Positions 1 through 64,000 of a stretch of 64,000 nt of DNA are shown here, piece after piece; position 1 is the first letter of the stretch, and each line of letters starts with the position of its first letter. The translations under genes and the position numbers were made by a program. Source of the stretch: Acidobacteriota bacterium (GTDB taxonomy: Bacteria > Acidobacteriota > Terriglobia > Terriglobales > Acidobacteriaceae); NCBI GenBank assembly GCA_013289875.1, contig JABCZC010000018.1, positions 1 through 64,000 of the forward strand, read 5' to 3'. Below the pieces are notes generated by a model that saw only the letters and a program-made list of their open reading frames with translations, ran no database searches and was not told the DNA's origin.

Positions 1-743
1 TCGGCCAGTGGGAAAGCGGTATCTGCGGGAGTTGATGAGGGCCCTCCAATGGGCTGACTGACGACAGGCTGGTCGGGCTTTGCGGAATTCGCGCTGTTCG
101 TAACGATGCCCGGCGCGGCGCTTGCGCTAGACACCGGCGGGGCTGCCGGACATCCGCACGACTCGGATTCGTTGTCGACGACCTGCTGCAGGCTGCCATG
201 CTCGAACATCACGCGCTGGTTGGGCTGCACGCGATACAGGCCGCCTTCAAACTGGCTGGTGACGGTAACATACGGCGCGTTCGCTCCGTGGTTGTCGACG
301 CAGGTGTCGCCCTTCTGGTTAGTGCGGATCTTGAGGTCAGCCTGGCCGGGGCCGGAGATGAGGATGCGCAAGTCGGGCGTCAGCAACACGTCGGAATATT
401 TGTCGGGCGTATAGCTGGCTTCGATGGCTCCGCGATCAAGCGCGATCATGAGGGCGGAGTCGGCTGAAGCGTCGCCGGGATTTGTGGATGTGTCCTTCGA
501 CAAATGGATTTTCGTCGACGCGCAAAGACGCAACTCGCCGCCGCGCGCCAGCTGGACGTGCGCCGTCACGTCGCCTGCTGTGATGGTCCCGTTGTTGCCG
601 ATGCTGGCCTTGCCATTTTCGACTGAGAGGGATCCGGAAAGGGAAACGCCCTCCGTCGGCACGTAAGCGATTGGTTGCTGTTGGGCGAAGGCGGGCGCTG
701 CGAGGATTAATGTTGCGAGTATGAGAGAGCTACAGAGACGCAC
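1..743 (-). CDS. Secreted protein of unknown function, C-terminus beyond window
   Basis: This gene reads on the minus strand from a GTG at 743 and stays open to the window edge, so the C-terminus is missing. The first residues form a clear Sec signal peptide (hydrophobic LILATLILAAPAFA, cleavage expected before QQQP). The visible mature part (about 225 residues) is rich in beta-forming segments and contains a pattern of the type 'DLRILISGPGQADLKI' followed by 'GDTCVDN' and 'YRVQPNQRVMFEHG'. This loosely resembles FecR-like or other extracytoplasmic beta domains, but I do not recognise the family. A Ser/Ala/Pro-rich stretch follows, suggesting a linker. It starts 5 bases after the trpG stop codon with GGAG upstream, so it is probably co-transcribed and translationally coupled with trpG. 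The start is supported by the signal peptide. The function is unknown. Confidence 0.75.
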   Translation of the reverse strand, partial: MRLCSSLILATLILAAPAFAQQQPIAYVPTEGVSLSGSLSVENGKASIGNNGTITAGDVTAHVQLARGGELRLCASTKIHLSKDTSTNPGDASADSALMIALDRGAIEASYTPDKYSDVLLTPDLRILISGPGQADLKIRTNQKGDTCVDNHGANAPYVTVTSQFEGGLYRVQPNQRVMFEHGSLQQVVDNESESCGCPAAPPVSSASAAPGIVTNSANSAKPDQPVVSQPIGGPSSTPADTAFPLA

Positions 744-747
744 CCGG

Positions 748-1311
748 TTACAACTCCAGAAAATTCTTGATGAGATGCTTTCCGTCGCTGGTCAGCACGC
801 TCTCAGGATGAAACTGCACGCCCTCGACAGGATATTTGCGATGACGCAGACCCATGATGGTACCGTCTGCCGTCCGAGCGGAGACTTCGAGGTCTCCGGG
901 AAAGTTTTTTTCAGAGACGATGAGCGAGTGATAACGGGTGCAGGTCATGGGACTGGCGATGCCGGTGAAGACGGTCTTGCCATCGTGTTCCACTTCACTG
1001 GTCTTGCCGTGCATCAGCTTGGGCGCGCGAATCACATCTCCGCCGAAGGCCGCACCGATGGCCTGGTGGCCGAGACAGACGCCTAGGATTGGCACTTTGC
1101 CGGCGAAGCTCCGAATCAGGTCGATGCTGATCCCGGCCTCCTGCGGTGTGCACGGCCCGGGCGAGAGCAGAATGCGCTCCGGGGCGAGAGCTTCGACCTC
1201 GTCGACCGTGAGCTCGTCGTTGCGGCGAATCGTCATCTCCGCACCCAGCTCGCCCATGTATTGCACGAGGTTGTAGGTGAAGGAGTCGTAGTTGTCTAAA
1301 ACAAAGATCAT
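748..1311 (-). CDS. trpG: Anthranilate synthase component II (glutamine amidotransferase)
   Basis: This class I glutamine amidotransferase subunit supplies ammonia to TrpE for anthranilate formation in tryptophan synthesis. The 187-residue length is normal for TrpG/PabA. The N-terminal [13 protein letters not shown] motif, the oxyanion segment LSPGPCTP, the nucleophile Cys79 in GVCLGHQ and the catalytic His168/Glu170 in QFHPES are all present. In bacteria with one such subunit it can also serve PabB in p-aminobenzoate synthesis; no pabB is visible here. It is the only amidotransferase in the window and lies about 2.1 kb downstream of trpE on the same strand, separated from it by two plus-strand genes. 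The following secreted-protein gene starts 5 bases after its stop. Confidence 0.95.
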
Positions 1312-1397
1312 CGAGGCGAAGACCGTTGACGCTCATTTCCAGTGTAACGCCCGTTGTGGCGGTGCTATGCTGGTTGGCAGATCGGGAGGTTCGTGCC

Positions 1398-1991
1398 ATG
1401 AAGCTCTCTGCTCTGCTGTTATTCGCCGGTTTAGCTTCTGCCTGTGTCGCCCAGTCAAACCCGGCGGCTCCTTCCAACGACAACGTGACGGTTGACGATC
1501 AAGCGCTCTCTCGTGCAGCGGCTGCGATGGCTGCGTCGGCCAGGCTGAAGGACCTCGACAGGATGATGGACCGCATCAGCCGCGCGAATTGCCCGGTGGT
1601 GCTGACCAGCGCATGGCTGGCTCCGCGCCTGCAGCAGGTCAGGTCCGATCAGGATCCCGGTGGAAACGGGATCGATCTCGAGTTCCAGAATGCGAGTGGC
1701 AAGGCGATCCGCTCGATGGAGTTGTCTGCGACAATCCTTGTGAAAAAGAGCATCTACGGTCTCGGCTACCTGCCCCCGGTGCGCCTCTCGCTCACGGCGT
1801 ATGGCACTCGGAATATCGACTCGACATTTGCCGAACTGCGCCGGCTCTCGCTGCCGACTGAGATGCATCCCGCGCGGGTCGAGAGTATCCGGCTGGAGCA
1901 GGTAACCTTCGACGACGGCTCGCTGTGGAGTTCTACTGCCGACCAGTACTGCGGGCTGACGCCGGACCCGATGCGCAGCATCGCCCGCTAG
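1398..1991 (+). CDS. Secreted hypothetical protein
   Basis: The start chosen is the ATG at 1398, which has a good GGGAGG ribosome-binding site 8 bases upstream and begins a signal peptide (MKLSALLLFAGLASACVAQ). The ASAC segment is close to a lipobox, but the -3 position is Ala rather than Leu/Val/Ile, so cleavage by signal peptidase I after CVA is equally likely. The mature protein (about 178 residues) begins with a low-complexity, helix-prone stretch and continues with a probable beta-sandwich. That part contains 'IDLEFQNASGKAIRSMEL', reminiscent of secreted domains of the FxLYD or Ig-like type found in acidobacteria. I do not recognise a specific family. It is transcribed divergently from trpG. 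Confidence 0.7.
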   Translation: MKLSALLLFAGLASACVAQSNPAAPSNDNVTVDDQALSRAAAAMAASARLKDLDRMMDRISRANCPVVLTSAWLAPRLQQVRSDQDPGGNGIDLEFQNASGKAIRSMELSATILVKKSIYGLGYLPPVRLSLTAYGTRNIDSTFAELRRLSLPTEMHPARVESIRLEQVTFDDGSLWSSTADQYCGLTPDPMRSIAR

Positions 1992-2082
1992 GCGGCTTCC
2001 GCCTCAGCCTACTCCCATCCGGTGATTTGGCCTGCCGTGCTATGCTTCTCCATCCCCTGACCATCTGAGCTGAGGGAAAGCT

Positions 2083-3420
2083 ATGTCGGCCATAGAACCT
2101 GCGGTTCGCGAGGGTGTATCTGCGTCCGGTTCGGCGCCTGCGATCGGCCGTGCCGCCATGCGCAAGGCAACGTGGCGGCTGATTCCGCTCATCGCGCTCG
2201 GCTACGGCACGGCCTACATGGATCGGGTGAATATCAGCTTTGCCTCGCTGCAGATGAACGGCGACCTGCACTTCTCGGCTTCGATCTACGGGTTGGGCGC
2301 CGGACTGTTTTTTCTGAGTTACGCTGCGTGCGAGGTTCCTTCGAACCTGTTGTTGTGTCGATTCGGCGCGCGGCGCTGGCTATCGCGCATCATGATCACG
2401 TGGGGCGTGCTGGCGATCGCCATGATGTTCGTGAAGACGCCGATGCAGTTCTACGTGCTTCGTTTTCTGCTGGGCATGGCGGAAGCGGGGTTCTTTCCCG
2501 GGGTTGTCTTTTATCTCATGCAGTGGTTTCCGCCGGAGATGCGGGCGCGCGCGATCAGCCGCTTTTATGTATCGCTGCCGCTGGGCTCGGCGGTGATGGG
2601 CGCGCTAGCCGGAGCGCTGCTGAATTTACAGGGAAAGCTCGGCCTGGCGGGATGGCAGTGGCTTTTTCTCGTTGAGGGGCTTCCAGCGATCGTGTTGAGC
2701 GTGGCATTCCTGGTATGGCTTCCGGACGGCCCGGCGGATGCGAAGTGGCTCACGGGCGATGAGCGCGCGTGGGTGCTCGAACAGATTCGCGTCGACGCGT
2801 GCTCGGGCGGCCACACGCATGACGTGGGGCGTGCTCTGCTCGATCCGCGCGTGCTTCAGATCGGGCTAATTTTCTTTTGTATGCTCGGAGCGAACTATGC
2901 CTACACCTTTTCCGCGCCCGCGATTCTCATCAAGCTGACCGGATGGAACGCGACGAATGTGGGATTCCTGATCTCGGGGATGGGCCTGCTCGGCGCGGCG
3001 GGAATGATCCTGAATGCACGGCACTCAGATCGCAGGAGAGAACGCTACTGGCACGTTGCCATACCGTTCTTCATTCTGACGGGAGGGTTTCTCATTGGGG
3101 GGCTCTCGATGGCAGCATGGCTGGTGGTTCCGGCACTGTGCTTCACAACGGTCGCTTACATGGCGCTGCTTGGGCCGGTGCTGGCGATCCCTCCACTCTT
3201 CCTGAAAGGCAAGTCAATGGCAGCCGGTATTGCCGCGATGAACACTGTCGGCATGCTCGGTGGGTTCGTTGGTCCCTATTGGATGGGCATCGCGAAGGAT
3301 ATGACGGGCGACTACCAGCATGGCATTTTGACGCTGACGGTTCCCAGCCTCGCCGCCGCGTCGATCGTGTTGTGGATGCGGCGGGTAGCGCGGCGGCAGA
3401 CGGCAGCGTCTATGATTTAG
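2083..3420 (+). CDS. MFS transporter, anion:cation symporter (ACS) family
   Basis: A 445-residue polytopic membrane protein of the major facilitator superfamily. The first helix carries YMDRVNISFA and is followed by 'GLGAGLFFLSYAACEVPSNLLL' split over helix 2, then RFGARRWLSRIM and 'RFLLGMAEAGFFPGV'. These are hallmarks of the ACS family, which takes up organic anions such as tartrate, hexuronates or phthalate by proton symport. About 12 transmembrane helices are expected, with a central loop near residues 215-255. The substrate cannot be read from the sequence. The start is supported by GAGGGAAAG 6 bases before ATG. No catabolic genes lie beside it: it converges on trpE and follows a secreted protein gene. 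Confidence 0.88.
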   Translation: MSAIEPAVREGVSASGSAPAIGRAAMRKATWRLIPLIALGYGTAYMDRVNISFASLQMNGDLHFSASIYGLGAGLFFLSYAACEVPSNLLLCRFGARRWLSRIMITWGVLAIAMMFVKTPMQFYVLRFLLGMAEAGFFPGVVFYLMQWFPPEMRARAISRFYVSLPLGSAVMGALAGALLNLQGKLGLAGWQWLFLVEGLPAIVLSVAFLVWLPDGPADAKWLTGDERAWVLEQIRVDACSGGHTHDVGRALLDPRVLQIGLIFFCMLGANYAYTFSAPAILIKLTGWNATNVGFLISGMGLLGAAGMILNARHSDRRRERYWHVAIPFFILTGGFLIGGLSMAAWLVVPALCFTTVAYMALLGPVLAIPPLFLKGKSMAAGIAAMNTVGMLGGFVGPYWMGIAKDMTGDYQHGILTLTVPSLAAASIVLWMRRVARRQTAASMI

Positions 3421-3463
3421 CCGGCGGCTTGCAAAGTCGCGCGAGGCGGCAACGCCTGAGCGG

Positions 3464-4990
3464 TCATCCTCTTGCACGCTCGATGGCCCGAACGACTGCG
3501 CGGGCCTTATTCACGCTTTCTTCATACTCGCTTTCCGGGATGGAATCGGCGACGATGCCGGCGCCTGCCTGGATGTGTCCTTGCCTGCCCTGCATGAGCA
3601 ACGTGCGGATGGCGATGCAGGAAGTCAGATTGCCGGAGAAGTCGGCGTAGAGGACGCTGCCCCCATAGATGCCGCGCCGGGTAGGCTCCAGCTCTTCGAT
3701 GATCTCCATGGCACGAATCTTGGGTGCGCCGCTGAGGGTTCCGGCTGGGAAGCAGGCGCGGAAGGCATCTACGGCGCTGAGATCTTTGCGCAGCTTGCCT
3801 TCGATCGAGCTGACCAGGTGCATGACGTGCGAGTAGTGCTCGACGAACATGAGGTCCTTGACCTTGATGCTTCCGTACTCGCTGACGCGGCCTACGTCGT
3901 TGCGACCCAGGTCGACGAGCATGACGTGTTCGGCGCGTTCTTTTTCGTCGTGCAGCAGTTCGGCCTCGATGCGGAGGTCTTCGTCTTCACTGCTTGCGCG
4001 CGGGCGGGTTCCAGCGATGGGACGGTATTCCACGCGCTGGCCCTGCACGCGGACGAGCAGCTCGGGCGACGATCCGACAATGTGAGTGGCCGGAGCTTTG
4101 TCCAGTCCGAAACGCAGGAAATACATGTACGGAGAAGGATTCACGATGCGCAGCGCGCGATAGATCGAGAAGGGATCGACTCCGGGTTCGACATCGAAAC
4201 GCTGCGAGAGCACGACCTGAAAGACGTCTCCGGCGGCGATGTATTCTTTGGCGCGCACTACGGCCCGGAGAAAGTCCTTCTTCTTCGTCTTCGATTCAAT
4301 CCTCGGCTTGCCCTGTACTTTCCTGGCTCTGATCGCGGGCAGCGGGCGAGCCAGCCGCTTTGCGAGGCGATTCAGCCGGAGCAGCGCGTTCTCATACGCG
4401 GCGAGCGGCTTCTGGCGCCGCACATCGGCAGTGACGATGAGGAGGATTTCCTTTTTGACATGGTCGAAGGCAAGTACTTCGTCGAAGAACATCAGGCAGG
4501 CGTCGGGCATTCCGAGATCGTCTTTGGTTTGTTCGGGCAGGCGCTCGATTTGCCGAACGACGTCGTAGGCGAAGAATCCTACGGCGCCGGCGGTAAAGGG
4601 AGGCAAGCCTGGGAGAGACGCCGGGGTGTGTCCTTCAAGTTCCTGTTTCCAAAGAGCGAAAATGTCGCCTTCGATCTGGCGCGTTCTTCGTTTTTCGGTG
4701 ATTTCAATGGTTTTGCCCCGCGAAACCATCTTGCGATACGGCCGGATGCCGATGAACGTGTAACGGCCCACATTTTCGCCACCTTCGACGGACTCGAGCA
4801 TGAAGCATTCCGGCTCGTCGGTCGCGAGGCGCAAAAACGCGGTGACGGGGGTCTCAACGTCCGCAGTGAGGGGCCGGTAGAGAGGCACCAGCGTGTGAGA
4901 TCGCGCAAGACGAAGGAACTCAGAGCGCGCGGGGAGGGTGGTGCCTTTGGATCGCATGGTCAATGGCAATGGTAAACCGGGACTGGCCAT
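3464..4990 (-). CDS. trpE: Anthranilate synthase component I
   Basis: A 508-residue chorismate-utilising enzyme that converts chorismate and ammonia to anthranilate with TrpG. The N-terminal domain carries the 'FMLESVEGGENVGRYTFIG' segment, equivalent to the LLES tryptophan-binding region, so feedback inhibition is likely. The C-terminal chorismate-binding domain shows QVVLSQRFD, the NPSPYMYFLRF segment, SPELLVR, PIAGTRPRA, DLGRNDVGRV, HVMHLVSS, the 'FPAGTLSGAPKIRAMEII' core and GAGIVADS. All argue for TrpE rather than PabB. Initiation could be at 4990 or at the internal ATG at 4957; neither has a strong ribosome-binding site. The gene ends tail to tail with the MFS gene. The separation from trpG is unusual and treated as a finding. 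Confidence 0.94.
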   Translation of the reverse strand: MASPGLPLPLTMRSKGTTLPARSEFLRLARSHTLVPLYRPLTADVETPVTAFLRLATDEPECFMLESVEGGENVGRYTFIGIRPYRKMVSRGKTIEITEKRRTRQIEGDIFALWKQELEGHTPASLPGLPPFTAGAVGFFAYDVVRQIERLPEQTKDDLGMPDACLMFFDEVLAFDHVKKEILLIVTADVRRQKPLAAYENALLRLNRLAKRLARPLPAIRARKVQGKPRIESKTKKKDFLRAVVRAKEYIAAGDVFQVVLSQRFDVEPGVDPFSIYRALRIVNPSPYMYFLRFGLDKAPATHIVGSSPELLVRVQGQRVEYRPIAGTRPRASSEDEDLRIEAELLHDEKERAEHVMLVDLGRNDVGRVSEYGSIKVKDLMFVEHYSHVMHLVSSIEGKLRKDLSAVDAFRACFPAGTLSGAPKIRAMEIIEELEPTRRGIYGGSVLYADFSGNLTSCIAIRTLLMQGRQGHIQAGAGIVADSIPESEYEESVNKARAVVRAIERARG

Positions 4991-5366
4991 CGGGCAGCGC
5001 TGGCGACGGCGGGCGCGGCACGAGAGCCGAAACGCGAAGGCCTGCAGGGAGCATCTTGTCTATCCCCCAGAGGCATCACCGAAGGTAACCCGTTGGTGAG
5101 TTGTCAAGCCTTGCGAGGGGTCGATTTCGAAGCCTATACTCGGTGAGTTTGGGCAGAATTGGATTTTCTTCAATGGGACCGCCGGCGCGTTTTTGGACGG
5201 ATTTGCGGCAGGATCCTTGTAAGGCTTTGAAGTACGGACACATCCGACCATTTGGGACCGGCGGATGCGTCTGAGATCCGTGATCACCGGAGCCGCGATT
5301 CAAGAAGCGTTCATTCCGGTGAAGGAGAATCGGTCCCGGAGTGCAAGCAGGAGTAAAGGAATTTTT
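4991..5366. other. Divergent intergenic region between trpE and gdhA
   Basis: No convincing gene. The stretch must hold the trpE promoter (minus) and the gdhA promoter (plus). A TTGACA-like hexamer lies on the minus strand at 5107-5102. An imperfect 22-bp palindrome (CACC at 5077 to GGTG at 5098) sits just downstream of it and could be an operator or hairpin in the trpE leader. I see no run of Trp codons typical of an attenuator peptide. Confidence 0.4.
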
Positions 5367-6632
5367 ATGGCAACCATCTCTCTCGAGCAGGAAATCAATC
5401 CCTGGGAAGCCCAGGCTGCTCGATTCGACTTTGCAGCGCGAAAACTTAACCTCGACGAAGGCTTGTGGAAGGTGCTCCGCTACCCCGCTCGGGAAATCAT
5501 TGTGCATTTCCCGGTTTCGATGGACAACGGCCGCATTGAAATGTTCACCGGGTTTCGTGTTCAGCATTCGGTGGCGCGCGGTCCGGGCAAGGGCGGCATT
5601 CGCTATACGCCGGACGTTTCTCTCGACGAAGTGCGCGCCCTGGCCAGCTGGATGACCTGGAAGTGCGCCGTGGTCAACATCCCCTTTGGCGGAGCCAAAG
5701 GCGGAGTGATCTGCGATCCCAAGAAGATGTCCACTGGCGAACTGGAGCGCATGACGCGCCGCTATACCGCCGAGATCATTGAATTTATCGGGCCGGAGAA
5801 GGACGTGCCCGCCCCCGACGTCAACACCAATGAGCAGGTGATGGCGTGGATCATGGATACCTATTCCATGCACATGCGCCAGACGGTCACCAGCGTGGTG
5901 ACCGGCAAGCCGATCAACATGGGCGGATCGCGCGGCCGTCGCGAGGCCACAGGGCGCGGCGTCAGCGTGGTGTGCGACGAGGCTCTCAAGCACCTGAATA
6001 TGCGGCGCGATGGGTGCCGGGTGATTGTTCAGGGCTTCGGCAACGTCGGCTCCAACGCTGCCAAACTCATGCAGGACAAGGGCTACAAGATTGTCGGCGT
6101 CGCCGAATTCGAAGGCGGTCTCTTCAACCCCAATGGCATCGACGTCTGCTCGCTGATTGAGTATCGCCAGCGCAACGGCTCGATTCTCGGGTTCAAGGGC
6201 GCTGAAGCCTATGACCCGATCGAGATGCTCACGGCTGAGTGCGAAATCCTGATCCCGGCGGCGACCGAAAATGTGATTACCAGCCGCAACGCTGAGCAGA
6301 TTCGGGCGCGTATTGTGTGCGAAGGCGCCAACGGACCCACGACCGCGGTCGCCGACGAGATTCTCGCTGACAAGCGCATTTTTATCATTCCGGACATCCT
6401 GGCCAACGCAGGCGGCGTGACTGCTTCGTACTTCGAGTGGGTGCAGGACCGTCAGGGCTACTTTTGGAAGGAAGCCATCGTCAACGAACAGCTGGACAGC
6501 ATTCTGGCCGAGAGCTTCGATGATGTCGTCCGCTACTCCGAGGCTCACAACGTCAACAATCGCATTGCCGCTTACATGCTGGCCATCGACCGTGTAGCTT
6601 TCACGATCAAGCAGCGTGGCATCTACGCCTGA
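5367..6632 (+). CDS. gdhA: NAD(P)-dependent glutamate dehydrogenase
   Basis: A 421-residue Glu/Leu/Phe/Val dehydrogenase interconverting 2-oxoglutarate plus ammonia and glutamate. The N-terminal domain carries GFRVQHS, the substrate-binding GPGKGGIRY, the catalytic-lysine region '[19 protein letters not shown]' and '[15 protein letters not shown]'. The C-terminal Rossmann domain starts at [14 protein letters not shown], with [17 protein letters not shown] and '[15 protein letters not shown]' following. The length fits the hexameric small-subunit type. The start chosen is the ATG at 5367, behind GGAGTAAAGGA. A longer frame from 5265 has no ribosome-binding site and adds a non-conserved Arg/Ser-rich stretch. 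The gene is monocistronic, and a candidate terminator follows at 6716. Confidence 0.95.
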
Positions 6633-6715
6633 GGACTGGCCGTCCAGGCGCATGCGCTTTGCGCCATCCTGCTTCGGCAGATTCGGGCGCTCTCGTTGGT
6701 CGCGGAATAGAGTAT

Positions 6716-6738
6716 GGGGGTGCCATAACGGTGCCCCC
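6716..6738 (+). terminator. Candidate terminator hairpin after gdhA
   Basis: GGGGGTGCC and GGTGCCCCC form a 9-bp stem (two G-U pairs) around an ATAAC loop, followed by GTTCTT. It lies between the convergent gdhA and regulator genes. The T-tract is short, so it may be a weak terminator. Confidence 0.5.
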
Positions 6739-6773
6739 GTTCTTCGCGCGGGCAGCCCCGAAATCACGACTCC

Positions 6774-7142
6774 TTAGCTGCTTGCCGGAGAGAGCTTGCC
6801 TGGAAATCTCCGCGCCGGTTTCGCATTCCCCGGCCGCCTGGCTGCCGCCCGCATCTCATCCATGTTCTGCCAGTAGAGGTCGAGAGCCTGTCGGCCGCGG
6901 CGCACAAGCGCTGCCGTCGTCAGGGTGCGCTTACGCTCTATCGTCTTCTCAATCTCGATAAGACCGGCCTCTTCAAGACGAGTGAGTTGGACGGAAAGGT
7001 TTCCGCGGGTCAAGCCAGTAGCGCGCTCGATAAAGAGAAAATCAGCGCGTTCGCAGGCCGCTAGTACCGTCAAAATCGCCAGTCGCGCCGGTTCGTGAAT
7101 TGTCCGATCAATTTCCGGCATAGAACGCTGCGGTTCAGTCAT
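6774..7142 (-). CDS. Winged-helix transcriptional regulator
   Basis: A 122-residue DNA-binding protein made almost entirely of one winged-helix domain. Segments 'IHEPARLAILTVLAACERADF', split around the first helix, and 'GLTRGNLSVQLTRLEEAGLI' (recognition helix) match the small HTH family that resembles ArsR/MarR and is frequent in acidobacteria. A Lys/Arg-rich wing (TIERKRTLTT) follows, and a basic tail ends the protein. No metal-binding cysteines are present. It overlaps the end of the upstream membrane-protein gene by 8 bases, so the two are translated as a coupled pair. By analogy with other pairs of this type, it probably controls the membrane partner or its own operon. Confidence 0.85.
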   Translation of the reverse strand: MTEPQRSMPEIDRTIHEPARLAILTVLAACERADFLFIERATGLTRGNLSVQLTRLEEAGLIEIEKTIERKRTLTTAALVRRGRQALDLYWQNMDEMRAAARRPGNAKPARRFPGKLSPASS

Positions 7143-7824
7143 ACGAAACCTCCGGACGCGCGCTGAGGAGATGGTTGAGAAGCCAGTGATCGTAGAGGCT
7201 CAGAACAAGAAGCGTCGTGCAAACGATCTCTGGTAGAAGCCATTTCGACGAGTGCAAAAGAGGCACAAAGGGAACGCCGAGGACGGCGAAGAAGATAGCC
7301 GCGGACCCTGCAATGTACAAAGCGCGTCGCAGTTGAATAAAGCCATTCGCCGGAGCAGGATAGAAGCATCTGGGCAGAGTAAGCCACAACGTAATCCACA
7401 AATTCAGTGCACTCCGGTGTGCGTCCAAGCCACGGAAAAGACCAGTTCCAACGAAGACGGCCCAAATCCCAAGCCAGGCCCAGAAAAGGACGGGGGTGCG
7501 ACGGGGAGCAGGTTTAGTGTCCAGAATACTGAGCGGCTTGGCTTCAGAGATTTCAGGGGCACGATTTTGGACCATCCCGTATCGCTTGTACCAAGCATGT
7601 ATGCATGGAACACCGACGGGAAGGAAAAGCGCGATGATACTGACCGCGACGATCAGAACATGCCCGCGCGAAAGGTGTGTCGAGGAGCTTAGAAAACACA
7701 GGAAGAGCAATCCGGCCCAGAACCATGCAAAATAAAGGCCCTGCAAGTCATGGAAGTGCTCGGTAACGTAACGAAGTTCCTCTCCACGGTGGGTTGTAGC
7801 TGGCAAAGCGTCAGTACGTGTCAT
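7135..7824 (-). CDS. Integral membrane protein of unknown function, paired with HTH regulator
   Basis: 229 residues with about six hydrophobic segments. Two lie at residues 30-75 ('GLYFAWFWAGLLFLCFL' and 'HVLIVAVSIIALFLPVG'). After a hydrophilic loop at 80-110 come WAWLGIWAVFVGTGLF, the LWITLWLTLPRCFYPA region, 'YIAGSAAIFFAVLGVPFV' and a final hydrophobic helix. I see no catalytic or transport motif. The stop overlaps the start of the winged-helix gene by 8 bases. Membrane protein plus small HTH regulator pairs recur in acidobacterial genomes, which suggests a sensory or stress role, but that is inference only. The ATG start has a GAAGGAAGAAC-like purine stretch just upstream. Confidence 0.75.
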   Translation of the reverse strand: MTRTDALPATTHRGEELRYVTEHFHDLQGLYFAWFWAGLLFLCFLSSSTHLSRGHVLIVAVSIIALFLPVGVPCIHAWYKRYGMVQNRAPEISEAKPLSILDTKPAPRRTPVLFWAWLGIWAVFVGTGLFRGLDAHRSALNLWITLWLTLPRCFYPAPANGFIQLRRALYIAGSAAIFFAVLGVPFVPLLHSSKWLLPEIVCTTLLVLSLYDHWLLNHLLSARPEVSYD

Positions 7825-8107
7825 CGTTCTTCCTTCAGATCATCGTTTCCGTACACTCGCCCATACTTCTTTGGGGTAGTTTATGCTATGAACTGATTCA
7901 CAGCAAGAATCAATCCGCAGGAAAAGTGGTTCGAATCGGAACTGCAGTGACACTCGCCAGATGAGGATATGGAGTCGGAGAGGTAAGCGGTGCCAGGCGT
8001 GACAAAAGTTCCGCCCGGTCCAAGCGCCGTCCTTGCTGGTGCATAATGACCGTAGGGCCAGAGGATAAGGCACGCTCCAGAGTTTCCGAGCCCACCGAGC
8101 GAAATTC

Positions 8108-8770
8108 GTGAATCTGCCCAACTCCATCACGATGATCCGGATCTTCGCGGTGCCGATCCTGATCTGGATGCTCTCGCCGCACTTTCCGCGCGGCGGCTGG
8201 CATGGCGAGCAGGAGATTGTCGCCTCGCTCTTCTTCATCCTGGTTTCCATCACGGACGGAGTTGACGGGTATCTCGCCCGGCGCAGGGGCCAGATCACGA
8301 CGATGGGGATGCTGCTCGATCCGCTTGCCGATAAGCTGCTGATCACAGCCGCCTACATCGCGCTCGTTGAGTACAACCCGCACGTCGTCAAGCCCTGGAT
8401 TGCCGTCCTTGTGATTGGCCGGGAATTTCTAGTCAGCGGTTTGCGCTCGATTGCCTCCGCTGAGGGTTTCACCATTGAGGCGAGCGATCTGGGGAAGCTA
8501 AAGACGGTGATACAGATTGTTTCCGTCGTGGCGGCGATACTGGCGCATGGCTGGTACGTCTGGCGTTTCGGATGGTTCATCATGCCGGTCGATCTGATTG
8601 CTGTGGTCGGCGTGTACTGGATGGCGACGGTGTCCACGATTTCGGCAATTGACTACTTCGTTGGGTTTTGGCATAAGATCGAGCACGCATCGAGCGGACG
8701 GCGCACGCGCGATAACAGCTTTGTGCTCTCCCGCCGCAAGAAAGACCTGCCCGCGGCCAACAAAATCTGA
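8108..8770 (+). CDS. pgsA: CDP-diacylglycerol--glycerol-3-phosphate 3-phosphatidyltransferase
   Basis: This enzyme makes phosphatidylglycerophosphate, the committed step to phosphatidylglycerol and cardiolipin, in the inner membrane. The CDP-alcohol phosphotransferase signature is complete in 'DGYLARRRGQITTMGMLLDP' followed by LADK, which matches the D-G-x2-A-R-x8-G-x3-D-x3-D pattern. The N-terminus (LPNSITMIRIFAVPILI) is typical of PgsA. At 220 residues it is slightly longer than usual because of a basic C-terminal tail after the last membrane helix. The start is a GTG at 8108 with only a weak GAGCGA upstream. The 283 bases before it hold no other gene. It converges on the glycosyltransferase gene, with 4 bases between the stops. 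Confidence 0.9.
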   Translation: MNLPNSITMIRIFAVPILIWMLSPHFPRGGWHGEQEIVASLFFILVSITDGVDGYLARRRGQITTMGMLLDPLADKLLITAAYIALVEYNPHVVKPWIAVLVIGREFLVSGLRSIASAEGFTIEASDLGKLKTVIQIVSVVAAILAHGWYVWRFGWFIMPVDLIAVVGVYWMATVSTISAIDYFVGFWHKIEHASSGRRTRDNSFVLSRRKKDLPAANKI

Positions 8771-8774
8771 GCGG

Positions 8775-10418
8775 CTAGTGTTTTGGGATGAGCTGAATTG
8801 TGCCGACTTCGAGTACCTTTCCCACGGCGATCGGATGGAATTCCATGTCGGCTGGGATCTCGATGGCCAACCTCTTTTCCATCAGAATCAGCTTCGGAGA
8901 TGGAGCGACGAAAGCTCGCAACGGCTCAGGGTCGGCATAGCGGCGAGCCTGATGGAGAGTGTCGGGAGAACTCACCATGTATACCTGCTGCAGCGGTCGT
9001 CGTACCTTGAACAGTAACGACGGGAGCTGCGCGACTACATCTTCTTGCCAGAGAAGGATGGGTCCGGGGAGGCCCGCCACATCGGGCTTGGCAAGGGCCG
9101 TCTGTAGCAGTGTCTCGGCCTCGCGGTCGGCATGCAGGACGGCTCCGGTGGTGCTTCGGGTAGAGGTCAGACTTTGCCGGAGGGATTTTGTGGCTGCTGG
9201 GGCGATGCCAAGTGCGGCGACAGCGACAAGTCCTGCTGTCCAGACGAATCTGCGACTGCGATTTTCAAACTGGGCAGCCAGCCAGTCTCCGGTGAGCAGG
9301 GCAAGCGCGGGATATGCCGGGAAAATATATTTCGGACTTCGCGTGGCAATGACCGAAAAAAAGATCAGTACGACGGCAGCAAAGGCTAGCCACTCGCGCA
9401 GGTCAATGTGCATTTTGGGCCGCCGCGCCTGCCACCACAGGGCAAAAGGAAAAAGTAACAGCCACGGTGACGTATACGTCACGAGTACTTTCGCGTAATA
9501 CCACCAGGGTGTCGCGTGGCCTTCCATCTGGGTTGTGGCACGGGCGATCACATGCAGCCCCAGGTATTCGCTCAGAAATCCACGGCCAAATGAATGCAAC
9601 ATGTAGAGGTGCCAGGGCAGCACCAGTGCTGCGAAAAGACATATCCCCCCGAGAGACGGCCAGCCCAGCTGGCGCCAGCTCCAATGGTTCCATACGAGCA
9701 GCACTGCCAGGGTAAGCAAGAGAGTTACGCTGGCGGCGCCCTTGGTCATAGCCGCTATTGCGAAGCCCGTCCAGAACCAGTACCACCCGTTCAACTCGCC
9801 TGTCCTGACCTTGGCCAGGCCCCAAAGAGCAATGCAGCAGCCGAGCGTCAGCAGGGCGTCCAGTTCGCCCATGCGGGCGACGCGCAGAAATCCGAAAGTG
9901 GTTAACAGAATGATGGTGCCGATCCATGCGGCTTTCCAGTTGCGCACCCGCAGGGCTGCGGCATGCACGATGCCCACGATTCCCACACTTGCCAGGGCTG
10001 AGGCCGCTCGCGCACAGAACTCGCTGACGCCAAACAGGCGGAAAAAGATCGCTGTTAGCCAGAGGCCGAGTGGGGGCTTCTCAAACCAGGGCTGAAAATG
10101 CCAGTGCGGAACGAGCCAGCTTCGCCCCAGAAACTCCCGGGCGACTTCGGCATAGATGCCTTCGTCCCAGTCGGCGAGCATTTTGTGACCCAACAGGGGA
10201 AACAGCGCCAGAGCCGAGACCAGCATTGCAAGGCTGACTGAAAGCGACCGGCGACGACGCCACGCCCGGGCCTGGGGCGAATCTGGCAGAGGCACGGTTG
10301 TTGGTGAGGACTTTTCCCTGCTTGTCTCGAATGAGGAAGTCACGCTCGGCCCTGGAACGGCAAGGAAGAAGGTATCGATTACGCATCCTGTGTTGGATAC
10401 CGGACACTTCATAAGCAT
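8775..10418 (-). CDS. GT39/ArnT-like polytopic glycosyltransferase
   Basis: A 547-residue membrane glycosyltransferase of the dolichyl-phosphate-mannose-dependent (PMT_2/ArnT) superfamily. It transfers a sugar from a polyprenyl-phosphate donor to a lipid or protein acceptor on the outer face of the cytoplasmic membrane. The first periplasmic loop has the catalytic acidic motif DWDEGIYAEVAREF, and 'WHFQPWFEKPPLGLWL' follows as in ArnT-type enzymes. About 11-12 hydrophobic helices run from residue 58 to about 425, and a soluble C-terminal domain of about 130 residues follows. The N-terminal 55 residues are Ser/Pro-rich and charged, so the true start may lie further in. The acceptor is unknown; lipid A or surface glycans are typical. 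Confidence 0.85.
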   Translation of the reverse strand: MLMKCPVSNTGCVIDTFFLAVPGPSVTSSFETSREKSSPTTVPLPDSPQARAWRRRRSLSVSLAMLVSALALFPLLGHKMLADWDEGIYAEVAREFLGRSWLVPHWHFQPWFEKPPLGLWLTAIFFRLFGVSEFCARAASALASVGIVGIVHAAALRVRNWKAAWIGTIILLTTFGFLRVARMGELDALLTLGCCIALWGLAKVRTGELNGWYWFWTGFAIAAMTKGAASVTLLLTLAVLLVWNHWSWRQLGWPSLGGICLFAALVLPWHLYMLHSFGRGFLSEYLGLHVIARATTQMEGHATPWWYYAKVLVTYTSPWLLLFPFALWWQARRPKMHIDLREWLAFAAVVLIFFSVIATRSPKYIFPAYPALALLTGDWLAAQFENRSRRFVWTAGLVAVAALGIAPAATKSLRQSLTSTRSTTGAVLHADREAETLLQTALAKPDVAGLPGPILLWQEDVVAQLPSLLFKVRRPLQQVYMVSSPDTLHQARRYADPEPLRAFVAPSPKLILMEKRLAIEIPADMEFHPIAVGKVLEVGTIQLIPKH

Positions 10419-10537
10419 CGCACTTTATCTCGTCGCGCGAGTGCGTCTTTTTCCACCCATTATTCCGTCTCTTGTTTGAGAGGTTCGCGCGGGCACTCTT
10501 CCAGAGTTTCTCCCCGGTTGATCCTCCAACATGGAAA

Positions 10538-10568
10538 AGCCCCGGTGGTTCGTGGGTCCACCGGGGCT
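10538..10568 (-). terminator. Rho-independent terminator of the GvpL/F-like gene
   Basis: A perfect 11-bp stem (AGCCCCGGTGG / CCACCGGGGCT) with a 9-base loop. Read on the minus strand it is followed by TTTT, and it lies just downstream of the minus-strand gene ending at 10594. Confidence 0.8.
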
Positions 10569-10593
10569 CTCCTGTTTGCGCCTGTTCGAGAGG

Positions 10594-11355
10594 TTATGCC
10601 GACGCCGCATGTGCATGCGGATGGGCTGCGCGCGTCAATTGGTGTACGAAGTGGTAAGGCGGCCAGGGTCCGGAGAGCTGCATCTGGCAGTCCTTCATCA
10701 CTTGGCTCGCGCTCGAGTACTTGTTCTGATAGCGCTCCACGCCCTTGTGATCGATCAGGTGAGCGATATCGAGGAGCATTTTCCCGGCATCCGTGCGCTT
10801 GCAGGAAATCTCCTCGGCCAGGGGCGAGAACATCCGGTGCATCTGCACGGATACCGCTCGCGCCTTGGTCTGGCGCTCGCGCTGCAGTGTGGCACTCTCG
10901 CGGAGGTTGGTTAAATATTCCCGGCCAACCCTGCTGATTTCGGCCGGAATTACGCGCCGTATCTGGTCACGGCAGCAATCGTCGAGCGTCACCTTCAGGT
11001 GCATCTCGGCCTTGCCGCGCAACCGTTCGATATTGGTAATAAACTGCCGCTGATTGGACCGAATCGAGCGACGAAGGGCGTCGTCATCGGCAAACACAGT
11101 GCCAAAGCGGAAGGGAAGCACTGTCGAAGTCTTGAAGCAGTCCGCGATCACGCGCGCGTGATCCATGGCTGCCTTCTGAGTGAAATTGTCTACTGGGGAA
11201 TGTTCGCTGACGATGACGGCTAAATCACTGGCTGGGTAGAGGAAGACCTGGTTGCCCTGAATGCCCGAAACCGCTTCCATTGGAATTGGTTTACGGTGAC
11301 GAATTAGCTCAGGGAAGGCTTGTTTTTCTGTAATGCAGTAGGCATACCATGCCAT
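10594..11355 (-). CDS. GvpL/GvpF-family gas vesicle-like protein (orphan)
   Basis: A 253-residue protein that matches the GvpL/GvpF family across its length. It begins MAWYAYCITEK, has a GIQGNQVFLYPASDLAVIVSE-type N-terminal half (shown in part), then TVLPFRFGTVF, GKAEMHLKVTLDD, a GREYLTNLRES helix, and the diagnostic C-terminus SGPWPPYHFV. In gas-vesicle producers GvpF/L is an accessory factor thought to bind GvpA during nucleation. No gvpA, gvpN, gvpJ or other gvp gene is nearby, so the role here is unlikely to be buoyancy. The start is the ATG at 11355 with GGAGCG upstream; a longer frame to 11475 adds an unrelated Arg-rich stretch. The C-terminus ends in a His/Ala-rich tail that could bind metal. 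Confidence 0.85.
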   Translation of the reverse strand: MAWYAYCITEKQAFPELIRHRKPIPMEAVSGIQGNQVFLYPASDLAVIVSEHSPVDNFTQKAAMDHARVIADCFKTSTVLPFRFGTVFADDDALRRSIRSNQRQFITNIERLRGKAEMHLKVTLDDCCRDQIRRVIPAEISRVGREYLTNLRESATLQRERQTKARAVSVQMHRMFSPLAEEISCKRTDAGKMLLDIAHLIDHKGVERYQNKYSSASQVMKDCQMQLSGPWPPYHFVHQLTRAAHPHAHAASA

Positions 11356-11634
11356 AGAGAATCGCTCCACGCTTGCTTTACGAAGGATTGGGACATCTGC
11401 AATTTCGAGGATTGACTGCGTGTATTTTGATCTCCGCCGCGTTCGCTCACACAGCGAACTGCAACGATCCTGCAACGAACTGGAACGTATGCTATCCCCG
11501 TGAATTAAGAACTGGCAATACGCGCCGCCTTTTCCACAGTAAAGTTAGCAAGAGAATCGCAATTGGATTTGGTATTACTGCAATTTATATTCGTCAAGTC
11601 AACGAATCACGACATCATTGAAAATCAAGGCTGA
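11356..11634. other. Divergent intergenic region
   Basis: About 280 bases between the GvpL/F-like gene (minus) and the methyltransferase reading frame (plus), AT-richer than the flanks. It must carry two divergent promoters. I see no convincing gene, RNA or repeat. Confidence 0.4.
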
Positions 11635-11682
11635 AAGGCGACATTTCTGGAGCAGGCCATCCCATCCCGAACTGCGCTTCGC

Positions 11683-12489
11683 GTGGCGTTGCGCCGCGCT
11701 GCTCATCAGATTTACGACTCGCCGGTGGTCTTTGCAGACCCGATTGCCGTTCCGATCCTGGGGAAGAGTTACGCGGAGGAGCTACGGCGGACTCCACTGC
11801 GGGCCGATCGGCCTTTCTCGGTTGGGCTGCGGGCCTTTTTGGTTGCGCGGAGCCGCTATGCCGAAGACAATCTGCGCCGGGCTGTTGCGGGCGGCGTTCG
11901 GCAGTATGTTCTGCTCGGCGCGGGTCTCGACACCTTCGCGTACCGGAATCCGTATACGGAGCTGCGGGTGTTCGAGGTGGATCATCCGGCGACGCAAGGG
12001 TGGAAGCGCGAGCTGCTGCAGCGGGGGAGCATTGCTGTTCCGGGCAGCCTGAGCTTCGTGCCGGTGGACTTCGAGACGCAGTCGCTCTCGGCGCAGCTTG
12101 ATGCCGCTGGCTTTGATCACGGCGCGCCTGCGTTCTTTGCGTGGCTGGGAGTTGTTCCATACTTGACGCTGACCGCCTTCCGGTCCACGCTCGGCTTCAT
12201 CGCGGAGCAGCCAGTGAGCAGCGGGGTGACTCTGGATTATGGGCAACCGCGCGAGGCTCTGCCTTTCCTCGAACGGCTGGCACATGACTCACTGGCATCG
12301 AGAGTTCAGAACGCGGGCGAACCCTTCCGGCTTTTCTTTACGCCTGCGGAGATCGCAGCGGAGTTCGCAGGCTTTCGGAGCATCGAGGATCTGGGTTCGA
12401 CTGAGATCAATACGCGGTACTTCCGGGATAGGACCGATCAGCTTGCGATACGTGGGTCGGCGGGACGGCTTCTTTGCGCCTGGAGGTAG
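11683..12489 (+). CDS. Class I SAM-dependent methyltransferase, LCM/PPM family, 5' end damaged
   Basis: 268 residues from the GTG at 11683. The core fits the leucine carboxyl methyltransferase-like family: a RRAAHQ helix, FADPIAVPILG, VARSRYAEDNL, the SAM motif VLLGAGLDTFAYR, EVDHPATQ, FVPVDFET, and AWLGVVPYLT. The substrate is unknown, because this bacterial subgroup methylates varied small molecules. The reading frame is open upstream to 11635 and encodes the conserved SRTALRVAL segment before the GTG, but it contains no ATG, GTG or TTG there. Further N-terminal family-like residues appear in other frames, so the true 5' end looks disrupted. The ordinary GTG start therefore probably gives a truncated product. 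Confidence 0.7.
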   Translation: MALRRAAHQIYDSPVVFADPIAVPILGKSYAEELRRTPLRADRPFSVGLRAFLVARSRYAEDNLRRAVAGGVRQYVLLGAGLDTFAYRNPYTELRVFEVDHPATQGWKRELLQRGSIAVPGSLSFVPVDFETQSLSAQLDAAGFDHGAPAFFAWLGVVPYLTLTAFRSTLGFIAEQPVSSGVTLDYGQPREALPFLERLAHDSLASRVQNAGEPFRLFFTPAEIAAEFAGFRSIEDLGSTEINTRYFRDRTDQLAIRGSAGRLLCAWR

Positions 12490-12541
12490 GAAGTGCGGAG
12501 GACAGGGCGCTTCTTCCAGATCGACGACCAGGTGACGCGGC

Positions 12542-13900
12542 GTGCGGTTGATGCATCTGAAGCCTGTGGGAGAGAAGAGATTGCAAACGACAGCGATCGA
12601 CCGCCGCAACTTTGTGAAGCTCGCTTCAATGGCGGGAATTGTTGCGGCATCGGGCCGCGGGTTTGCGAAGACTCGAAATGAGGATGCCCTCATCGACGAG
12701 TTGTCGAAGCGGTGCTTCCGCTACTTCTGGGACGCGATCGACCCAGAAACCGGCATCTGCCGTGATCTGATTCACGGCAATCCAGTCGACAATGCGACGA
12801 AAGGGGACGAGGCGCGTGGCAGTACCGGCGTCACCGGCTTCTGCCTGACCGCGATGTGCATCGGTGCGGAGAGAAAGTGGATCCCGCGGCAGCAGGCGAA
12901 AGATCGCGTTCGCCGCGCCTTGCGCAGCTACACGAACGGCAAGGTGCTGGCGACGAATGGCTGGTTCTATCACTTCAACGACGTTCATACAGGCCAGCGG
13001 TGGAAGGAAGCCGAGATCTCGACCAGCGACTCCATCTGGCTCCTAGCAGGAGCACTTACCTGCCGTCGGTGCTTTCACGAAGACCACGAGATCGGAGACC
13101 TGGCTACGCTCCTGTACAGCCGGTACGACTTTCCATGGATGACAAATGGAAACGGCATGCTACTTTCGCATGGGTGGCGGCCGGAAGGATTTATCAAGTT
13201 CCGGTATGACAAATACTGCCAGCTCGCGGCGATGTATTTGCTGGGCATCGGCTCACCGACGCACCCGTTACCACCCGAAGCGTGGTATGCGTGGGGGCGT
13301 GATCCGAATTCTTACGACCAGTACAAGTACATCGGCAAATCGCTGCTCTGGACCTATCAATATCCCTTCGCGTGGTTCGATTTCCGGGGACGCCGCGAGG
13401 TTCGCGGAACAAAGGTAGACTGGTTTGAGAACTGCCAGATCGCGACCCGCGCTCATCGCGAGTGGTGCAGCACGGAGCTTTCGAAGCAGTTCCCGGACTA
13501 CTCAGCGGAGATCTGGGGAATTACAAGTTCTTCGAGTCCCACCGGCTACAGAGCCTGGGGAGGGCCGCCCCTGCAATCGAAAGTGGATGGGAGTGTCGTC
13601 CCCTGTGCTGCGGGCGGTTCCCTCATGCTGACGCCGGACATTTGTGTTCCCGCAATGCACGCGATGAAGGATAAATATGGCGACAGGATATGGGGCAAAT
13701 ACGGATTCGCCGATGCATTCAATCCCGCGACTGGATGGGTTTCTTCCGATACCCTCGGCCTGGACGTGGGTATGACGCTGCTCAGCGCGGAAAATCTCCG
13801 GCGAGGGAGTGTCTGGAATTGGTTTATGGCCAATCCGGAGCCTCAGAAGGCCATGCGTCTCGCCGGGATCGAGAAGGTCCACGGCAACCCTGATGAATAG
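12542..13900 (+). CDS. Tat-exported GH144/glycoamylase-like glycoside hydrolase
   Basis: 452 residues with a twin-arginine signal (DRRNFVKLASMAGIVAASG) followed by a catalytic region matching the glycoamylase-like domain of GH144. Known GH144 members are endo-beta-1,2-glucanases. Recognisable blocks are RCFRYFWDAIDPETG, STGVTGFCLTAM, WFYHFND, EISTSDSIWLLAGAL, LLSHGWRPEGF, 'FAWFDFRGRREV', ITSSSSPTGYRAWGGPP, DGSVVPCAAGGS and GKYGFADAFNP. The expected fold is an (alpha/alpha)6 barrel acting in the periplasm or outside the cell. Either the GTG at 12542 or the ATG at 12551 may initiate; neither has a clear ribosome-binding site. The protein lacks the large N-terminal domains seen in cyclic-glucan enzymes. 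It lies near other carbohydrate-active genes at 21-27 kb. Confidence 0.85.
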   Translation: MRLMHLKPVGEKRLQTTAIDRRNFVKLASMAGIVAASGRGFAKTRNEDALIDELSKRCFRYFWDAIDPETGICRDLIHGNPVDNATKGDEARGSTGVTGFCLTAMCIGAERKWIPRQQAKDRVRRALRSYTNGKVLATNGWFYHFNDVHTGQRWKEAEISTSDSIWLLAGALTCRRCFHEDHEIGDLATLLYSRYDFPWMTNGNGMLLSHGWRPEGFIKFRYDKYCQLAAMYLLGIGSPTHPLPPEAWYAWGRDPNSYDQYKYIGKSLLWTYQYPFAWFDFRGRREVRGTKVDWFENCQIATRAHREWCSTELSKQFPDYSAEIWGITSSSSPTGYRAWGGPPLQSKVDGSVVPCAAGGSLMLTPDICVPAMHAMKDKYGDRIWGKYGFADAFNPATGWVSSDTLGLDVGMTLLSAENLRRGSVWNWFMANPEPQKAMRLAGIEKVHGNPDE

Positions 13901-13945
13901 GCGGAATATTTTGCAGTTCCCGCGATCTAACCGCCATGGAGCTGG

Positions 13946-14740
13946 CTAGATCTGCGAATAAGTGGTGGGGCTGAGGAACAAATTCGAAATGTTGCTCACG
14001 ATCGATTCGAAACTGTAACGCGGCGAGGCGGACAGCGCTTTCCATGCCGGATCGTTGCGAAATACATCCCATTTGGCGTTCATCTCGGTCAGGTCCGAGA
14101 AGCTCAGCATGTAAGTCAGGTTGGGCATCCGGGGGCCAATCAGCGTGTCTCCGTAGAAAACCTGTCCGAAACCGGCCTTCTGAAAAATGTCGAACTCGCC
14201 GTGGTGGAACATCTCCACTTTGCGGACGTGATCCTGGCTGCTCGCGCTTTCGTAGGTGCGCAGTTGAAAGATTCGCTTGCCATGCTGTGCGGTTGCCGGC
14301 GGCACAATCAACTGGGGCCAGCCTTCGAAGGCAATGAGAAGTGAGCTCTCAATCCGCTGGAAAGCAGGTTCTTTGGCTGGTGCATTCCAGAAAGGCTCGG
14401 CCGCCTTCATAAATGCCTCATCGTGGGGCAGGCGCAGTTCGGCGGTGGCCAGTGTCTCAAGCGAGGTGCTCGGCAGGAGCAGGAAAAGGGTTGGGGTCTC
14501 CGGGCCTATGTCGAGGTTGAAGGCACCGACGGGCGATATTCCGAGGCGGTTGAGCGCGGGGATCAGCGCGTCGGACACATAGCTGTTGGTGAGCTGGATC
14601 TGAGGGCCGGACTGCAGGTGATATTTGCGTATTTCATAGTATTCACGAGGCTTTCCTGAAGGCGTTTGCGCTCTGGACTCCTTCGCGAGCGCGAGAGCGG
14701 ATGCGGCGAGGGACGAAGTCAGGAATTGACGTCTTTTCAC
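13946..14740 (-). CDS. Tat-exported NIPSNAP-family protein
   Basis: 264 residues starting with a twin-arginine signal (MKRRQFLTSSLAASALALA). The mature part contains two NIPSNAP-like ferredoxin-fold halves: YYEIRKYHLQSGPQ opens the first and RIFQLRTYESASSQDH the second. Conserved features such as FGQVFYGDTLIGPRMPNLTY and 'FSDLTEMNAKWDVFRNDPAWKAL' in two parts follow. Bacterial NIPSNAP proteins have no assigned reaction, but the dimeric alpha+beta barrel often binds small or aromatic ligands. It lies 46 bases downstream of the tail-anchored protein gene, probably as the last gene of the aroDE transcript. Start, length and signal peptide agree. Confidence 0.85.
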   Translation of the reverse strand: MKRRQFLTSSLAASALALAKESRAQTPSGKPREYYEIRKYHLQSGPQIQLTNSYVSDALIPALNRLGISPVGAFNLDIGPETPTLFLLLPSTSLETLATAELRLPHDEAFMKAAEPFWNAPAKEPAFQRIESSLLIAFEGWPQLIVPPATAQHGKRIFQLRTYESASSQDHVRKVEMFHHGEFDIFQKAGFGQVFYGDTLIGPRMPNLTYMLSFSDLTEMNAKWDVFRNDPAWKALSASPRYSFESIVSNISNLFLSPTTYSQI

Positions 14741-14786
14741 GGGTCCTCCATGCAGGTTCTCGGGATTGTCAAAAGGCGATTCGCCT

Positions 14787-15314
14787 CTAGTGTGCCACGT
14801 GTGCCAGCAGCACGCCGGTCATGACCAACAAGGCCACGAGCAGAACCCCGAATCCCACTGCCGCTGCTCGCACCAGTCTGGCGAGGGCCTGTACACCCCC
14901 GAGGAGCTCTGTCTGGGCTGCTGTCTGTTTTTCCGATGCAACCCGCAGTCGAGTAAGCTCTTCTTCGAGGCTTTTCAACTGGAGCGACTGATCCTGCACC
15001 GCGGTGTTTACGTTGCTCTGGATCGCCTGGATTCTGGCTACGGTCTGACGCAACTCGTTGGACAGCCCCGCGTTTTGCGGGGAGCCGAGTTCGATGCCGA
15101 GAAGAGGCAGAAGGCGCGCCAGGTGGGGCAGAAGAGGCTTGAGCTGGAGCAGGACTTTCCACATAGGGTTTTCTTTCGAGTTTCTGGCTTCTTCAGGGGT
15201 GAGAATCTCGGCCGGCCTGTTGTCGGAGGCAAGCTCGATGAGCCGGTCTACTTGAGAGAAGGCGGAGTTTGGTTGGGAAGCTTTACATGCGCTTGCGGGC
15301 TTTTCGTCATTCAT
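14787..15314 (-). CDS. Coiled-coil protein with C-terminal membrane anchor
   Basis: 175 residues from the ATG at 15314 (a TTG at 15326 could add four residues). The N-terminal third is polar. A short hydrophobic/basic segment around LQLKPLLPHLARLLPLLGI follows, then a long heptad-like coiled coil (RQTVARIQAIQSNVNTA through QSLQLKSLEEELTRLRVASE). A single strongly hydrophobic helix (VGFGVLLVALLVMTGVLLA) ends three residues before the C-terminus. This is the layout of a C-tail-anchored membrane protein facing the cytoplasm. I do not recognise a family. It begins 47 bases downstream of aroDE and probably shares its transcript. Confidence 0.7.
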   Translation of the reverse strand: MNDEKPASACKASQPNSAFSQVDRLIELASDNRPAEILTPEEARNSKENPMWKVLLQLKPLLPHLARLLPLLGIELGSPQNAGLSNELRQTVARIQAIQSNVNTAVQDQSLQLKSLEEELTRLRVASEKQTAAQTELLGGVQALARLVRAAAVGFGVLLVALLVMTGVLLAHVAH

Positions 15315-15361
15315 GGAGGCCTGCAACCAATATAGACAGAGTCATGAGATGCGGCGAGAGC

Positions 15362-16993
15362 CTACTTTGCGGAGCCTGATTTGGCAGGCTCCGTCTGTCG
15401 GGCTGCTTCGGCCTGCTGGCGCAGGGCATGAACTACCACGCGCAACATTTCTTCCTCAGGGGCGGGCTTGCCTGTCCAGATCTCGAACTGCCGGGCTCCC
15501 TGGTGAACGAACATCTCCACGCCTGTGACCACGGGAATGCCTTTCTCGCGCGCCATGCGAATGAGGGGCGTTTCGAGAGGGTTATAGACCAGATCGAAGA
15601 CCAGCCGCGCGTTGATCTCATTCGGCTCGAGGAGGCTTGCGGGCTTGACTCCCTGCATACCGGCAGGCGTGGCATTGATGATGACATCAAAACTGGTCTT
15701 AGCCAGTTGCTCGCGCTTGAGGGTCTTGGCCTTGGCCTGACGCGCGAGCTTCTGCGCCGTCTCGGCGGTGCGGTTCAGCACGAAGACTTCCGCGCCCTTA
15801 TCCTTTAGCCCGAAGACAGCAGCGCGCGCTGCGCCTCCCGCGCCCATGACGAGGATCTTCGCGCCTTTCAACTGCAGGCGCCGCTCGAGGGGGCGGATGA
15901 TCGCGGCAACGTCGGTGTTGAAGCCGTAAAGCTTGCCCTCCTGCGAGCGGACGACCGTGTTGCAGGCGCCGACCTTCTCGGAGAGGGGATCGGTCTTCTC
16001 CAGGTGCTCAAGAATCTCTTCTTTGAGCGGCATGGTGACGGCCAGCCCGCTGATGGGCACCTCGCGCACGAGTGTGAGCAGGTCGCTGAGCCGGTTGGTC
16101 TGCAGGGCCAGGAAGACAGCATTGACGGTTTCGCGGCGAAAGGCGGTGTTCATCATGAGCGGCGAGAGCGAATGTTTGACGGGATTCCCGGCCACTCCAT
16201 AGACCTTGGTGGCGGCGTCGAGCTGGTCGATGCGGTAGGTTTCGTTGAGGGTACGAACGGAAATCTGTCCGGGTCCTGTTTCTTCGCCTACGTGCGCGGC
16301 CGCAAAGGTAAACACGCTGCCGGCGCGCAGGCCAAGGATGCGGCTGATGATTCCCTGATCGCCCATGCAGATGCCGATGACGTTTGCCATATCGCGGGTG
16401 CGCTCGAGAAAGCGCATCATGGTCACGTTGTCCGCCAGCGTTTTGGCGGTCGAAACAATCTTGATGAACTCGGGCTCGTAGGGCCGGATGCGCTCAAAGA
16501 CGCCGTCGAGATCCTTGGTTGTTGAGAAGTCGTGGTAGCTGATGATGAGCGCCGCGCCGTGCGCGTGCAGCTTGTCCAGTTGGCCGCTCTTGAGGGCTTC
16601 GGCCGTCTGCAGTTCAACGTCGACGAGGTGGAATCCGGAGGACGCCGCTTTCGCCAGCACTTCCATTTCGGCCGCGATGGCACCTTTGAACTTACCTCCA
16701 GTCGCCACACGCCGGCAGGTGGCAACGGCCGTGACTTCGCTGCGTTCGCTCAGAAACTGCTTGATTTTGGGCAGGGCAGTCAGCGGCGTGGGCAGGTAAT
16801 CCAGGCGAAATTCGAGAAAAGTGTTCTCGCGCACCGCCTCCAGAGCCTTCTCCACCATTTCAGCGGGAGTCGACCCGATGATGGCAACGCAGACTTTTCC
16901 TATCCGCGAGCGAATGAAATGGGGGGAAAGCGCCGTCACCACGCGCTCCTTGCTGGCGGGCGCTTCGTGTACATCTTTGCGAGTGGCTTTCAT
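15362..16993 (-). CDS. aroDE: Bifunctional 3-dehydroquinate dehydratase / shikimate dehydrogenase
   Basis: A 543-residue fusion catalysing two consecutive shikimate-pathway steps. The N-terminal type I dehydroquinase domain (about 30-260) has FLEFRLDYL, ATCRRVATGGKF, ISYHDF with the catalytic His and FIKIVSTAKT with the Schiff-base Lys. The C-terminal shikimate dehydrogenase domain (about 275-520) has VYGVAGNPVKHSLSP, GLAVTMPLKE with the catalytic Lys, ACNTVVR, GFNTDVAAI, the nucleotide loop VMGAGGAARAA and NATPAGM. The order matches the plant bifunctional enzyme and is also found in acidobacteria and chlamydiae. Downstream genes on the same strand begin after 47 bases. It is divergent from the M3 peptidase gene. 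The start has no strong ribosome-binding site, but the N-terminus is plausible. Confidence 0.95.
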   Translation of the reverse strand: MKATRKDVHEAPASKERVVTALSPHFIRSRIGKVCVAIIGSTPAEMVEKALEAVRENTFLEFRLDYLPTPLTALPKIKQFLSERSEVTAVATCRRVATGGKFKGAIAAEMEVLAKAASSGFHLVDVELQTAEALKSGQLDKLHAHGAALIISYHDFSTTKDLDGVFERIRPYEPEFIKIVSTAKTLADNVTMMRFLERTRDMANVIGICMGDQGIISRILGLRAGSVFTFAAAHVGEETGPGQISVRTLNETYRIDQLDAATKVYGVAGNPVKHSLSPLMMNTAFRRETVNAVFLALQTNRLSDLLTLVREVPISGLAVTMPLKEEILEHLEKTDPLSEKVGACNTVVRSQEGKLYGFNTDVAAIIRPLERRLQLKGAKILVMGAGGAARAAVFGLKDKGAEVFVLNRTAETAQKLARQAKAKTLKREQLAKTSFDVIINATPAGMQGVKPASLLEPNEINARLVFDLVYNPLETPLIRMAREKGIPVVTGVEMFVHQGARQFEIWTGKPAPEEEMLRVVVHALRQQAEAARQTEPAKSGSAK

Positions 16994-17129
16994 GGCGGCA
17001 ATTGCGGCATCTTACCGGGTGCGTCGATAGGATGCAACATCTCTTCCGTGAATCCTTTTAACCCCCTTCATTTCGGGCCTGCGGAGCGGTTCCTGCGTTA
17101 CCCTTCTATGTGGATAAGAGGTGGCACGT

Positions 17130-19208
17130 ATGACCGACGTCGCGATCCAACCGACAGTGAGCGCTCCCCCTGAAAATATCTTTCCTCACCCCTGGAATCC
17201 CGATGGCTCGGGCTCGATTTCGACCGCCAGCCTGGAGGGCTGGGTGCAGGCTCGGCTTGCGCGCCACCAGCAGGCGATCGACCGACTGCTGGCCATCGAG
17301 GGGCCGCGCACGCCCGAAAACACGCTGCGCCGGTATGACGAGGCGGTCGCGGAACTCTCGGCAACGGGGTCGCAGACGGCCCTGCTCAACAGCGTGTATC
17401 CCGAGAAGGCGATCCGCGACGCTGCCCAGGATCTGACCCAGGTTATCGCCCAGGCTGGAGTAGCACTGGGGCTGAACCAGGACGTGTACAAGGCGCTCAG
17501 CGGCATTCCGCTGGACGGGCTCGACGACGCGACTCGGCACTATCTGAAACGCACCCTGCTGCAGTACCGGTTGGCTGGTGTGGATAAGGACGACGCGAGC
17601 CGTGCGCGCATCAAGGAACTGCAGGAAAAGGCGACCCTGCTGTCGCTTACCTTCAGCCGTAATGTGCAGGAGAATGTGAATACGGTGACAGTCGAGGAAC
17701 CGGCGGAACTCTACGGACTGCCAGCGGACTTCCTACAGGCCCACCAGGCGGGCGCGGATGGGAAAATCACTCTCACTACGGATTTTCCCGATTACCTGCC
17801 GGTGATGACCTTCGCGCAGTCGGGCGCGCTGCGCAGGCGGATGTTCCTGGCGTACAACACGCGCGCGTATCCGCAAAATCGGCAGATCCTGCTCGATCTG
17901 CTGGCGCTTCGCAAGGAGGTTGCGACCATTCTCGGTTTCACGAACTGGGCCGATCTGGCTACGGCCGACCAGATGATGGAGTCGGCGGAGAATATGCGGG
18001 CATTTCTCGACGAACTGGACGTGGCGTCGAAAGGCGGAGCGGAGAAAGAGTGCTCCATGATTCTGGATTTCGCTCGCAGCCGCCAGCAGGGCCTGGAGGC
18101 GATCGATGCGTCCAGCCGCGGCTACTGGCTGGAGCAGTACCGCCGCTCGGCCTTCGAATTCGACTCGCAGTCTGTGCGTCCGTACTTCCCCTATGACCGC
18201 GTGGAGCAAGGTGTGTTGGCGACGGCGGCCCGGTTGTTTCAGGTCGAGTTTCGCAAGGTGGAGGATGCCCAGGCCTGGCATGCCGATGTGGTGACCTATG
18301 AGGTTTACGAGCAAGGCTCCTCCAACCGCGAGGATCGCACCACATTGATCGGGCGGTTCTACCTGGATATGCATCCCCGCGAGGGAAAAGACAAGTGGTT
18401 CTCGGCGCACCCGCTGATTCCCGGCGTTTTCGATCATCCCGAAGGAGAGCATTGTGCGCCTCAGCAGATTCCAGAAGCGGCGCTGATCTGCAATTTTCCG
18501 GGCGGCAAGGCGGGAGAGCCGGGGCTGATGCAGCACTCCGATGTGGTGACTTACTTTCACGAGTTCGGGCACCTGATGCATGCGCTGCTGGGTGGACACC
18601 AGAGATGGGCGGGGCTGAGCGGTATCGCCACGGAAGGGGATTTCGTCGAGGTTCCTTCGCAGATGCTAGAAGAGTTCTTCCGCGATCACCGGCTGCTGGC
18701 TACCTTCGCGCATCACCACGATACCGGCGAGCCGATACCGGCGGAGCTGGTCATGCGCATGAATCGCGCAGGGGCGTTTGGCCGCGCTGACTGGGTGCGA
18801 ACGCAGCTTTTCTACACAACCTACTCGCTTGTCACGCATACCGAGGACCCGGCCACGCTGGACTTAGACGAGCTGTTCCAGTCGCTTTATGCGCGTTTTC
18901 TGCCGTATACGTGGATCGACGGCAACCGCATGTATGCGAGCTTCACACACCTGGTGGGCTATTCGTCGAACTACTACACCTATCTCTACGACAAGGTGAT
19001 CGCGCTGGACTTCTACAGCGTGTTTTCGCGCACCAATCCCCTCGACGACTCCACTTCGATGAAGTATCGCCGCACCGTGCTGGAACCCGGCGGGTCGATT
19101 CCCGGCAAACAGCTCGTACTTCACTTTCTTGGGCGCAACCAGTCGACGGACGCCTTCACAAATTGGATCGGCGAGGAATTTCAGGCCGGGGCGTCGGTCT
19201 ATGATTAG
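17130..19208 (+). CDS. M3-family oligoendopeptidase
   Basis: A 692-residue zinc metallopeptidase of the thimet/oligopeptidase A family that degrades short peptides. The catalytic motif HEFGHLMHALLG is at residues 477-488, with the downstream FVEVPSQMLEEFF segment supplying the third zinc ligand. The TYLYDKVIALDFYSVF block near residue 615 is also typical. No signal peptide is evident (MTDVAIQPTVSAPPENIFP), so it may act in the cytoplasm. The start at 17130 follows AAGAGGTGGC; a GTG at 17121 would add three residues. It is divergent from aroDE. A PIN-domain remnant overlaps its last codons. Confidence 0.92.
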   Translation: MTDVAIQPTVSAPPENIFPHPWNPDGSGSISTASLEGWVQARLARHQQAIDRLLAIEGPRTPENTLRRYDEAVAELSATGSQTALLNSVYPEKAIRDAAQDLTQVIAQAGVALGLNQDVYKALSGIPLDGLDDATRHYLKRTLLQYRLAGVDKDDASRARIKELQEKATLLSLTFSRNVQENVNTVTVEEPAELYGLPADFLQAHQAGADGKITLTTDFPDYLPVMTFAQSGALRRRMFLAYNTRAYPQNRQILLDLLALRKEVATILGFTNWADLATADQMMESAENMRAFLDELDVASKGGAEKECSMILDFARSRQQGLEAIDASSRGYWLEQYRRSAFEFDSQSVRPYFPYDRVEQGVLATAARLFQVEFRKVEDAQAWHADVVTYEVYEQGSSNREDRTTLIGRFYLDMHPREGKDKWFSAHPLIPGVFDHPEGEHCAPQQIPEAALICNFPGGKAGEPGLMQHSDVVTYFHEFGHLMHALLGGHQRWAGLSGIATEGDFVEVPSQMLEEFFRDHRLLATFAHHHDTGEPIPAELVMRMNRAGAFGRADWVRTQLFYTTYSLVTHTEDPATLDLDELFQSLYARFLPYTWIDGNRMYASFTHLVGYSSNYYTYLYDKVIALDFYSVFSRTNPLDDSTSMKYRRTVLEPGGSIPGKQLVLHFLGRNQSTDAFTNWIGEEFQAGASVYD

Positions 19209-19353
19209 GCCACATCGCGCTGTCGACGCTCTTCGACTCGCAGCAGCGTATACATGGAAGATGCGGAAGCCAGCGGGGAGACCGTTCATCTCAGGCGACA
19301 AGCGGCTGTTGGACGTGGCGGAGCAATTAGGTTTTCGGGTGATTGCGGTCTAG
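19201..19353 (+). pseudogene. C-terminal remnant of a VapC/PIN-domain toxin
   Basis: A 50-residue open stretch beginning MIRPHRAVDALRLAAAYT and ending FISGDKRLLDVAEQLGFRV. This is the typical last third of a PIN-domain ribonuclease: the 'DALxLAAA' helix with a metal-binding Asp, then 'F.S.DkrL...A...GF.V'. The N-terminal two thirds, including the first catalytic Asp, are missing, and no antitoxin gene is adjacent. It overlaps the M3 peptidase stop codon by 8 bases. I read it as debris of a lost toxin-antitoxin module and do not expect function. Confidence 0.65.
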
Positions 19354-19427
19354 TGGACAGGTCGGGTTCATTATCCAGCACCGGTCGATACTCAAATGGC
19401 AAGAGACGATTCGAGAAGGAGAGCACT

Positions 19428-20255
19428 ATGCCTGGTTCCGCGGTTCTGAGAAAAGCTTTTGAGGGCAAATGGGCGCTGGTGACAGGCGCGAGCGCTGGCA
19501 TCGGCGAGGCTCTGGCGATTGAACTGGCTGCGGCGGGAGCGAATCTGATCCTGACTGCGCGGCGGGCCGAGCGGCTGGAGACGCTAGCCAGGCGCCTGGG
19601 GAGCGAACACAAAATTCAGACGCAGGTGATCCCGGCCGACCTGGCAGATCCTGGCGCTCCGCAAGAGCTTTTTGATGCGACGGAAGGCCGCGGGACCGCG
19701 GTCGATGTTCTGATCAACAACGCGGGCTTCGGCTATTACGGCGAATTTGTGGCCGGGGATCAGTCCTGGCAGCGCACGATGGTCGATGTGAACTGCGCTG
19801 CGGTGGTCGACCTGACGCGGCTGTTTCTGCCGCGCATGACCGAGCGAAAAAGAGGCTACATCATGATCGTGGCTTCGACGGCAGCGTACCAGCCTGTCGC
19901 CTATATGGCGACCTATGCGGCAACGAAAGCTTTCGACCGCATGCTGGCTGAAGCGCTGGCAGAGGAGACGGCGCGGTTTGGCATCCGGGTGAGCGCGCTG
20001 TGTCCGGGTCCGACAGAGTCGGAGTTTGGCGAAGTGGCGGGCGTACGCGTGGGCGAGAGCCGCAAGTTTCAATCGGCCGCCGCGGTTGCCCGGATTGGCT
20101 TACAGGGCATGGTGAAGGGCAAGACGTGGGTAATTCCTTATGGCAGCGGACGGGCACAGGTCTTTATGCAACGCTTTGTGCCGCGTCGCATGGTCACAGG
20201 AGCGGCCGAGCGGATGTTCCGGCCGGACAGCGTAAAAGAAGCTCTGAAGAAATGA
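19428..20255 (+). CDS. Short-chain dehydrogenase/reductase (DltE-like SDR)
   Basis: A 275-residue classical SDR oxidoreductase. The NAD(P)-binding TGASAGIGEAL is near residue 21, with LTARRAERL after beta 2 (Arg residues favour NADPH), DVLINNAGFGYYG, and the catalytic Tyr/Lys in YAATKAF, preceded by Ser in IVASTAAYQ. The C-terminal region is basic and longer than in FabG, as in the group of DltE-like proteins. The substrate is not predictable. The start is the ATG at 19428 behind AAGGAGAGC. A TPR-protein gene follows in the same direction after 25 bases, so an operon is likely. Confidence 0.88.
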   Translation: MPGSAVLRKAFEGKWALVTGASAGIGEALAIELAAAGANLILTARRAERLETLARRLGSEHKIQTQVIPADLADPGAPQELFDATEGRGTAVDVLINNAGFGYYGEFVAGDQSWQRTMVDVNCAAVVDLTRLFLPRMTERKRGYIMIVASTAAYQPVAYMATYAATKAFDRMLAEALAEETARFGIRVSALCPGPTESEFGEVAGVRVGESRKFQSAAAVARIGLQGMVKGKTWVIPYGSGRAQVFMQRFVPRRMVTGAAERMFRPDSVKEALKK

Positions 20256-20280
20256 CGTGGCGCAAATGAGCGGAGGCTCG

Positions 20281-21186
20281 ATGGTTTTGCTGTTGTCTCG
20301 GTGGTGTGTGCGATTGAAGCTCGTTGGCCTTTTGGCGACCTTGATCTTTTTCCTTTCACAATTTTCAGCGGCGCAGGTGCTCACGGTGCCAACGCAACCG
20401 CAGGCGCAGCAACCGCCGGCAAGCCAGGGCGCCGCACCTGCACAACCGCAGATCGATCCCGCGATTCGCGCAAAGATTGCCGACGAATTAAAAGAGAAAA
20501 AATTCGATGAGGCGGTCGCAGATGCGAAGACGATTCTGGAAAAGAATCCAGAGAGCCCACAGGCGAACAAGCTGGTTGGCGTTGTGCTTCTGGACGCGCA
20601 GAAGCCTGCCGATGCCTTGACGTATTTTCAGAAAGCCCTGAGTCTCGACGCTGATGATGCGAGCGTGCATGAGCTCTTGTTGCAGGCTTACGCCGGGATG
20701 GGCGACAAGGCAAAACGTGATGAGCAGCGCGCCATTCTGCGGAGCCTGCACAGCGATGGGAAGCACCCTCAGCTGGCTCAGGAACAGGGCTTGATGATCG
20801 AGATGATTCCGGTTGGCGACAAAGTAATTCAGGTCTTTGAGTTTTATGAGCCGGCGGGGAGGTTCCACTTCTATTACCGATTCAATGTTTTCGATGCCAG
20901 CGGCAAGATGGAGCGTTTCTACGCACTCGAGTCCGACGATGCGGACCAGGCGATGTATGCCCAGCAACATCCGAAGGAAGCGGCGGCGGGCGAGCGGCGT
21001 TTCTCCATCGACTCCTACGAGCAAAAGAAGCCGGACTCGGTGACGCAGGGATTGGTCGGATTTATTGACGGGCAGCCGAGTTATGACGATCTGCGCGCGC
21101 GGATTGTGAGGCTCGTGTCAAGCGAGCAGGCTGCGGCTCCGGCCACCCCCGCGCCGGGAACAACCGCTCCCGCTGCTCCGAAATAG
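20281..21186 (+). CDS. Secreted TPR-containing protein
   Basis: 301 residues from the ATG at 20281, which has a perfect GGAGG five bases upstream. The N-terminus is a signal peptide or anchor (LKLVGLLATLIFFLSQFSAAQ), and a Gln/Pro/Ala-rich linker follows. Two tetratricopeptide units cover about residues 65-150 (FDEAVADAKTILEKNPESP; PADALTYFQKALSLDADDA), so the protein is probably a periplasmic interaction scaffold. A distinct C-terminal domain of about 120 residues has aromatic beta strands (FYEPAGRFHFYYRFNVFD). The very C-terminus is an Ala/Pro/Thr-rich tail. No enzymatic motif is visible. It is probably co-transcribed with the preceding SDR gene. Confidence 0.8.
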   Translation: MVLLLSRWCVRLKLVGLLATLIFFLSQFSAAQVLTVPTQPQAQQPPASQGAAPAQPQIDPAIRAKIADELKEKKFDEAVADAKTILEKNPESPQANKLVGVVLLDAQKPADALTYFQKALSLDADDASVHELLLQAYAGMGDKAKRDEQRAILRSLHSDGKHPQLAQEQGLMIEMIPVGDKVIQVFEFYEPAGRFHFYYRFNVFDASGKMERFYALESDDADQAMYAQQHPKEAAAGERRFSIDSYEQKKPDSVTQGLVGFIDGQPSYDDLRARIVRLVSSEQAAAPATPAPGTTAPAAPK

Positions 21187-21194
21187 CCGTTCTG

Positions 21195-22851
21195 CTATTT
21201 GTTTTTTGATTCGTAGACTGTTGATCGCGTCCAGTACGTCTGGTTATCCCAGTTGATGTGGTTGCCGTCAGTGGTGACGGCTCCCTCGATGCGGTTGCCC
21301 TTCCAATACGTCGTCAGGTTGCCAGATGCATCGATCTGGCCGGTGCCATTACCACCCTGGCCGTTGTCGAGATTCAGATTGTTGCCGCGCTGCCGAATGG
21401 AGCAGGGCTGAGAGCGAATCCCATCCGCGTACCACGTCCCGGTCAGGTTTACCGGCTGATGCGCCCCGGCCTGCCCACGGGCGCCGCAGCGCAGCCAGTA
21501 CGTGCCGTTCGTCCAGTCAATCTGGCTGCTGTTCGGGCTGAGCGTTCCGGTCACAGATTGCCATCCGGGCGCGACGATGCTCCTGGAACCCTGTGGACGG
21601 CCCACCGAAGTGTCTCCGAGCCCGTTATCCAGTGTGAGATAGCTTCCGCTGTCGGTGATGGTCGCGTGATTCGTGGGGTCTCCGTCGCCGCACCAAGTAC
21701 CCAGGAAGGCCCGGGCCTGCGACATTTCCGAAGGAAACTGCACGGCGAAAGCCTCCTTCACGCTGTGCTGGAGACTGGCAGAAGCTTGCGGTATGGGAAT
21801 GACTGCATCCGGAGGTGCGCCGCCCCATTGCCAGAAGTTCAGCCACGCCGCTTTGGCGAGATACGCGGAAAGGTCAGGGCTGGGAAATCGCTGGGTATAG
21901 GGAACCGCCCAGCCGATCTCCAGGCCGCCTATCTGCTCGGGAAGATTCTGGGGCACGCCGGTTCGCTTTTCGATGATCGAAGGATCGAGCCGGCCGGCCA
22001 CGGAGAACTTCACCAGCCGATGAATCGCGCCATTGTCCTGTGCATATAGATCGAGTCCGTTGGCTGCGGCAAGCTCGGCCAGCATCACCAGCGGTCCCAG
22101 CGCATAGAGCTGATAGTGCTCGGCCATCCCGGCGCGATTCATCTCCGCCGTGAGCGATCCGTCGGGACGTATCGCATCAACCCCCATTTGATACGTCGCC
22201 AGGCCCCAGATGAATGCATCCACGTCGTCGTCGGCGATGCCCTGGGCTGCGAGTGAGAGGCCGGCCCAATAGATGTGGTTGTTGAAGCCATCGCTGCCTG
22301 GCTTGGTGCGCTGCACATCGAAGTAGACGCGCACGCGCGTGGCCACCAGTCGAAACCACTTCTGGATATCGGCATCCTGGTCTGGAGTTCCTTCGCCGCT
22401 GTTGCGTACTTTGAGGTAGGCGATCGCTGTGCCGCTGAGCATCCAGTTCTGCATAGCGGCGATCTGCGGCTTCTTGTCGGTCCATGCGCCGGCCTGCGCC
22501 GCGGCATTGAGCAGCGAGTAGACGCAGGCGGCTGCCTGCGCTTAACCAAGCGTCGGCAGCGACTGTGGTGTATTGGCCGAGATGTGTAGGACCTGCGGTG
22601 GCGGCATTGAATGCGGCTAGCTTCTTCGGATCGATGACGGAGTTCTGCTTGTCGGTGTAATAGCCTTCGATGTCGAGCGTTTTGGCGAAAGCGGGCGGTG
22701 CCGGACAGGTGTACGGAGCGTCGGTCGGCGAGATATTCAAGCCATCCCACGGAGAGCGGAGTCTCCCCGCGTGCGCTGTCACGGCCAGCCAGACAAGCAT
22801 TCCCGCCACAAGAGGCCAGCATTTCGAAACGCTTCGCATTGTGCCCATCAT
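21195..22851 (-). pseudogene. Alginate lyase-like (PL5) secreted protein, frameshifted
   Basis: One gene in two frames. The first part starts at 22851 with a signal peptide (CWPLVAGMLVWLAVTAHA) and runs to DAWL. The second runs in another frame to 21195. Removing one A from TTAA at 22542-22545 restores the sequence DAWLAQAAACVYSLLNAAAQ, so a single-base insertion (or a sequence error) separates them. The catalytic domain has the PL5/AlgL hallmark NNHIYWAG and a YALGPLVMLAELAA helix, consistent with an (alpha/alpha) barrel that cleaves uronate-containing polysaccharide by beta-elimination. The C-terminus carries two 75-residue repeats (about 21610-21396 and 21425-21200) that share GTW, LDNG and TYW.R positions and are probably a carbohydrate-binding module. 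An intact product would be about 550 residues. Confidence 0.75.
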
Positions 22852-23013
22852 TTTAACCCCGTTCGGATGTGTCCAGCGGGTTGACCTCGAAGGCTTGCGG
22901 ATATCCGACTAAAACGTTTGAGCTTGACTCCTGTTTTTCACGGTAATTACGATGAGCAGGCGCCAAGGCAGCACGAACGCCGCCGCTATTTTTTGACTCC
23001 CCGAAGGAGAAAC

Positions 23014-25269
23014 ATGAAGTTTGTGAAGTTCAGGAACTCGCTGCCGGTTATAGCTCTTACCGCCGTGCTTGTCATGCCCATGGCGACGATTCACGCTCAG
23101 CGTCCCAGCCGTCCTGCACCCCAGCACCATGCGTGGGATGACAAATCGATGTCGCCGGACCAGCGTGCCGATCTTGTCATCAAGGAGATGACGCTCGACG
23201 AAAAGATCCAGCTGGTTCATGGCACGGGGTGGGGCGCGCTGCGCGAAGGCGATCCGATCCCGCCGCGGTCAAACCTGGGTGCGAGTTATGTGTTGGGAAT
23301 CGACAGGCTGGGCATCCCCGACATCAACATGGCTGACTCGGCGGTTGGCGTACGGCTGGCGGCAAACCAGAGTCGTTATGCGACGCTGCTGCCTTCGACG
23401 CTGGGCGCAGCTTCAAGCTGGGACCCCCATGGGGCGCAACTGTATGGGTCGGTGATCGGCCGAGAACTGCGGGCCCAGGGATACAACATGTCGATCGGCG
23501 GCGGCGTCGACATTACGCGCGAGCCGCGCAATGGGCGCAACTTCGAGTATGCGGGCGAGGATCCGGTGTTGGCCGGGACGATGACCGGGAACCTGATGAA
23601 GGGTCTGCTGGCGCAGCAGGTGATGAGCGATATCAAGCACTATGCCTTCAACGATCAGGAGACGGGCCGCGACATTCTCAACGCCAACATCGCTCACAAG
23701 GCCGCGCGCGAGAGTGATCTCCTGGCCTTCGAGATTTCGATTGGCATCGCCGAGCCCTCAGGCGTGATGTGTGCCTACAACCGCGTGAACGGCGATTACG
23801 CGTGCGAGAACGATTGGCTGCTGAACCAAGTCCTGAAGAAGGACTTTGGATTCAAGGGATGGGTTCTCTCGGACTGGGGTGGGACGCACAGCACGGTGAA
23901 GGCGGCGCTGGCGGGTCTTGACCAGGAGATGCCCGAGGACATCTACTTCGGGCCGGCGCTCAAGGACGCGGTCGAAAAGGGACAGGTCCCGTTGTCGCGC
24001 GTCGAGGAGATGGATCATCGCATCCTGCGCAGCATGTTTGCTGCTGGTGTGATCGACAATCCGCCGATGCCGCGCTCGGTGGTCGATCCCTTCAAGGGCC
24101 TTGAAGACGGGCAGCACATTGCTGAGGAGAGCATCGTGCTGCTGAAGAACTCAGGCAACCTGCTGCCGCTGAAGACGCCGGGATCGATTGCGATTATCGG
24201 ATCGCACGCGGACAAGGGTGTGCTCTCGGGCGGTGGCTCGGCGCAGGTGGATCCGCCGGGCGGCAATGTGGCCGATCCGCACCCGGGCGGTGCGCGCTGG
24301 GGTGAGACGGTGTATTTCCCGTCCTCGCCGATGAAGTACATCCAGAAGCATGCGCCGAATGCGAAGGTGGTGTTCAATCCGGGGACTGAAAACGCTTCGG
24401 CGGCGGCGCTGGCGAAATCTTCCGCCGTAGCCATTGTCTTTGTGAACCAGCCGATGTATGAAAGCCATGATGCGCGAACGCTCTCGCTGCCCGACAACCA
24501 GGATGCGCTGGTGAGCGCCGTGGCAGCGGCGAATCCGCACACCATTGTGGTGCTGGAGACGGGCGGCCCGGTGACCATGCCGTGGGCCGATCAGGTCGCG
24601 GGGATTCTGGAGGCGTGGTTTCCCGGGATCGGGGGAGGGCAGGCGATTGCGAATCTGCTCTTTGGCGACGTAAACCCATCGGCCAAGCTGCCGGTGACAT
24701 TCGCCAAGAGCGATTCGCAGCTCGCATTTCCGGAGGTGCCGGGCATCGACCTTAAACCAGTGCAGATCCAGGTGCCGACGGTCATGCGCGGCCAGCGAAT
24801 CATGCACAACGAAATGCGGCTGCCGCCGTTCGACGTCGATTACAACATCCAGGGCGCGAAGGTCGGATACAAGTGGTTCGAGTCGAAACAGATTCAGCCG
24901 CTGTTCTGGTTCGGGTTCGGGCTTTCGTACACGAGCTATGAATACTCGGGGCTGAAGGTAGGCGACAATGGCCAGGAGGTCGGCTTCGAGGTAAAGAACA
25001 CGGGCAACAGTGCCGGGACCGAGATTGCCGAGGTTTATGCTGCTCTGCCGGCGGCTGCAGGCGAGTCCTACAAGCGGCTGGTCGCGTTCGACCGTGTGGA
25101 ACTGGCTCCGGGCGAATCGAAGACGGTGACACTGAAGATCGATCCGAAGTACGTCTCGGTCTTCAACGAACAGCAGAATGGCTGGCAACTGCTGCCGGGG
25201 GATTACAAGGTGCTCGTCGGGCCATCGTCAACGGAGACGCCGCTGACGGGCGGCTTCCACGTTCAGTAA
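23014..25269 (+). CDS. Secreted GH3 beta-glucosidase
   Basis: A 751-residue family 3 glycoside hydrolase. A signal peptide ends near HAQ|RPSRP. The N-terminal TIM-barrel has MTLDEKIQLVHGTGWG, MADSAVGVR, PSTLGAASSWDP, GGGVDITREPRNGRNFEY, KHYAFNDQE and the nucleophile Asp287 in GWVLSDWGGTHS. The second alpha/beta sandwich domain (ESIVLLKNSGNLLPL onward) has GSHADKG and an acid/base-containing loop region. A fibronectin III-like C-terminal domain begins near FGFGLSYTSYEY. It probably releases glucose or xylose from oligosaccharides in the periplasm. The start at 23014 has AAGGAGA upstream. It lies divergent from the alginate lyase-like gene and just before another exported carbohydrate protein. 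A terminator follows at 25289. Confidence 0.94.
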   Translation: MKFVKFRNSLPVIALTAVLVMPMATIHAQRPSRPAPQHHAWDDKSMSPDQRADLVIKEMTLDEKIQLVHGTGWGALREGDPIPPRSNLGASYVLGIDRLGIPDINMADSAVGVRLAANQSRYATLLPSTLGAASSWDPHGAQLYGSVIGRELRAQGYNMSIGGGVDITREPRNGRNFEYAGEDPVLAGTMTGNLMKGLLAQQVMSDIKHYAFNDQETGRDILNANIAHKAARESDLLAFEISIGIAEPSGVMCAYNRVNGDYACENDWLLNQVLKKDFGFKGWVLSDWGGTHSTVKAALAGLDQEMPEDIYFGPALKDAVEKGQVPLSRVEEMDHRILRSMFAAGVIDNPPMPRSVVDPFKGLEDGQHIAEESIVLLKNSGNLLPLKTPGSIAIIGSHADKGVLSGGGSAQVDPPGGNVADPHPGGARWGETVYFPSSPMKYIQKHAPNAKVVFNPGTENASAAALAKSSAVAIVFVNQPMYESHDARTLSLPDNQDALVSAVAAANPHTIVVLETGGPVTMPWADQVAGILEAWFPGIGGGQAIANLLFGDVNPSAKLPVTFAKSDSQLAFPEVPGIDLKPVQIQVPTVMRGQRIMHNEMRLPPFDVDYNIQGAKVGYKWFESKQIQPLFWFGFGLSYTSYEYSGLKVGDNGQEVGFEVKNTGNSAGTEIAEVYAALPAAAGESYKRLVAFDRVELAPGESKTVTLKIDPKYVSVFNEQQNGWQLLPGDYKVLVGPSSTETPLTGGFHVQ

Positions 25270-25288
25270 TCATCACCATTACGAATGG

Positions 25289-25314
25289 ACGGCATCCTCA
25301 ATGAAGGGTGCCGT
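25289..25314 (+). terminator. Terminator after GH3 gene
   Basis: ACGGCATCC and GGGTGCCGT form a 9-bp stem (one G-U pair) with an 8-base loop, followed by TCTCGTTT. It is 20 bases downstream of the GH3 stop codon. Confidence 0.7.
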
Positions 25315-25424
25315 TCTCGTTTGCGGGCAAAGCAGCATGGCCGGCTTCTTGCCTGCGCCATTGCGTCGCGAGTAAACTGCCTGCCGGGTCCGTTGAACCC
25401 CAAATTCAGGAGGCAGAATAAGCA

Positions 25425-26861
25425 ATGAGCAAAGTTACAATTTCGCGGCGGAATCTTTTTGGCATGGGCATTGGAGCAGTGGCCACGGCGGGGCTGGCTC
25501 CGCTGGCGTTGACGAAGCCGGCGTATGCGAGCGGATGGGAAGGGACTACATCCGTGGTGCAGGTGGATGGTTTTCCCGGCTCGATCGAGAACGCCTTTTC
25601 GTTCCAGGAAATGATGATGGACGTGTATGCGACTGGGGATACAGTGCGACTGACGCAGAGCTATTCAGACCAGTCGGGGCTGGAGTCAACCGCGTTTACC
25701 TATGACAACGCCGTGTCGATCCATGCTTATCTTCTGAGCGGAAATGCGGATGGATTGCGGCGGGCCGAGGTACTGGGCAACGGATTGATCTACGCGCAGG
25801 CGACCAACTTCCCCTTCAATGACGGACGGTTTGCGCAGGCCTATTTCGTCAATACACCGAGTTCGGACGGCGCCTACGTCACCCCGGCGGCGTTTCCCTT
25901 TTACTTCTACACCAGCGCGGTGGGCGACCAGTCGTGGGCGGGCATGGCGCTGTCCCAGCTTTATCGACGGACGGGACAGACGAAATATCTGACGGCGGCG
26001 CTGAAGGTGGCGAACTGGATCGTGACGAACACGTACAACACGCTCGGACCGGGCGGATATTCGTTTGGCACGAACATTAATCAATACAACCAGTCGGTGC
26101 CGTCGACCAACGGGAAATCCACCGAGCACAATATCGACACCTACGCGTTTTTCACCATGCTGGCGGAATTGACGCATGGCGGGAGCGCGAGCAACGGGAT
26201 GTCATGGGCGAGTTTGGCGCAGCATGCCCTGACGTTCGTGATGGCGATGTATAACTCCTCGGGTGGGTACTTCTATACCGGAACGCTGGGCGATCAGATC
26301 ACGATCAATCCTTATCCGATTCCCGAGGATTGCCAGACGTGGTCGTATCTGGCGCTGCTCGATAATCAGCGCAAGCTGACGATCGACTGGGCTCTCGCGA
26401 ACCTGCAGACGACGGATACGGCGTCAGCAACGAACAGCAGCTTGACCGGAAGCCAGAAGGTCACGGGGCTGGTATTCGACTCGGCGAGCCTCGCTCCGAC
26501 CATCCCGGGGTGCGATCCAAACGCAGTCTGGCTCGAAGGCACGGGGCACACGGTTGCGGCTCTGGTGGCGCGAGCGATTGCCGGACGAGACAGTTTGCCT
26601 ACGCTCTTCAAAGACCTGACGACAGCGATCGGCTTCCTGAATCAGATTCAGATAGCACAGAGCGAGCTCGGAGCCGGGCAGACGGTCAACGGAGTGACGA
26701 TTCCACTGGGCGAGGGTCTGGTCGCGTCGACGAGCCTGATGGATACCGGCTTCGGCTATACCTATGGTCCGTCGAAGCACATTGGAGCGACGGGGTGGTA
26801 TTTGATCGCGGCGTTGAGCGGCAATCCCTTCCAACTTGGATATGTGAGCGTTCCGCGATAG
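25425..26861 (+). CDS. Tat-exported protein, probable six-hairpin glycosidase fold
   Basis: 478 residues with a twin-arginine signal (ISRRNLFGMGIGAVATAG) and predicted cleavage after AYA. The mature protein shows alternating helices with motifs of (alpha/alpha)6-toroid glycosidases and lyases: AFTYDNAVSIHAYL, SWAGMALSQLYRRTGQTKYL, the EHNIDTYAFFTML block and CDPNAVWLEGTGHTVAAL. The acidic positions in 'TYDNA' and 'EHNID' are plausible catalytic residues, but I cannot assign a CAZy family. It follows the GH3 glucosidase on the same strand and probably belongs to the same polysaccharide-use group. The ATG is preceded by AGGAGGCAGAATAAGCA, so AGGAGG is present but about 11 bases away. Confidence 0.8.
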   Translation: MSKVTISRRNLFGMGIGAVATAGLAPLALTKPAYASGWEGTTSVVQVDGFPGSIENAFSFQEMMMDVYATGDTVRLTQSYSDQSGLESTAFTYDNAVSIHAYLLSGNADGLRRAEVLGNGLIYAQATNFPFNDGRFAQAYFVNTPSSDGAYVTPAAFPFYFYTSAVGDQSWAGMALSQLYRRTGQTKYLTAALKVANWIVTNTYNTLGPGGYSFGTNINQYNQSVPSTNGKSTEHNIDTYAFFTMLAELTHGGSASNGMSWASLAQHALTFVMAMYNSSGGYFYTGTLGDQITINPYPIPEDCQTWSYLALLDNQRKLTIDWALANLQTTDTASATNSSLTGSQKVTGLVFDSASLAPTIPGCDPNAVWLEGTGHTVAALVARAIAGRDSLPTLFKDLTTAIGFLNQIQIAQSELGAGQTVNGVTIPLGEGLVASTSLMDTGFGYTYGPSKHIGATGWYLIAALSGNPFQLGYVSVPR

Positions 26862-26973
26862 CAGGCGGCTTGATTGCGGGGTGAGATAGCCATGATCCCG
26901 CCCCGCAATTTCCCTGCCGGCAAATTTCAGTTCCGCCGCTCACCGTACATACAAGTGGTCCGTCTACCGAACC

Positions 26974-26994
26974 ATACGCACTTTCTGTGCGTAT
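26974..26994. promoter_or_regulatory. Perfect inverted repeat upstream of ADOP gene
   Basis: ATACGCAC-TTTCT-GTGCGTAT is a perfect 8-bp inverted repeat 48 bases before the GTG of the permease gene. It could be an operator or a leader hairpin; it has no T-tract. Confidence 0.4.
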
Positions 26995-27042
26995 TCCGTC
27001 TATCTGTAAGCTCGACCAACCAGATCACTTCGGAGCAAACCT

Positions 27043-29496
27043 GTGGGCACACTCTTCAACGACCTCAAGCACTCGCTGCATATGTTTGCCAAGAATCCCA
27101 GCTTCACCCTCACCGCCATCGCGGCCCTGGCCCTGGGCATCGGAGCAAACACGGCGATATTCACCGTCGTGAACGCGGTACTGCTCAAGCCGCTGACGTA
27201 TCCCGACCCGGACAGGATTGTGCAATTCATGAACATTTATCCGGAGGGAAAGGATCTGGGCGCCTCGGTCACCAAATTTCACAACTGGCAGCAGCAGACA
27301 AGCGTGCTTCAGGATGTGTCGGCATACGACTTTGGTGGACCGGGGTTCAACCTGACCGGCGCCGTGCCGGAGCAGGTGCATGGGTTACATGTGACCGAAG
27401 GATATTTTCGGCTCTTCGGTGCGCCCATTATGCTGGGCCGCACCTTCACGCCGCAGGAAGATTCGCCCAACGGCGGCAGGGTGGTGGTGTTGAGCTACGG
27501 CCTGTGGCAGCGCAGGTTCGGAGGCAATCCGCAGATCGTCGGGTCGGCAATCTCGCTCGGCAATGAACCCTACACGGTGGTGGGTGTGGTAGGAAAAAAT
27601 TTCGATACCGATCCCGCTGCCGATTTGTGGCTGCCCTTTCAGTTCGATCCCAACAGCAATGACCAAGCGCACTATTTCATTGCGGCTGGACGTCTCAAGC
27701 CCGGCATAACGCTGGCTCAGGCGAATGCGCAGATGAAAGTCGCCGCCGATCAGTTCCGCCGCCGCTACCCGCAGACGAATCCGCAGCAGGGATTCGCGGT
27801 GCAGCCCCTGCGCGACTCGATCGTCAGCGATGTCCGGACCTCGTTGCTGGTGCTGGTGGGCGCGGTGAGCTTCGTGCTGCTGATTGCCTGCGCGAACGTT
27901 GCCAACCTGCTGCTGGTACGTGCGACCGGGCGCAAGCGTGAATTTGCGATACGCGCCGCAATGGGAGCGAGCCGCAGCAGGATCATGCGGCAACTGCTGA
28001 CGGAGAGCGTTCTGCTCTCACTCGTCGGCGGTGTGCTCGGCCTTATCCTCGGCTTCGTCGGCGTGCGCGCCCTGCTGGCGGTCAGTCCCGGAGGCATCCC
28101 GCGCATCGGAGAAAACGGCGTCGGAGTGGGCATCGACTGGCGGGTGCTCGGATTCACCCTCGGCGTCTCGCTGCTCACGGGGATTGTCTTCGGGCTTTTC
28201 CCAGCGCTGAGCGCCTCCAGCCCCGATCTGAACAGCACGCTTAAGGAGAGTAGTAATCGTGCGGGAACCGGGTTCCGCCAGGGCATCGCACGGTCGCTGC
28301 TGGTGATCACGGAAGTCTGGCTGGCAGTGGTGTTGCTGATCGGAGCGGCGCTGCTGATCAGGACATTCATCGCTCTACATGGCGTGAATCCGGGCTTCAA
28401 TGCGCACAACGTACTCACCATGGAGATGTCGCTCACCGGCGATCGCTTTGCGAAGACGGCCGGAGTGGCGCAGATGGTGCGCAATGGCCGCGAGCGTCTC
28501 AATGCGATCCCGGGTGTAGAAACCTCGGCCTCAACATGCTGCCTGCCGCTCGAAGGCGGATTTGGCCTGCCGTTTATCGTGGTGGGACGCCCGCTGGGCA
28601 AAGACCCGGCCACCGGCGGCGCAGGATGGATGAATGTATCTCCGGGATACTTCGATGTGTACAGGATTCCCATTTTGCGCGGACGCGATTTCACCGATCA
28701 GGACGTCGCCGGTGCGCCTGGCGTGGTGATCATCAATCAGGCAATGGCGAAGAAGTTCTGGCCGAAGGAAAACCCTGTCGGCCAGCAGATTATTATCGGC
28801 AAAGGCGTAGGGCCGGAGTTTGAGGAGCCGGCGCGCCAGATCGTCGGCATTGTCGGAGATATCCGCGACGGCGGCCTGAACCGCGAACCTCGCCCGATTA
28901 TGATCATTCCTCAGGCCCAGGTGCTCGACGGCATCACGGCGCTCAATGCGCGCATCGGTCCGGTGGTGTGGCTGGTGCGCACGCACACTGATCCGCACCA
29001 GTTCATCTCCACGGTAACCGAGCAGTTGCGGCAGGCCAGCGGAGGCTTCCCGGTAGCGCGTGTGCGGACGATGGAAGAAGTGGTTGTGCGCTCCACCGCG
29101 CGCGAGGATTTCAATATGCTGCTGCTGACGATCTTTGGCGCGTCCGCGTTGATCCTGGCCGCGATCGGGATTTATGGGTTGATGGCGTACTCCGTGCAGC
29201 AACGCACGCAAGAGATGGGCATTCGCATGGCGCTGGGAGCGGACCGCGCGAAAATTCGCAATCTGGTGGTGCGGCACGGCATGACGCTGGCATTGATCGG
29301 GGTGGTCATCGGCGTGGGCGCGGCGTTTGGACTCATGCGGCTGCTGGCGAGCTTCTTATTCGGCGTGAAGATGTACGACCCGGCGGTATTTGTAACTATC
29401 CCGGTGATATTAAGCGCTGTAGCTTTCGGCGCCGTGTGGTTTCCTGCGACGCGGGCCTCGAAGCTTGATCCGATGCAGGCGCTGAGGGTGGAATAA
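27043..29496 (+). CDS. ADOP-family (MacB-like) ABC permease, orphan
   Basis: An 817-residue permease made of two FtsX/MacB-type halves. Each half has a transmembrane helix, a large periplasmic MacB core domain and a three-helix FtsX bundle. The N-terminal LKHSLHMFAKNPSFTLTAI and 'ALALGIGANTAIFTVVNAVLL' region, the first bundle 'FVLLIACANVANLLLVRATG' with REFAIRAAMGASR, and the second 'IGIYGLMAYSVQQRTQEMG' with IRMALGADR are all canonical. No ATPase gene is adjacent, as usual for this acidobacterial family. The substrate is unknown: lipoproteins, peptides or toxic compounds are typical for MacB relatives. It lacks the soluble N-terminal prefix present in the 36.8-kb paralogue. It starts at a GTG and follows a short hairpin. 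An SDR gene follows after 26 bases. Confidence 0.93.
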   Translation: MGTLFNDLKHSLHMFAKNPSFTLTAIAALALGIGANTAIFTVVNAVLLKPLTYPDPDRIVQFMNIYPEGKDLGASVTKFHNWQQQTSVLQDVSAYDFGGPGFNLTGAVPEQVHGLHVTEGYFRLFGAPIMLGRTFTPQEDSPNGGRVVVLSYGLWQRRFGGNPQIVGSAISLGNEPYTVVGVVGKNFDTDPAADLWLPFQFDPNSNDQAHYFIAAGRLKPGITLAQANAQMKVAADQFRRRYPQTNPQQGFAVQPLRDSIVSDVRTSLLVLVGAVSFVLLIACANVANLLLVRATGRKREFAIRAAMGASRSRIMRQLLTESVLLSLVGGVLGLILGFVGVRALLAVSPGGIPRIGENGVGVGIDWRVLGFTLGVSLLTGIVFGLFPALSASSPDLNSTLKESSNRAGTGFRQGIARSLLVITEVWLAVVLLIGAALLIRTFIALHGVNPGFNAHNVLTMEMSLTGDRFAKTAGVAQMVRNGRERLNAIPGVETSASTCCLPLEGGFGLPFIVVGRPLGKDPATGGAGWMNVSPGYFDVYRIPILRGRDFTDQDVAGAPGVVIINQAMAKKFWPKENPVGQQIIIGKGVGPEFEEPARQIVGIVGDIRDGGLNREPRPIMIIPQAQVLDGITALNARIGPVVWLVRTHTDPHQFISTVTEQLRQASGGFPVARVRTMEEVVVRSTAREDFNMLLLTIFGASALILAAIGIYGLMAYSVQQRTQEMGIRMALGADRAKIRNLVVRHGMTLALIGVVIGVGAAFGLMRLLASFLFGVKMYDPAVFVTIPVILSAVAFGAVWFPATRASKLDPMQALRVE

Positions 29497-29522
29497 CTCG
29501 GTGTCTGTGCGACGATGAAAGC

Positions 29523-30305
29523 ATGACCAAAGACAAACGCGTAGCCGTCGTCACAGGGGGCGGGCAGGGCATCGGCCGCCGGACTGCCGAGGTGCTGGCG
29601 GAGCGCGGATATGAGTTGGCAATCATCGACCTGCGCATGCCTGAGGAGACGATTCGGGCGGTAGAAGCGCTCGACGGGAAGGCCATGGGGTTTGCGGGAG
29701 ATATCGCCGACGAGCCGACGGTCGAGCGATTTGCCGGCGAGGTGTTCGCTCGCTTCGGACGCGTGGACGTGCTGGTGAACAACGCCGGTATCAGTCTGAT
29801 CTCTCCGGCGGAGACGACTACCTCCAGCGATTATCGGCGAGTCCTTGAGGTGAATCTGGTCGCGCCGTTTCTGTTGGCAAAGGCGTTTGGCGCGAAGATG
29901 CTCGGAGCAGGCTGCGGGTCGATCGTGAACGTTGCCTCAGTGGCGGGACTCTTAGGCATCGCGGACCGGGCAGCGTACAACGCCTCAAAGCATGGATTAA
30001 TTGGGCTGACCCGCACCCTCGCAGCGGAGTGGGGAGGACGCGGTGTGCGCGTGAATGCCGTCTGTCCGGGCTGGGTAAAGACGGAGATGGATGCGGCGGA
30101 TCAGGCCCGTGGAACCTACGTCGATGGCGATATTACCGGCCGCGTGCCGATGGGACGCTTTGCCTCTTCCGATGATGTTGCGCGGGCGATTGCCTATCTT
30201 GCCGACGAGCGCGAGAGCGCGTTCGTCAATGGCCATGCACTCTCAGTCGATGGCGGCTGGGCAACGGACGGAAGTTGGGAGTCGCTAAGGATAAATCACA
30301 GGTAG
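29523..30305 (+). CDS. Short-chain dehydrogenase, FabG-like
   Basis: A 260-residue SDR reductase closely resembling 3-oxoacyl-ACP reductase. The glycine motif TGGGQGIGRR is near residue 12, with DVLVNNAGIS, the catalytic Ser/Tyr/Lys in NVASVAGLLG and YNASKHGLIGLT, VNAVCPGWVKTEM and a C-terminal GHALSVDGGW. The DLRMP segment after beta 2 suggests NAD(H) preference, because an Asp is present and basic residues are absent at the key position. FabG-like redundancy is common, and this copy is not near acyl carrier protein genes, so a dedicated fatty-acid role is not supported. It may be co-transcribed with the ADOP permease. Confidence 0.88.
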   Translation: MTKDKRVAVVTGGGQGIGRRTAEVLAERGYELAIIDLRMPEETIRAVEALDGKAMGFAGDIADEPTVERFAGEVFARFGRVDVLVNNAGISLISPAETTTSSDYRRVLEVNLVAPFLLAKAFGAKMLGAGCGSIVNVASVAGLLGIADRAAYNASKHGLIGLTRTLAAEWGGRGVRVNAVCPGWVKTEMDAADQARGTYVDGDITGRVPMGRFASSDDVARAIAYLADERESAFVNGHALSVDGGWATDGSWESLRINHR

Positions 30306-30320
30306 CAGGGATCAGTCTCC

Positions 30321-30398
30321 AGTTGTCGGTCCCCAGTTGTTAGTAAAAGCACCGAGGTGCAAAAGCGGTCGATTACTAAAGAGCGGGGACTGACAACT
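30321..30398. repeat. Long imperfect palindrome between convergent genes
   Basis: AGTTGTCGGTCCCC (30321-30334) pairs with GGGGACTGACAACT (30385-30398) at 13 of 14 positions. TTAGTAA (30340-30346) pairs with TTACTAA (30373-30379), and GCACC-GA-GGTGC lies at the centre. The whole intergenic space is one cruciform or hairpin. It may be a REP/MITE-like element or a bidirectional terminator. Confidence 0.6.
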
Positions 30399-30420
30399 AA
30401 AAACTGGCTACTGTTGCCCG

Positions 30421-32496
30421 TTACCAAACGCGGCAGGCATTCACGGCCATCATGGGTTGGCCGGTTTTGCACCCGAAGGCATGTCCGAATTCGGGGAGGT
30501 TCCGGACGACCCCATCGACGCGGAACGGGCGTGGAGAATGTGGGTCAGTCTGCACCTCCAGGCGCACCTCCTCGGGACGAAGGCTGGCGCACCAGCTCTG
30601 TCCATAGGCGACGAAGAATTCCTGAATCGGTGAGTAGCCGTTCGCGTCTTTTTGGGCGAGATCGATGTTCTTGCGCTTGGCGTCCTCAAGGAAGGCCATG
30701 TAGGCGAGGCGAAGGCCGCCGTTGTCAGCAGTGTTCTCACCGAGAGTGAGCTTGCCGTTGACCTTCACATCGTCGACAGCCGTGAAGCTACCGTACTCCT
30801 TCACCTCGCAATCGGCCTTCTCGTCGAATTTCTTGCCGTCTTCGGGAGTCCACCAGTCGGCGAGGTTGCCGTTCCCATCAAATTGCCGGCCCTGGTCGTC
30901 GAAGCCGTGCGTCAGCTCGTGTCCCACAATCGCGCCGATGTGACCGTAGTTCTCCGCGTCCGTTGATCGGGGATCGAAGAGCGGAGATTGCAGAATGCCG
31001 GCGGGGAAGTTTATGTCGTTCAGGCCCGGGTCGTAATAGGCATTGACGGTGGGCGGAGTCATACCCCACTCGCCGCGATCGACAGGCTTGCCGATCTTGG
31101 CGAGCTGGCGGCGGCTTTCAAAGTCGGTGGCGCGTACGTAATTACCGTAGGCTTCGCCGCGCACGATTTTCAGGGCGGAATAATCACGAAAGTGATCGGG
31201 ATAGCCAATCTTGTCGGCGACCAGGTGCAGCTTTTCCTTGGCCTTGATCTTCGTTTCCGGGCTCATCCAGGCGAGCGTGTCGATGTCTTTGTCCATTGCG
31301 GCCTCAATGTCGTGGACCATCTGCACAGTTGCGGCCTTGCTGGCCGGCGGGAAATTCTCTTTGACGTAGACTTCGCCCAGAGCCTCACCTAGAGCGGCGT
31401 CGGTCGACTGAACGCAACGCTTCCAACGTGCGCGCTGTTGAGGCTGGCCGCTCAGCTTGCGGCCATAAAAATCGAACCGCTCCTCGTCCATCGCCTCGGG
31501 AAGTGTGTAGCCGGGTGTTCCGTTAATCAACTGCCAGCGCAGGTAGGTCTTGATGGTGTCGAGATCTGTCGAGGCGAGCTGCGCATTCAGGCCCTTGAAG
31601 AAGTCAGGATTAGCGACGTTGAGGTTCGTGATCGAAGGCAAGCCGGCGCGCCCGAAGAAGGCGGTCCAGTCGATCTCCGGTGTGAGGCTGGCGAGCTGCA
31701 CAACGGGCATTGGGTGGTAGATATTCTTTGGATCGCGCTGGGAAGTTACATCCATCGAAACTTTGGCAAGCGCAGTCTCAAGGGTCATGATTTTCTGCGC
31801 GTCACTCGTGGCCTTCGCATCCGTTTCGCCCATCAGCTTCAGCATATTCGCGATGTGCTGCACATACTGCTGGCGGATTTTCTCGTCCTTTGCGCCAGTG
31901 CGCAGGTAGTAGTCGCGTTCGGGCAGTCCGAGACCACCCTGATTGACAAAAGCAATCTGCTGGCGGGCGTCCTTGAGATCCTGCTGCTCGCCGAGGCTCA
32001 TGAAGGCGTTCACACCGATCAGCTGATAGTGGGCCAAGAGGTCGGTGAGTTGCTTCTTGTCGGTCAGGGACGCGATGCGGTCAAGCTCCGGCTGCAGGGG
32101 CTTCAGACCTGCGGCATAAATGAAGCTGGTGTCCATACAGGATGCGTAGTAATCGCCAGTCTTTTGCTCGTTGGGCGTGCGAGAGGGATTGTCTGCGGCA
32201 ACCTTTTCGAGCAGAGTGTGGAGGATGTATTCGCTGTAATCGAAGATCATTGTCGCCGTTTCAGAGGTCGTTTTATCGGCGGGGATGGGATACAGTTTGG
32301 AGAAGTTTCCGCAGGTGTACTGATAGAAACTTGTGCACGGGTCAGCGCTGGCATCGATCAATTGCTTGTCCAGGCCCGGAAGCAACACGGGCGCTTTCTC
32401 TGCATCGTCGGCGGAGGCGGCGTTGGCCTGCGTGCCTGATGTGAGTGACGTCGCAATGCCGATCAGAACAATCGCAAGCCATGTTTGTTTTTTCAT
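30421..32496 (-). CDS. Secreted M13-family endopeptidase (neprilysin/PepO type)
   Basis: A 691-residue zinc metalloendopeptidase exported by a signal peptide (WLAIVLIGIATSLTSGTQANA). M13 landmarks are complete: 'ADPCTSFYQYTCGNF' near the N-terminus, NAYYDPGLNDINFPAGIL, the zinc motif HELTH at 526-530, LTLGENTADNGG with the third zinc ligand, YGQSWCASLRPE, and the C-terminal CRVW with the conserved Cys and Trp. It cleaves oligopeptides in the periplasm or outside. GGAGAAACA precedes the ATG. It is convergent with the FabG-like gene across a palindromic spacer, and probably read from its own promoter. Confidence 0.95.
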   Translation of the reverse strand: MKKQTWLAIVLIGIATSLTSGTQANAASADDAEKAPVLLPGLDKQLIDASADPCTSFYQYTCGNFSKLYPIPADKTTSETATMIFDYSEYILHTLLEKVAADNPSRTPNEQKTGDYYASCMDTSFIYAAGLKPLQPELDRIASLTDKKQLTDLLAHYQLIGVNAFMSLGEQQDLKDARQQIAFVNQGGLGLPERDYYLRTGAKDEKIRQQYVQHIANMLKLMGETDAKATSDAQKIMTLETALAKVSMDVTSQRDPKNIYHPMPVVQLASLTPEIDWTAFFGRAGLPSITNLNVANPDFFKGLNAQLASTDLDTIKTYLRWQLINGTPGYTLPEAMDEERFDFYGRKLSGQPQQRARWKRCVQSTDAALGEALGEVYVKENFPPASKAATVQMVHDIEAAMDKDIDTLAWMSPETKIKAKEKLHLVADKIGYPDHFRDYSALKIVRGEAYGNYVRATDFESRRQLAKIGKPVDRGEWGMTPPTVNAYYDPGLNDINFPAGILQSPLFDPRSTDAENYGHIGAIVGHELTHGFDDQGRQFDGNGNLADWWTPEDGKKFDEKADCEVKEYGSFTAVDDVKVNGKLTLGENTADNGGLRLAYMAFLEDAKRKNIDLAQKDANGYSPIQEFFVAYGQSWCASLRPEEVRLEVQTDPHSPRPFRVDGVVRNLPEFGHAFGCKTGQPMMAVNACRVW

Positions 32497-32601
32497 TGTT
32501 TCTCCAAATGCTCAATATATACGCGCCTGCACTGGCCATGCCCATCGGGTTCAACGATTTGCGCGCAAGAAAAATATAGGAGACGACGCAGCTTTACCGG
32601 T

Positions 32602-33165
32602 TCACAAGTCATTTGTGACGAGTTGACTGTTGGCAGGGCTGAACTTCGACCTGTCATCAATGCCTACGCCGGTCAGATTGCACTGCATGTAGACAATCCC
32701 CTCAATCACGCTGTCGTTGAAGCGATCGCACAGCGTGAAACCGTTGCGCAGATACATTTGATAGGCGGGGCCCATTGCCTCGGGAACCGTGTCCAGATAG
32801 ACGGCGGAATAGCCGGCAGAGCGGGCTCGCTCGAATACTTCGAGGGTCAGACGCTCGCCAAGCCCCTGACCGCGAAATGCAGACCGCACCCAGAGCCGCT
32901 TCATTTCGCAGGCGCCCGGCCGGTTCGTCATCGCGCGATAGCCCACACATCCGGCAGCTTCGCCGTCGACAAACGCCAGCAGCAACTCGCCGCCTTGCGC
33001 CTGATAGCTCCCGGGAAGACCGTTAGATTCGTTTTCGAGCGCACCGAAGCAGAACTGTGCCGGACCCTTGGCGGCGAGCACGAACCGTCCGTACTCCAGG
33101 AGCAATTCACGCGCTGCCTGCACGATAGCGGCGTCGGAGTTGTCGTCAATCGGCTGAATCGTCAT
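32602..33165 (-). CDS. GNAT-family N-acetyltransferase
   Basis: A 187-residue acetyltransferase. The core from about residue 60 shows GGELLLAFVDGEAAGCVGYR, EMKRLWVRSAFRGQGLGERL with the acetyl-CoA pyrophosphate loop RGQGLG, and YSAVYLDTVPEAMGPAYQMY, the pattern of the GNAT fold. The substrate is unknown. It begins 15 bases after the stop of another GNAT gene on the same strand, so the two are co-transcribed although only distantly similar. The C-terminal 25 residues are extra to the domain. Confidence 0.85.
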   Translation of the reverse strand: MTIQPIDDNSDAAIVQAARELLLEYGRFVLAAKGPAQFCFGALENESNGLPGSYQAQGGELLLAFVDGEAAGCVGYRAMTNRPGACEMKRLWVRSAFRGQGLGERLTLEVFERARSAGYSAVYLDTVPEAMGPAYQMYLRNGFTLCDRFNDSVIEGIVYMQCNLTGVGIDDRSKFSPANSQLVTNDL

Positions 33166-33180
33166 TTCGATTCTTCAGGG

Positions 33181-33651
33181 CTAGGCCTCGACCGGCTCGA
33201 CATAGAACATTTCGTTGGTCTGGCGGAACCCATTGCTCTCATACAGACGGCGTGCCTCCTCGGTCGAATGCAGAGCGACTACGCGGATTTTGCGCCGCCG
33301 AGCCTCGGCGAGCGCCATCTCAATGAGGTGGCTGGCCAGTTTTTTGCGCCGGTATTCAGGCTCGACGTAGACGTTGAGCAGGTAGCCGCGCTGCGTGGAG
33401 TAGGGGTCGAGGGGATGAGGCGGCCAGTCGAGGAGCAGCAATCCCCCGCCGGCGACGACGCGATCTCCGTCGACGGTCAGCCAGCCGAAATATTTGCCCT
33501 CGGTGATCATCTTCGCAACCCAGGGCTCGAAGTTGCGCGACATCACGCCCAGAACCTGGTTATCCGCGCGTCCCGCATCGACAAACATGCGCCGCCGGTG
33601 ATGCGTAATCAAATGCGCGTCCGCAGCCGTTGCCGTTCTTGTTTCCAGCAT
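33181..33651 (-). CDS. GNAT-family N-acetyltransferase
   Basis: A 156-residue acetyltransferase with ATAADAHLITHHRRRMF at the N-terminus, the loop LLNVYVEPEYRRKKLASHLIEMAL (shortened RRKKLA version of the usual Q/R-x-x-G-x-A acetyl-CoA motif) and VVALHSTEEARRLYESNGF. The Gly to Lys change in the pyrophosphate loop is seen in some active GNATs. It is the first gene of a two-gene unit with the GNAT at 32602. The start is an ATG at 33651 without a strong ribosome-binding site. Confidence 0.83.
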   Translation of the reverse strand: MLETRTATAADAHLITHHRRRMFVDAGRADNQVLGVMSRNFEPWVAKMITEGKYFGWLTVDGDRVVAGGGLLLLDWPPHPLDPYSTQRGYLLNVYVEPEYRRKKLASHLIEMALAEARRRKIRVVALHSTEEARRLYESNGFRQTNEMFYVEPVEA

Positions 33652-33732
33652 GGAGAAAAGTATAGAGCCTGCTGCGAATATTAGGGCAGACAGGCGTTGC
33701 GAGGGAAATCATTCCGACGAGAGAAGAGACAC

Positions 33733-34154
33733 TCAGAGTGTCGCAATTTCCAGCTTGGGAAAGGCGGCTCGATAGAGGCACTGGTCGAGCGTGAGCAAGC
33801 GATAGCGAAGGACGGCTGCATGCGCGCCGATCAGGAAATCGGCAAGAATCCGTCGCGGCAGCTCTGTTTTCTTCGAGCTTCGCCGCATGACATAGCCCTG
33901 GAAGGTTCTGCCAGCGACACGCCATATCTCCTCGCTCGATTCCCATTCAATGCGAATGCCCGTGGCGTGAAAAAACTCATCGAGCATCATTTCCGACGTC
34001 CGGGAAGCGCGAGCAACTCGGCATACACGGCCCCGGTAACAACGAGAGCTCCCAGGCGCTGAGCAGAATCCAGAGCCTTTTGTGCGGCGGCGTTCAATTG
34101 CGAATCTGTATCCCAGAGAGTGACCAAGACCTTTGTATCGATAACCGTCGTCAT
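33733..34154 (-). pseudogene. vapC: VapC-type PIN-domain toxin, frameshifted
   Basis: The gene starts at ATG 34154, overlapping the antitoxin stop as ATGA. It encodes a normal PIN N-terminus (MTTVIDTKVLVTLWDTD through AVYAELLALPGRRK), then hits TGA at 33989-33987. The rest of the domain continues in another frame from an overlapping ATG at 33990 (MMLDEFFHATGIRIEW through RRILADFLIGAHA and LLTLDQCLYRAAFPKL). All four expected acidic residues are present: two in the first half (IDT, AELL) and two in the second (ADFL, TLDQ). One missing base near GGAAAT would join them. The toxin, a magnesium-dependent RNase in intact systems, is therefore either inactivated, mis-sequenced or translated as two coupled halves. 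Confidence 0.75.
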
Positions 34155-34390
34155 TCGCCGCGCAGCTCACGCAGCCATTTCACGACGGCTTTCCTGCCGG
34201 AGCCGATCCGCGGGTTACCGATACCGCGATATTTTGCGAAAGGGCTTTCAGAGCATATCGGTACGATGCGCATTTCCCCGTCGCGTTCTTCAAACCCAAT
34301 CCGGTCGCCAGGATGAACACCCATAGCGCGACGAACCTCGTTCGGCACGGTAATCTGCCCCTTGCTGGTGATCTTTGCAGTTCGTGTCAT
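34151..34390 (-). CDS. vapB: VapB-type AbrB/SpoVT-fold antitoxin
   Basis: A 79-residue antitoxin whose N-terminal half is a swapped-hairpin AbrB/MazE DNA-binding domain (TAKITSKGQITVPNEVRRAMG with GDRIGFEE). The C-terminal tail (FAKYRGIGNPRIGSGRKAVVKWLRELRGE, shown here only by position 51-79) is the region that normally wraps the PIN toxin. It overlaps the toxin start by four bases, the usual translational coupling of vapBC operons, and should repress its own promoter. No internal damage is seen, unlike its partner. Confidence 0.85.
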   Translation of the reverse strand: MTRTAKITSKGQITVPNEVRRAMGVHPGDRIGFEERDGEMRIVPICSESPFAKYRGIGNPRIGSGRKAVVKWLRELRGE

Positions 34391-34477
34391 CCGAAGAATC
34401 CTTACTTTCCAGAATATGCTCCTTACTTTGCAGTCGTAGAAACGAAACGGGAGGCTCCCCGTTACGATTAGGTACAG

Positions 34478-35491
34478 ATGTCAGACATGCCGCAAATCGA
34501 TCACCGGCTTTTACGTCCGGGCATGCGTGTTGCTGTTGCCGTTTCTGGCGGAGCGGATTCGGTGGCATTGCTGCGTGCTTTGATCGAGGCAGCCCCGCAG
34601 ATCGGCCTGGTGCTCTCGGTCGCGCATGTGCATCACGGCATTCGCGAGGCTGAAGCGGATGGCGATGCAGAGTTTGTAGCCGCACTTGCGGCCGGGCACG
34701 ATCTCGTATTTCATCGCCGTGATGTGGACACTCTGGCGACCGCCCGAGCCAATCGCGAGACGATTGAAGAGGCGGCGCGAAACCTGCGCTATGCGTGGTT
34801 TCGCGAGCTGCTGGAGTCAGGTGAAGCGGACGCCGTGGCTACAGCGCATACGCTCGATGATCAGGCGGAGACGGTTCTGCACAAGCTGCTACGCGGAGCG
34901 TGGACGGAGGGGCTGGGGGGTATTCATCTCATGGTGAAGTGCGAGCGGGGTGTGATTCTTCGGCCATTTCTCGGCATACGGCGGACGGAGATCGAGACGT
35001 GGCTGCGCGCGATCGGCCAGGAGTGGCGCGAAGATGCGTCAAATTTGGACACAGCCTTCACACGTAACAGGCTGCGCCATGAATTGCTACCAGTGCTGGC
35101 AACGTACAATCCGCAGATTCACTCGCAGCTCGCCAACCTTGCAACGCTGGCGCGCGACGAGGACGCTTACTGGCAGGGCGAGGTCGGGCGAATTTTGCCG
35201 TCACTGGCACTGCCTGGGAAGCCGGTGCGCGAGGGCGGCAGGGCAGCGTCTACCCATCCCGGCGAGGCCAGTCTGGCATTTGAGATTGAGCGGCTCCCGC
35301 AGTCTCCAGCGATGCGGCGGAGGATTTTGCGGGCGGCTGCGCGCCAGTTGGGAACGGCGCTCAATTTCGACCAGACTGAGCGGCTGATGACGATGCTTGG
35401 GGCGGGCGCTACGCGCAGGCAGCAGCTCACCGCTGAGCTGCATGCGGAGCGGAGTCCGCGTGAGCTGAGGCTGGTGCGGCGCAAACCGTGA
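34478..35491 (+). CDS. tilS: tRNA(Ile)-lysidine synthetase
   Basis: A 337-residue ATP-dependent enzyme that converts C34 of the CAU-anticodon tRNA-Ile to lysidine, an essential decoding function. The N-type ATP pyrophosphatase loop SGGADSVALL is near residue 24, followed by VAHVHHGIR, the ARNLRYAWF region, TAHTLDDQAETVLHKLLRG and REDASNLDTAFTRNRLRHELLP. It is shorter than E. coli TilS and close to the compact Aquifex/Thermotoga-like form, with a reduced C-terminal domain. In many bacteria tilS lies directly before ftsH. Here ftsH is on the same strand but 4.8 kb further on, beyond a cassette containing a Tat-exported cupin, an ADOP permease and padR. Confidence 0.94.
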   Translation: MSDMPQIDHRLLRPGMRVAVAVSGGADSVALLRALIEAAPQIGLVLSVAHVHHGIREAEADGDAEFVAALAAGHDLVFHRRDVDTLATARANRETIEEAARNLRYAWFRELLESGEADAVATAHTLDDQAETVLHKLLRGAWTEGLGGIHLMVKCERGVILRPFLGIRRTEIETWLRAIGQEWREDASNLDTAFTRNRLRHELLPVLATYNPQIHSQLANLATLARDEDAYWQGEVGRILPSLALPGKPVREGGRAASTHPGEASLAFEIERLPQSPAMRRRILRAAARQLGTALNFDQTERLMTMLGAGATRRQQLTAELHAERSPRELRLVRRKP

Positions 35492-35548
35492 GCGTTAAGC
35501 CGGAATTTCGCGGATACGCGACTTTTTAATGCACTATGAGGAGTAAGG

Positions 35549-36784
35549 ATGGCAGAGGACCTTTCGAGGCGAAGGTTTATTGGTGTGGGATCGGCAGCGT
35601 TGGCGGCCGCGGCCGGTTTGCAGATTGCGGAAGGCCAGGAGAACAAAGTACCTCGGTCGCCGGATCATCATCTTCCCAACGAATCTGAACCCGGACCGAA
35701 CAATACGACGCTGGACAAACAAAATCCCAGCTCGGTGTGGCCACCGGAGACCGATGCGGGTGGCCAGCCTCCCTTCAAATATTCCTTTTCTCTTTCACAC
35801 AAACGCATCGAAGAGGGCGGCTGGACTCGTCAGGTGACAATGCGCGATCTGCCTGTCTCAAGAAAAGTCGCGGGGGTCGAGATGCGGCTCATCTCCGGCG
35901 GCATCCGAGAACTGCACTGGCACGTAGGCACGGAGTGGGCGCTAATGCTTTACGGCAATGCGCGCATCACGGCTGTCGACCAAGAGGGGCGCAGCCACGT
36001 GAGCGATGTGAGCGAAGGCGACCTGTGGATCTTTCCCGGCGGCATTCCGCACTCGATACAAGGTCTGGGTCCGGATGGCTGCCGCTTCCTGCTGGTCTTC
36101 GACGACGGCAACTTCAACGAGTTTGAGACTTTTCTGCTCACCGATTGGATCGCTCACACGCCGCCGGAAATCCTGGCGAAGAATTTCGATGCAGCGGAGA
36201 ATCCGTTCGCCAACGCGCCCAGGAAGGAGCTGTTCATCTTCGAGCGGCCGTTACCGCGCCCGCTTGAGGAAGAACAAAAGGCCGCTGAGGCGGGAACAGG
36301 AAGAGTGCCGCACAGCTTCGACTTCCATCCCGGACAGATGCAGCCCAACCGCAAGGCCAAAGGCGGCGAGGTGAAAATTGTCGACCAGAAGGTGTGGCCG
36401 GCGACCAACATTGCTGCCGCCATCGTGACACTGAAACCGGGAGGCCTGCGCGAGATGCACTGGCATCCTAACGAAGACGAGTGGCAGTACTACGTGACCG
36501 GTAAAGCGCGTATGACGGTATTTGCGGCTGGGGGACGCGCGCGGACGATGGACTTTGAAGAAGGCGACGTGGGCTACGTTAACAAGTCTGTGCCGCATTA
36601 CATCGAAAACACGGGGGAAACGGACCTGGTGTTCCTCGAGGTGTTTCCGACGCCGTTCTACGAAGACATCTCCTTGGCCGAGTGGCTGGCGCATACCCCG
36701 GCCCGGCTTGTGGACGAGCACCTGCAGACCGGCGAGGCCATGCTGAATGCCATCCCGAAGACAAAAGCGGTGATCACGCCATAA
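35549..36784 (+). CDS. oxdC: Tat-exported bicupin oxalate decarboxylase
   Basis: A 411-residue two-cupin enzyme converting oxalate to formate and CO2, dependent on Mn and O2. A twin-arginine signal (SRRRFIGVGSAALAAAAG) places it in the periplasm. Each cupin carries its metal-binding set: IRELHWHVGTEWALMLYG with PGGIPHSIQ in the first, and LREMHWHPNEDEWQYYVTG with KSVPHYIENTG in the second. The lid loop that in Bacillus OxdC reads SENST here reads NEFET, so the key Glu is retained and decarboxylase rather than oxidase activity is expected. AGGAGTAAGG precedes the ATG. It is followed by a convergent ADOP permease. Confidence 0.92.
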   Translation: MAEDLSRRRFIGVGSAALAAAAGLQIAEGQENKVPRSPDHHLPNESEPGPNNTTLDKQNPSSVWPPETDAGGQPPFKYSFSLSHKRIEEGGWTRQVTMRDLPVSRKVAGVEMRLISGGIRELHWHVGTEWALMLYGNARITAVDQEGRSHVSDVSEGDLWIFPGGIPHSIQGLGPDGCRFLLVFDDGNFNEFETFLLTDWIAHTPPEILAKNFDAAENPFANAPRKELFIFERPLPRPLEEEQKAAEAGTGRVPHSFDFHPGQMQPNRKAKGGEVKIVDQKVWPATNIAAAIVTLKPGGLREMHWHPNEDEWQYYVTGKARMTVFAAGGRARTMDFEEGDVGYVNKSVPHYIENTGETDLVFLEVFPTPFYEDISLAEWLAHTPARLVDEHLQTGEAMLNAIPKTKAVITP

Positions 36785-36794
36785 GTAGGAGAGG

Positions 36795-36820
36795 CCCAGG
36801 TCCGAAAATCCGGACCCGGG
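36795..36820. terminator. Hairpin between convergent cupin and ADOP genes
   Basis: GGTCCG-AAAATC-CGGACC with three more flanking C-G pairs across one mismatch. It sits in the 49-base space between two convergent stop codons. It lacks a T-tract, so it may act by Rho-independent pausing only. Confidence 0.45.
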
Positions 36821-36833
36821 CACCCTGTTCGCC

Positions 36834-39524
36834 TCAATTGCCGCGCAGAGCGATCATCGGGTTGATGCGCGCGGCTCGACGGGCAGGGATGTATCCAGCA
36901 ATTAATGCCACCGCAGCCATGATGAGAATCATTGCGCCGAAGGTCGCGGGATCAGTTGGTTCGGTTCCGAAGAGCAGTGAGGCGATCCACCTCGCGACCA
37001 CAACCGAGGCAACCGTTCCCAGGAAAATGCCAATCACTGCCAGGCGCATGGTTTTTCCCATCACGGCCCGCAATACGCGAGCCTGGGTTGCGCCCAGCGC
37101 CATGCGGATGCCGATCTCCTGCGTCTGCTGGGTAACGGAGTAGGAGATGACGCCGTAAATTCCCAGTGTCGCCAGAATGAGGCCAAACTCCGCAAAGATG
37201 GTTACCAGCAATACAAAGAACTTTCGCGGCGAGACGGCGTGATCGACGATGGTTCGAATCGGCCGGAACTCAGCGGCCGGCTGATTGGGGTTGAGTTCGC
37301 GCAGGGCATGGAGGACACTTCCGGCAAGGGTCGTGGGGGGCAGGCTGGTGCGAACCACCAGGTTTGCGCCAGCGGGTCCTTCCTGCGTCATCGGGTAATA
37401 AATTTGCCAGCCCGGCTGGCCCTCCACGCTGTCCGCATGGATGTCGTCGACGACTCCTACGACGTGTAGGTCGCTGTCACCGTTGGCCAGCACTTTGCCT
37501 ACCGCATCTTCCCCCGGCCAAAAGAGGCGCGCGGCGGAGGAATTGATAAGGACGACGTGCTCGCTCTTCAGGTTGTCGCTCCAGGCGAAGTCGCGACCGT
37601 GCAGACGCATCCCCATGGCCTGCACATATCCCGGCGAGATCACGTAGACCAGCGGCCCTGGTAATGAGCCGGGAGGGTAGGTCTTCCCTTTGGGCGTGGG
37701 GGTTCCCCACGCGCGGTTTTGACCGAGTGGCAGGAAATCCACCAGGCCGGCTCCATCCACACCGGGGACACCACTGACCCGGGAGAGTATCTGCTGGAAG
37801 ATCACGCCGCGTTTTACCGCGCTCGCGTCGCCGGTCGGGGCGCTGTCGTCGTACTCCACCTTGATGGATGCAGCGCGGTCGGGCTGGAAGCCGAGATCGA
37901 TATCGAGCACCTTGAGAAAGCTGCGCAGCAGCAGTCCCGCGCCGATGAGGAGCACGCAGGCCAGGGCCACTTCCGATATCACCAGCGCGCCCCGCATCCG
38001 CTCATGTTTCTTGCCTTCGCTCGTTCCGGGCCCGCTGTCCTTGAGCACTTCCTGCAGGTTGCCGCTGGACATTTTCAGCCCCGGCGCGAGACCGAAAAGG
38101 ACAGCAGCCGAGACAGCGATGAGCAGCGTCCAACAGAGGGCCCTGCCGTCTACCGTGACGGTATTTAGCAGGGGCAGGGCGATCGATCCCTGATGGGCGA
38201 GCCAAGCGATGACGGCATATGCGAGTGCCAGGCCCAGAATCGCCCCACTGCTCGAGAGGACCAGGCTTTCGGTGAGCAATTGGCGGACGAGCCGGCCGCG
38301 ACTCGCCCCGAGAGCTGTTCGCATGCCGAATTCCTTGCTGCGTGAGGCGGCGCGGGCGAGCAAAAGGTTCGACAGGTTCACGCAGGCAATCAGGAGAATC
38401 ATGCCGACGGCGCACCACAGCACCATCAGCGAGCTTCGCAGCCGCCCGCTGACGTAATCTTTCAGAGTGCGCAGTTGCATCGTAATGCCTTTGCTCACAT
38501 ATGAGCCGCAGGACGCGGCTATCTTCACGCTCCAGCAAAGATGAGGTCCCACCATAAGGGCCTCGGCCTGTGCCTGTCCCATACTAACGTCGGGTTTCAG
38601 GCGCCCGATCAATGTCACGATGTTGCCCCAGGTTCGCTCGTCATCGAGAATCAATGGCGTAAAGAGATCAATCCGGGAGGCGGGAGAAAACACCGCTCCG
38701 AAGTCGAAGCTGGGGGGCAATACACCCACCACGGTCACCGGTTTACCGTTCAGGTCGATCTCCTTGCCCACAATGGCTGGATCGCCGGCAAACTCGCGCC
38801 GCCAGTACGCATTGGCCAATAAAGTCACCGGGTGCGCGCCCTGCCGGGCCTCGTCCGCCGTGAATAGGCGGCCCTTGACCGGCTGCACGCCGAGAACCTG
38901 AAAGAAATTGCCAATCACTTCGATGCCCGTAGCTGGCTCCGGCTCGCCACGACCGGTGAGGCGGAGATTGTCGGCGCCGGAAAATGCCATATATCCGGTT
39001 ATGTCCTGATAAGAGCGGCTCTGGGCACGGAATTCGTCATAGGCGTCGGCGGAGTAGGTCGCACAGGACATACCACACTTTTGAGGCGGCGGAGCAATCC
39101 ACATAAGCTGGTGCGAATCGCGAAAGGGCAGCGGGCGCAACAGAATGGTGTTGACGACGCTGAAAACGACGACGTTCGCCCCGATGCCCAGCCCGAGGAT
39201 CAGCACAGCGATGATTGTAAAGACGCGGTCGCGGCGCAGGGTGCGAAGGGTGTAGCGCAGGTCCTGCAAGAGAATGTCGAGAAAGGGCAGGCCGCGGGTT
39301 TCGCGATGCTGCTGCCGCGCCTGATCGACGCCGCCGAAGCGAACCAGGGCCTGACGGCGGGCTTCTTCCGGGGAGAGACCGCGCCTGAGGTTTTCCTCAA
39401 TGGCGAATTCGAGGTGCGAAGCCATCTCGGCCTGGAGGTCGCGGTCGAGAGGCGCTTTACGAAAGAAGGACCTGAGACGATGGAGAGCCCGGCGGAAATT
39501 GCTCGTCTGGAATTTGACGGTCAT
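36834..39524 (-). CDS. ADOP-family permease with N-terminal prefix domain, PadR-linked
   Basis: An 896-residue MacB-like orphan permease from the ATG at 39524. Unlike the other two copies it begins with a soluble prefix of about 80 residues (FRRALHRLRSFFRKAPLDRDL, then a helical segment and GLSPEEARRQALVRFGG), the 'permease prefix' typical of PadR-linked ADOP proteins. Two MacB/FtsX halves follow, with IAVLILGLGIGANVVVFSVV, VGMILLIACVNLSNLLLARA with GMRTALGASRGRL, and 'LGIYGVISYSVTQQTQEIG' with RMALGATQAR. The start overlaps the padR stop as ATGA. The pairing suggests PadR-controlled export of, or resistance to, a small molecule. No ATPase gene is close. Confidence 0.93.
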   Translation of the reverse strand: MTVKFQTSNFRRALHRLRSFFRKAPLDRDLQAEMASHLEFAIEENLRRGLSPEEARRQALVRFGGVDQARQQHRETRGLPFLDILLQDLRYTLRTLRRDRVFTIIAVLILGLGIGANVVVFSVVNTILLRPLPFRDSHQLMWIAPPPQKCGMSCATYSADAYDEFRAQSRSYQDITGYMAFSGADNLRLTGRGEPEPATGIEVIGNFFQVLGVQPVKGRLFTADEARQGAHPVTLLANAYWRREFAGDPAIVGKEIDLNGKPVTVVGVLPPSFDFGAVFSPASRIDLFTPLILDDERTWGNIVTLIGRLKPDVSMGQAQAEALMVGPHLCWSVKIAASCGSYVSKGITMQLRTLKDYVSGRLRSSLMVLWCAVGMILLIACVNLSNLLLARAASRSKEFGMRTALGASRGRLVRQLLTESLVLSSSGAILGLALAYAVIAWLAHQGSIALPLLNTVTVDGRALCWTLLIAVSAAVLFGLAPGLKMSSGNLQEVLKDSGPGTSEGKKHERMRGALVISEVALACVLLIGAGLLLRSFLKVLDIDLGFQPDRAASIKVEYDDSAPTGDASAVKRGVIFQQILSRVSGVPGVDGAGLVDFLPLGQNRAWGTPTPKGKTYPPGSLPGPLVYVISPGYVQAMGMRLHGRDFAWSDNLKSEHVVLINSSAARLFWPGEDAVGKVLANGDSDLHVVGVVDDIHADSVEGQPGWQIYYPMTQEGPAGANLVVRTSLPPTTLAGSVLHALRELNPNQPAAEFRPIRTIVDHAVSPRKFFVLLVTIFAEFGLILATLGIYGVISYSVTQQTQEIGIRMALGATQARVLRAVMGKTMRLAVIGIFLGTVASVVVARWIASLLFGTEPTDPATFGAMILIMAAVALIAGYIPARRAARINPMIALRGN

Positions 39525-39874
39525 TGCTTGCCCCCTTCTTCTTGCATGGCGAGCACGCGGCCCATCACGCCCGCGAGCCTCTGCCAATGGGCGGCGTCTT
39601 CGGCCAGCTGTTTGCGACCTTCCTTCGTAATCTCGTAGAACTTGGCCTTGCGGTTATTGTCCGAAGTGCCCCATTCGGCGGAGATCCATCCCCGTTGCTG
39701 CAGCCGCACCAGGGAGGCGTAGATCGTTCCCTGGTTCAACAGGACCTCATCACCACTTACCTGCTCGATGCGCCGCGCAATTCCGTAGCCGTGTTGCGAA
39801 CCCATTGCCGCCAGCGTCTGCAGGACCATAAGGTCCAGGGTTCCCTGAAGCAAGTCGAGTTTTGATTCCCCCAT
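39521..39874 (-). CDS. PadR-family transcriptional repressor
   Basis: A 117-residue winged-helix regulator. The start LDLLQGTLDLMVLQTLAAMGSQHGYGIA (residues 6-33, abbreviated) and the recognition region NQGTIYASLVRLQQRGWISAEW are diagnostic for PadR subfamily 1, and the C-terminal helix (YEITKEGRKQLAEDAAHW) is the dimerisation arm. It is the first gene of a two-gene operon with the ADOP permease, overlapping it by four bases. Two palindromes immediately upstream of the start (39887-39924) are strong candidates for its own operator. GGAGAG lies 7 bases before the ATG. Confidence 0.92.
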   Translation of the reverse strand: MGESKLDLLQGTLDLMVLQTLAAMGSQHGYGIARRIEQVSGDEVLLNQGTIYASLVRLQQRGWISAEWGTSDNNRKAKFYEITKEGRKQLAEDAAHWQRLAGVMGRVLAMQEEGGKQ

Positions 39875-39886
39875 GCCGCTCTCTCC

Positions 39887-39924
39887 TGTGTTATTACCAC
39901 ATTAGGATGCCACAACTTCTGTGG
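39887..39924. promoter_or_regulatory. Candidate PadR operator, two adjacent palindromes
   Basis: TGTGTTATTACCACA (39887-39901) has TGTG/CACA arms. CCACAACTTCTGTGG (39910-39924) is a perfect inverted repeat with a 5-base spacer. They are centred 23 bases apart, about two helical turns, just upstream of padR, so two dimers could bind one DNA face. Palindromes with TGTG/CACA-like arms fit PadR sites, but the exact motif here is inferred. Confidence 0.5.
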
Positions 39925-40261
39925 TGAGGCCACAGGAATGTGACAAATGCAGTTTTCCGGTACAGGCTCGCTAGCCTCATGGCAGGTTGACTCTTCGGAC
40001 GCAGTTGTTATCCCCCGAAATTGGCACGTAAATTGCCATGCCCGGATGGGTTTGCGAGGGACTAGGGAGTAGAATAACTGTACGTTGCGGATGCCATCGG
40101 TCTGGGGCTTCTTAATCAAAGGTTTGATAGATTCTTCATCCCTGGCCGTGCGTCTAATGCAGTAGAGCAGATGTAAAGCGATGAGCTTCCCCTTAAGTTG
40201 GGAAGAATCGTTCCTCCATATTCTTCTCTGCTGGTGTTTGAGAGAAAAGAGGTTTTTCTTC
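39925..40261. other. Intergenic region before ftsH
   Basis: Between padR (minus) and ftsH (plus). It should carry the ftsH promoter. I see no protein gene or stable RNA. A frame that extends ftsH upstream to 40181 has no ribosome-binding site and encodes no conserved residues. Confidence 0.4.
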
Positions 40262-42172
<1,911 letters not shown>

Positions 42173-42190
42173 GCTAAGTTATAGCCAAAC

Positions 42191-42220
42191 AAAAAAAGCA
42201 GCCTTCAATGGCTGCTTTTT
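42191..42220. terminator. Bidirectional terminator after ftsH
   Basis: GCAGCC (42198-42203) and GGCTGC (42210-42215) form a stem around TTCAAT, flanked by A7 on the left and T6 or more on the right, so the A-T pairs extend it and either strand ends in a U-tract. It lies 18 bases after the ftsH stop. Confidence 0.9.
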
Positions 42221-42506
42221 TCTGTTGCGGGCTTTTTACGCGCATGTTGAGGTGCTCCGAGATTGCCGCGGACGTAGAACTCTTCAAATTCAACAAAGCC
42301 AACCTCACGATCGCCGCCAGGGTTTTCCCGGCGCTTTCGGGATAACAGGGCGAGTTTGTCATCGCAAAGGCACTTCATCGAAGGCCGTACTCAAGCTGCA
42401 TAAAAGCATCGCAGGACTGGAGTCACAGGTTCGCCGGGTTTTCAGCGAAGGCGACCCGACAACCCTCGGAGCGGCATTCGCTTCTCATTTGCATAGAGGA
42501 AATGCA
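42221..42506. other. Intergenic region before the Lys-rich protein gene
   Basis: About 285 bases without a convincing gene. A plus-strand frame is open from 42225 but shows no family resemblance until the ATG at 42507, and a short minus-strand frame over the terminator is also non-conserved in appearance. Probably promoter and leader of the downstream gene. Confidence 0.4.
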
Positions 42507-42758
42507 ATGCCTACCAAAAGGAAGAGCGCTGCAAAAAAGAGTTCGGCGAAGAAATCTAGCGGGAGGAAATATAGTCCGAAAGCTTCGAAGTCGGTCGAGC
42601 GTGAGATGAAGGCGATGAAGCAGGGCAAGCTGAAGTCCGGACGCAGCGGAAAGAAGGTTACGAATCCCAAACAGGCGATCGCGATTGGCCTGTCGGAAGC
42701 CCGTAAGTCGGGAGCGAAAGTTCCTTCCAAAAAGGGATCGTCAAAGAAATCGTCTTAG
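42507..42758 (+). CDS. Small Lys/Ser-rich DUF6496-type protein (histone H1-like)
   Basis: 83 residues, extremely basic. The N-terminal 30 residues are a Lys/Ser/Ala repeat (KRKSAAKKSSAKKSSGRK) resembling the tail of histone H1 or bacterial HU extensions. The second half (REMKAMKQGKLKSGRSGKK, then VTNPKQAIAIGLSEARKSG) matches the small DUF6496 family. The function is unknown. The charge pattern suggests DNA or RNA binding, and the 'KQAIAIGLSEAR' helix also occurs in stress-induced small proteins of several phyla. AGAGGA lies 6 bases before the ATG. It converges on the FmdB gene, with 3 bases between stops. Confidence 0.8.
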   Translation: MPTKRKSAAKKSSAKKSSGRKYSPKASKSVEREMKAMKQGKLKSGRSGKKVTNPKQAIAIGLSEARKSGAKVPSKKGSSKKSS

Positions 42759-42761
42759 AAA

Positions 42762-43112
42762 TCAGTCGCTCTTGCCTGCGGCGGAGGGCGAGGCAGAGGG
42801 GGTCGAGCTACTTCCTGAGGTCGACGGGGAGCCCGAATCTGATTTGGCCGCGCCATCTGAGGAAGATGCTGCCGCGGATTTCTCCCCACCGCCGCTCGAC
42901 TCTGTCGAACTCGCTGCGGGCTTTGAACCTCCCTTGGCGGCGTAGTCGTTCACATACCAGCCTGCGCCTTTGAACTGGATCGCCGGAGCGGAGATAAGGC
43001 GTTCCACTTCGCCTTTGCAGACGGGACACTCTTTTTCTTCGGGCGCGCTGAAGCTCTGGATTTTCTCGAACTGATGGCCGCATTGTTTGCAGCGGTATTC
43101 GTAAAGCGGCAA
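42762..43112 (-). CDS. FmdB-family zinc-ribbon protein with Ser-rich tail
   Basis: 116 residues. The first 55 form a classic FmdB zinc ribbon: MPLYEYRCKQCGHQFEKIQ and ECPVCKGEVERLIS supply four cysteines (CxxC...CxxC). A VNDYAAKGG linker leads to a low-complexity Ser/Ala/Gly/Pro tail of about 50 residues. FmdB proteins are thought to regulate or chaperone other proteins. The gene begins 27 bases after the serA stop, so it is probably the third gene of the aminotransferase-serA-fmdB operon. Confidence 0.88.
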   Translation of the reverse strand: MPLYEYRCKQCGHQFEKIQSFSAPEEKECPVCKGEVERLISAPAIQFKGAGWYVNDYAAKGGSKPAASSTESSGGGEKSAAASSSDGAAKSDSGSPSTSGSSSTPSASPSAAGKSD

Positions 43113-43139
43113 GGCAAATACTCCCCGAAAGCTACAATT

Positions 43140-44759
43140 CTATTCTACCGACACTGGCTGAAGCTTCTCGCCCAGACTGGCCACGTGTACTTCCGTGATC
43201 GCTTCCACTCCGCGAAGCGCCTTGAGTACAGCTTCTGTCACTTCACCATCTACTTGCACCACGGCCAGCGCCGTACCCTTCGGAAGATGATGGTCGCGGC
43301 CCGCGCGGCCCAGGGCAAAGTTCGCAATATTAATATCGTGCTCGCCGAGGATCGTGCCCACGCGGCCGATCACACCGGGAACGTCCTGATTGCGGATCGT
43401 CAGCACCCTACCTTCGAGTGGAGCTTCAATGTCGATGCCGTTCAGGCTCAATAGCCGCGCGGAGGTGCCATGCAGAACTGTGCCGCTGCCGACTACATCG
43501 CCGGCGCGTGTGTGGATGGTCAGCTTGAGAACGTTGCCCGCGCCGCCATTGGTAGATGCTTTCTTCTCTTCGTGAATGCGGATGCCGCGTTCTTCGGCGA
43601 CCGAAGCCGCGTTGATACGATTCACGCCTTCGGCATGGCCAAGGATGCCTTCGATGGCGCTGTTGCGAATCAGATCAGTCTTGCCTTCGGCGATGCGACC
43701 GTTATAGGAGAGATGAACACTCTCGAGGCTGCCCTCAGGAAACTGCCCCAGGAATGAACCCAGTCGGTCGGCGAGAGTGATGTAAGGCGCGAGCTCCAGA
43801 TACTCTTCGTGCGAGAGGGAGGGTAGGTTCACCGCATTTTGCACCACGCCAAGCTTCAGATACTCGCGCACCTGCAGCGCAATCTGCACGCCTACGGCCT
43901 CTTGGGCCTCGGCGGTCGACCCGGCGATATGCGGGGTGAGGATAACATTCTCCATTTCGAAGAAAGGCGAATCCTTTAGCGGCTCCTTGTGGAAGACGTC
44001 CAGGGCGGCACCGCCAACGTGACCGATCTTGAGCGCCTCGGCCAGCGCCTCTTCGACAATGAGTTCGCCGCGCGCACAGTTTACGATGCGCACCCCCTTC
44101 TTCATCAACGCCAGTGACACTGCGTTGATGATGCCCGAGGTCTGGGGGGTCAGGCCGACATGCAGCGTGAGGTAATCAGTTTCGCGGAAAAGCTCGTTGG
44201 TCGATACGAGCTGAATCGCATTCTCACGGGCAATCGAGGCTGAGACAAACGGATCGTGTCCGATCACCTCCATTCCGAAACTCCGCGCGCGCCGCGTGAC
44301 TTCGAGACCAATGCGGCCGAGTCCGAGCACGCCCAGTTTTTTGCCGCGCAGCTCCGCTCCCTGAAGAGATTTCTTCTCCCACTTGCCGGCGTGCATGGTG
44401 GCGTTGGCTTTGGGGAGCTGCCGCGCCAGAGCGAGCATCATGCCCAGCGTAAGCTCGGCCACGGCGATCGCGTTGGCTCCCGGCGTATTCATCACCACGA
44501 TGCCGCGGCGGGTAGCCGCATCGGCATCGATGTTGTCCACGCCTACTCCTGCGCGTCCAATCACGCGCAGTTTCGGCGCGGCGGCCAGCAGGGAATCATC
44601 GACCTGCACCGCCGAGCGAACGACCAGACCGTCGGCATCCGAGATCTCGGCGGCGAGGCCGTTCTTGACCTGGTCATGGGTAACAATTTGCCCGCCGGGC
44701 TCGCTCTCGAACACGGCAAGCGTAGCGGGAGAAACCTTCTCCGCCAGAACGATCTTCAT
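43140..44759 (-). CDS. serA: D-3-phosphoglycerate dehydrogenase, type I long form
   Basis: The 539-residue first enzyme of phosphoserine synthesis. The NAD-binding domain has KKLGVLGLGRIGLEVTRRA and the catalytic 'HIAGSTAEAQEAVG' His, with IINCARGELI-like 'RIVNCARGELIVEEAL'. Beyond residue 315 an intervening ASB domain (GRIAEGKTDLIRNSAIEGIL) and a C-terminal ACT domain (TIRNQDVPGVIGRVGTILG) follow, the layout of the Mycobacterium-type enzyme, where the ACT domain senses serine. The ATG is preceded by AGGAGTAAG. It is downstream of a class V aminotransferase gene (51 bases), which could supply the next step. Confidence 0.95.
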   Translation of the reverse strand: MKIVLAEKVSPATLAVFESEPGGQIVTHDQVKNGLAAEISDADGLVVRSAVQVDDSLLAAAPKLRVIGRAGVGVDNIDADAATRRGIVVMNTPGANAIAVAELTLGMMLALARQLPKANATMHAGKWEKKSLQGAELRGKKLGVLGLGRIGLEVTRRARSFGMEVIGHDPFVSASIARENAIQLVSTNELFRETDYLTLHVGLTPQTSGIINAVSLALMKKGVRIVNCARGELIVEEALAEALKIGHVGGAALDVFHKEPLKDSPFFEMENVILTPHIAGSTAEAQEAVGVQIALQVREYLKLGVVQNAVNLPSLSHEEYLELAPYITLADRLGSFLGQFPEGSLESVHLSYNGRIAEGKTDLIRNSAIEGILGHAEGVNRINAASVAEERGIRIHEEKKASTNGGAGNVLKLTIHTRAGDVVGSGTVLHGTSARLLSLNGIDIEAPLEGRVLTIRNQDVPGVIGRVGTILGEHDINIANFALGRAGRDHHLPKGTALAVVQVDGEVTEAVLKALRGVEAITEVHVASLGEKLQPVSVE

Positions 44760-44810
44760 TCTTACTCCTCTTGTTTTTGCTGAGTGAGACCTTTATACAG
44801 GCCCCTCGGG

Positions 44811-46019
44811 TCAGCGTGCGGAAACGGCCAGCTCCGGCTTTGTCGGCGATACAACTTCGGCAAAGACACGCTGTGCCGCAGCCAGGGCCTGACCGAATTC
44901 GAAGTCCGGAATCTTCAGCGTCGAAATCGCAATCTGCTCCAGGGCTCCGACGATGGCGATCGTGTCCATGTAGTCGAAGAGGCCGATGTGCGCCACGCGG
45001 AAGATCTGGCCTTTCATTTCGCCCTGACCGTTAGTGATGACCGCACCGAAGCGATTCTTCAACTCCTTCACGATCACGCCCGAGTCGACTCCCGCAGGCG
45101 GAAGCACGGCAGTGGCGGCCGCAGCCGGCGCAGCGGGCGCGAACAACTTGAGGCCCATTGCCTCGACGGCAGCACGTGTCATGGCAGCGCATTTCTCGGC
45201 GTTATCGATAAGGGCATCGCGGCCCGCGGCGAGATCGCCGCCAGCCTGAGAGGCAATGTAGTCGAGCGCAGCGCCCAATGCTGCAATCAGCGCGATTGCG
45301 GGCGTGTAGGAAGACTCACCCTTGTGGGCATTCTTGCGCTCCTTGCGCAGATCGAAGTAGTAGCGCGGATTCAGGGAAATCTCCATCGCTTCCCATGCCC
45401 GATTGCTCACGCCGAGATAGGCGAGACCGGGCGGAATCATGACCGCCTTCTGCGATCCGCCGATGATGACATCCACGCCCCAGCCGTCCACTTCGAAATG
45501 TGTCGTGCCCAGGCCGGTGATGGCGTCGACGACCAGCAGAGCGCCGCTGTCCGCCTTCTTCAAAAGGCGGGCCACGCCTTCCACGTCGTGGCGGACGCCG
45601 GTCGAGGATTCGGTCGCCTGCATGAATACGGCGCGCGTCTCGATCTTCAGTGCCTTGCGGACCTCATCCAACGAAAAAGTCTGCCCGTAGGGCACGTTCA
45701 CCACATCCACGGCGCAGCCGAAGGCATTGGCGAGCGCCACCCAGCGCTCGCCGAATTTTCCGGCCGAGAGAACCAGCACCCGGTCCCCCGGCGAGGTCAG
45801 GTTCGAAACCGCGGCTTCCATGGCTCCAGTGCCCGAGGAGGCAAGCAGCAGCACATCGTTTTTGGTGCCGACGAAGGTCTTTAACTGGTCGAGCACGCGT
45901 TGATAGAGGGCGCGAAACTCCGCCGTGCGGTGATGAATATCCGCCGCCGCCATCGCGAACTGCGCCGCAGGCAGCAGAGGAGTCGGGCCGGGCGTGAAAA
46001 GTCGAATTTTCCTGATCAT
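44811..46019 (-). CDS. Class V aminotransferase (alanine/serine--glyoxylate type)
   Basis: A 402-residue PLP-dependent enzyme of the alanine-glyoxylate/serine-pyruvate family. The N-terminus (FTPGPTPLLPAAQFAM), the PLP loop SSGTGAMEAAV and the Schiff-base Lys191 in IGGSQKAVM are clear, with VVDAITGLGTTHFEVD supplying the Asp that binds the PLP ring. Its gene immediately precedes serA (51 bases), and no serC is visible in the window. Relatives of this type act as phosphoserine or 3-phosphohydroxypyruvate aminotransferases in several bacteria and archaea, so it is probably the serine-pathway transaminase. That is inference from context; photorespiratory-type serine-glyoxylate activity is the alternative. 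It is the first gene of the operon. Confidence 0.88.
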   Translation of the reverse strand: MIRKIRLFTPGPTPLLPAAQFAMAAADIHHRTAEFRALYQRVLDQLKTFVGTKNDVLLLASSGTGAMEAAVSNLTSPGDRVLVLSAGKFGERWVALANAFGCAVDVVNVPYGQTFSLDEVRKALKIETRAVFMQATESSTGVRHDVEGVARLLKKADSGALLVVDAITGLGTTHFEVDGWGVDVIIGGSQKAVMIPPGLAYLGVSNRAWEAMEISLNPRYYFDLRKERKNAHKGESSYTPAIALIAALGAALDYIASQAGGDLAAGRDALIDNAEKCAAMTRAAVEAMGLKLFAPAAPAAAATAVLPPAGVDSGVIVKELKNRFGAVITNGQGEMKGQIFRVAHIGLFDYMDTIAIVGALEQIAISTLKIPDFEFGQALAAAQRVFAEVVSPTKPELAVSAR

Positions 46020-46103
46020 CGTCTGGGGTTTCCTTTACCGGTTATTGTACTGAGCGGGCGCGGGCTGCGCTTTCTTTCTATAATGGAAGGTTTGGAGTTC
46101 TAC

Positions 46104-46580
46104 ATGATGGACGCGAGCATTGCAGCGCGGATTGAGAAAGACATCATCACGGCAATGAAGGCGCGCGACGCCGAGCGAACCACGGCGCTGCGCATGGTTA
46201 AAACTGCGTTGAAGAACAAGGAGATCGAGAAGCGGGCCCCGCTCGACGAGGCCGAATCTCAACAGATTCTCACCACGCTGATCAAACAGCGCCGCGACTC
46301 GATCGAGCAGTTCACCAAGGGCAACCGTCCCGAGCTGGCCGCGAAAGAGGCAGCCGAGATCGAGATGATCGAAGGGTACATGCCGAAGGCGGCTGGTGAG
46401 GAGGAGATCCGCTCGCTTGTGTTGGAGACTCTGGCGGAGCTTGCCACCTCGGGCGCCAAACTCGGCCCGAAAGATATGGGTACGGCGATGAAAGCGGTGC
46501 AGGCGCGCATTCAGGCAGCAGGTCTTCGTGCCGATGGCCGCCAGGTGAGCGAGATCGTCAAGGGTGAGCTGGCAAAATAG
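46104..46580 (+). CDS. GatB/YqeY domain-containing protein
   Basis: A 158-residue, all-helical protein of the YqeY family. MMDASIAARIEKDIITAMKAR at the N-terminus, LRMVKTALKNKEIEKR, the LIKQRRDSIEQFTKGNRPELAAKE helix (in part) and a 'GPKDMGTAMKAVQARI' block correspond to the domain shared with the C-terminus of the GatB amidotransferase subunit, where it contacts tRNA. The stand-alone protein has no established reaction. The start is the ATG at 46104 (46107 also possible) with GGAG 5 bases upstream. It is divergent from the aminotransferase. Confidence 0.9.
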   Translation: MMDASIAARIEKDIITAMKARDAERTTALRMVKTALKNKEIEKRAPLDEAESQQILTTLIKQRRDSIEQFTKGNRPELAAKEAAEIEMIEGYMPKAAGEEEIRSLVLETLAELATSGAKLGPKDMGTAMKAVQARIQAAGLRADGRQVSEIVKGELAK

Positions 46581-46609
46581 AATTTGCGAAGTTGACGAGG
46601 ATTTCTGCG

Positions 46610-47152
46610 ATGCGCAAAGTCGTTCTTGGTCTTGGCATCAGTCTTGATGGTTACATCGCACGTCCTGATGGCTCAGTCGACTTTCTGTTCATGCCGAAGG
46701 ATTACTCGATGGCGCCCTTCTTCGCGACCATCGACACCGCCATCATGGGCCGCAAGACGCTCGAGGACGGCCTCAAAATGACCGGCGGAAAATTCGATAA
46801 CTATGGGATCAAATGCTATGTCATGTCCCGATCGGAGCCAACGGGCGAGCGGGAAGGCTACGAGATCACCAATCAGACGCCGGAGGCCCTGATCGGTGAG
46901 CTTCGCAAGCGGCCGGGGAAGAACATCTGGATGATGGGCGGCGGGGAACTCGCGCGTGAGTTCCTGAAGGCCGACCTGATCGACGCAATGGAGCTTGGAG
47001 TTGTGCCGACACTGCTCGGCAAAGGCATTCCTCTCTTTCCGAGCGGTTTTCCGCAGCGCGAATTCACGCTCCTGGAGAACAAGAGTTATTCCAGGGGGCT
47101 CATAACGCTTAAGTACGAGCGCGCACGCAAGAAAGCTAAAGCAAAGTCTTGA
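46610..47152 (+). CDS. Dihydrofolate reductase / RibD C-terminal-like protein
   Basis: A 180-residue NADPH-binding-fold protein of the DHFR/RibD_C family (VVLGLGISLDGYIARPDGS start, AIMGRKTLEDG, CYVMSRSEPTGER, WMMGGGELAREFLKADLIDAM, FPSGFPQREF). Bacterial members of this type reduce varied pteridine or aminopyrimidine substrates, and many have no assigned function. It lacks the classical folA residues, so I do not call it FolA. The ATG at 46610 follows GAGGA. It converges on the RNase H gene with 23 bases between stops. Confidence 0.85.
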   Translation: MRKVVLGLGISLDGYIARPDGSVDFLFMPKDYSMAPFFATIDTAIMGRKTLEDGLKMTGGKFDNYGIKCYVMSRSEPTGEREGYEITNQTPEALIGELRKRPGKNIWMMGGGELAREFLKADLIDAMELGVVPTLLGKGIPLFPSGFPQREFTLLENKSYSRGLITLKYERARKKAKAKS

Positions 47153-47175
47153 TGCCGGTTGCGGGCTTATCCGTG

Positions 47176-47673
47176 CTAAGCGGTAATGCTTCGCCCCATA
47201 CCCTTGTCCATCGCCAGGTTCGCCAGGCGGTCGGCATTCTTGTTCTTATCCCTGAGCACATGCTGAATCTGGAATGAATCGAGCCGGGCGATGCGCCGTT
47301 TGGCCTCTTCGTAAAGGGGGCGCAGTTCGGGGCTGTTGACGCGGTATTGGCCCTTGATCTGCTTCACCATCAGTTCCGAGTCCGAGACCACCTTCAAGCG
47401 TGGGTAACCTTGCTCCAGCGCGAAATTCAATGCCGCCAACAGGGCGGAATATTCGGCGAAATTGTTGGTCCTTTTTCCCAGAAATTCGCTCAATTCGCCG
47501 ATGGATTCGCCGTGCGCGCCCTGGATATAAACGCCGAAGCCTGCGGGTCCGGGATTGCCGCGCGATCCTCCGTCGCAAAACGCGGTTATGATTGCCGGGT
47601 CCTTTTGTGGCCTTTCCAATGCCGGTGCTTCTGGCCAAAGATCTCCGCTGCTGGCTGTCTGTCTCTTGTACAT
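47176..47673 (-). CDS. RNase HI-like ribonuclease
   Basis: A 165-residue RNase H-fold protein. Catalytic acids are in place: AFCDGGSRGNPGPAG with the first Asp, NFAEYSALLAAL with the Glu, VVSDSELMVKQIKG with the second Asp, and KNKNADRLANLAM with the last. The wording matches the short RnhA-like proteins of Bacillus/archaeal type rather than E. coli RnhA, because it lacks the basic protrusion. It should remove RNA from RNA-DNA hybrids. The start at 47673 gives a 30-residue polar leader; an alternative is not clear. Confidence 0.86.
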   Translation of the reverse strand: MYKRQTASSGDLWPEAPALERPQKDPAIITAFCDGGSRGNPGPAGFGVYIQGAHGESIGELSEFLGKRTNNFAEYSALLAALNFALEQGYPRLKVVSDSELMVKQIKGQYRVNSPELRPLYEEAKRRIARLDSFQIQHVLRDKNKNADRLANLAMDKGMGRSITA

Positions 47674-47872
47674 GACGCGAGTGTAGCCGATTCCTCTGCG
47701 AGGAAAATCCGGGCGGGGCTGCTAACGAATCGCGTTCTGCTCCGTCTTGAGCGATGGGATAGTCTGCCCATTTTGAGGAACCTCGATGTCTGCTGATTCC
47801 CTGAGATTTTTCCCGCCGTCGAGCACCCGGCTCCCGGCCACATCCACGGCAAAGATACAATCCTCGCAAGGT

Positions 47873-48469
47873 ATGGCGACCGATCCCAGCGCGCGCGCTT
47901 CGGAAACCGACTTAATTCGCGAGGCGCAGCAAGGTTCGCGCACAGCCTTTGACACTCTCGTGCGTCAATATGATCAGGCGGTGTTAAGGCTTGCCCTGCA
48001 TCTGACGGGTTCGGAGCAGGATGCCGAAGATATCCATCAGGAAGCGTTCCTCAAAGCGTACCGGTACCTTGGTAATTTCCGCTTCGAGTGCTCCTTCTAC
48101 ACGTGGATTTATCGTATCGTCACGAATTTGTGCCTCGATCTGCTGCGCCGTCGGAAGTCGCGCCGGGAAGATCAGGCCGTCATGCTCGATTCGTCGGGCG
48201 AAGAGATCGACCTGCTGACGAACGTCTCCGATCAACGCGCGAGCGCGAATCCGGACCGGGAGCTGAACAGGAAGTTTTTAGGGGAACGCATTCGCGAGGC
48301 GCTCGATAAGCTCACTCCACGCGAACGCATGGTCTTCGAGTTGAAGCATTATCAAGGGCTCAAGCTGAGAACCATCGGCGAAATGTTGAACACGACGGAA
48401 GAGACGGCCAAAAACACACTCTTCCGCGCGACCAGGAAGCTACGAGCGAACCTGGCGGAACTGCGCTAA
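47873..48469 (+). CDS. ECF RNA polymerase sigma factor, RpoE-like
   Basis: A 198-residue sigma-70 family factor with only regions 2 and 4. Region 2 has AFDTLVRQYDQAVLRLALHL, DAEDIHQEAFLKAYRYL and CSFYTWIYRIVTNLCLDLLRR. Region 4 has LTPRERMVFELKHYQGLKLRTI and TEETAKNTLFRATRKLR. A Met at 47786 would add 29 poorly conserved residues. The ATG at 47873 has GCAAGG upstream and begins a normal N-terminus. It is followed 41 bases later by a probable anti-sigma factor and then a PDZ protein, an arrangement like rpoE-rse envelope-stress operons. Target promoters are unknown. Confidence 0.92.
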   Translation: MATDPSARASETDLIREAQQGSRTAFDTLVRQYDQAVLRLALHLTGSEQDAEDIHQEAFLKAYRYLGNFRFECSFYTWIYRIVTNLCLDLLRRRKSRREDQAVMLDSSGEEIDLLTNVSDQRASANPDRELNRKFLGERIREALDKLTPRERMVFELKHYQGLKLRTIGEMLNTTEETAKNTLFRATRKLRANLAELR

Positions 48470-48510
48470 GGCCCCAGGGCCGCGGCGAACCTTTTTGAGG
48501 CGAGTGAAGC

Positions 48511-49488
48511 ATGGGAAACACCATGAAGTGCGAAGTGGCGCAGGAAATCATTGCTTTGGCGGTTTACGGCGAGTTGCCCGATGAGCAGGGCCCCCAGCTC
48601 GAACGGCATCTGACCGAATGCGAGCTCTGTCGCCGCGAACTTGAGGCGGTGCAGGCGCTTTCGAAGGCTATGTCACTGCTTCCTGTCGAGGATCCTTCGG
48701 CCAACCTCGTCGCGCGGTCCCGGCTGCGCCTGGAGGAAGCTCTCGACGCCATCCCACATGGCAGCTGGCTGCTGCGCAGCTGGCAACGCTTTGCGCGGGG
48801 TGTCTGGCGTTTGCGATCTGCGCCGGTTGCGGTCTCCGGGGTTCTGGTGATCGGGCTCACCGCAGGGGGTTACTCCGGCTATCGTGCCGGCGAGCACGCG
48901 CACGATGCCTCCAGGACCACGCTTGGCCCGGTCGCGACACAGAGTGACGACCCTTTGACCGACGTTGCCAGTGTCAGCAGCATTGTCCAGGAGCCCAATA
49001 CGGAGAATGTCGAAGTCGTCTACAACCGGCTTCAGCCGGAAACCATCCGCGGCTCGCTCGATGATCCGCAAATCCGCCAGCTGCTTCTTGTAGGGGCGCG
49101 CAACAGAATTAATTCCGGCGTCCGCGACGACTCTCTCGGTCTGCTTGCCCATGAATGCCGCGCCGGCCACCAGTGCGATGACGGCCCTATCCGGGACGCG
49201 CTCATGGTCGCCTTGCGTTACGACAAGAGTGTTGACGTCCGGCTCAAGGCCCTTGAAGGCCTTCAGCCCTATGTCGCCGACGATGTCCGCGTCCGCGATG
49301 CCGTGTTAGAAGCACTTATGAGAGACACCGACCCGAGGGTCCGGACCCAGTCGATTGGGCTGCTCGAGCCGGTCCAGGCCGATTCCAGTGTGCGCGAGGT
49401 ATTGCATACGGTTGCAATACGCGACGATAATGCCGAGATTCGAACCGCGTCGCGCCAGGTGCTCAACCAGATTCCGCAGGTTCAGTAG
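48511..49488 (+). CDS. Anti-sigma factor with zinc-finger and HEAT-like C-terminus
   Basis: 325 residues. The N-terminal part holds a zf-HC2-like anti-sigma domain with His33, Cys37 and Cys40 (RHLTECELC). A predicted membrane helix at about 103-121 (SAPVAVSGVLVIGLTAGGY) follows, then a long periplasmic region. That region contains about 4-5 HEAT-like helical repeats (VDVRLKALEGLQPYVADDV, DPRVRTQSIGLLEPV, NAEIRTASRQVLNQI). The layout places a protein-interaction solenoid in the periplasm, where a signal could release the sigma factor bound by the cytoplasmic zinc finger. It follows the ECF sigma gene by 41 bases and precedes a double-PDZ gene. The HEAT extension is not standard for RseA-type proteins. 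Confidence 0.82.
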   Translation: MGNTMKCEVAQEIIALAVYGELPDEQGPQLERHLTECELCRRELEAVQALSKAMSLLPVEDPSANLVARSRLRLEEALDAIPHGSWLLRSWQRFARGVWRLRSAPVAVSGVLVIGLTAGGYSGYRAGEHAHDASRTTLGPVATQSDDPLTDVASVSSIVQEPNTENVEVVYNRLQPETIRGSLDDPQIRQLLLVGARNRINSGVRDDSLGLLAHECRAGHQCDDGPIRDALMVALRYDKSVDVRLKALEGLQPYVADDVRVRDAVLEALMRDTDPRVRTQSIGLLEPVQADSSVREVLHTVAIRDDNAEIRTASRQVLNQIPQVQ

Positions 49489-49548
49489 TTAGAAAGCAGC
49501 AACGGCGACTTCCCGTAAGAAAGTAGCGCCGGCATCGAGGGAACCCGC

Positions 49549-50772
49549 ATGGACCATTTTTCGAGGTTGGTGTTCAAGGCAAGCTCCATCACGGCTCTCA
49601 GTTCCGTGACCATACTGATGGGGTCGACCGCTTTCGCTCCGGCGATCTTTGCTGCGCAATTGCTTGGGGTTGTGCCCGACTCCCCGGCGCTCCTGCTCCA
49701 CAGCTCGCAGGGTTATCTGGGCATCGAGATGCGTGATGTCGACAACGACCGGGCCAGCTCTCTCAAGCTGAAGGATGCAAGCGGTGCAGAAGTCACTTAC
49801 GTCGACCATGATGCGCCCGCAGGCAAGGTCGGCCTGCGCGTTCACGATGTCATCCTGCAGATGAACGGCCAACAGGTCCAGGGCGTGGAACAGTTGCGGC
49901 GCATGCTGCACGAGACGCCGGCCGGTCGAGCCGTTGTCCTGCTGATTTCCCGCGACGGCCAGCAGCAGACCATTAACGTACAGCTTGGCGACCGGGCCAA
50001 AATCGAGCAGGACGCATGGTCCCAGCACCTTACTGTGCTCGATCCCGACAATGACTCTTCCTTCGCGCCAGTCGGTCCCACCGGGCATGGCGTTGGCGGA
50101 GGCGGCAGCTTCTTCGGCTCGCTTACCCTCGGAACTCCTTCGGTCGGAGTCGAGCTCGATACGCTCGGCTCACAGCTGGCCGACTATTTCGGCGTCAGAG
50201 ATGGTCAGGGGCTGCTGGTGAAGCACGTTGCCGAGAATAGCCCGGCCTCCACGGCAGGCTTCAAGGCGGGAGACGTCATCACCAAGGTCAACGGCGAATC
50301 CATGGCCACGCTGAATACCTGGCTCAAGACCCTCCATGCCAATCGCGGTAAGCAGATGCAGGTCACCATCGTGCGCAATCACAAGGAGCAGACCCTCAGC
50401 CTGACGGCCGGTGATCCGAAGCATAAGGGTGAGCTGGTCTGGCCTGGCATCGACATGGGTCCCGGAGTTCGTATGATCGTGCCCGATGAGGCCGAGCCTG
50501 AAAGTGATCTCGAAATCATTCAGCCAGGGATCGATTTGAACCTGGCCCAGCTCGACTCTCAGCTCAGCAGGCTCGGTTCTGCCCAACAAACCCGTAAGGC
50601 GCTGAACGAAGCCGACGCGGATGCTCTGGCCCGTCAGGCACAACAGATCGTTCGCAGCCTCGACATGCGAAAGTTGCAGCAAGAGCTGAAGGATCAGCAG
50701 AAGCAGCTGCAAGAGCAGATGCTGGACTGGGACAAGGACATGCAGGTGATCCAGATCAGGCCGCTCGACTGA
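49549..50772 (+). CDS. Exported double-PDZ protein
   Basis: 407 residues. The N-terminus is a signal peptide or anchor (about 1-36, ending TAFAPAIFAAQ). Two PDZ domains follow: GYLGIEMRDVDNDRA near 55 with GLRVHDVILQMNGQQVQG, and 'GLLVKHVAENSPASTAGF' near 223 with KAGDVITKVNGESM. Between them a linker holds a Gly-rich stretch (GHGVGGGGSFFGS). The C-terminal 90 residues are a charged helix rich in Gln/Lys/Leu (SLDMRKLQQELKDQQKQLQ), probably coiled coil. It lacks a protease domain, so it is an adaptor rather than DegS/RseP. Its gene is third in the sigma/anti-sigma group, suggesting it senses envelope peptides or scaffolds a signalling complex. Confidence 0.85.
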   Translation: MDHFSRLVFKASSITALSSVTILMGSTAFAPAIFAAQLLGVVPDSPALLLHSSQGYLGIEMRDVDNDRASSLKLKDASGAEVTYVDHDAPAGKVGLRVHDVILQMNGQQVQGVEQLRRMLHETPAGRAVVLLISRDGQQQTINVQLGDRAKIEQDAWSQHLTVLDPDNDSSFAPVGPTGHGVGGGGSFFGSLTLGTPSVGVELDTLGSQLADYFGVRDGQGLLVKHVAENSPASTAGFKAGDVITKVNGESMATLNTWLKTLHANRGKQMQVTIVRNHKEQTLSLTAGDPKHKGELVWPGIDMGPGVRMIVPDEAEPESDLEIIQPGIDLNLAQLDSQLSRLGSAQQTRKALNEADADALARQAQQIVRSLDMRKLQQELKDQQKQLQEQMLDWDKDMQVIQIRPLD

Positions 50773-50882
50773 CCCTTCTTTTCTGACCCGAATCTAAAAA
50801 ATGCCGGTTTAGGGGCGTTCTGCAGCAGTTCAGCGGAGATGACTCGCAGGCCTCTGTTGTATGTGATTCAATAAATAGAGCC

Positions 50883-51926
50883 ATGCCCGTTGCATCTCAT
50901 CCTGTTTCGGCACGCAAGCAGCCCCCCGGTCGCCGTATGAAGGCAGCCGCGCGCAAAGTGCGCGAGCTGGCCATCGTGGGCCACTCCCTGGTGTCCACGA
51001 GCCACCCGGTAATGGCGCAGATCGTGCCCATGCGGCGCTGCAATCTCTCCTGTGCCTACTGCAATGAGTATGACGATTTTTCGAAGCCGGTCCCTCTCGA
51101 CGAGATGGTCCGCCGCATCGACCACCTGGGACGTCTGGGCACCCGCATTATCACCATCTCGGGGGGCGAGCCGCTACTCCATCCCGAGCTGGACGACGTA
51201 ATTCGCCGCATCCGTCACACTGGCGCGCTGGCGGGAATGATCACCAACGGCTATCTTCTGATGCCCGACCGCATCGAGCGCCTCAACAAGGCCGGCCTCG
51301 ATCACATGCAGATATCGATCGACAACGTGCGGCCGGACGAGGTCTCGAAGAAGAGCCTCAAAGTCCTCGACAAGAAGCTGCAAATGCTCGCCGAGCATGC
51401 CGACTTCCACGTCAACATCAATTCCGTAGTCGGCGGAGGCATCAAGGATCCCAACGACGCCATCGTCATCGGCAGGCGTGCCATCGAGCTAGGGTTCACC
51501 TCGACCATCGGCATCATTCATGACGGAGACGGCCAGCTCAAGCCGCTCGAGAACGAAGAACGCCGCGTTTACTTCGAAATGCGCAACTGGAAGAAGCGCA
51601 ACTACTCGCGCTTCAATCAGTTCCAGGAAGCTATCGCTAATGGCCAGCCCAATGACTGGCGCTGCCGGGCCGGGTCGCGTTATCTCTACATCTGCGAAAA
51701 TGGGCTGGTGCACTACTGCTCGCAACAGCGTGGCTTCCCCGGAGTCCCGCTGGCTCGGTACACCAAAGCCGATCTCAAGCGCGAATTTCTGACAGAGAAA
51801 ACCTGCGCCCCGCACTGCACCATCAGTTGCGTGCATCAAATTTCACATATCGATCACTGGCGGGCGCCACAAACCTCTCGGATCTCGCCCGGTTCGGCGG
51901 AAGGTCTTGTCAATATTAGTCCATAG
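50883..51926 (+). CDS. Radical SAM enzyme with C-terminal Cys-rich (SPASM-like) region
   Basis: 347 residues. The radical SAM cluster motif C53-x3-C57-x2-C60 (RRCNLSCAYC) is followed by ISGGEPLLHPE (SAM contacts, 93-97) and a TIM-barrel body. The C-terminal third has six more cysteines (261, 271, 279, 308, 312, 316) in DWRCRAGSRYLYICENG, LVHYCSQQ and TCAPHCTISC. These look like one or two auxiliary Fe-S clusters similar to SPASM domains. It resembles peptide- or cofactor-modifying enzymes more than HpnH or MqnC/E. The reaction is unknown. An overlapping gene for a deaminase-family protein follows. The ATG has no strong ribosome-binding site and lies 110 bases after the PDZ gene. Confidence 0.85.
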   Translation: MPVASHPVSARKQPPGRRMKAAARKVRELAIVGHSLVSTSHPVMAQIVPMRRCNLSCAYCNEYDDFSKPVPLDEMVRRIDHLGRLGTRIITISGGEPLLHPELDDVIRRIRHTGALAGMITNGYLLMPDRIERLNKAGLDHMQISIDNVRPDEVSKKSLKVLDKKLQMLAEHADFHVNINSVVGGGIKDPNDAIVIGRRAIELGFTSTIGIIHDGDGQLKPLENEERRVYFEMRNWKKRNYSRFNQFQEAIANGQPNDWRCRAGSRYLYICENGLVHYCSQQRGFPGVPLARYTKADLKREFLTEKTCAPHCTISCVHQISHIDHWRAPQTSRISPGSAEGLVNISP

Positions 51927-52959
51927 GTCGACAACCGGCCGCGTGCGTGACCCAGAATCTCAACTCGCCTTCATCCGCCGCCTGCCGAAAGCCGAGCTCC
52001 ATTTGCACCTCGAAGGTACGGTCGCGCCGGAGACCCTCGTTGAGTTGAGCCGCCGCCACGACGGCACTCCCCTTGAACTGGAGCAGGCGCAAGCCATTTA
52101 TCAATACGCCGATTTCAGCGGATTCCTGCTCGCGTTCAAAGCCGTCACCGAGCGCTTGCGCACGCCTGAGGACTACGAATTCATCACCTATCGCATGCTT
52201 CAGCGGCTTGCCCGGCAGGGCGTGGTCCACGCCGAGGTCTACGTATCCGTGGGAGTGGTTTATTATTGGCGCCGCATCGATTTCGAGCCGCTCTTCGCAG
52301 GCATGGAGCGCGCCCGCAAACAGGCCGAGCAGGACTTCGGCATCACCGCCTGCTGGATATTCGATGCAGTCCGCCACTTCGGTCCGGAAGAAGCGGCACT
52401 TGTCTTCCGAAAAGCGGCTGAACTCCAGTCAGAGCACCCCGCGATCATCGGAATCGGCATCGGAGGAGACGAGCGCCGCACCGGATCCGAACCCTTCCGC
52501 GAGCTCTACGCCGAGGCGCGCGACGCGGGCCTGCATCTCACGGCCCATGCCGGCGAGTCCGTCGGCCCCGAAGGCATCTGGGGAGCGCTAAACATCGGCG
52601 CAGAGCGCATCGGGCACGGTCTCAGCGCTATTCATGATCCTGAGCTCATGGGCGTGCTTGTCGAGCGACAGATTCCTATCGAAATCTGTATTTCTTCGAA
52701 TCTGCGCACCGGCTGCTGTGCGAGCCTTGCCGACCACCCCGTCCGGCGGTATTTTGATGCCGGTCTCATGATCACGCTGAACTCCGACGATCCCGCCATG
52801 TTTCTCAGCGATCTTGAATGCGAATATCAGCTGGCTCACGACGAGTTCAGCTTCACCCGTGAACACCTGCGTGAACTGGCAGCCAATTCGATTGAAGCCA
52901 GTTTTCTGCCGCCGGAGCGCAAAGTCGATCTTTTGCGCCGGATTGAAAAAACAGCCTGA
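51907..52959 (+). CDS. Adenosine deaminase-family hydrolase
   Basis: 350 residues of the metal-dependent adenosine/AMP deaminase fold. The zinc site is marked by KAELHLHLEGT (His32, His34), by AHAGE with the His ligand and catalytic Glu, and by NSDDPAMF with the catalytic Asp pair. IGHGLSAI and CISSNLRTGC are also typical. Specificity is open: adenosine, an adenine-type base, or aminodeoxyfutalosine (a known activity of some COG1816 members). The frame starts at TTG 51907, inside the radical SAM gene, or at GTG 51943, 16 bases after its stop. In either case the two genes are tightly coupled, so the enzyme may act on a product containing 5'-deoxyadenosine or a related nucleoside. Confidence 0.87.
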   Translation: MSILVHRSTTGRVRDPESQLAFIRRLPKAELHLHLEGTVAPETLVELSRRHDGTPLELEQAQAIYQYADFSGFLLAFKAVTERLRTPEDYEFITYRMLQRLARQGVVHAEVYVSVGVVYYWRRIDFEPLFAGMERARKQAEQDFGITACWIFDAVRHFGPEEAALVFRKAAELQSEHPAIIGIGIGGDERRTGSEPFRELYAEARDAGLHLTAHAGESVGPEGIWGALNIGAERIGHGLSAIHDPELMGVLVERQIPIEICISSNLRTGCCASLADHPVRRYFDAGLMITLNSDDPAMFLSDLECEYQLAHDEFSFTREHLRELAANSIEASFLPPERKVDLLRRIEKTA

Positions 52960-53078
52960 AACGGTCCGAAGATGTGACAAAAGTTGTACGCGAGGCGTCT
53001 CACAAGCAGCCGTTGAGACCAGCCGATCTGAGCTATCATTGTGGCATTGCAGATGGTCTCCGCCGAAGGAAGGTTTTT

Positions 53079-53300
53079 GTGAGCGTGCTGCCTGGATTTG
53101 GACATAAGTCGTGCGACGAGTCGCGAATCGCGTTGCGCGCTCTTGGATGGGCATCGGTGGCCGTCGGGGTTGCTGCCCTGGGTCTCTATGTAGGCCGCGA
53201 GCTGCGCCAGCGCTACAAATTCAAGCGCCGCACCCCCAGCGATTTTTACTCGCACGCCGGCGACGAGGGACAGACGACCGAATTCGGCATGGGCATCTAG
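53079..53300 (+). CDS. Small single-pass membrane protein
   Basis: 73 residues from the GTG at 53079, behind AAGGAAGG. One hydrophobic helix (LGWASVAVGVAALGLYVG, about 22-39) is followed by a basic stretch (RELRQRYKFKRRTPS) and an acidic-polar tail ending EFGMGI. The N-terminal part has no signal peptide. I do not recognise the family. It is the last gene of the plus-strand run that starts with the sigma factor and is followed directly by a strong terminator. A genuine gene is likely because of the good ribosome-binding site and clear topology. Confidence 0.65.
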   Translation: MSVLPGFGHKSCDESRIALRALGWASVAVGVAALGLYVGRELRQRYKFKRRTPSDFYSHAGDEGQTTEFGMGI

Positions 53301-53327
53301 CAACACCCTCAGGTTCTGAAACAGACA

Positions 53328-53354
53328 AGGCCCCGGAGATGATGCGGGGCCTTT
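53328..53354. terminator. Bidirectional terminator between small-protein gene and acnA
   Basis: AAGGCCCCG and CGGGGCCTT form a perfect 9-bp stem around GAGATGATG, followed by TGCTTTT on the plus strand. It lies 28 bases after one stop and 23 before the acnA stop, so it can serve both strands. Confidence 0.85.
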
Positions 53355-53376
53355 GCTTTTCTGTCGGTCCGATCGT

Positions 53377-56178
53377 TTAGTTCTTCGCCGCTAATTGCCG
53401 CAGTACATACTGCAAGATGCCGCCGTTCTCGTAGTAAAGAATCTCCTGCGGCGTGTCGATCCGAACCTGCGCCTCGAATTCTTTACTCGACCCATCTGCC
53501 GCATTGACCTTCACTTTCAGGCTGCGACTGTTGGCGAACTTCGCGTCCAGGAGCGACTTCAATCCCGGAAAATCGAAAACCTCTTTGCCCGTCAGTCCCA
53601 GGCTTTCGACATTCTGGCCGTTCACGAATTGAAGCGGTAGAATACCCATTCCGACCAGGTTCGACCGGTGAATGCGTTCGTAGCTCTCGGCGATGACCGC
53701 GCGGACCCCCAGCAATTTTGGGCCCTTCGCCGCCCAATCCCGCGACGATCCCGAGCCATATTCTTTCCCTGCCAGAATCACCAGCGGCGTACCACGCTCG
53801 GCATACTTCACCGACGCGTCGAAGATGCTCATCTGCTCGTCCTCCGGCAGCAGGCGGGTGACGCCGCCTTCCGTACCCGGAGCCAGTCTGTTCCTGAGCC
53901 GCACATTCGCGAAGGTGCCGCGCACCATCACCTCATGATTGCCGCGCCGCGAGCCATAGGAATTGAAGTCAGCCGGTTTCACGCCGTGATCGGTCAGGTA
54001 CTTACCCGCTGGCCCATTCAGCTTGATCGACCCTGCCGGTGAAATGTGATCCGTCGTGACCGAGTCGCCCAGCACAGCCAGTACCCGCGCGCCATGAATG
54101 TCTTCGACTGCGGCAGGCGTTACCGGCATCCCTTCAAAGTACGGAGCCTTGCGGATGTAGGTCGATTCGGCCTCCCATTGATATACATCGCCGGTAGGAA
54201 ACTTGAGCTGCTGCCAGTTCTGGTCCCCGTCCGTGACGGTGGCATACTCCTTGAGGAAAATCCCGGAATCGATCGAGGCGGTGATCGTTTCAGAAACCTC
54301 CTGCTGCGTAGGCCAGATGTCCTTGAGATAGACCGGCTCGCCCGCCTTGCCCCTGCCCAACGGGTCTTTCTCAAAGTCGTGATCGATGCGTCCAGCGAGC
54401 GCATACGCGACCACCAGTGGCGGAGACATCAGATAATTCGCGCGCACTTCCGAGTTGATGCGCCCCTCGAAGTTGCGATTGCCGCTTAACACTGACACGG
54501 CAACCAGCCCGTGATCCTCGATCGACTTCGAAACATCCGCCGGCAGCGGTCCGGAGTTGCCGATGCACGTCGTACAGCCGTAGCCCACCACGTTGAAGCG
54601 TAACTTATCCAGATACGGCAGCAGCCCGGCCTTCTCGTAGTAATCCGTCACCACGCGCGACCCTGGCGCGAGCGACGTCTTTACCCATGGAGGCACGCAC
54701 AGTCCCTTCTCGACGGCCTTTTTCGCAAGGATGCCGGCCGCCACCATGACCGAAGGATTGGACGTATTCGTGCAGCTTGTAATCGCAGCAATTACGATCG
54801 ACCCGTTGTCGAGATACTTGTCGACATCGACGCCGAATCGCTCTCTTATGCTGGTCGTCGGTCCCGCCTCGTGCACGCCCTGGGCGGAGTCGATCGCGTC
54901 TGCCGTGTGTCCGCCTTCACCCTCCCAGCGCACCACCTGGCGCACGCCGTTCTTGTTGCCTGTCGGTCCCAGCAGACTCGGCAACTGCTTGGCGAAGCTC
55001 GGCCCCGCATCCTTCAGGAGCACACGATCCTGCGGGCGCTTCGGCCCCGCCACACTCGGCTCGACGGTTGCGAGATCGAGCGAGATGGTCTGGGAATACT
55101 CAGCCTCCGGCGCAGTCGCTGTATGAAAGAGGCCCTGCTCTTTGTAGTATGCCTCGACCAGTGCAATCTGCTCCGCTTTGCGCCCGGTCAATCGCAGATA
55201 CCGCAGCGTTTCCGCGTCCACTGGGAAGAAGCCGCAGGTCGCTCCGTACTCGGGAGCCATATTGGCAATGGTGGCGCGATCTGCAAGTGATAGTTCACTG
55301 ATGCCTGCGCCGTAGAACTCGACAAACTTGCCGACCACTCCTAGCTTGCGGAGCATCTCGGTCACAGTAAGCACCAAGTCGGTCGCCGTAGCGCCTTCGC
55401 GCAGCTTGCCGGTCAGCTTGAACCCGACCACTTGCGGCACAAGCATCGAAACCGGTTGTCCCAGCATGGCGGCTTCGGCTTCGATGCCGCCAACACCCCA
55501 GCCGAGCACGCCCAGGCCATTGATCATGGTGGTGTGAGAGTCGGTGCCGACAAGCGTATCGGGATAGGCTACCGTCTTGCCTTCCGCATCGAGCGTGAAT
55601 ACCACGCGGGCGAGATGTTCGAGATTCACCTGATGGCAGATGCCCATGCCCGGTGGTACGGCCGAGAAATTATGAAACGCCGACTGCCCCCACTTAAGGA
55701 ACGCATATCGCTCGCGATTCCGCTGGAACTCAAGCATCGCGTTTAGAGAGTACGCATTGGCAGTGCCGTATTCGTCCACCTGCACGGAGTGGTCGATTAC
55801 CAGCTCCGCCGGCTGCAACGGATTGATCTTCTCCGGGTTGCCGCCCAACTCCTTCATCGCGTCACGCATTGCCGCCAGATCGACAATCGCCGGAACGCCG
55901 GTGAAATCCTGCATCAGCACGCGCGCCGGCATGTAGGCAATCTCGCGCGAGGGCTCGGCCTTAGGCTCCCACTTGGCGAGAAACTCGATGTCGTCGGCAG
56001 TGACGCTCTTGCCGTCCTCCTGCCGCAGCAAGTTCTCAAGCAAAATGCGCAGGCTGAAGGGCAGGCGGCTCAGGGTGACGCCCTTCTTCTCAAGTGCGCC
56101 AAGCCGGTAGATCTCATAAGTGCGATCGCCGGACTCCAAGGTGGACTGGCTGCCGAAGCTGTTGACTGGTTCGCTCAT
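53377..56178 (-). CDS. acnA: Aconitate hydratase A
   Basis: A 933-residue Fe-S TCA-cycle enzyme that isomerises citrate to isocitrate. The substrate and cluster residues are in [36 protein letters not shown] with the first cluster Cys, and [14 protein letters not shown] with the other two. The C-terminal swivel domain ([42 protein letters not shown]) is complete. The start used is the ATG at 56178, behind AAGGAAGGAAAAGC. A longer frame to 56226 adds 16 non-conserved residues. It could also act as an RNA-binding regulator under iron starvation, as in other AcnA/IRP-type proteins, but no target is visible. It is monocistronic. Confidence 0.97.
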
Positions 56179-56441
56179 TGCTTTTCCTTCCTTATCTCGT
56201 GAAGGCCCGCACACGGGGCGCTGCAATCACTCTCCGAAGTCGAGGCGCGAGGCCGCCGCCGCTCACGCAGCGCGGAAACTGTCGCAAAATGTCTTCGGAG
56301 AAAGCTTAATCAGAAGGAGAGGGTCCGTCCACGATCACGGTGGCCATGGCGAAAGCGCTTAAGGAGTGGAGGGAAAAGCATCGCTTTGTCTTCCTACGAA
56401 TATTTTAAGACATTTTCGCCGCTGGTAGGCTGGAACCAGCG

Positions 56442-57686
56442 ATGAGCGAGACAATTCTGATTCACTGCTCCGGGCCGGACCACCCCGGCCAGACCACACA
56501 ACTGACTGCCATTCTCGCCGAATACGACGCCTGCGTACTCGACATTGGCCAGGCCGTCGTGCATGAGACGCTGGCTCTCGGCCTGCTCATCGAGGTGCCC
56601 GAAGGGCGCGACTTCGATCCGCTCAAGATCGCGCTGATCGAGAGGGCTCAGGCGCTCGACCTCCATCTCCGGTTCGCGCCGATCTCCGCCGAGGCGCTCC
56701 ACCACTGGCTGACCACACAGGGTAAAGACCGCTTTATCATCACCGTGCTGGGGCGCGCGATCAGCGCGAGGGATCTCTCACGGGTAAGCGCCATCATCGC
56801 GGATCACCGGCTCAACATTGATCGCATCGAACGGCTTTCGGGACGGCTGTCTTTGGCCGTTCATACTGGAGACTCAAACGCTTGCGTCGAGCTGGAAGTC
56901 AGCGGGCAAGTCGCCTCTGAGGACCGCATGCGTGCCGATTTCCTCAAGGCTGCGCATGAACTCGCGATCGATATAGCTTTCCAACGTGAAAGTATCTTTC
57001 GCCGCAATCGGCGTCTCTTTGCCTTCGATATGGACTCGACGCTGATCCAGGGCGAAGTTATCGACGAGCTCGCAAAAATGGCTGGCGTCGCCGACCAGGT
57101 GGTCGGCATTACCGAGTCAGCGATGCGCGGCGAAATCGAATTCAAGGAGAGCTTTCGCCGCCGCGTGGCTTTGCTCAAGGGACTCCCTGAGCACCGCGTC
57201 CGCGAACTGATCGATCGAATCCCGCTCGCAGAGGGAGCGGAGCAGCTGATTCGAACGCTCAAAGCTCTCGGCTACAAGACCGCCATTCTGTCCGGCGGAT
57301 TTACGTTTTTCGCGCGCCGACTGCAGGAGCGCTTCAGCATCGACTACGTCCACGCCAACGAGCTGGAGATCGCCAACGGCGTCGTCAGCGGCCAGGTCAC
57401 TGGGAACATCATCGACGGAGTCGGGAAGGCCGAGCGGCTGCGCCAGATCGCCGCGCAGGAGAAAATTTCCCTCGAACAGGTGATCGCGGTGGGCGACGGC
57501 GCCAACGACCTTCCCATGCTCAACCTTGCTGGAATGGGTATTGCCTTCCGCGCCAAACCGCTGGTTCGCCAGAGCGCCGACCACTCGCTCATGCATCTCG
57601 GCCTCGACAGTCTGCTTTACCTTATCGGGGTCCGCGACCGGGATCTTGCAGGCATCGAATCTCCACAGGCCGCAGAAGGTGAGTAA
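56442..57686 (+). CDS. serB: Phosphoserine phosphatase with N-terminal ACT domains
   Basis: 414 residues. The N-terminal half holds two ACT-like domains (ETILIHCSGPDHPGQT; 'DRFIITVLGRAISARDLSRV' onward). The C-terminal HAD phosphatase has the nucleophile Asp196 and acid/base Asp198 in FAFDMDSTLIQGEVI, the substrate loop MRGEIEFKESFRRRVALL, LSGGFTFFA and VGDGANDLPML. It hydrolyses phosphoserine in the last step of serine synthesis. serA and a likely transaminase are 10-12 kb away, so the pathway is present but dispersed. The duplicated-ACT form is the one known from mycobacteria, where serine modulates oligomeric state. The ADOP gene converges on it, with 19 bases between the stops. Confidence 0.95.
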   Translation: MSETILIHCSGPDHPGQTTQLTAILAEYDACVLDIGQAVVHETLALGLLIEVPEGRDFDPLKIALIERAQALDLHLRFAPISAEALHHWLTTQGKDRFIITVLGRAISARDLSRVSAIIADHRLNIDRIERLSGRLSLAVHTGDSNACVELEVSGQVASEDRMRADFLKAAHELAIDIAFQRESIFRRNRRLFAFDMDSTLIQGEVIDELAKMAGVADQVVGITESAMRGEIEFKESFRRRVALLKGLPEHRVRELIDRIPLAEGAEQLIRTLKALGYKTAILSGGFTFFARRLQERFSIDYVHANELEIANGVVSGQVTGNIIDGVGKAERLRQIAAQEKISLEQVIAVGDGANDLPMLNLAGMGIAFRAKPLVRQSADHSLMHLGLDSLLYLIGVRDRDLAGIESPQAAEGE

Positions 57687-57705
57687 TACGGGCGCATAGT
57701 CCGGC

Positions 57706-60129
57706 TTACTCCATCCGCAACACCTGCATGGGATGCACCGAGGCTGCACGCCGGGCGGGCAGGTAGCAGGCCAGCACCGCTGCGGCCAGAAGAACCAATC
57801 CCACCGCACCAAACGCGCCGTAGTCCATTGCGCCTACGCCGAAGAGCATGCTTTGCATGGCGCGGCCGACGAAGTAAGCGCCGATCAGCCCGAAGGCCGA
57901 CCCGATCCAGGCCAGCAGCACGCCTTCGCGCACGACCATGCCGACGACGCGATTCCGGGTTGCGCCCAGAGCCATACGCAGAGCGATTTCGTGCGAGCGC
58001 TGCGCCACGGAGAAGGCCATTACGCCGTAGATGCCGAGGGCTGCCAACAACAATGCCACTACTGCGAAGCTTGCGAAGAGGATCACAGTGAAGCGATCGT
58101 TGGCGAGCACTTCATCGCGGACCTGGTCCATGGTGCGCGGAGTGGCCAGCGCGATCTGCGGGTCAACACTGTGAACGGCGGCTGCGATGCTTTTCGTCAT
58201 CGACGCCGGATCTTCCGCCGTGCGCACGGCGATACCAGCACTCGGCCAGGGAATTTGCCAGAAGGGGATGAGCATCTCTGGGTTGTCTTCGCGAAGTCCG
58301 TCATTGCGCACGGTGTGATAGACGCCGACGATCTGCCACTCTATCGGAGGCCCGAGTTGCTGCACTCCGGGAATCAATTGCTCCACCGATATGCGCTGCT
58401 GGAGCGGGTCGGTGCCTTTGAGGAACTTGTTGACGAACTCTTCGTTGACGACGACGACTTTTACGCTCGTGGCCGTGTCCTGCCCGTCGAAGGTACGGCC
58501 CTTAGTCAGGCGGATTCCGAAGGTCTGGAAATAGTCCGGCGTCACCATGCCAAAGCCGGAGAGCGGCCGCTGGGATGGATCTGAAAAGGCGGGCTGGCCG
58601 GCAATCGTGAAGGGCATTCCGAAGCCCGCTCCATAGAGCGGCATTCCGGTTTGCGCGGAAGCGTGGGAGACGCCGGGAACGGCTTCGATACTGGCCAGCA
58701 TCTGGCGGTAGTAGGCGGTAATCTGGGCAGGGTCTTTGGACCTGGTGTCTGGAACAGGCAGAAAAAAGGTAAGAATGTGGTCGGCCTGGATGCCCAGGTC
58801 GACGCGCGAGAGGTTCCAGAAACTGTGGATGGCCAGTCCTGCGCCTGCGAGGAGGGCCAGGGCCAGGCCGAACTCCCCGATCACCAGAACGCGGCGCAGG
58901 CGGTGGCGTCCCACGCCGGTGCCCGAGCGTCCGCCCTCTTTGAGCGTCTCGGCGGGGTCAACGCGCGAGGCATACCATGCCGGAATGCAGCCAAAGAGCA
59001 GCCCGGAGAGTGTCGTAGCCAATAGTGTGAAGAGAAGGATGGGAATGTTGAGGCTTAAGTCGGCTTCGCTCGGTATCGTACCCTCTGGCATCACGGCTAC
59101 CAGCCCGCGCAACATGCCGTAGCCGACAGCCACACCCAGAACGCCGCCGGCAATCGCCAGCAGCAGGCTTTCGGTAATCAACTGGGCGAAGATGATCTTT
59201 GGCGTCGCGCCCATGGCGCTGCGAACCGCCACTTCTTTCTGGCGCGTCATGCCCTTGGCCAGCAGCAGGTTTGCCACATTAACGCAGGCGATGAGCAGGA
59301 TGAATCCAACCGCACCTAAAAGCAGCCAGAGCGTCGTGATCCGTTCGCTGGGCATGAAGTCATTCTTGAGCGGCTCGACGTAGGCGCCCCAGCCCTTGTC
59401 GCTCTTGGGATAGGCCTGCGCGATGGCCGCCGTCACGGCGTTCATATTTTCCCGGGCCTGCTGCAGGGTTACGCCGGGCTTCATCCGGGCCATCACCAGC
59501 AGCCAATGGAAGTCGTGATTGAGCTGCTCGGGACGGAAGGCGATGGGCGTGACCATCTCTCCCTGGCCGCGATCAGCCATGCCCGGAGCGAGCACGCCAA
59601 CTACCGTGTGGGCTTCGCCGTCGACCGTCATGGTCGTGCCGACGATATGGCTGTTGCTGCCCAACCGCTTCCAGAGCTTGTACATCAGAATGACCTCGTG
59701 ATCCTTGCCCACCTGGCCTTCTTCGGGCAGGAAATCGCGACCCATCAGAAAGCGATACCCGAGCATTTTGTAGAAGCCGGGTGTGGTGCGTCTGCCCTCG
59801 ATGTATTCAGGCTGATCATGCGTGGCGATATTGAAGGAGCCGCCCGTCCAGGCACACATGTCCTCGAAGACTGTGTTCTGATTTCTCCAATCGGTGAAGT
59901 CTCCCGCCGAAACTCCATTGTGATAAGTCTTGATCTTCGACCAGACCACCACCAGCTGTTCGGGATGCGGATAGGGTAGCGGCGCCAGCAGCGTCGCGTA
60001 ATCCACGGTGAAAATCGCGGTATTGGCGCCAATGCCCAACGCCAGCGTCAGCAGCACGGTAAGAGTCAGGCCAGGATTCTTGCGCAGAACGCGCAGGCTA
60101 TAGCGGACATTCTGAAGCAGAGTCTGCAT
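57706..60129 (-). CDS. ADOP-family orphan ABC permease
   Basis: An 807-residue MacB-like permease (GTG at 60132 is one codon earlier). It begins with the typical VRYSLRVLRKNPGLTLTVLL and 'ALGIGANTAIFTVDYATLL' segment, then a large periplasmic core. Two FtsX bundles follow ('FILLIACVNVANLLLAKGMT' with EVAVRSAMGATP; 'LGIYGVMAFSVAQRSHEIAL' with RMALGATR). As in the copy at 27.0 kb, there is no soluble prefix, and no ATPase gene is next to it. It is flanked by serB and a CADD-type gene, which gives no functional hint. The C-terminus matches the family's 'PARRAASVHPMQVLRME' ending, shared with the other copies. Confidence 0.93.
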   Translation of the reverse strand: MQTLLQNVRYSLRVLRKNPGLTLTVLLTLALGIGANTAIFTVDYATLLAPLPYPHPEQLVVVWSKIKTYHNGVSAGDFTDWRNQNTVFEDMCAWTGGSFNIATHDQPEYIEGRRTTPGFYKMLGYRFLMGRDFLPEEGQVGKDHEVILMYKLWKRLGSNSHIVGTTMTVDGEAHTVVGVLAPGMADRGQGEMVTPIAFRPEQLNHDFHWLLVMARMKPGVTLQQARENMNAVTAAIAQAYPKSDKGWGAYVEPLKNDFMPSERITTLWLLLGAVGFILLIACVNVANLLLAKGMTRQKEVAVRSAMGATPKIIFAQLITESLLLAIAGGVLGVAVGYGMLRGLVAVMPEGTIPSEADLSLNIPILLFTLLATTLSGLLFGCIPAWYASRVDPAETLKEGGRSGTGVGRHRLRRVLVIGEFGLALALLAGAGLAIHSFWNLSRVDLGIQADHILTFFLPVPDTRSKDPAQITAYYRQMLASIEAVPGVSHASAQTGMPLYGAGFGMPFTIAGQPAFSDPSQRPLSGFGMVTPDYFQTFGIRLTKGRTFDGQDTATSVKVVVVNEEFVNKFLKGTDPLQQRISVEQLIPGVQQLGPPIEWQIVGVYHTVRNDGLREDNPEMLIPFWQIPWPSAGIAVRTAEDPASMTKSIAAAVHSVDPQIALATPRTMDQVRDEVLANDRFTVILFASFAVVALLLAALGIYGVMAFSVAQRSHEIALRMALGATRNRVVGMVVREGVLLAWIGSAFGLIGAYFVGRAMQSMLFGVGAMDYGAFGAVGLVLLAAAVLACYLPARRAASVHPMQVLRME

Positions 60130-60331
60130 CACGCACCTAGGTCAGACGAGAGTGGGGTTCCACGCGCGCAGCTCCGCGCATGCATAACATACGCAGCAAA
60201 CGCGAAAAGGTTCGAAAAAACTGAGGGTGTCCGAACCTGGACAGAAAAGTGATGAGCGATAAGAGCTCGGGTTGTTGGCGATCCAGCTCACCGGCGTAGT
60301 ACCCTTATTCCAACCCAACTCCGAGGCGAGC

Positions 60332-61054
60332 ATGAGCCTGAATCTGAGCCATACATCCACATCCGTATTTCACTCCTCAATTCTTGACGAGATCGATGCG
60401 CGCGTCGCCGGCCAGCATCTTCTTCAGCACCCCTTTTACCAGGCATGGTCGCGCGGAGAACTCTCGCTCGACGCACTGCGCGATTACGCGACCCAGTACT
60501 ATCACCACGTCGCCGCGTTTCCGACATATCTTTCCGCTGTTCACGCACAGACCGAGAACGCCGAAGTGCGCCGCCACATCCTCTCGAACCTCATCGACGA
60601 AGAAGCCGGCACGTCCAACCACCCCGAGCTATGGTTGCGGTTCGCTGAAAGTCTCGGGCTTGACCGCATCGAGGTCCAGCAGAGTGCTCAGTGGCCCGCG
60701 ACGAAAAAACTCATTGAGGATTTCCGGTCGTGCTGCGGCAGTCGTGGAACCGGCGTGGGATTGGCTGCGCTCTATGCCTACGAGAGCCAGATTCCAGCGG
60801 TTTCGGAAAAGAAAATTGAGGGCTTAAAGAAGTACTACGGCATCTCGAATCCGGACGGCTACCAATATTTCACTGTCCACATTGAAGCCGACCGCGAACA
60901 CGCCGCCGTTGAAGCAGCCCAGATCGCCCAGTTAGTCGACGACTCGCAGTGTGCCGCTGCGCTGGAGGCCAGTGGGGAAGTCCTTGCGGGACTTTACGGG
61001 CTGCTCACCGCCGTGTGCAAACGGCATGGAGTCGAGACTGACTGTGTGAATTAG
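60332..61054 (+). CDS. CADD/TenA-like di-metal protein, probable pABA synthase
   Basis: A 240-residue helical protein of the CADD family (TIGR04305-type, PqqC/TenA fold). In Chlamydia, CADD makes p-aminobenzoate from one of its own tyrosines. Using that protein's numbering plus 9, every residue I remember as important is present: metal ligands Glu90, His97, Glu151, His183, Asp187 and His190, the tyrosines Tyr36 and Tyr52, and Lys161. Motifs are HPFYQAW, QYYHHVAAFPTYL, EAGTSNHPELW, YAYESQIPAVSEKK and HIEADREH. The start is the ATG at 60332 behind GAGGCGAGC. It is a single gene with its own terminator, and no other folate gene is nearby. Confidence 0.85.
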   Translation: MSLNLSHTSTSVFHSSILDEIDARVAGQHLLQHPFYQAWSRGELSLDALRDYATQYYHHVAAFPTYLSAVHAQTENAEVRRHILSNLIDEEAGTSNHPELWLRFAESLGLDRIEVQQSAQWPATKKLIEDFRSCCGSRGTGVGLAALYAYESQIPAVSEKKIEGLKKYYGISNPDGYQYFTVHIEADREHAAVEAAQIAQLVDDSQCAAALEASGEVLAGLYGLLTAVCKRHGVETDCVN

Positions 61055-61072
61055 AGAATCTGCACCTTATGG

Positions 61073-61102
61073 AAAAACCCCGGCTGTTTGACCGGCTTTT
61101 TT
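61073..61102. terminator. Terminator shared by CADD-like gene and mntH
   Basis: AAAAACCCCGG and CCGGCTTTTTT form a hairpin with CCGG pairs, flanking A/T pairs and a one-base bulge. It ends in T6 on the plus strand and in T5 on the minus strand, and its last bases overlap the mntH stop codon (61101-61103). Confidence 0.7.
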
Positions 61103-62411
61103 ACGCCGTGAAGGTCTGCCACAACAGGAAGAGGTTCAATCCAATAACGATGCTCACGGTTAGCCACCCCAGCGAATGGGTGATTGGCCGGTTAATGAAC
61201 TCGCCCATGATCTTGCGGTTCCCAGTCAGAAGAAGCAGTGGAACCAGCGCAAATGGCAGCGCAAAGCTCAGCACCACCTGCGATAGAATCAGGATCCTCA
61301 GCGGGTCCAGTCCGCTCGCGATCACGATGATTGCGGGAATCAGCGTGAGCAGCCGGCGCAGAAAAATGCTGAACCGGATATTCAAAAAGCCTTCGATGAT
61401 CACCTGACCGGCCATCGTGCCGACGGTCGAAGACGAGAGCCCGGAGCACAGCAGCGCTAGGGCGAAAACAAACGCGGAAGCCTCGCCCAGAAGAGGCCCC
61501 AGCGTGCGGTGTGCGTCTTCGATGGGGTTCGCCAGTACGTGCCCTCCGAAGGCGGCGGCGGCGACGATGATCATGGCCGAATTCACCAGCCATGCGCCGT
61601 TCATTGCGGCGAGGACGTCGATGGCCTCGAATCGCAGGTGCTTGAGCCGTGACAGACGTTGACGCCGCACACTCAGATTTGCCGCCGCTTCCTCACGTAA
61701 GCGCGGCTGCACCAGCGCCGAGTGCAGATAGATCACGTGCGGCATCACGGTCGCGCCCAGCATTCCCACGGCGATGTAAATGCTCTTGCCGTCCACCATT
61801 GGCACCAGCGTATGCAGAGCGATCGCCGACCATTGCGGACGGATCATCAGCATCTCGATCGCGTAGCAGACGCCAATGACACACACGAAGCCCATGATGG
61901 CGTATTCGAGCTTGCGAAAGCCCCAAAGCTCCAGCGCCAGAATGGCAAAGACACAGATCGCGGAAAGCACCGCCGCCACCAGCAGGATCTCCGTCTTGTT
62001 CCAGCCATAGAGCAGGAACCTCGACCCGAAGAGCAGGTAGAAGCCGAGCGCCGCCCCGAGAAATTCGGCCATATCCGTGGCAACGGCCGATACTTCAGCA
62101 GTAATCCACAGAAAAATCGTGACTGGTCGTGAGAAGTGTTCGCGGCAGTTCTGCGGAAGCGTTCTGCCGGTGGCGATACCCAGTTTGGCGGCCAGGTACT
62201 GGATGAGAATCGCCATCACGTTCGACCACAGCAGAACCCACAGCAGCTTGTAACCAAAGCGCGATCCGCCGTCGAAGTTTGTGGCGAAGTTGCCGGGGTC
62301 GATGTAGGCGATGCTGGCCACGAATGCCGGTCCGAAGTACGACCACAACTCCGAGCTGCGTAGCCGCGGCAGCAGGGAAGGACGGTCGGATTCTGTCGTC
62401 GGGGTGGCCAC
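61101..62411 (-). CDS. mntH: Nramp-family divalent metal transporter (Mn2+/Fe2+)
   Basis: A 436-residue proton-coupled Mn2+/Fe2+ importer of the Nramp family with about 11 transmembrane helices. The metal-binding site in helix 1 is intact (IDPGNFATN, Asp38 and Asn41). The helix 6 motif MPHVIYLHSALVQ contains the Met-Pro-His segment typical of the family. The signal region 'CSGLSSSTVGTMAGQVI' in the middle and ILSQVVLSFALPFALVPLLLL near the end also match. The GTG start is preceded by GGAAAGGA. The intergenic region before it carries a 20-bp inverted repeat, a candidate operator for a Mn or Fe regulator. It is divergent from purD. Confidence 0.92.
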   Translation of the reverse strand: MATPTTESDRPSLLPRLRSSELWSYFGPAFVASIAYIDPGNFATNFDGGSRFGYKLLWVLLWSNVMAILIQYLAAKLGIATGRTLPQNCREHFSRPVTIFLWITAEVSAVATDMAEFLGAALGFYLLFGSRFLLYGWNKTEILLVAAVLSAICVFAILALELWGFRKLEYAIMGFVCVIGVCYAIEMLMIRPQWSAIALHTLVPMVDGKSIYIAVGMLGATVMPHVIYLHSALVQPRLREEAAANLSVRRQRLSRLKHLRFEAIDVLAAMNGAWLVNSAMIIVAAAAFGGHVLANPIEDAHRTLGPLLGEASAFVFALALLCSGLSSSTVGTMAGQVIIEGFLNIRFSIFLRRLLTLIPAIIVIASGLDPLRILILSQVVLSFALPFALVPLLLLTGNRKIMGEFINRPITHSLGWLTVSIVIGLNLFLLWQTFTA

Positions 62412-62453
62412 TCCTTTCCAGTGTAGGGACGATACGCGAGTTTGTAAACCGTA

Positions 62454-62473
62454 GTTAATTTAAAATTATTAAC
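62454..62473. promoter_or_regulatory. Inverted repeat in the mntH-purD promoter region
   Basis: GTTAATTTAAAATTATTAAC has perfect 6-bp arms (GTTAAT/ATTAAC) around an 8-base AT spacer, in the AT-rich region upstream of mntH. It is the size and symmetry of a DtxR/MntR- or Fur-type box, but it does not match their consensus closely. It could also simply be promoter AT-richness. Confidence 0.4.
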
Positions 62474-62594
62474 AATTGTTCATAGATTGGAGCCGAGCGG
62501 TCTTCACGAGACATCTCCCAGGGCTTGGCGGCGTCGAAGGCATGCGATAGGCTTGCCAAGGTATGATTCACGGGAAACAGAGACCGTCCCCCTC

Positions 62595-63869
62595 ATGAAA
62601 GTGCTCGTCATCGGCGCAGGCGGCCGCGAACACGCCCTGGTATGGGCCCTCCGCAAGTCTCCGCGCGTCACCGACATTGTCTGTGCGCCTGGAAACGGAG
62701 GCATCGCCTCGGTCGCGCGGTGTATTCCAGCCAGCCCTAAAGACCTGAACGATTTATTGCGTGTGGTCGCCGAAGAGGCGCCGAACCTGACCATCGTGGG
62801 GCCGGAGTTGCCTCTCTCCCTCGGCTTCGTCGACGAACTCCACCGCCGCGGCCTCGCGGTCTTTGGACCCACCCGTGCCGCGGCCATGCTTGAAACCAGC
62901 AAAGGCTTCGCCAAGCGCTTCATGCAGCGCCACAAGATCCCGACGGCTCGCTACGCCGTCTGCACTACCCGCGAAGAAGCGCTGGACTCGCTCCATCTCT
63001 TCCACCTGCCTGTCGTCATCAAGGCCGACGGACTGGCTTCGGGCAAGGGCGTGCTGGTCTGCGAATCGAAGCGAGAAGCCGAGGACGCTATCGCCGGTCT
63101 CTTCAGCGGCAAGCTGCTGGGGAGCGCGGAAACGTCGCTGGTCGTCGAGGAGTTTCTTCGCGGCGAAGAGGTTTCCTTCCTGTTGTTGAGCGACGGCAAG
63201 CATGTCGCTCCGCTGATTCCCGCACAGGACCACAAGCGCCTGGGTGAGGGAGACACCGGGCCCAACACCGGCGGCATGGGCGTCTATTCGACTGACTCGA
63301 TCCTCGATGCGCGGATGCGCGCATGGCTTGTGCATCACGTTGCCCAGCCCACCATCGATGGAATGGCTGCCGAAGACGCGCCCTTCGTGGGAGTGCTTTA
63401 TTGCGGCCTGATGATGACCGCGCGCGGCCCCATGGTGCTCGAGTACAACACCCGCTTCGGCGATCCGGAGACGCAGGCCATTCTCGTCCGCCTGGAAAGC
63501 GATCTTCTCGAGGCCCTCGAAGGCTGCGTCGAGGGCCGACTCAGCGAAACCGAGTTCTGCTGGAAGCCGGGCGCGTCTGCCTCGATCATTGCCGCGTCCA
63601 AGGGGTATCCGGGGAGCTACACCTCCGGACATCGCATCACCGGACTCGATGTCGCTGCCCGGGTTTCCGGCGTCGAAGTTTTTCACGCCGGCACCGCACT
63701 GGTCGACGGCGACTACCTCACTAGCGGAGGCCGGGTGCTGGCCGTGACCGCCACGGCAGATTCGCTCGAGGCTGCGCTCGGTCGGGCCTACGAAGCCATG
63801 GGCAAAATCCATTTCGAAGGCATTTATTACCGCCGCGACATCGGCCATCGTGCACTCAAGGCTCGGTAA
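62595..63869 (+). CDS. purD: Phosphoribosylamine--glycine ligase
   Basis: The 424-residue ATP-grasp enzyme that makes glycinamide ribonucleotide in purine synthesis. The N-terminus MKVLVIGAGGREHALVWAL is diagnostic. The APGNGG loop, the VGPELPLSLG segment, VIKADGLASGKGVLVC, GEEVSFLLLSDG, 'DHKRLGEGDTGPNTGGMG' and YNTRFGDPETQAIL follow. The start is the ATG at 62595, which matches the family; an upstream frame to 62487 adds no conserved sequence. No ribosome-binding site stands out. It is a single gene, divergent from mntH. The C-terminal swivel ends with a YEAMGKIHFEG-type motif. Confidence 0.96.
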   Translation: MKVLVIGAGGREHALVWALRKSPRVTDIVCAPGNGGIASVARCIPASPKDLNDLLRVVAEEAPNLTIVGPELPLSLGFVDELHRRGLAVFGPTRAAAMLETSKGFAKRFMQRHKIPTARYAVCTTREEALDSLHLFHLPVVIKADGLASGKGVLVCESKREAEDAIAGLFSGKLLGSAETSLVVEEFLRGEEVSFLLLSDGKHVAPLIPAQDHKRLGEGDTGPNTGGMGVYSTDSILDARMRAWLVHHVAQPTIDGMAAEDAPFVGVLYCGLMMTARGPMVLEYNTRFGDPETQAILVRLESDLLEALEGCVEGRLSETEFCWKPGASASIIAASKGYPGSYTSGHRITGLDVAARVSGVEVFHAGTALVDGDYLTSGGRVLAVTATADSLEAALGRAYEAMGKIHFEGIYYRRDIGHRALKAR

Positions 63870-63934
63870 CTGCATTTGACGAGTGAACTTCTGATAGCCT
63901 TCCGCTTTGGAAAGATTGTGGGCGGAGGTGAGCT

Positions 63935-64000
63935 ATGCGCAGGAGAACTTTCCTGAGAGGCGCGATGAGCGCGACGATTATGCAAACAGCCGCGTTTGCC
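63935..64000 (+). CDS. Start of a Tat-exported protein (truncated by window)
   Basis: An ATG at 63935 behind a perfect GGAGGTGAGCT opens a twin-arginine signal peptide (MRRRTFLRGAMSATIMQTAA). The rest of the gene lies beyond the window, so nothing can be said about its function. It is the fifth twin-arginine substrate seen in this window, after the GH144-like, NIPSNAP, six-hairpin and cupin proteins. Confidence 0.75.
   Translation, partial: MRRRTFLRGAMSATIMQTAAFA

Follow-up and report, generated by a model that had tools for sequence, protein, structure and literature searches.

A GvpL/GvpF paralogue kept without gas vesicle genes is a core gene of the Acidobacteriaceae

As far as the literature that we searched shows, GvpF and GvpL are known solely as gas vesicle assembly factors. 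GvpF has been proposed to be a transient chaperone of GvpA, and the molecular action of GvpF and GvpL is unsettled (PMC11445434). In haloarchaea, GvpF binds residues 1 to 22 of GvpA, and GvpL offers other Gvp proteins a platform (PMC9372576). In the GvpF of Anabaena, the C-terminal tail is tucked between the two domains (PMC7204071). Gas vesicle genes have also been noted in an acidobacterium, Ellin345, which carries an arsA homologue with gvp genes (PMC2963123). Among the open-licence papers listed by our search, judged largely by title and abstract, none describes an orphan GvpL/F; this is not proof that no description has been published. By the literature searched, the GvpL/F family itself is known, whereas a gas-vesicle-free form carried throughout a bacterial family is apparently undescribed.

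We analyzed one stretch of 64,000 nucleotides, here called the window, that probably belongs to the genus Silvibacterium, judging by sequence similarity: the closest named records are Silvibacterium metagenome assemblies with 91% identity, and the best 80 of 545 relatives all bear acidobacterial names. The window contains an orphan GvpL/GvpF-family gene, and the features of its locus are collected in Table 1. The reading frame begins with ATG, and most of the orphan upstream regions that we inspected have a comparable GGAG or GGAA 5' of the start codon.

Table 1. Features of the orphan GvpL/F locus, with positions in the window
Feature	Position	Strand	Basis
Orphan GvpL/GvpF-family gene, 253 aa	10594..11355	(-)	PF06386 match, predicted fold, dN/dS
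Candidate Shine-Dalgarno GGAG, 9 nt 5' of ATG	11365..11368	(-)	sequence reading
Putative long 5' leader, ~127 nt	11356..11482	(-)	start near 11482 inferred from -10 box
Promoter-like TTGCCA-18-TAGCAT	11489..11518	(-)	scan; conserved in relatives; specific to orphan
Predicted terminator hairpin GCCCCGGTGG-ACCCACGAA-CCACCGGGGC then TTTT	10535..10567	(-)	fold z -3.1

The original prediction, that the protein has the whole GvpL/F pattern including a GPWPPYHFV end, was borne out by an end-to-end Pfam match and by the predicted fold. The PF06386 profile matches residues 2 to 238 (E 1.6e-55) and scores 189 bits where the cut-off is 23.6, and profile positions 1 to 245 of 245 are covered, so the protein is full length. 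With 48 orphan sequences as input, AlphaFold2 gave a model (mean pLDDT 89, pTM 0.79) that has the two-domain GvpF fold with a C-terminal tail. Its best match among solved structures is GvpF 6L5D (Z 19.0, 219 residues, rmsd 3.4), followed by GvpF 4QSG (Z 17.9, 221 residues, rmsd 3.6), at about 15% sequence identity. A sequence profile search also retrieves the 6L5D and 4QSG chains, and in the structure comparison of the model we saw no whole-protein fold match besides GvpF chains. The GPWPPxxF motif lies at residues 229 to 236 and the GPWPPYHFV end is followed by a short tail; GPW is present in 128 of 128 orphans, with W231 and F236 invariant. Given that this end is the counterpart of the Anabaena GvpF tail, its role is probably structural in the first place. 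We also tried the NCBIfam equivalog models as a means of separating orphans from cluster-encoded copies and dropped them, because both kinds score below cut-off: the orphan reaches 46.6 of 200 bits for GvpL (NF045778) and 25.1 of 350 bits for GvpF (NF052351), and six cluster-encoded copies also fall short.

No gas vesicle genes accompany this gene, as had been claimed from its surroundings in the window. The assembly to which it belongs is a draft of 5.05 Mb in 184 contigs, estimated at 90% complete, in which the orphan is the sole PF06386 match. In profile searches of this draft, the gvpA family (PF00741) gave nothing over the cut-off (best E 0.87), gvpK was not found, and the search for a true gvpN returned generic AAA matches alone, far under the gvpN cut-off. 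We looked for the finding that would have overturned the prediction, a full gvp cluster at another place in the genome, and did not find it. Because the assembly is 90% complete, the absence of gvp genes rests also on complete relatives: in all 11 single-contig family members tested, the orphan is present and gvpA, gvpK and a true gvpN are all missing. These 11 are among 17 genomes of the same family used for the gvpK test, comprising 4 gvp-positive and 13 orphan-only genomes; gvpK was detected in 4 of 4 gvp-positive controls and in none of the 13 orphan-only genomes. Across the same 17 genomes, gvpN scored over its cut-off in two of the four gvp-positive genomes and in no orphan-only one. The genome context of a gas vesicle GvpF or GvpL, with gvpA, gvpN and gvpK, is therefore lacking in the genome of the window and in the 11 single-contig relatives.

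The orphan is a near-universal core gene of the Acidobacteriaceae. Sampling the class (299 genomes), we detected GvpL/F in 99 and gvpA in 22; among the matches listed, 74 genomes with GvpL/F were from the family of the window, 4 of them with gvpA, and among the genomes listed as having no match, in an order apparently set by kinship, none came from this family. We then surveyed 250 Acidobacteriaceae genomes with an orphan-specific profile (threshold E <= 1e-60). The orphan was detected in 237 of the 250, in 173 of 177 good-quality genomes, and in 77 of 79 genera. The 13 negative genomes are mostly incomplete assemblies, but one of them, G567, is 98% complete. Among 250 genomes of the family drawn likewise, 52 have gvpA and 198 have no PF00741 match at E <= 0.001. 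About one-fifth of Acidobacteriaceae genomes thus carry gvpA-family genes, meaning that gas vesicle genes are patchy but not rare in the family. When the two tables were joined by genome, 190 genomes had the orphan only, 47 had both, 5 had gvpA only and 8 had neither. Outside the family, the orphan is present in 6 of 7 genomes of a second family of the class (f8). In a sample of the phylum (n = 297), the matches of orphan strength among those listed came from the Acidobacteriaceae only, and the remaining listed matches were weaker (E 3e-23 or worse).

We inferred a maximum-likelihood tree from 92 proteins, the original 94 rows having been reduced by omission of a duplicate locus (L004 = L097) and a 97-aa fragment of L024. 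The orphans form a single clade (support 100/99) made up of 42 proteins from the Acidobacteriaceae, 6 from f8 and 1 from f3. None of the 40 gvp-cluster copies in the tree, all of them from genomes of the same class, falls within this clade, and the orphan does not branch with cluster-encoded GvpF or GvpL. The sister group of the clade is weakly supported (82/45), and several cluster copies are long-branched. In five genomes (G047, G078, G227, G278 and G001), the orphan is encoded apart from a gvp cluster that has GvpL/F copies of its own. Comparison of the window gene with nine near relatives gave dN/dS values of 0.03 to 0.08 (Nei-Gojobori), which are rough in that synonymous sites are partly saturated and which indicate, at the sequence level, that the orphan is under strong purifying selection.

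The orphan also looks like its own single-gene transcription unit, a reading that is well supported by elements on both sides of the gene. The promoter-like element came from a scan in which one such site would also be expected by chance; it aligns in relatives, where the conserved bases extend past both hexamers. In the 3.53 Mb of compared loci (both strands), the strict form of the element has 64 occurrences, equal to its count in orphan upstream regions, and looser forms are found in 84 and 102 of 128 such regions (a set that includes the same genomes from two collections and represents 121 distinct proteins). The element is missing from several early branches of the family and from f8. Across 20 genomes, a 30-base pattern of the promoter gave 22 matches, 17 of which lie at the orphan of as many different genomes; a control with a spacer one base shorter gave 3 unrelated matches. 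The 5 matches away from the orphan are about as many as the 4 obtained with a reversed control pattern; we therefore found no regulon sharing the orphan promoter in these 20 genomes.

On the 3' side, the hairpin itself follows the stop codon at 10567 to 10539, and the terminator was not listed by a generic scan because its T run is short. A terminator-like hairpin occurs within 120 nt downstream of 98 of 127 orphans, compared to 1 of 127 shuffled sequences. The strict form of the window's hairpin has 12 occurrences in the searched loci, one per locus. Unusually for a terminator, the loop ACCCACGAA is conserved in sequence near the genus of the window; it recurs downstream of 26 of 127 orphans. 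Taken with the promoter, the recurrence of these elements in relatives gives good support to the expectation that the orphan has its own promoter and terminator and is maintained as a single gene.

Between the -10 box and the ATG there is a putative long leader, with a median length of 127 nt in 112 of 128 upstream regions. In the window itself, the predicted folding of the leader is no better than that of its shuffles, and an Rfam search up to E 1 gave no match within the leader; two weak matches in the region correspond to the terminator and to the gene interior. In 34 leaders of one subclade (loci L139 to L189, e.g., L180:4874-5006), a hairpin precedes the Shine-Dalgarno sequence, with pairing over it. 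The alignment of these 34 leaders has double changes in 2 of 15 pairs, a number that 58 of 500 shuffles equaled or exceeded, and it suggests, with modest support, that the leader may exert translational control in this subclade.

We compared gene neighborhoods at 41 loci, in one of which the orphan was absent from the ORF calls and was recovered by tblastn. The neighbors that recur are a gene of the pgsA family (at 18 loci), one of the glutamate dehydrogenase family (at 15) and an aroDE-like gene identified by eye (at 13). We considered these genes as operon partners and rejected them, since their order and distance vary, which points to an old chromosomal place rather than an operon. No neighbor is constant across the 41 loci, and thus genomic context offers no clue to a partner.

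The protein combines features shared with the whole family and features of its own. Canonical GvpL/F positions are kept (P81, G114, E117, L200 and the GPWPP tail), which argues for a retained fold and a retained general binding mode. Four residues, F74, H199, Y209 and H235, are invariant in 128 orphans and mostly different in the 40 cluster copies, and A165, F176, C185 and D196 are nearly invariant in orphans and likewise mostly different in cluster copies. A5 and C7 are similarly typical of orphans (C7 nearly invariant), with 24 of 40 cluster copies gapped at positions 5 and 7. The median pI is 9.06 in the 128 orphans versus 6.53 in the 40 cluster copies.

Given its own clade, the selection on it, its single-gene unit and its family-wide presence without gvpA, the orphan is not a relic and does not belong to a hidden cluster; it is an old GvpL/F paralogue serving something else. 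We are highly confident in the components of this statement, namely family membership, predicted fold, the signs of a single-gene unit, a separate clade, purifying selection, near-universality and independence from gvpA. Because the gene is near-universal even where gas vesicle genes are lacking, it probably has some job outside gas vesicles. The original prediction had proposed a non-buoyancy role, for example as a protein chaperone or scaffold; upkeep for a reason other than buoyancy is well supported by the 190 orphan-only genomes, the separate clade, the dedicated promoter and terminator, and the dN/dS values. A chaperone or scaffold role is plausible by analogy with GvpF and GvpL in gas vesicles, although the chaperone role of GvpF is itself a proposal in the literature and not a settled fact. 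On this view, the protein would be soluble, with two domains, and would act as an adaptor or chaperone by binding to a short amphipathic helix in its client, as proposed for GvpF and helix 1 of GvpA; the putative client would be a non-Gvp cellular protein, and the orphan-specific invariant residues and basic charge would reflect a changed client surface. We attempted to map GvpA-contact residues onto the orphan and dropped this, as the mutants described in PMC9372576 point to no clear contact residue. For the statement as a whole, that the orphan is an old GvpL/F paralogue, core in the Acidobacteriaceae, working outside gas vesicles as a helix-binding chaperone or adaptor, we estimate a probability of about 0.5. 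At even odds, we would also propose a history in which the paralogue parted from the gas vesicle system no later than the early radiation of the Acidobacteriaceae, turned into a core assembly factor or chaperone of this soil lineage that is independent of gas vesicles, and later acquired its dedicated promoter, with gvp genes coming and going around it.

The invariant His, Tyr and Cys residues could equally reflect ligand, metal or redox chemistry. On that basis, the orphan might be a sensor or a small-molecule- or metal-binding protein that regulates by binding, with a ferredoxin-like C-domain and a site formed by H199, Y209, H235, C7 and C185; these residues show little or no variation across 128 orphans, the 40 cluster copies mostly differ at these positions, and the C-domain (residues 113 to 241) resembles ACT, PII and CutA domains at Z of about 8 to 9. 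We consider this unlikely. Ferredoxin-like matches at Z 8 to 9 are common and no proof of function, and we rejected these partial matches as an indication of function for that reason. Moreover, G023 changes C7 and C185 together, whereas G001 changes C185 and H199 and keeps C7; because the two differ, the residues are not a strict metal set.

The high median pI of the orphans relative to cluster copies would also fit a basic adaptor whose target is not a protein helix but RNA, DNA or a membrane, for instance one that takes part in the response to stress or acid. The Acidobacteriaceae are rich in acidophiles, which accords with such a role. In Streptomyces, gvp genes rise under acid stress (PMC7317143, PMC2631018); however, the response there is one of whole gvp clusters rather than of orphans, and in one cluster gvpA and gvpF fell. 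The orphan model, for its part, has no nucleic-acid-binding fold as a whole-protein match, and overall this role seems rather improbable.

Retention of every canonical GvpL/F motif is what would be expected if the orphan were an assembly factor for a protein shell, gas-vesicle-like or of another kind, with an unrecognized GvpA analogue. We regard this as very unlikely, given the lack of any PF00741 match over the cut-off in the genome of the window and of any at the survey threshold in 198 of 250 family genomes, and the lack of gvpK and a true gvpN in the 13 orphan-only genomes. That the gene is the leftover of a lost gvp cluster, drifting or not yet removed, is hardly credible and largely refuted by selection and the tree: the patchiness of gvpA (52 of 250 genomes) means that losses or gains did happen, but dN/dS is low, the gene is present in 237 of 250 genomes with its own conserved promoter, and its clade stands apart from the cluster copies and coexists with gvp clusters.

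A core version found family-wide without GvpA means that the fold can be useful without a gas vesicle, and the orphan offers a one-gene system for studying the basic action of GvpL/F. It also calls for caution in annotation, as a GvpL/F label in soil genomes is not evidence of gas vesicles.

Three kinds of GvpL/F protein can be set beside the orphan. In G143 (L101:7497-11351) and G147 (L091:6549-8612), which have no gvpA, a second, distinct GvpL/F copy adjoins a HisKA histidine kinase. The G143 kinase has PAS domains and is followed by a response regulator, and the same kind of kinase and regulator is found in the gvp cluster of G227 (L092). These copies resemble the orphan in having a GvpL/F domain outside a gvpA-bearing cluster; unlike the orphan, they group with the cluster copies and are linked to signaling genes, and they may be cluster remnants or signaling modules. 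The GvpF and GvpL proteins encoded in acidobacterial gvp clusters (e.g., in G227, G278, G078 and G047) share the Pfam family with the orphan and, in most cases, the GPWPP tail, but they lie near gvpA and gvpK, whereas the orphan is located elsewhere in the same genomes, belongs to a separate clade and has a basic pI. Cyanobacterial GvpF (4QSG, 6L5D) has the same two-domain fold with a C-terminal tail that is predicted for the orphan, together with the conserved GvpL/F motifs; the orphan differs from it in its low identity (about 15%), in a genome free of gvpA, gvpN and gvpK, in its own putative promoter and in its orphan-specific invariant residues.
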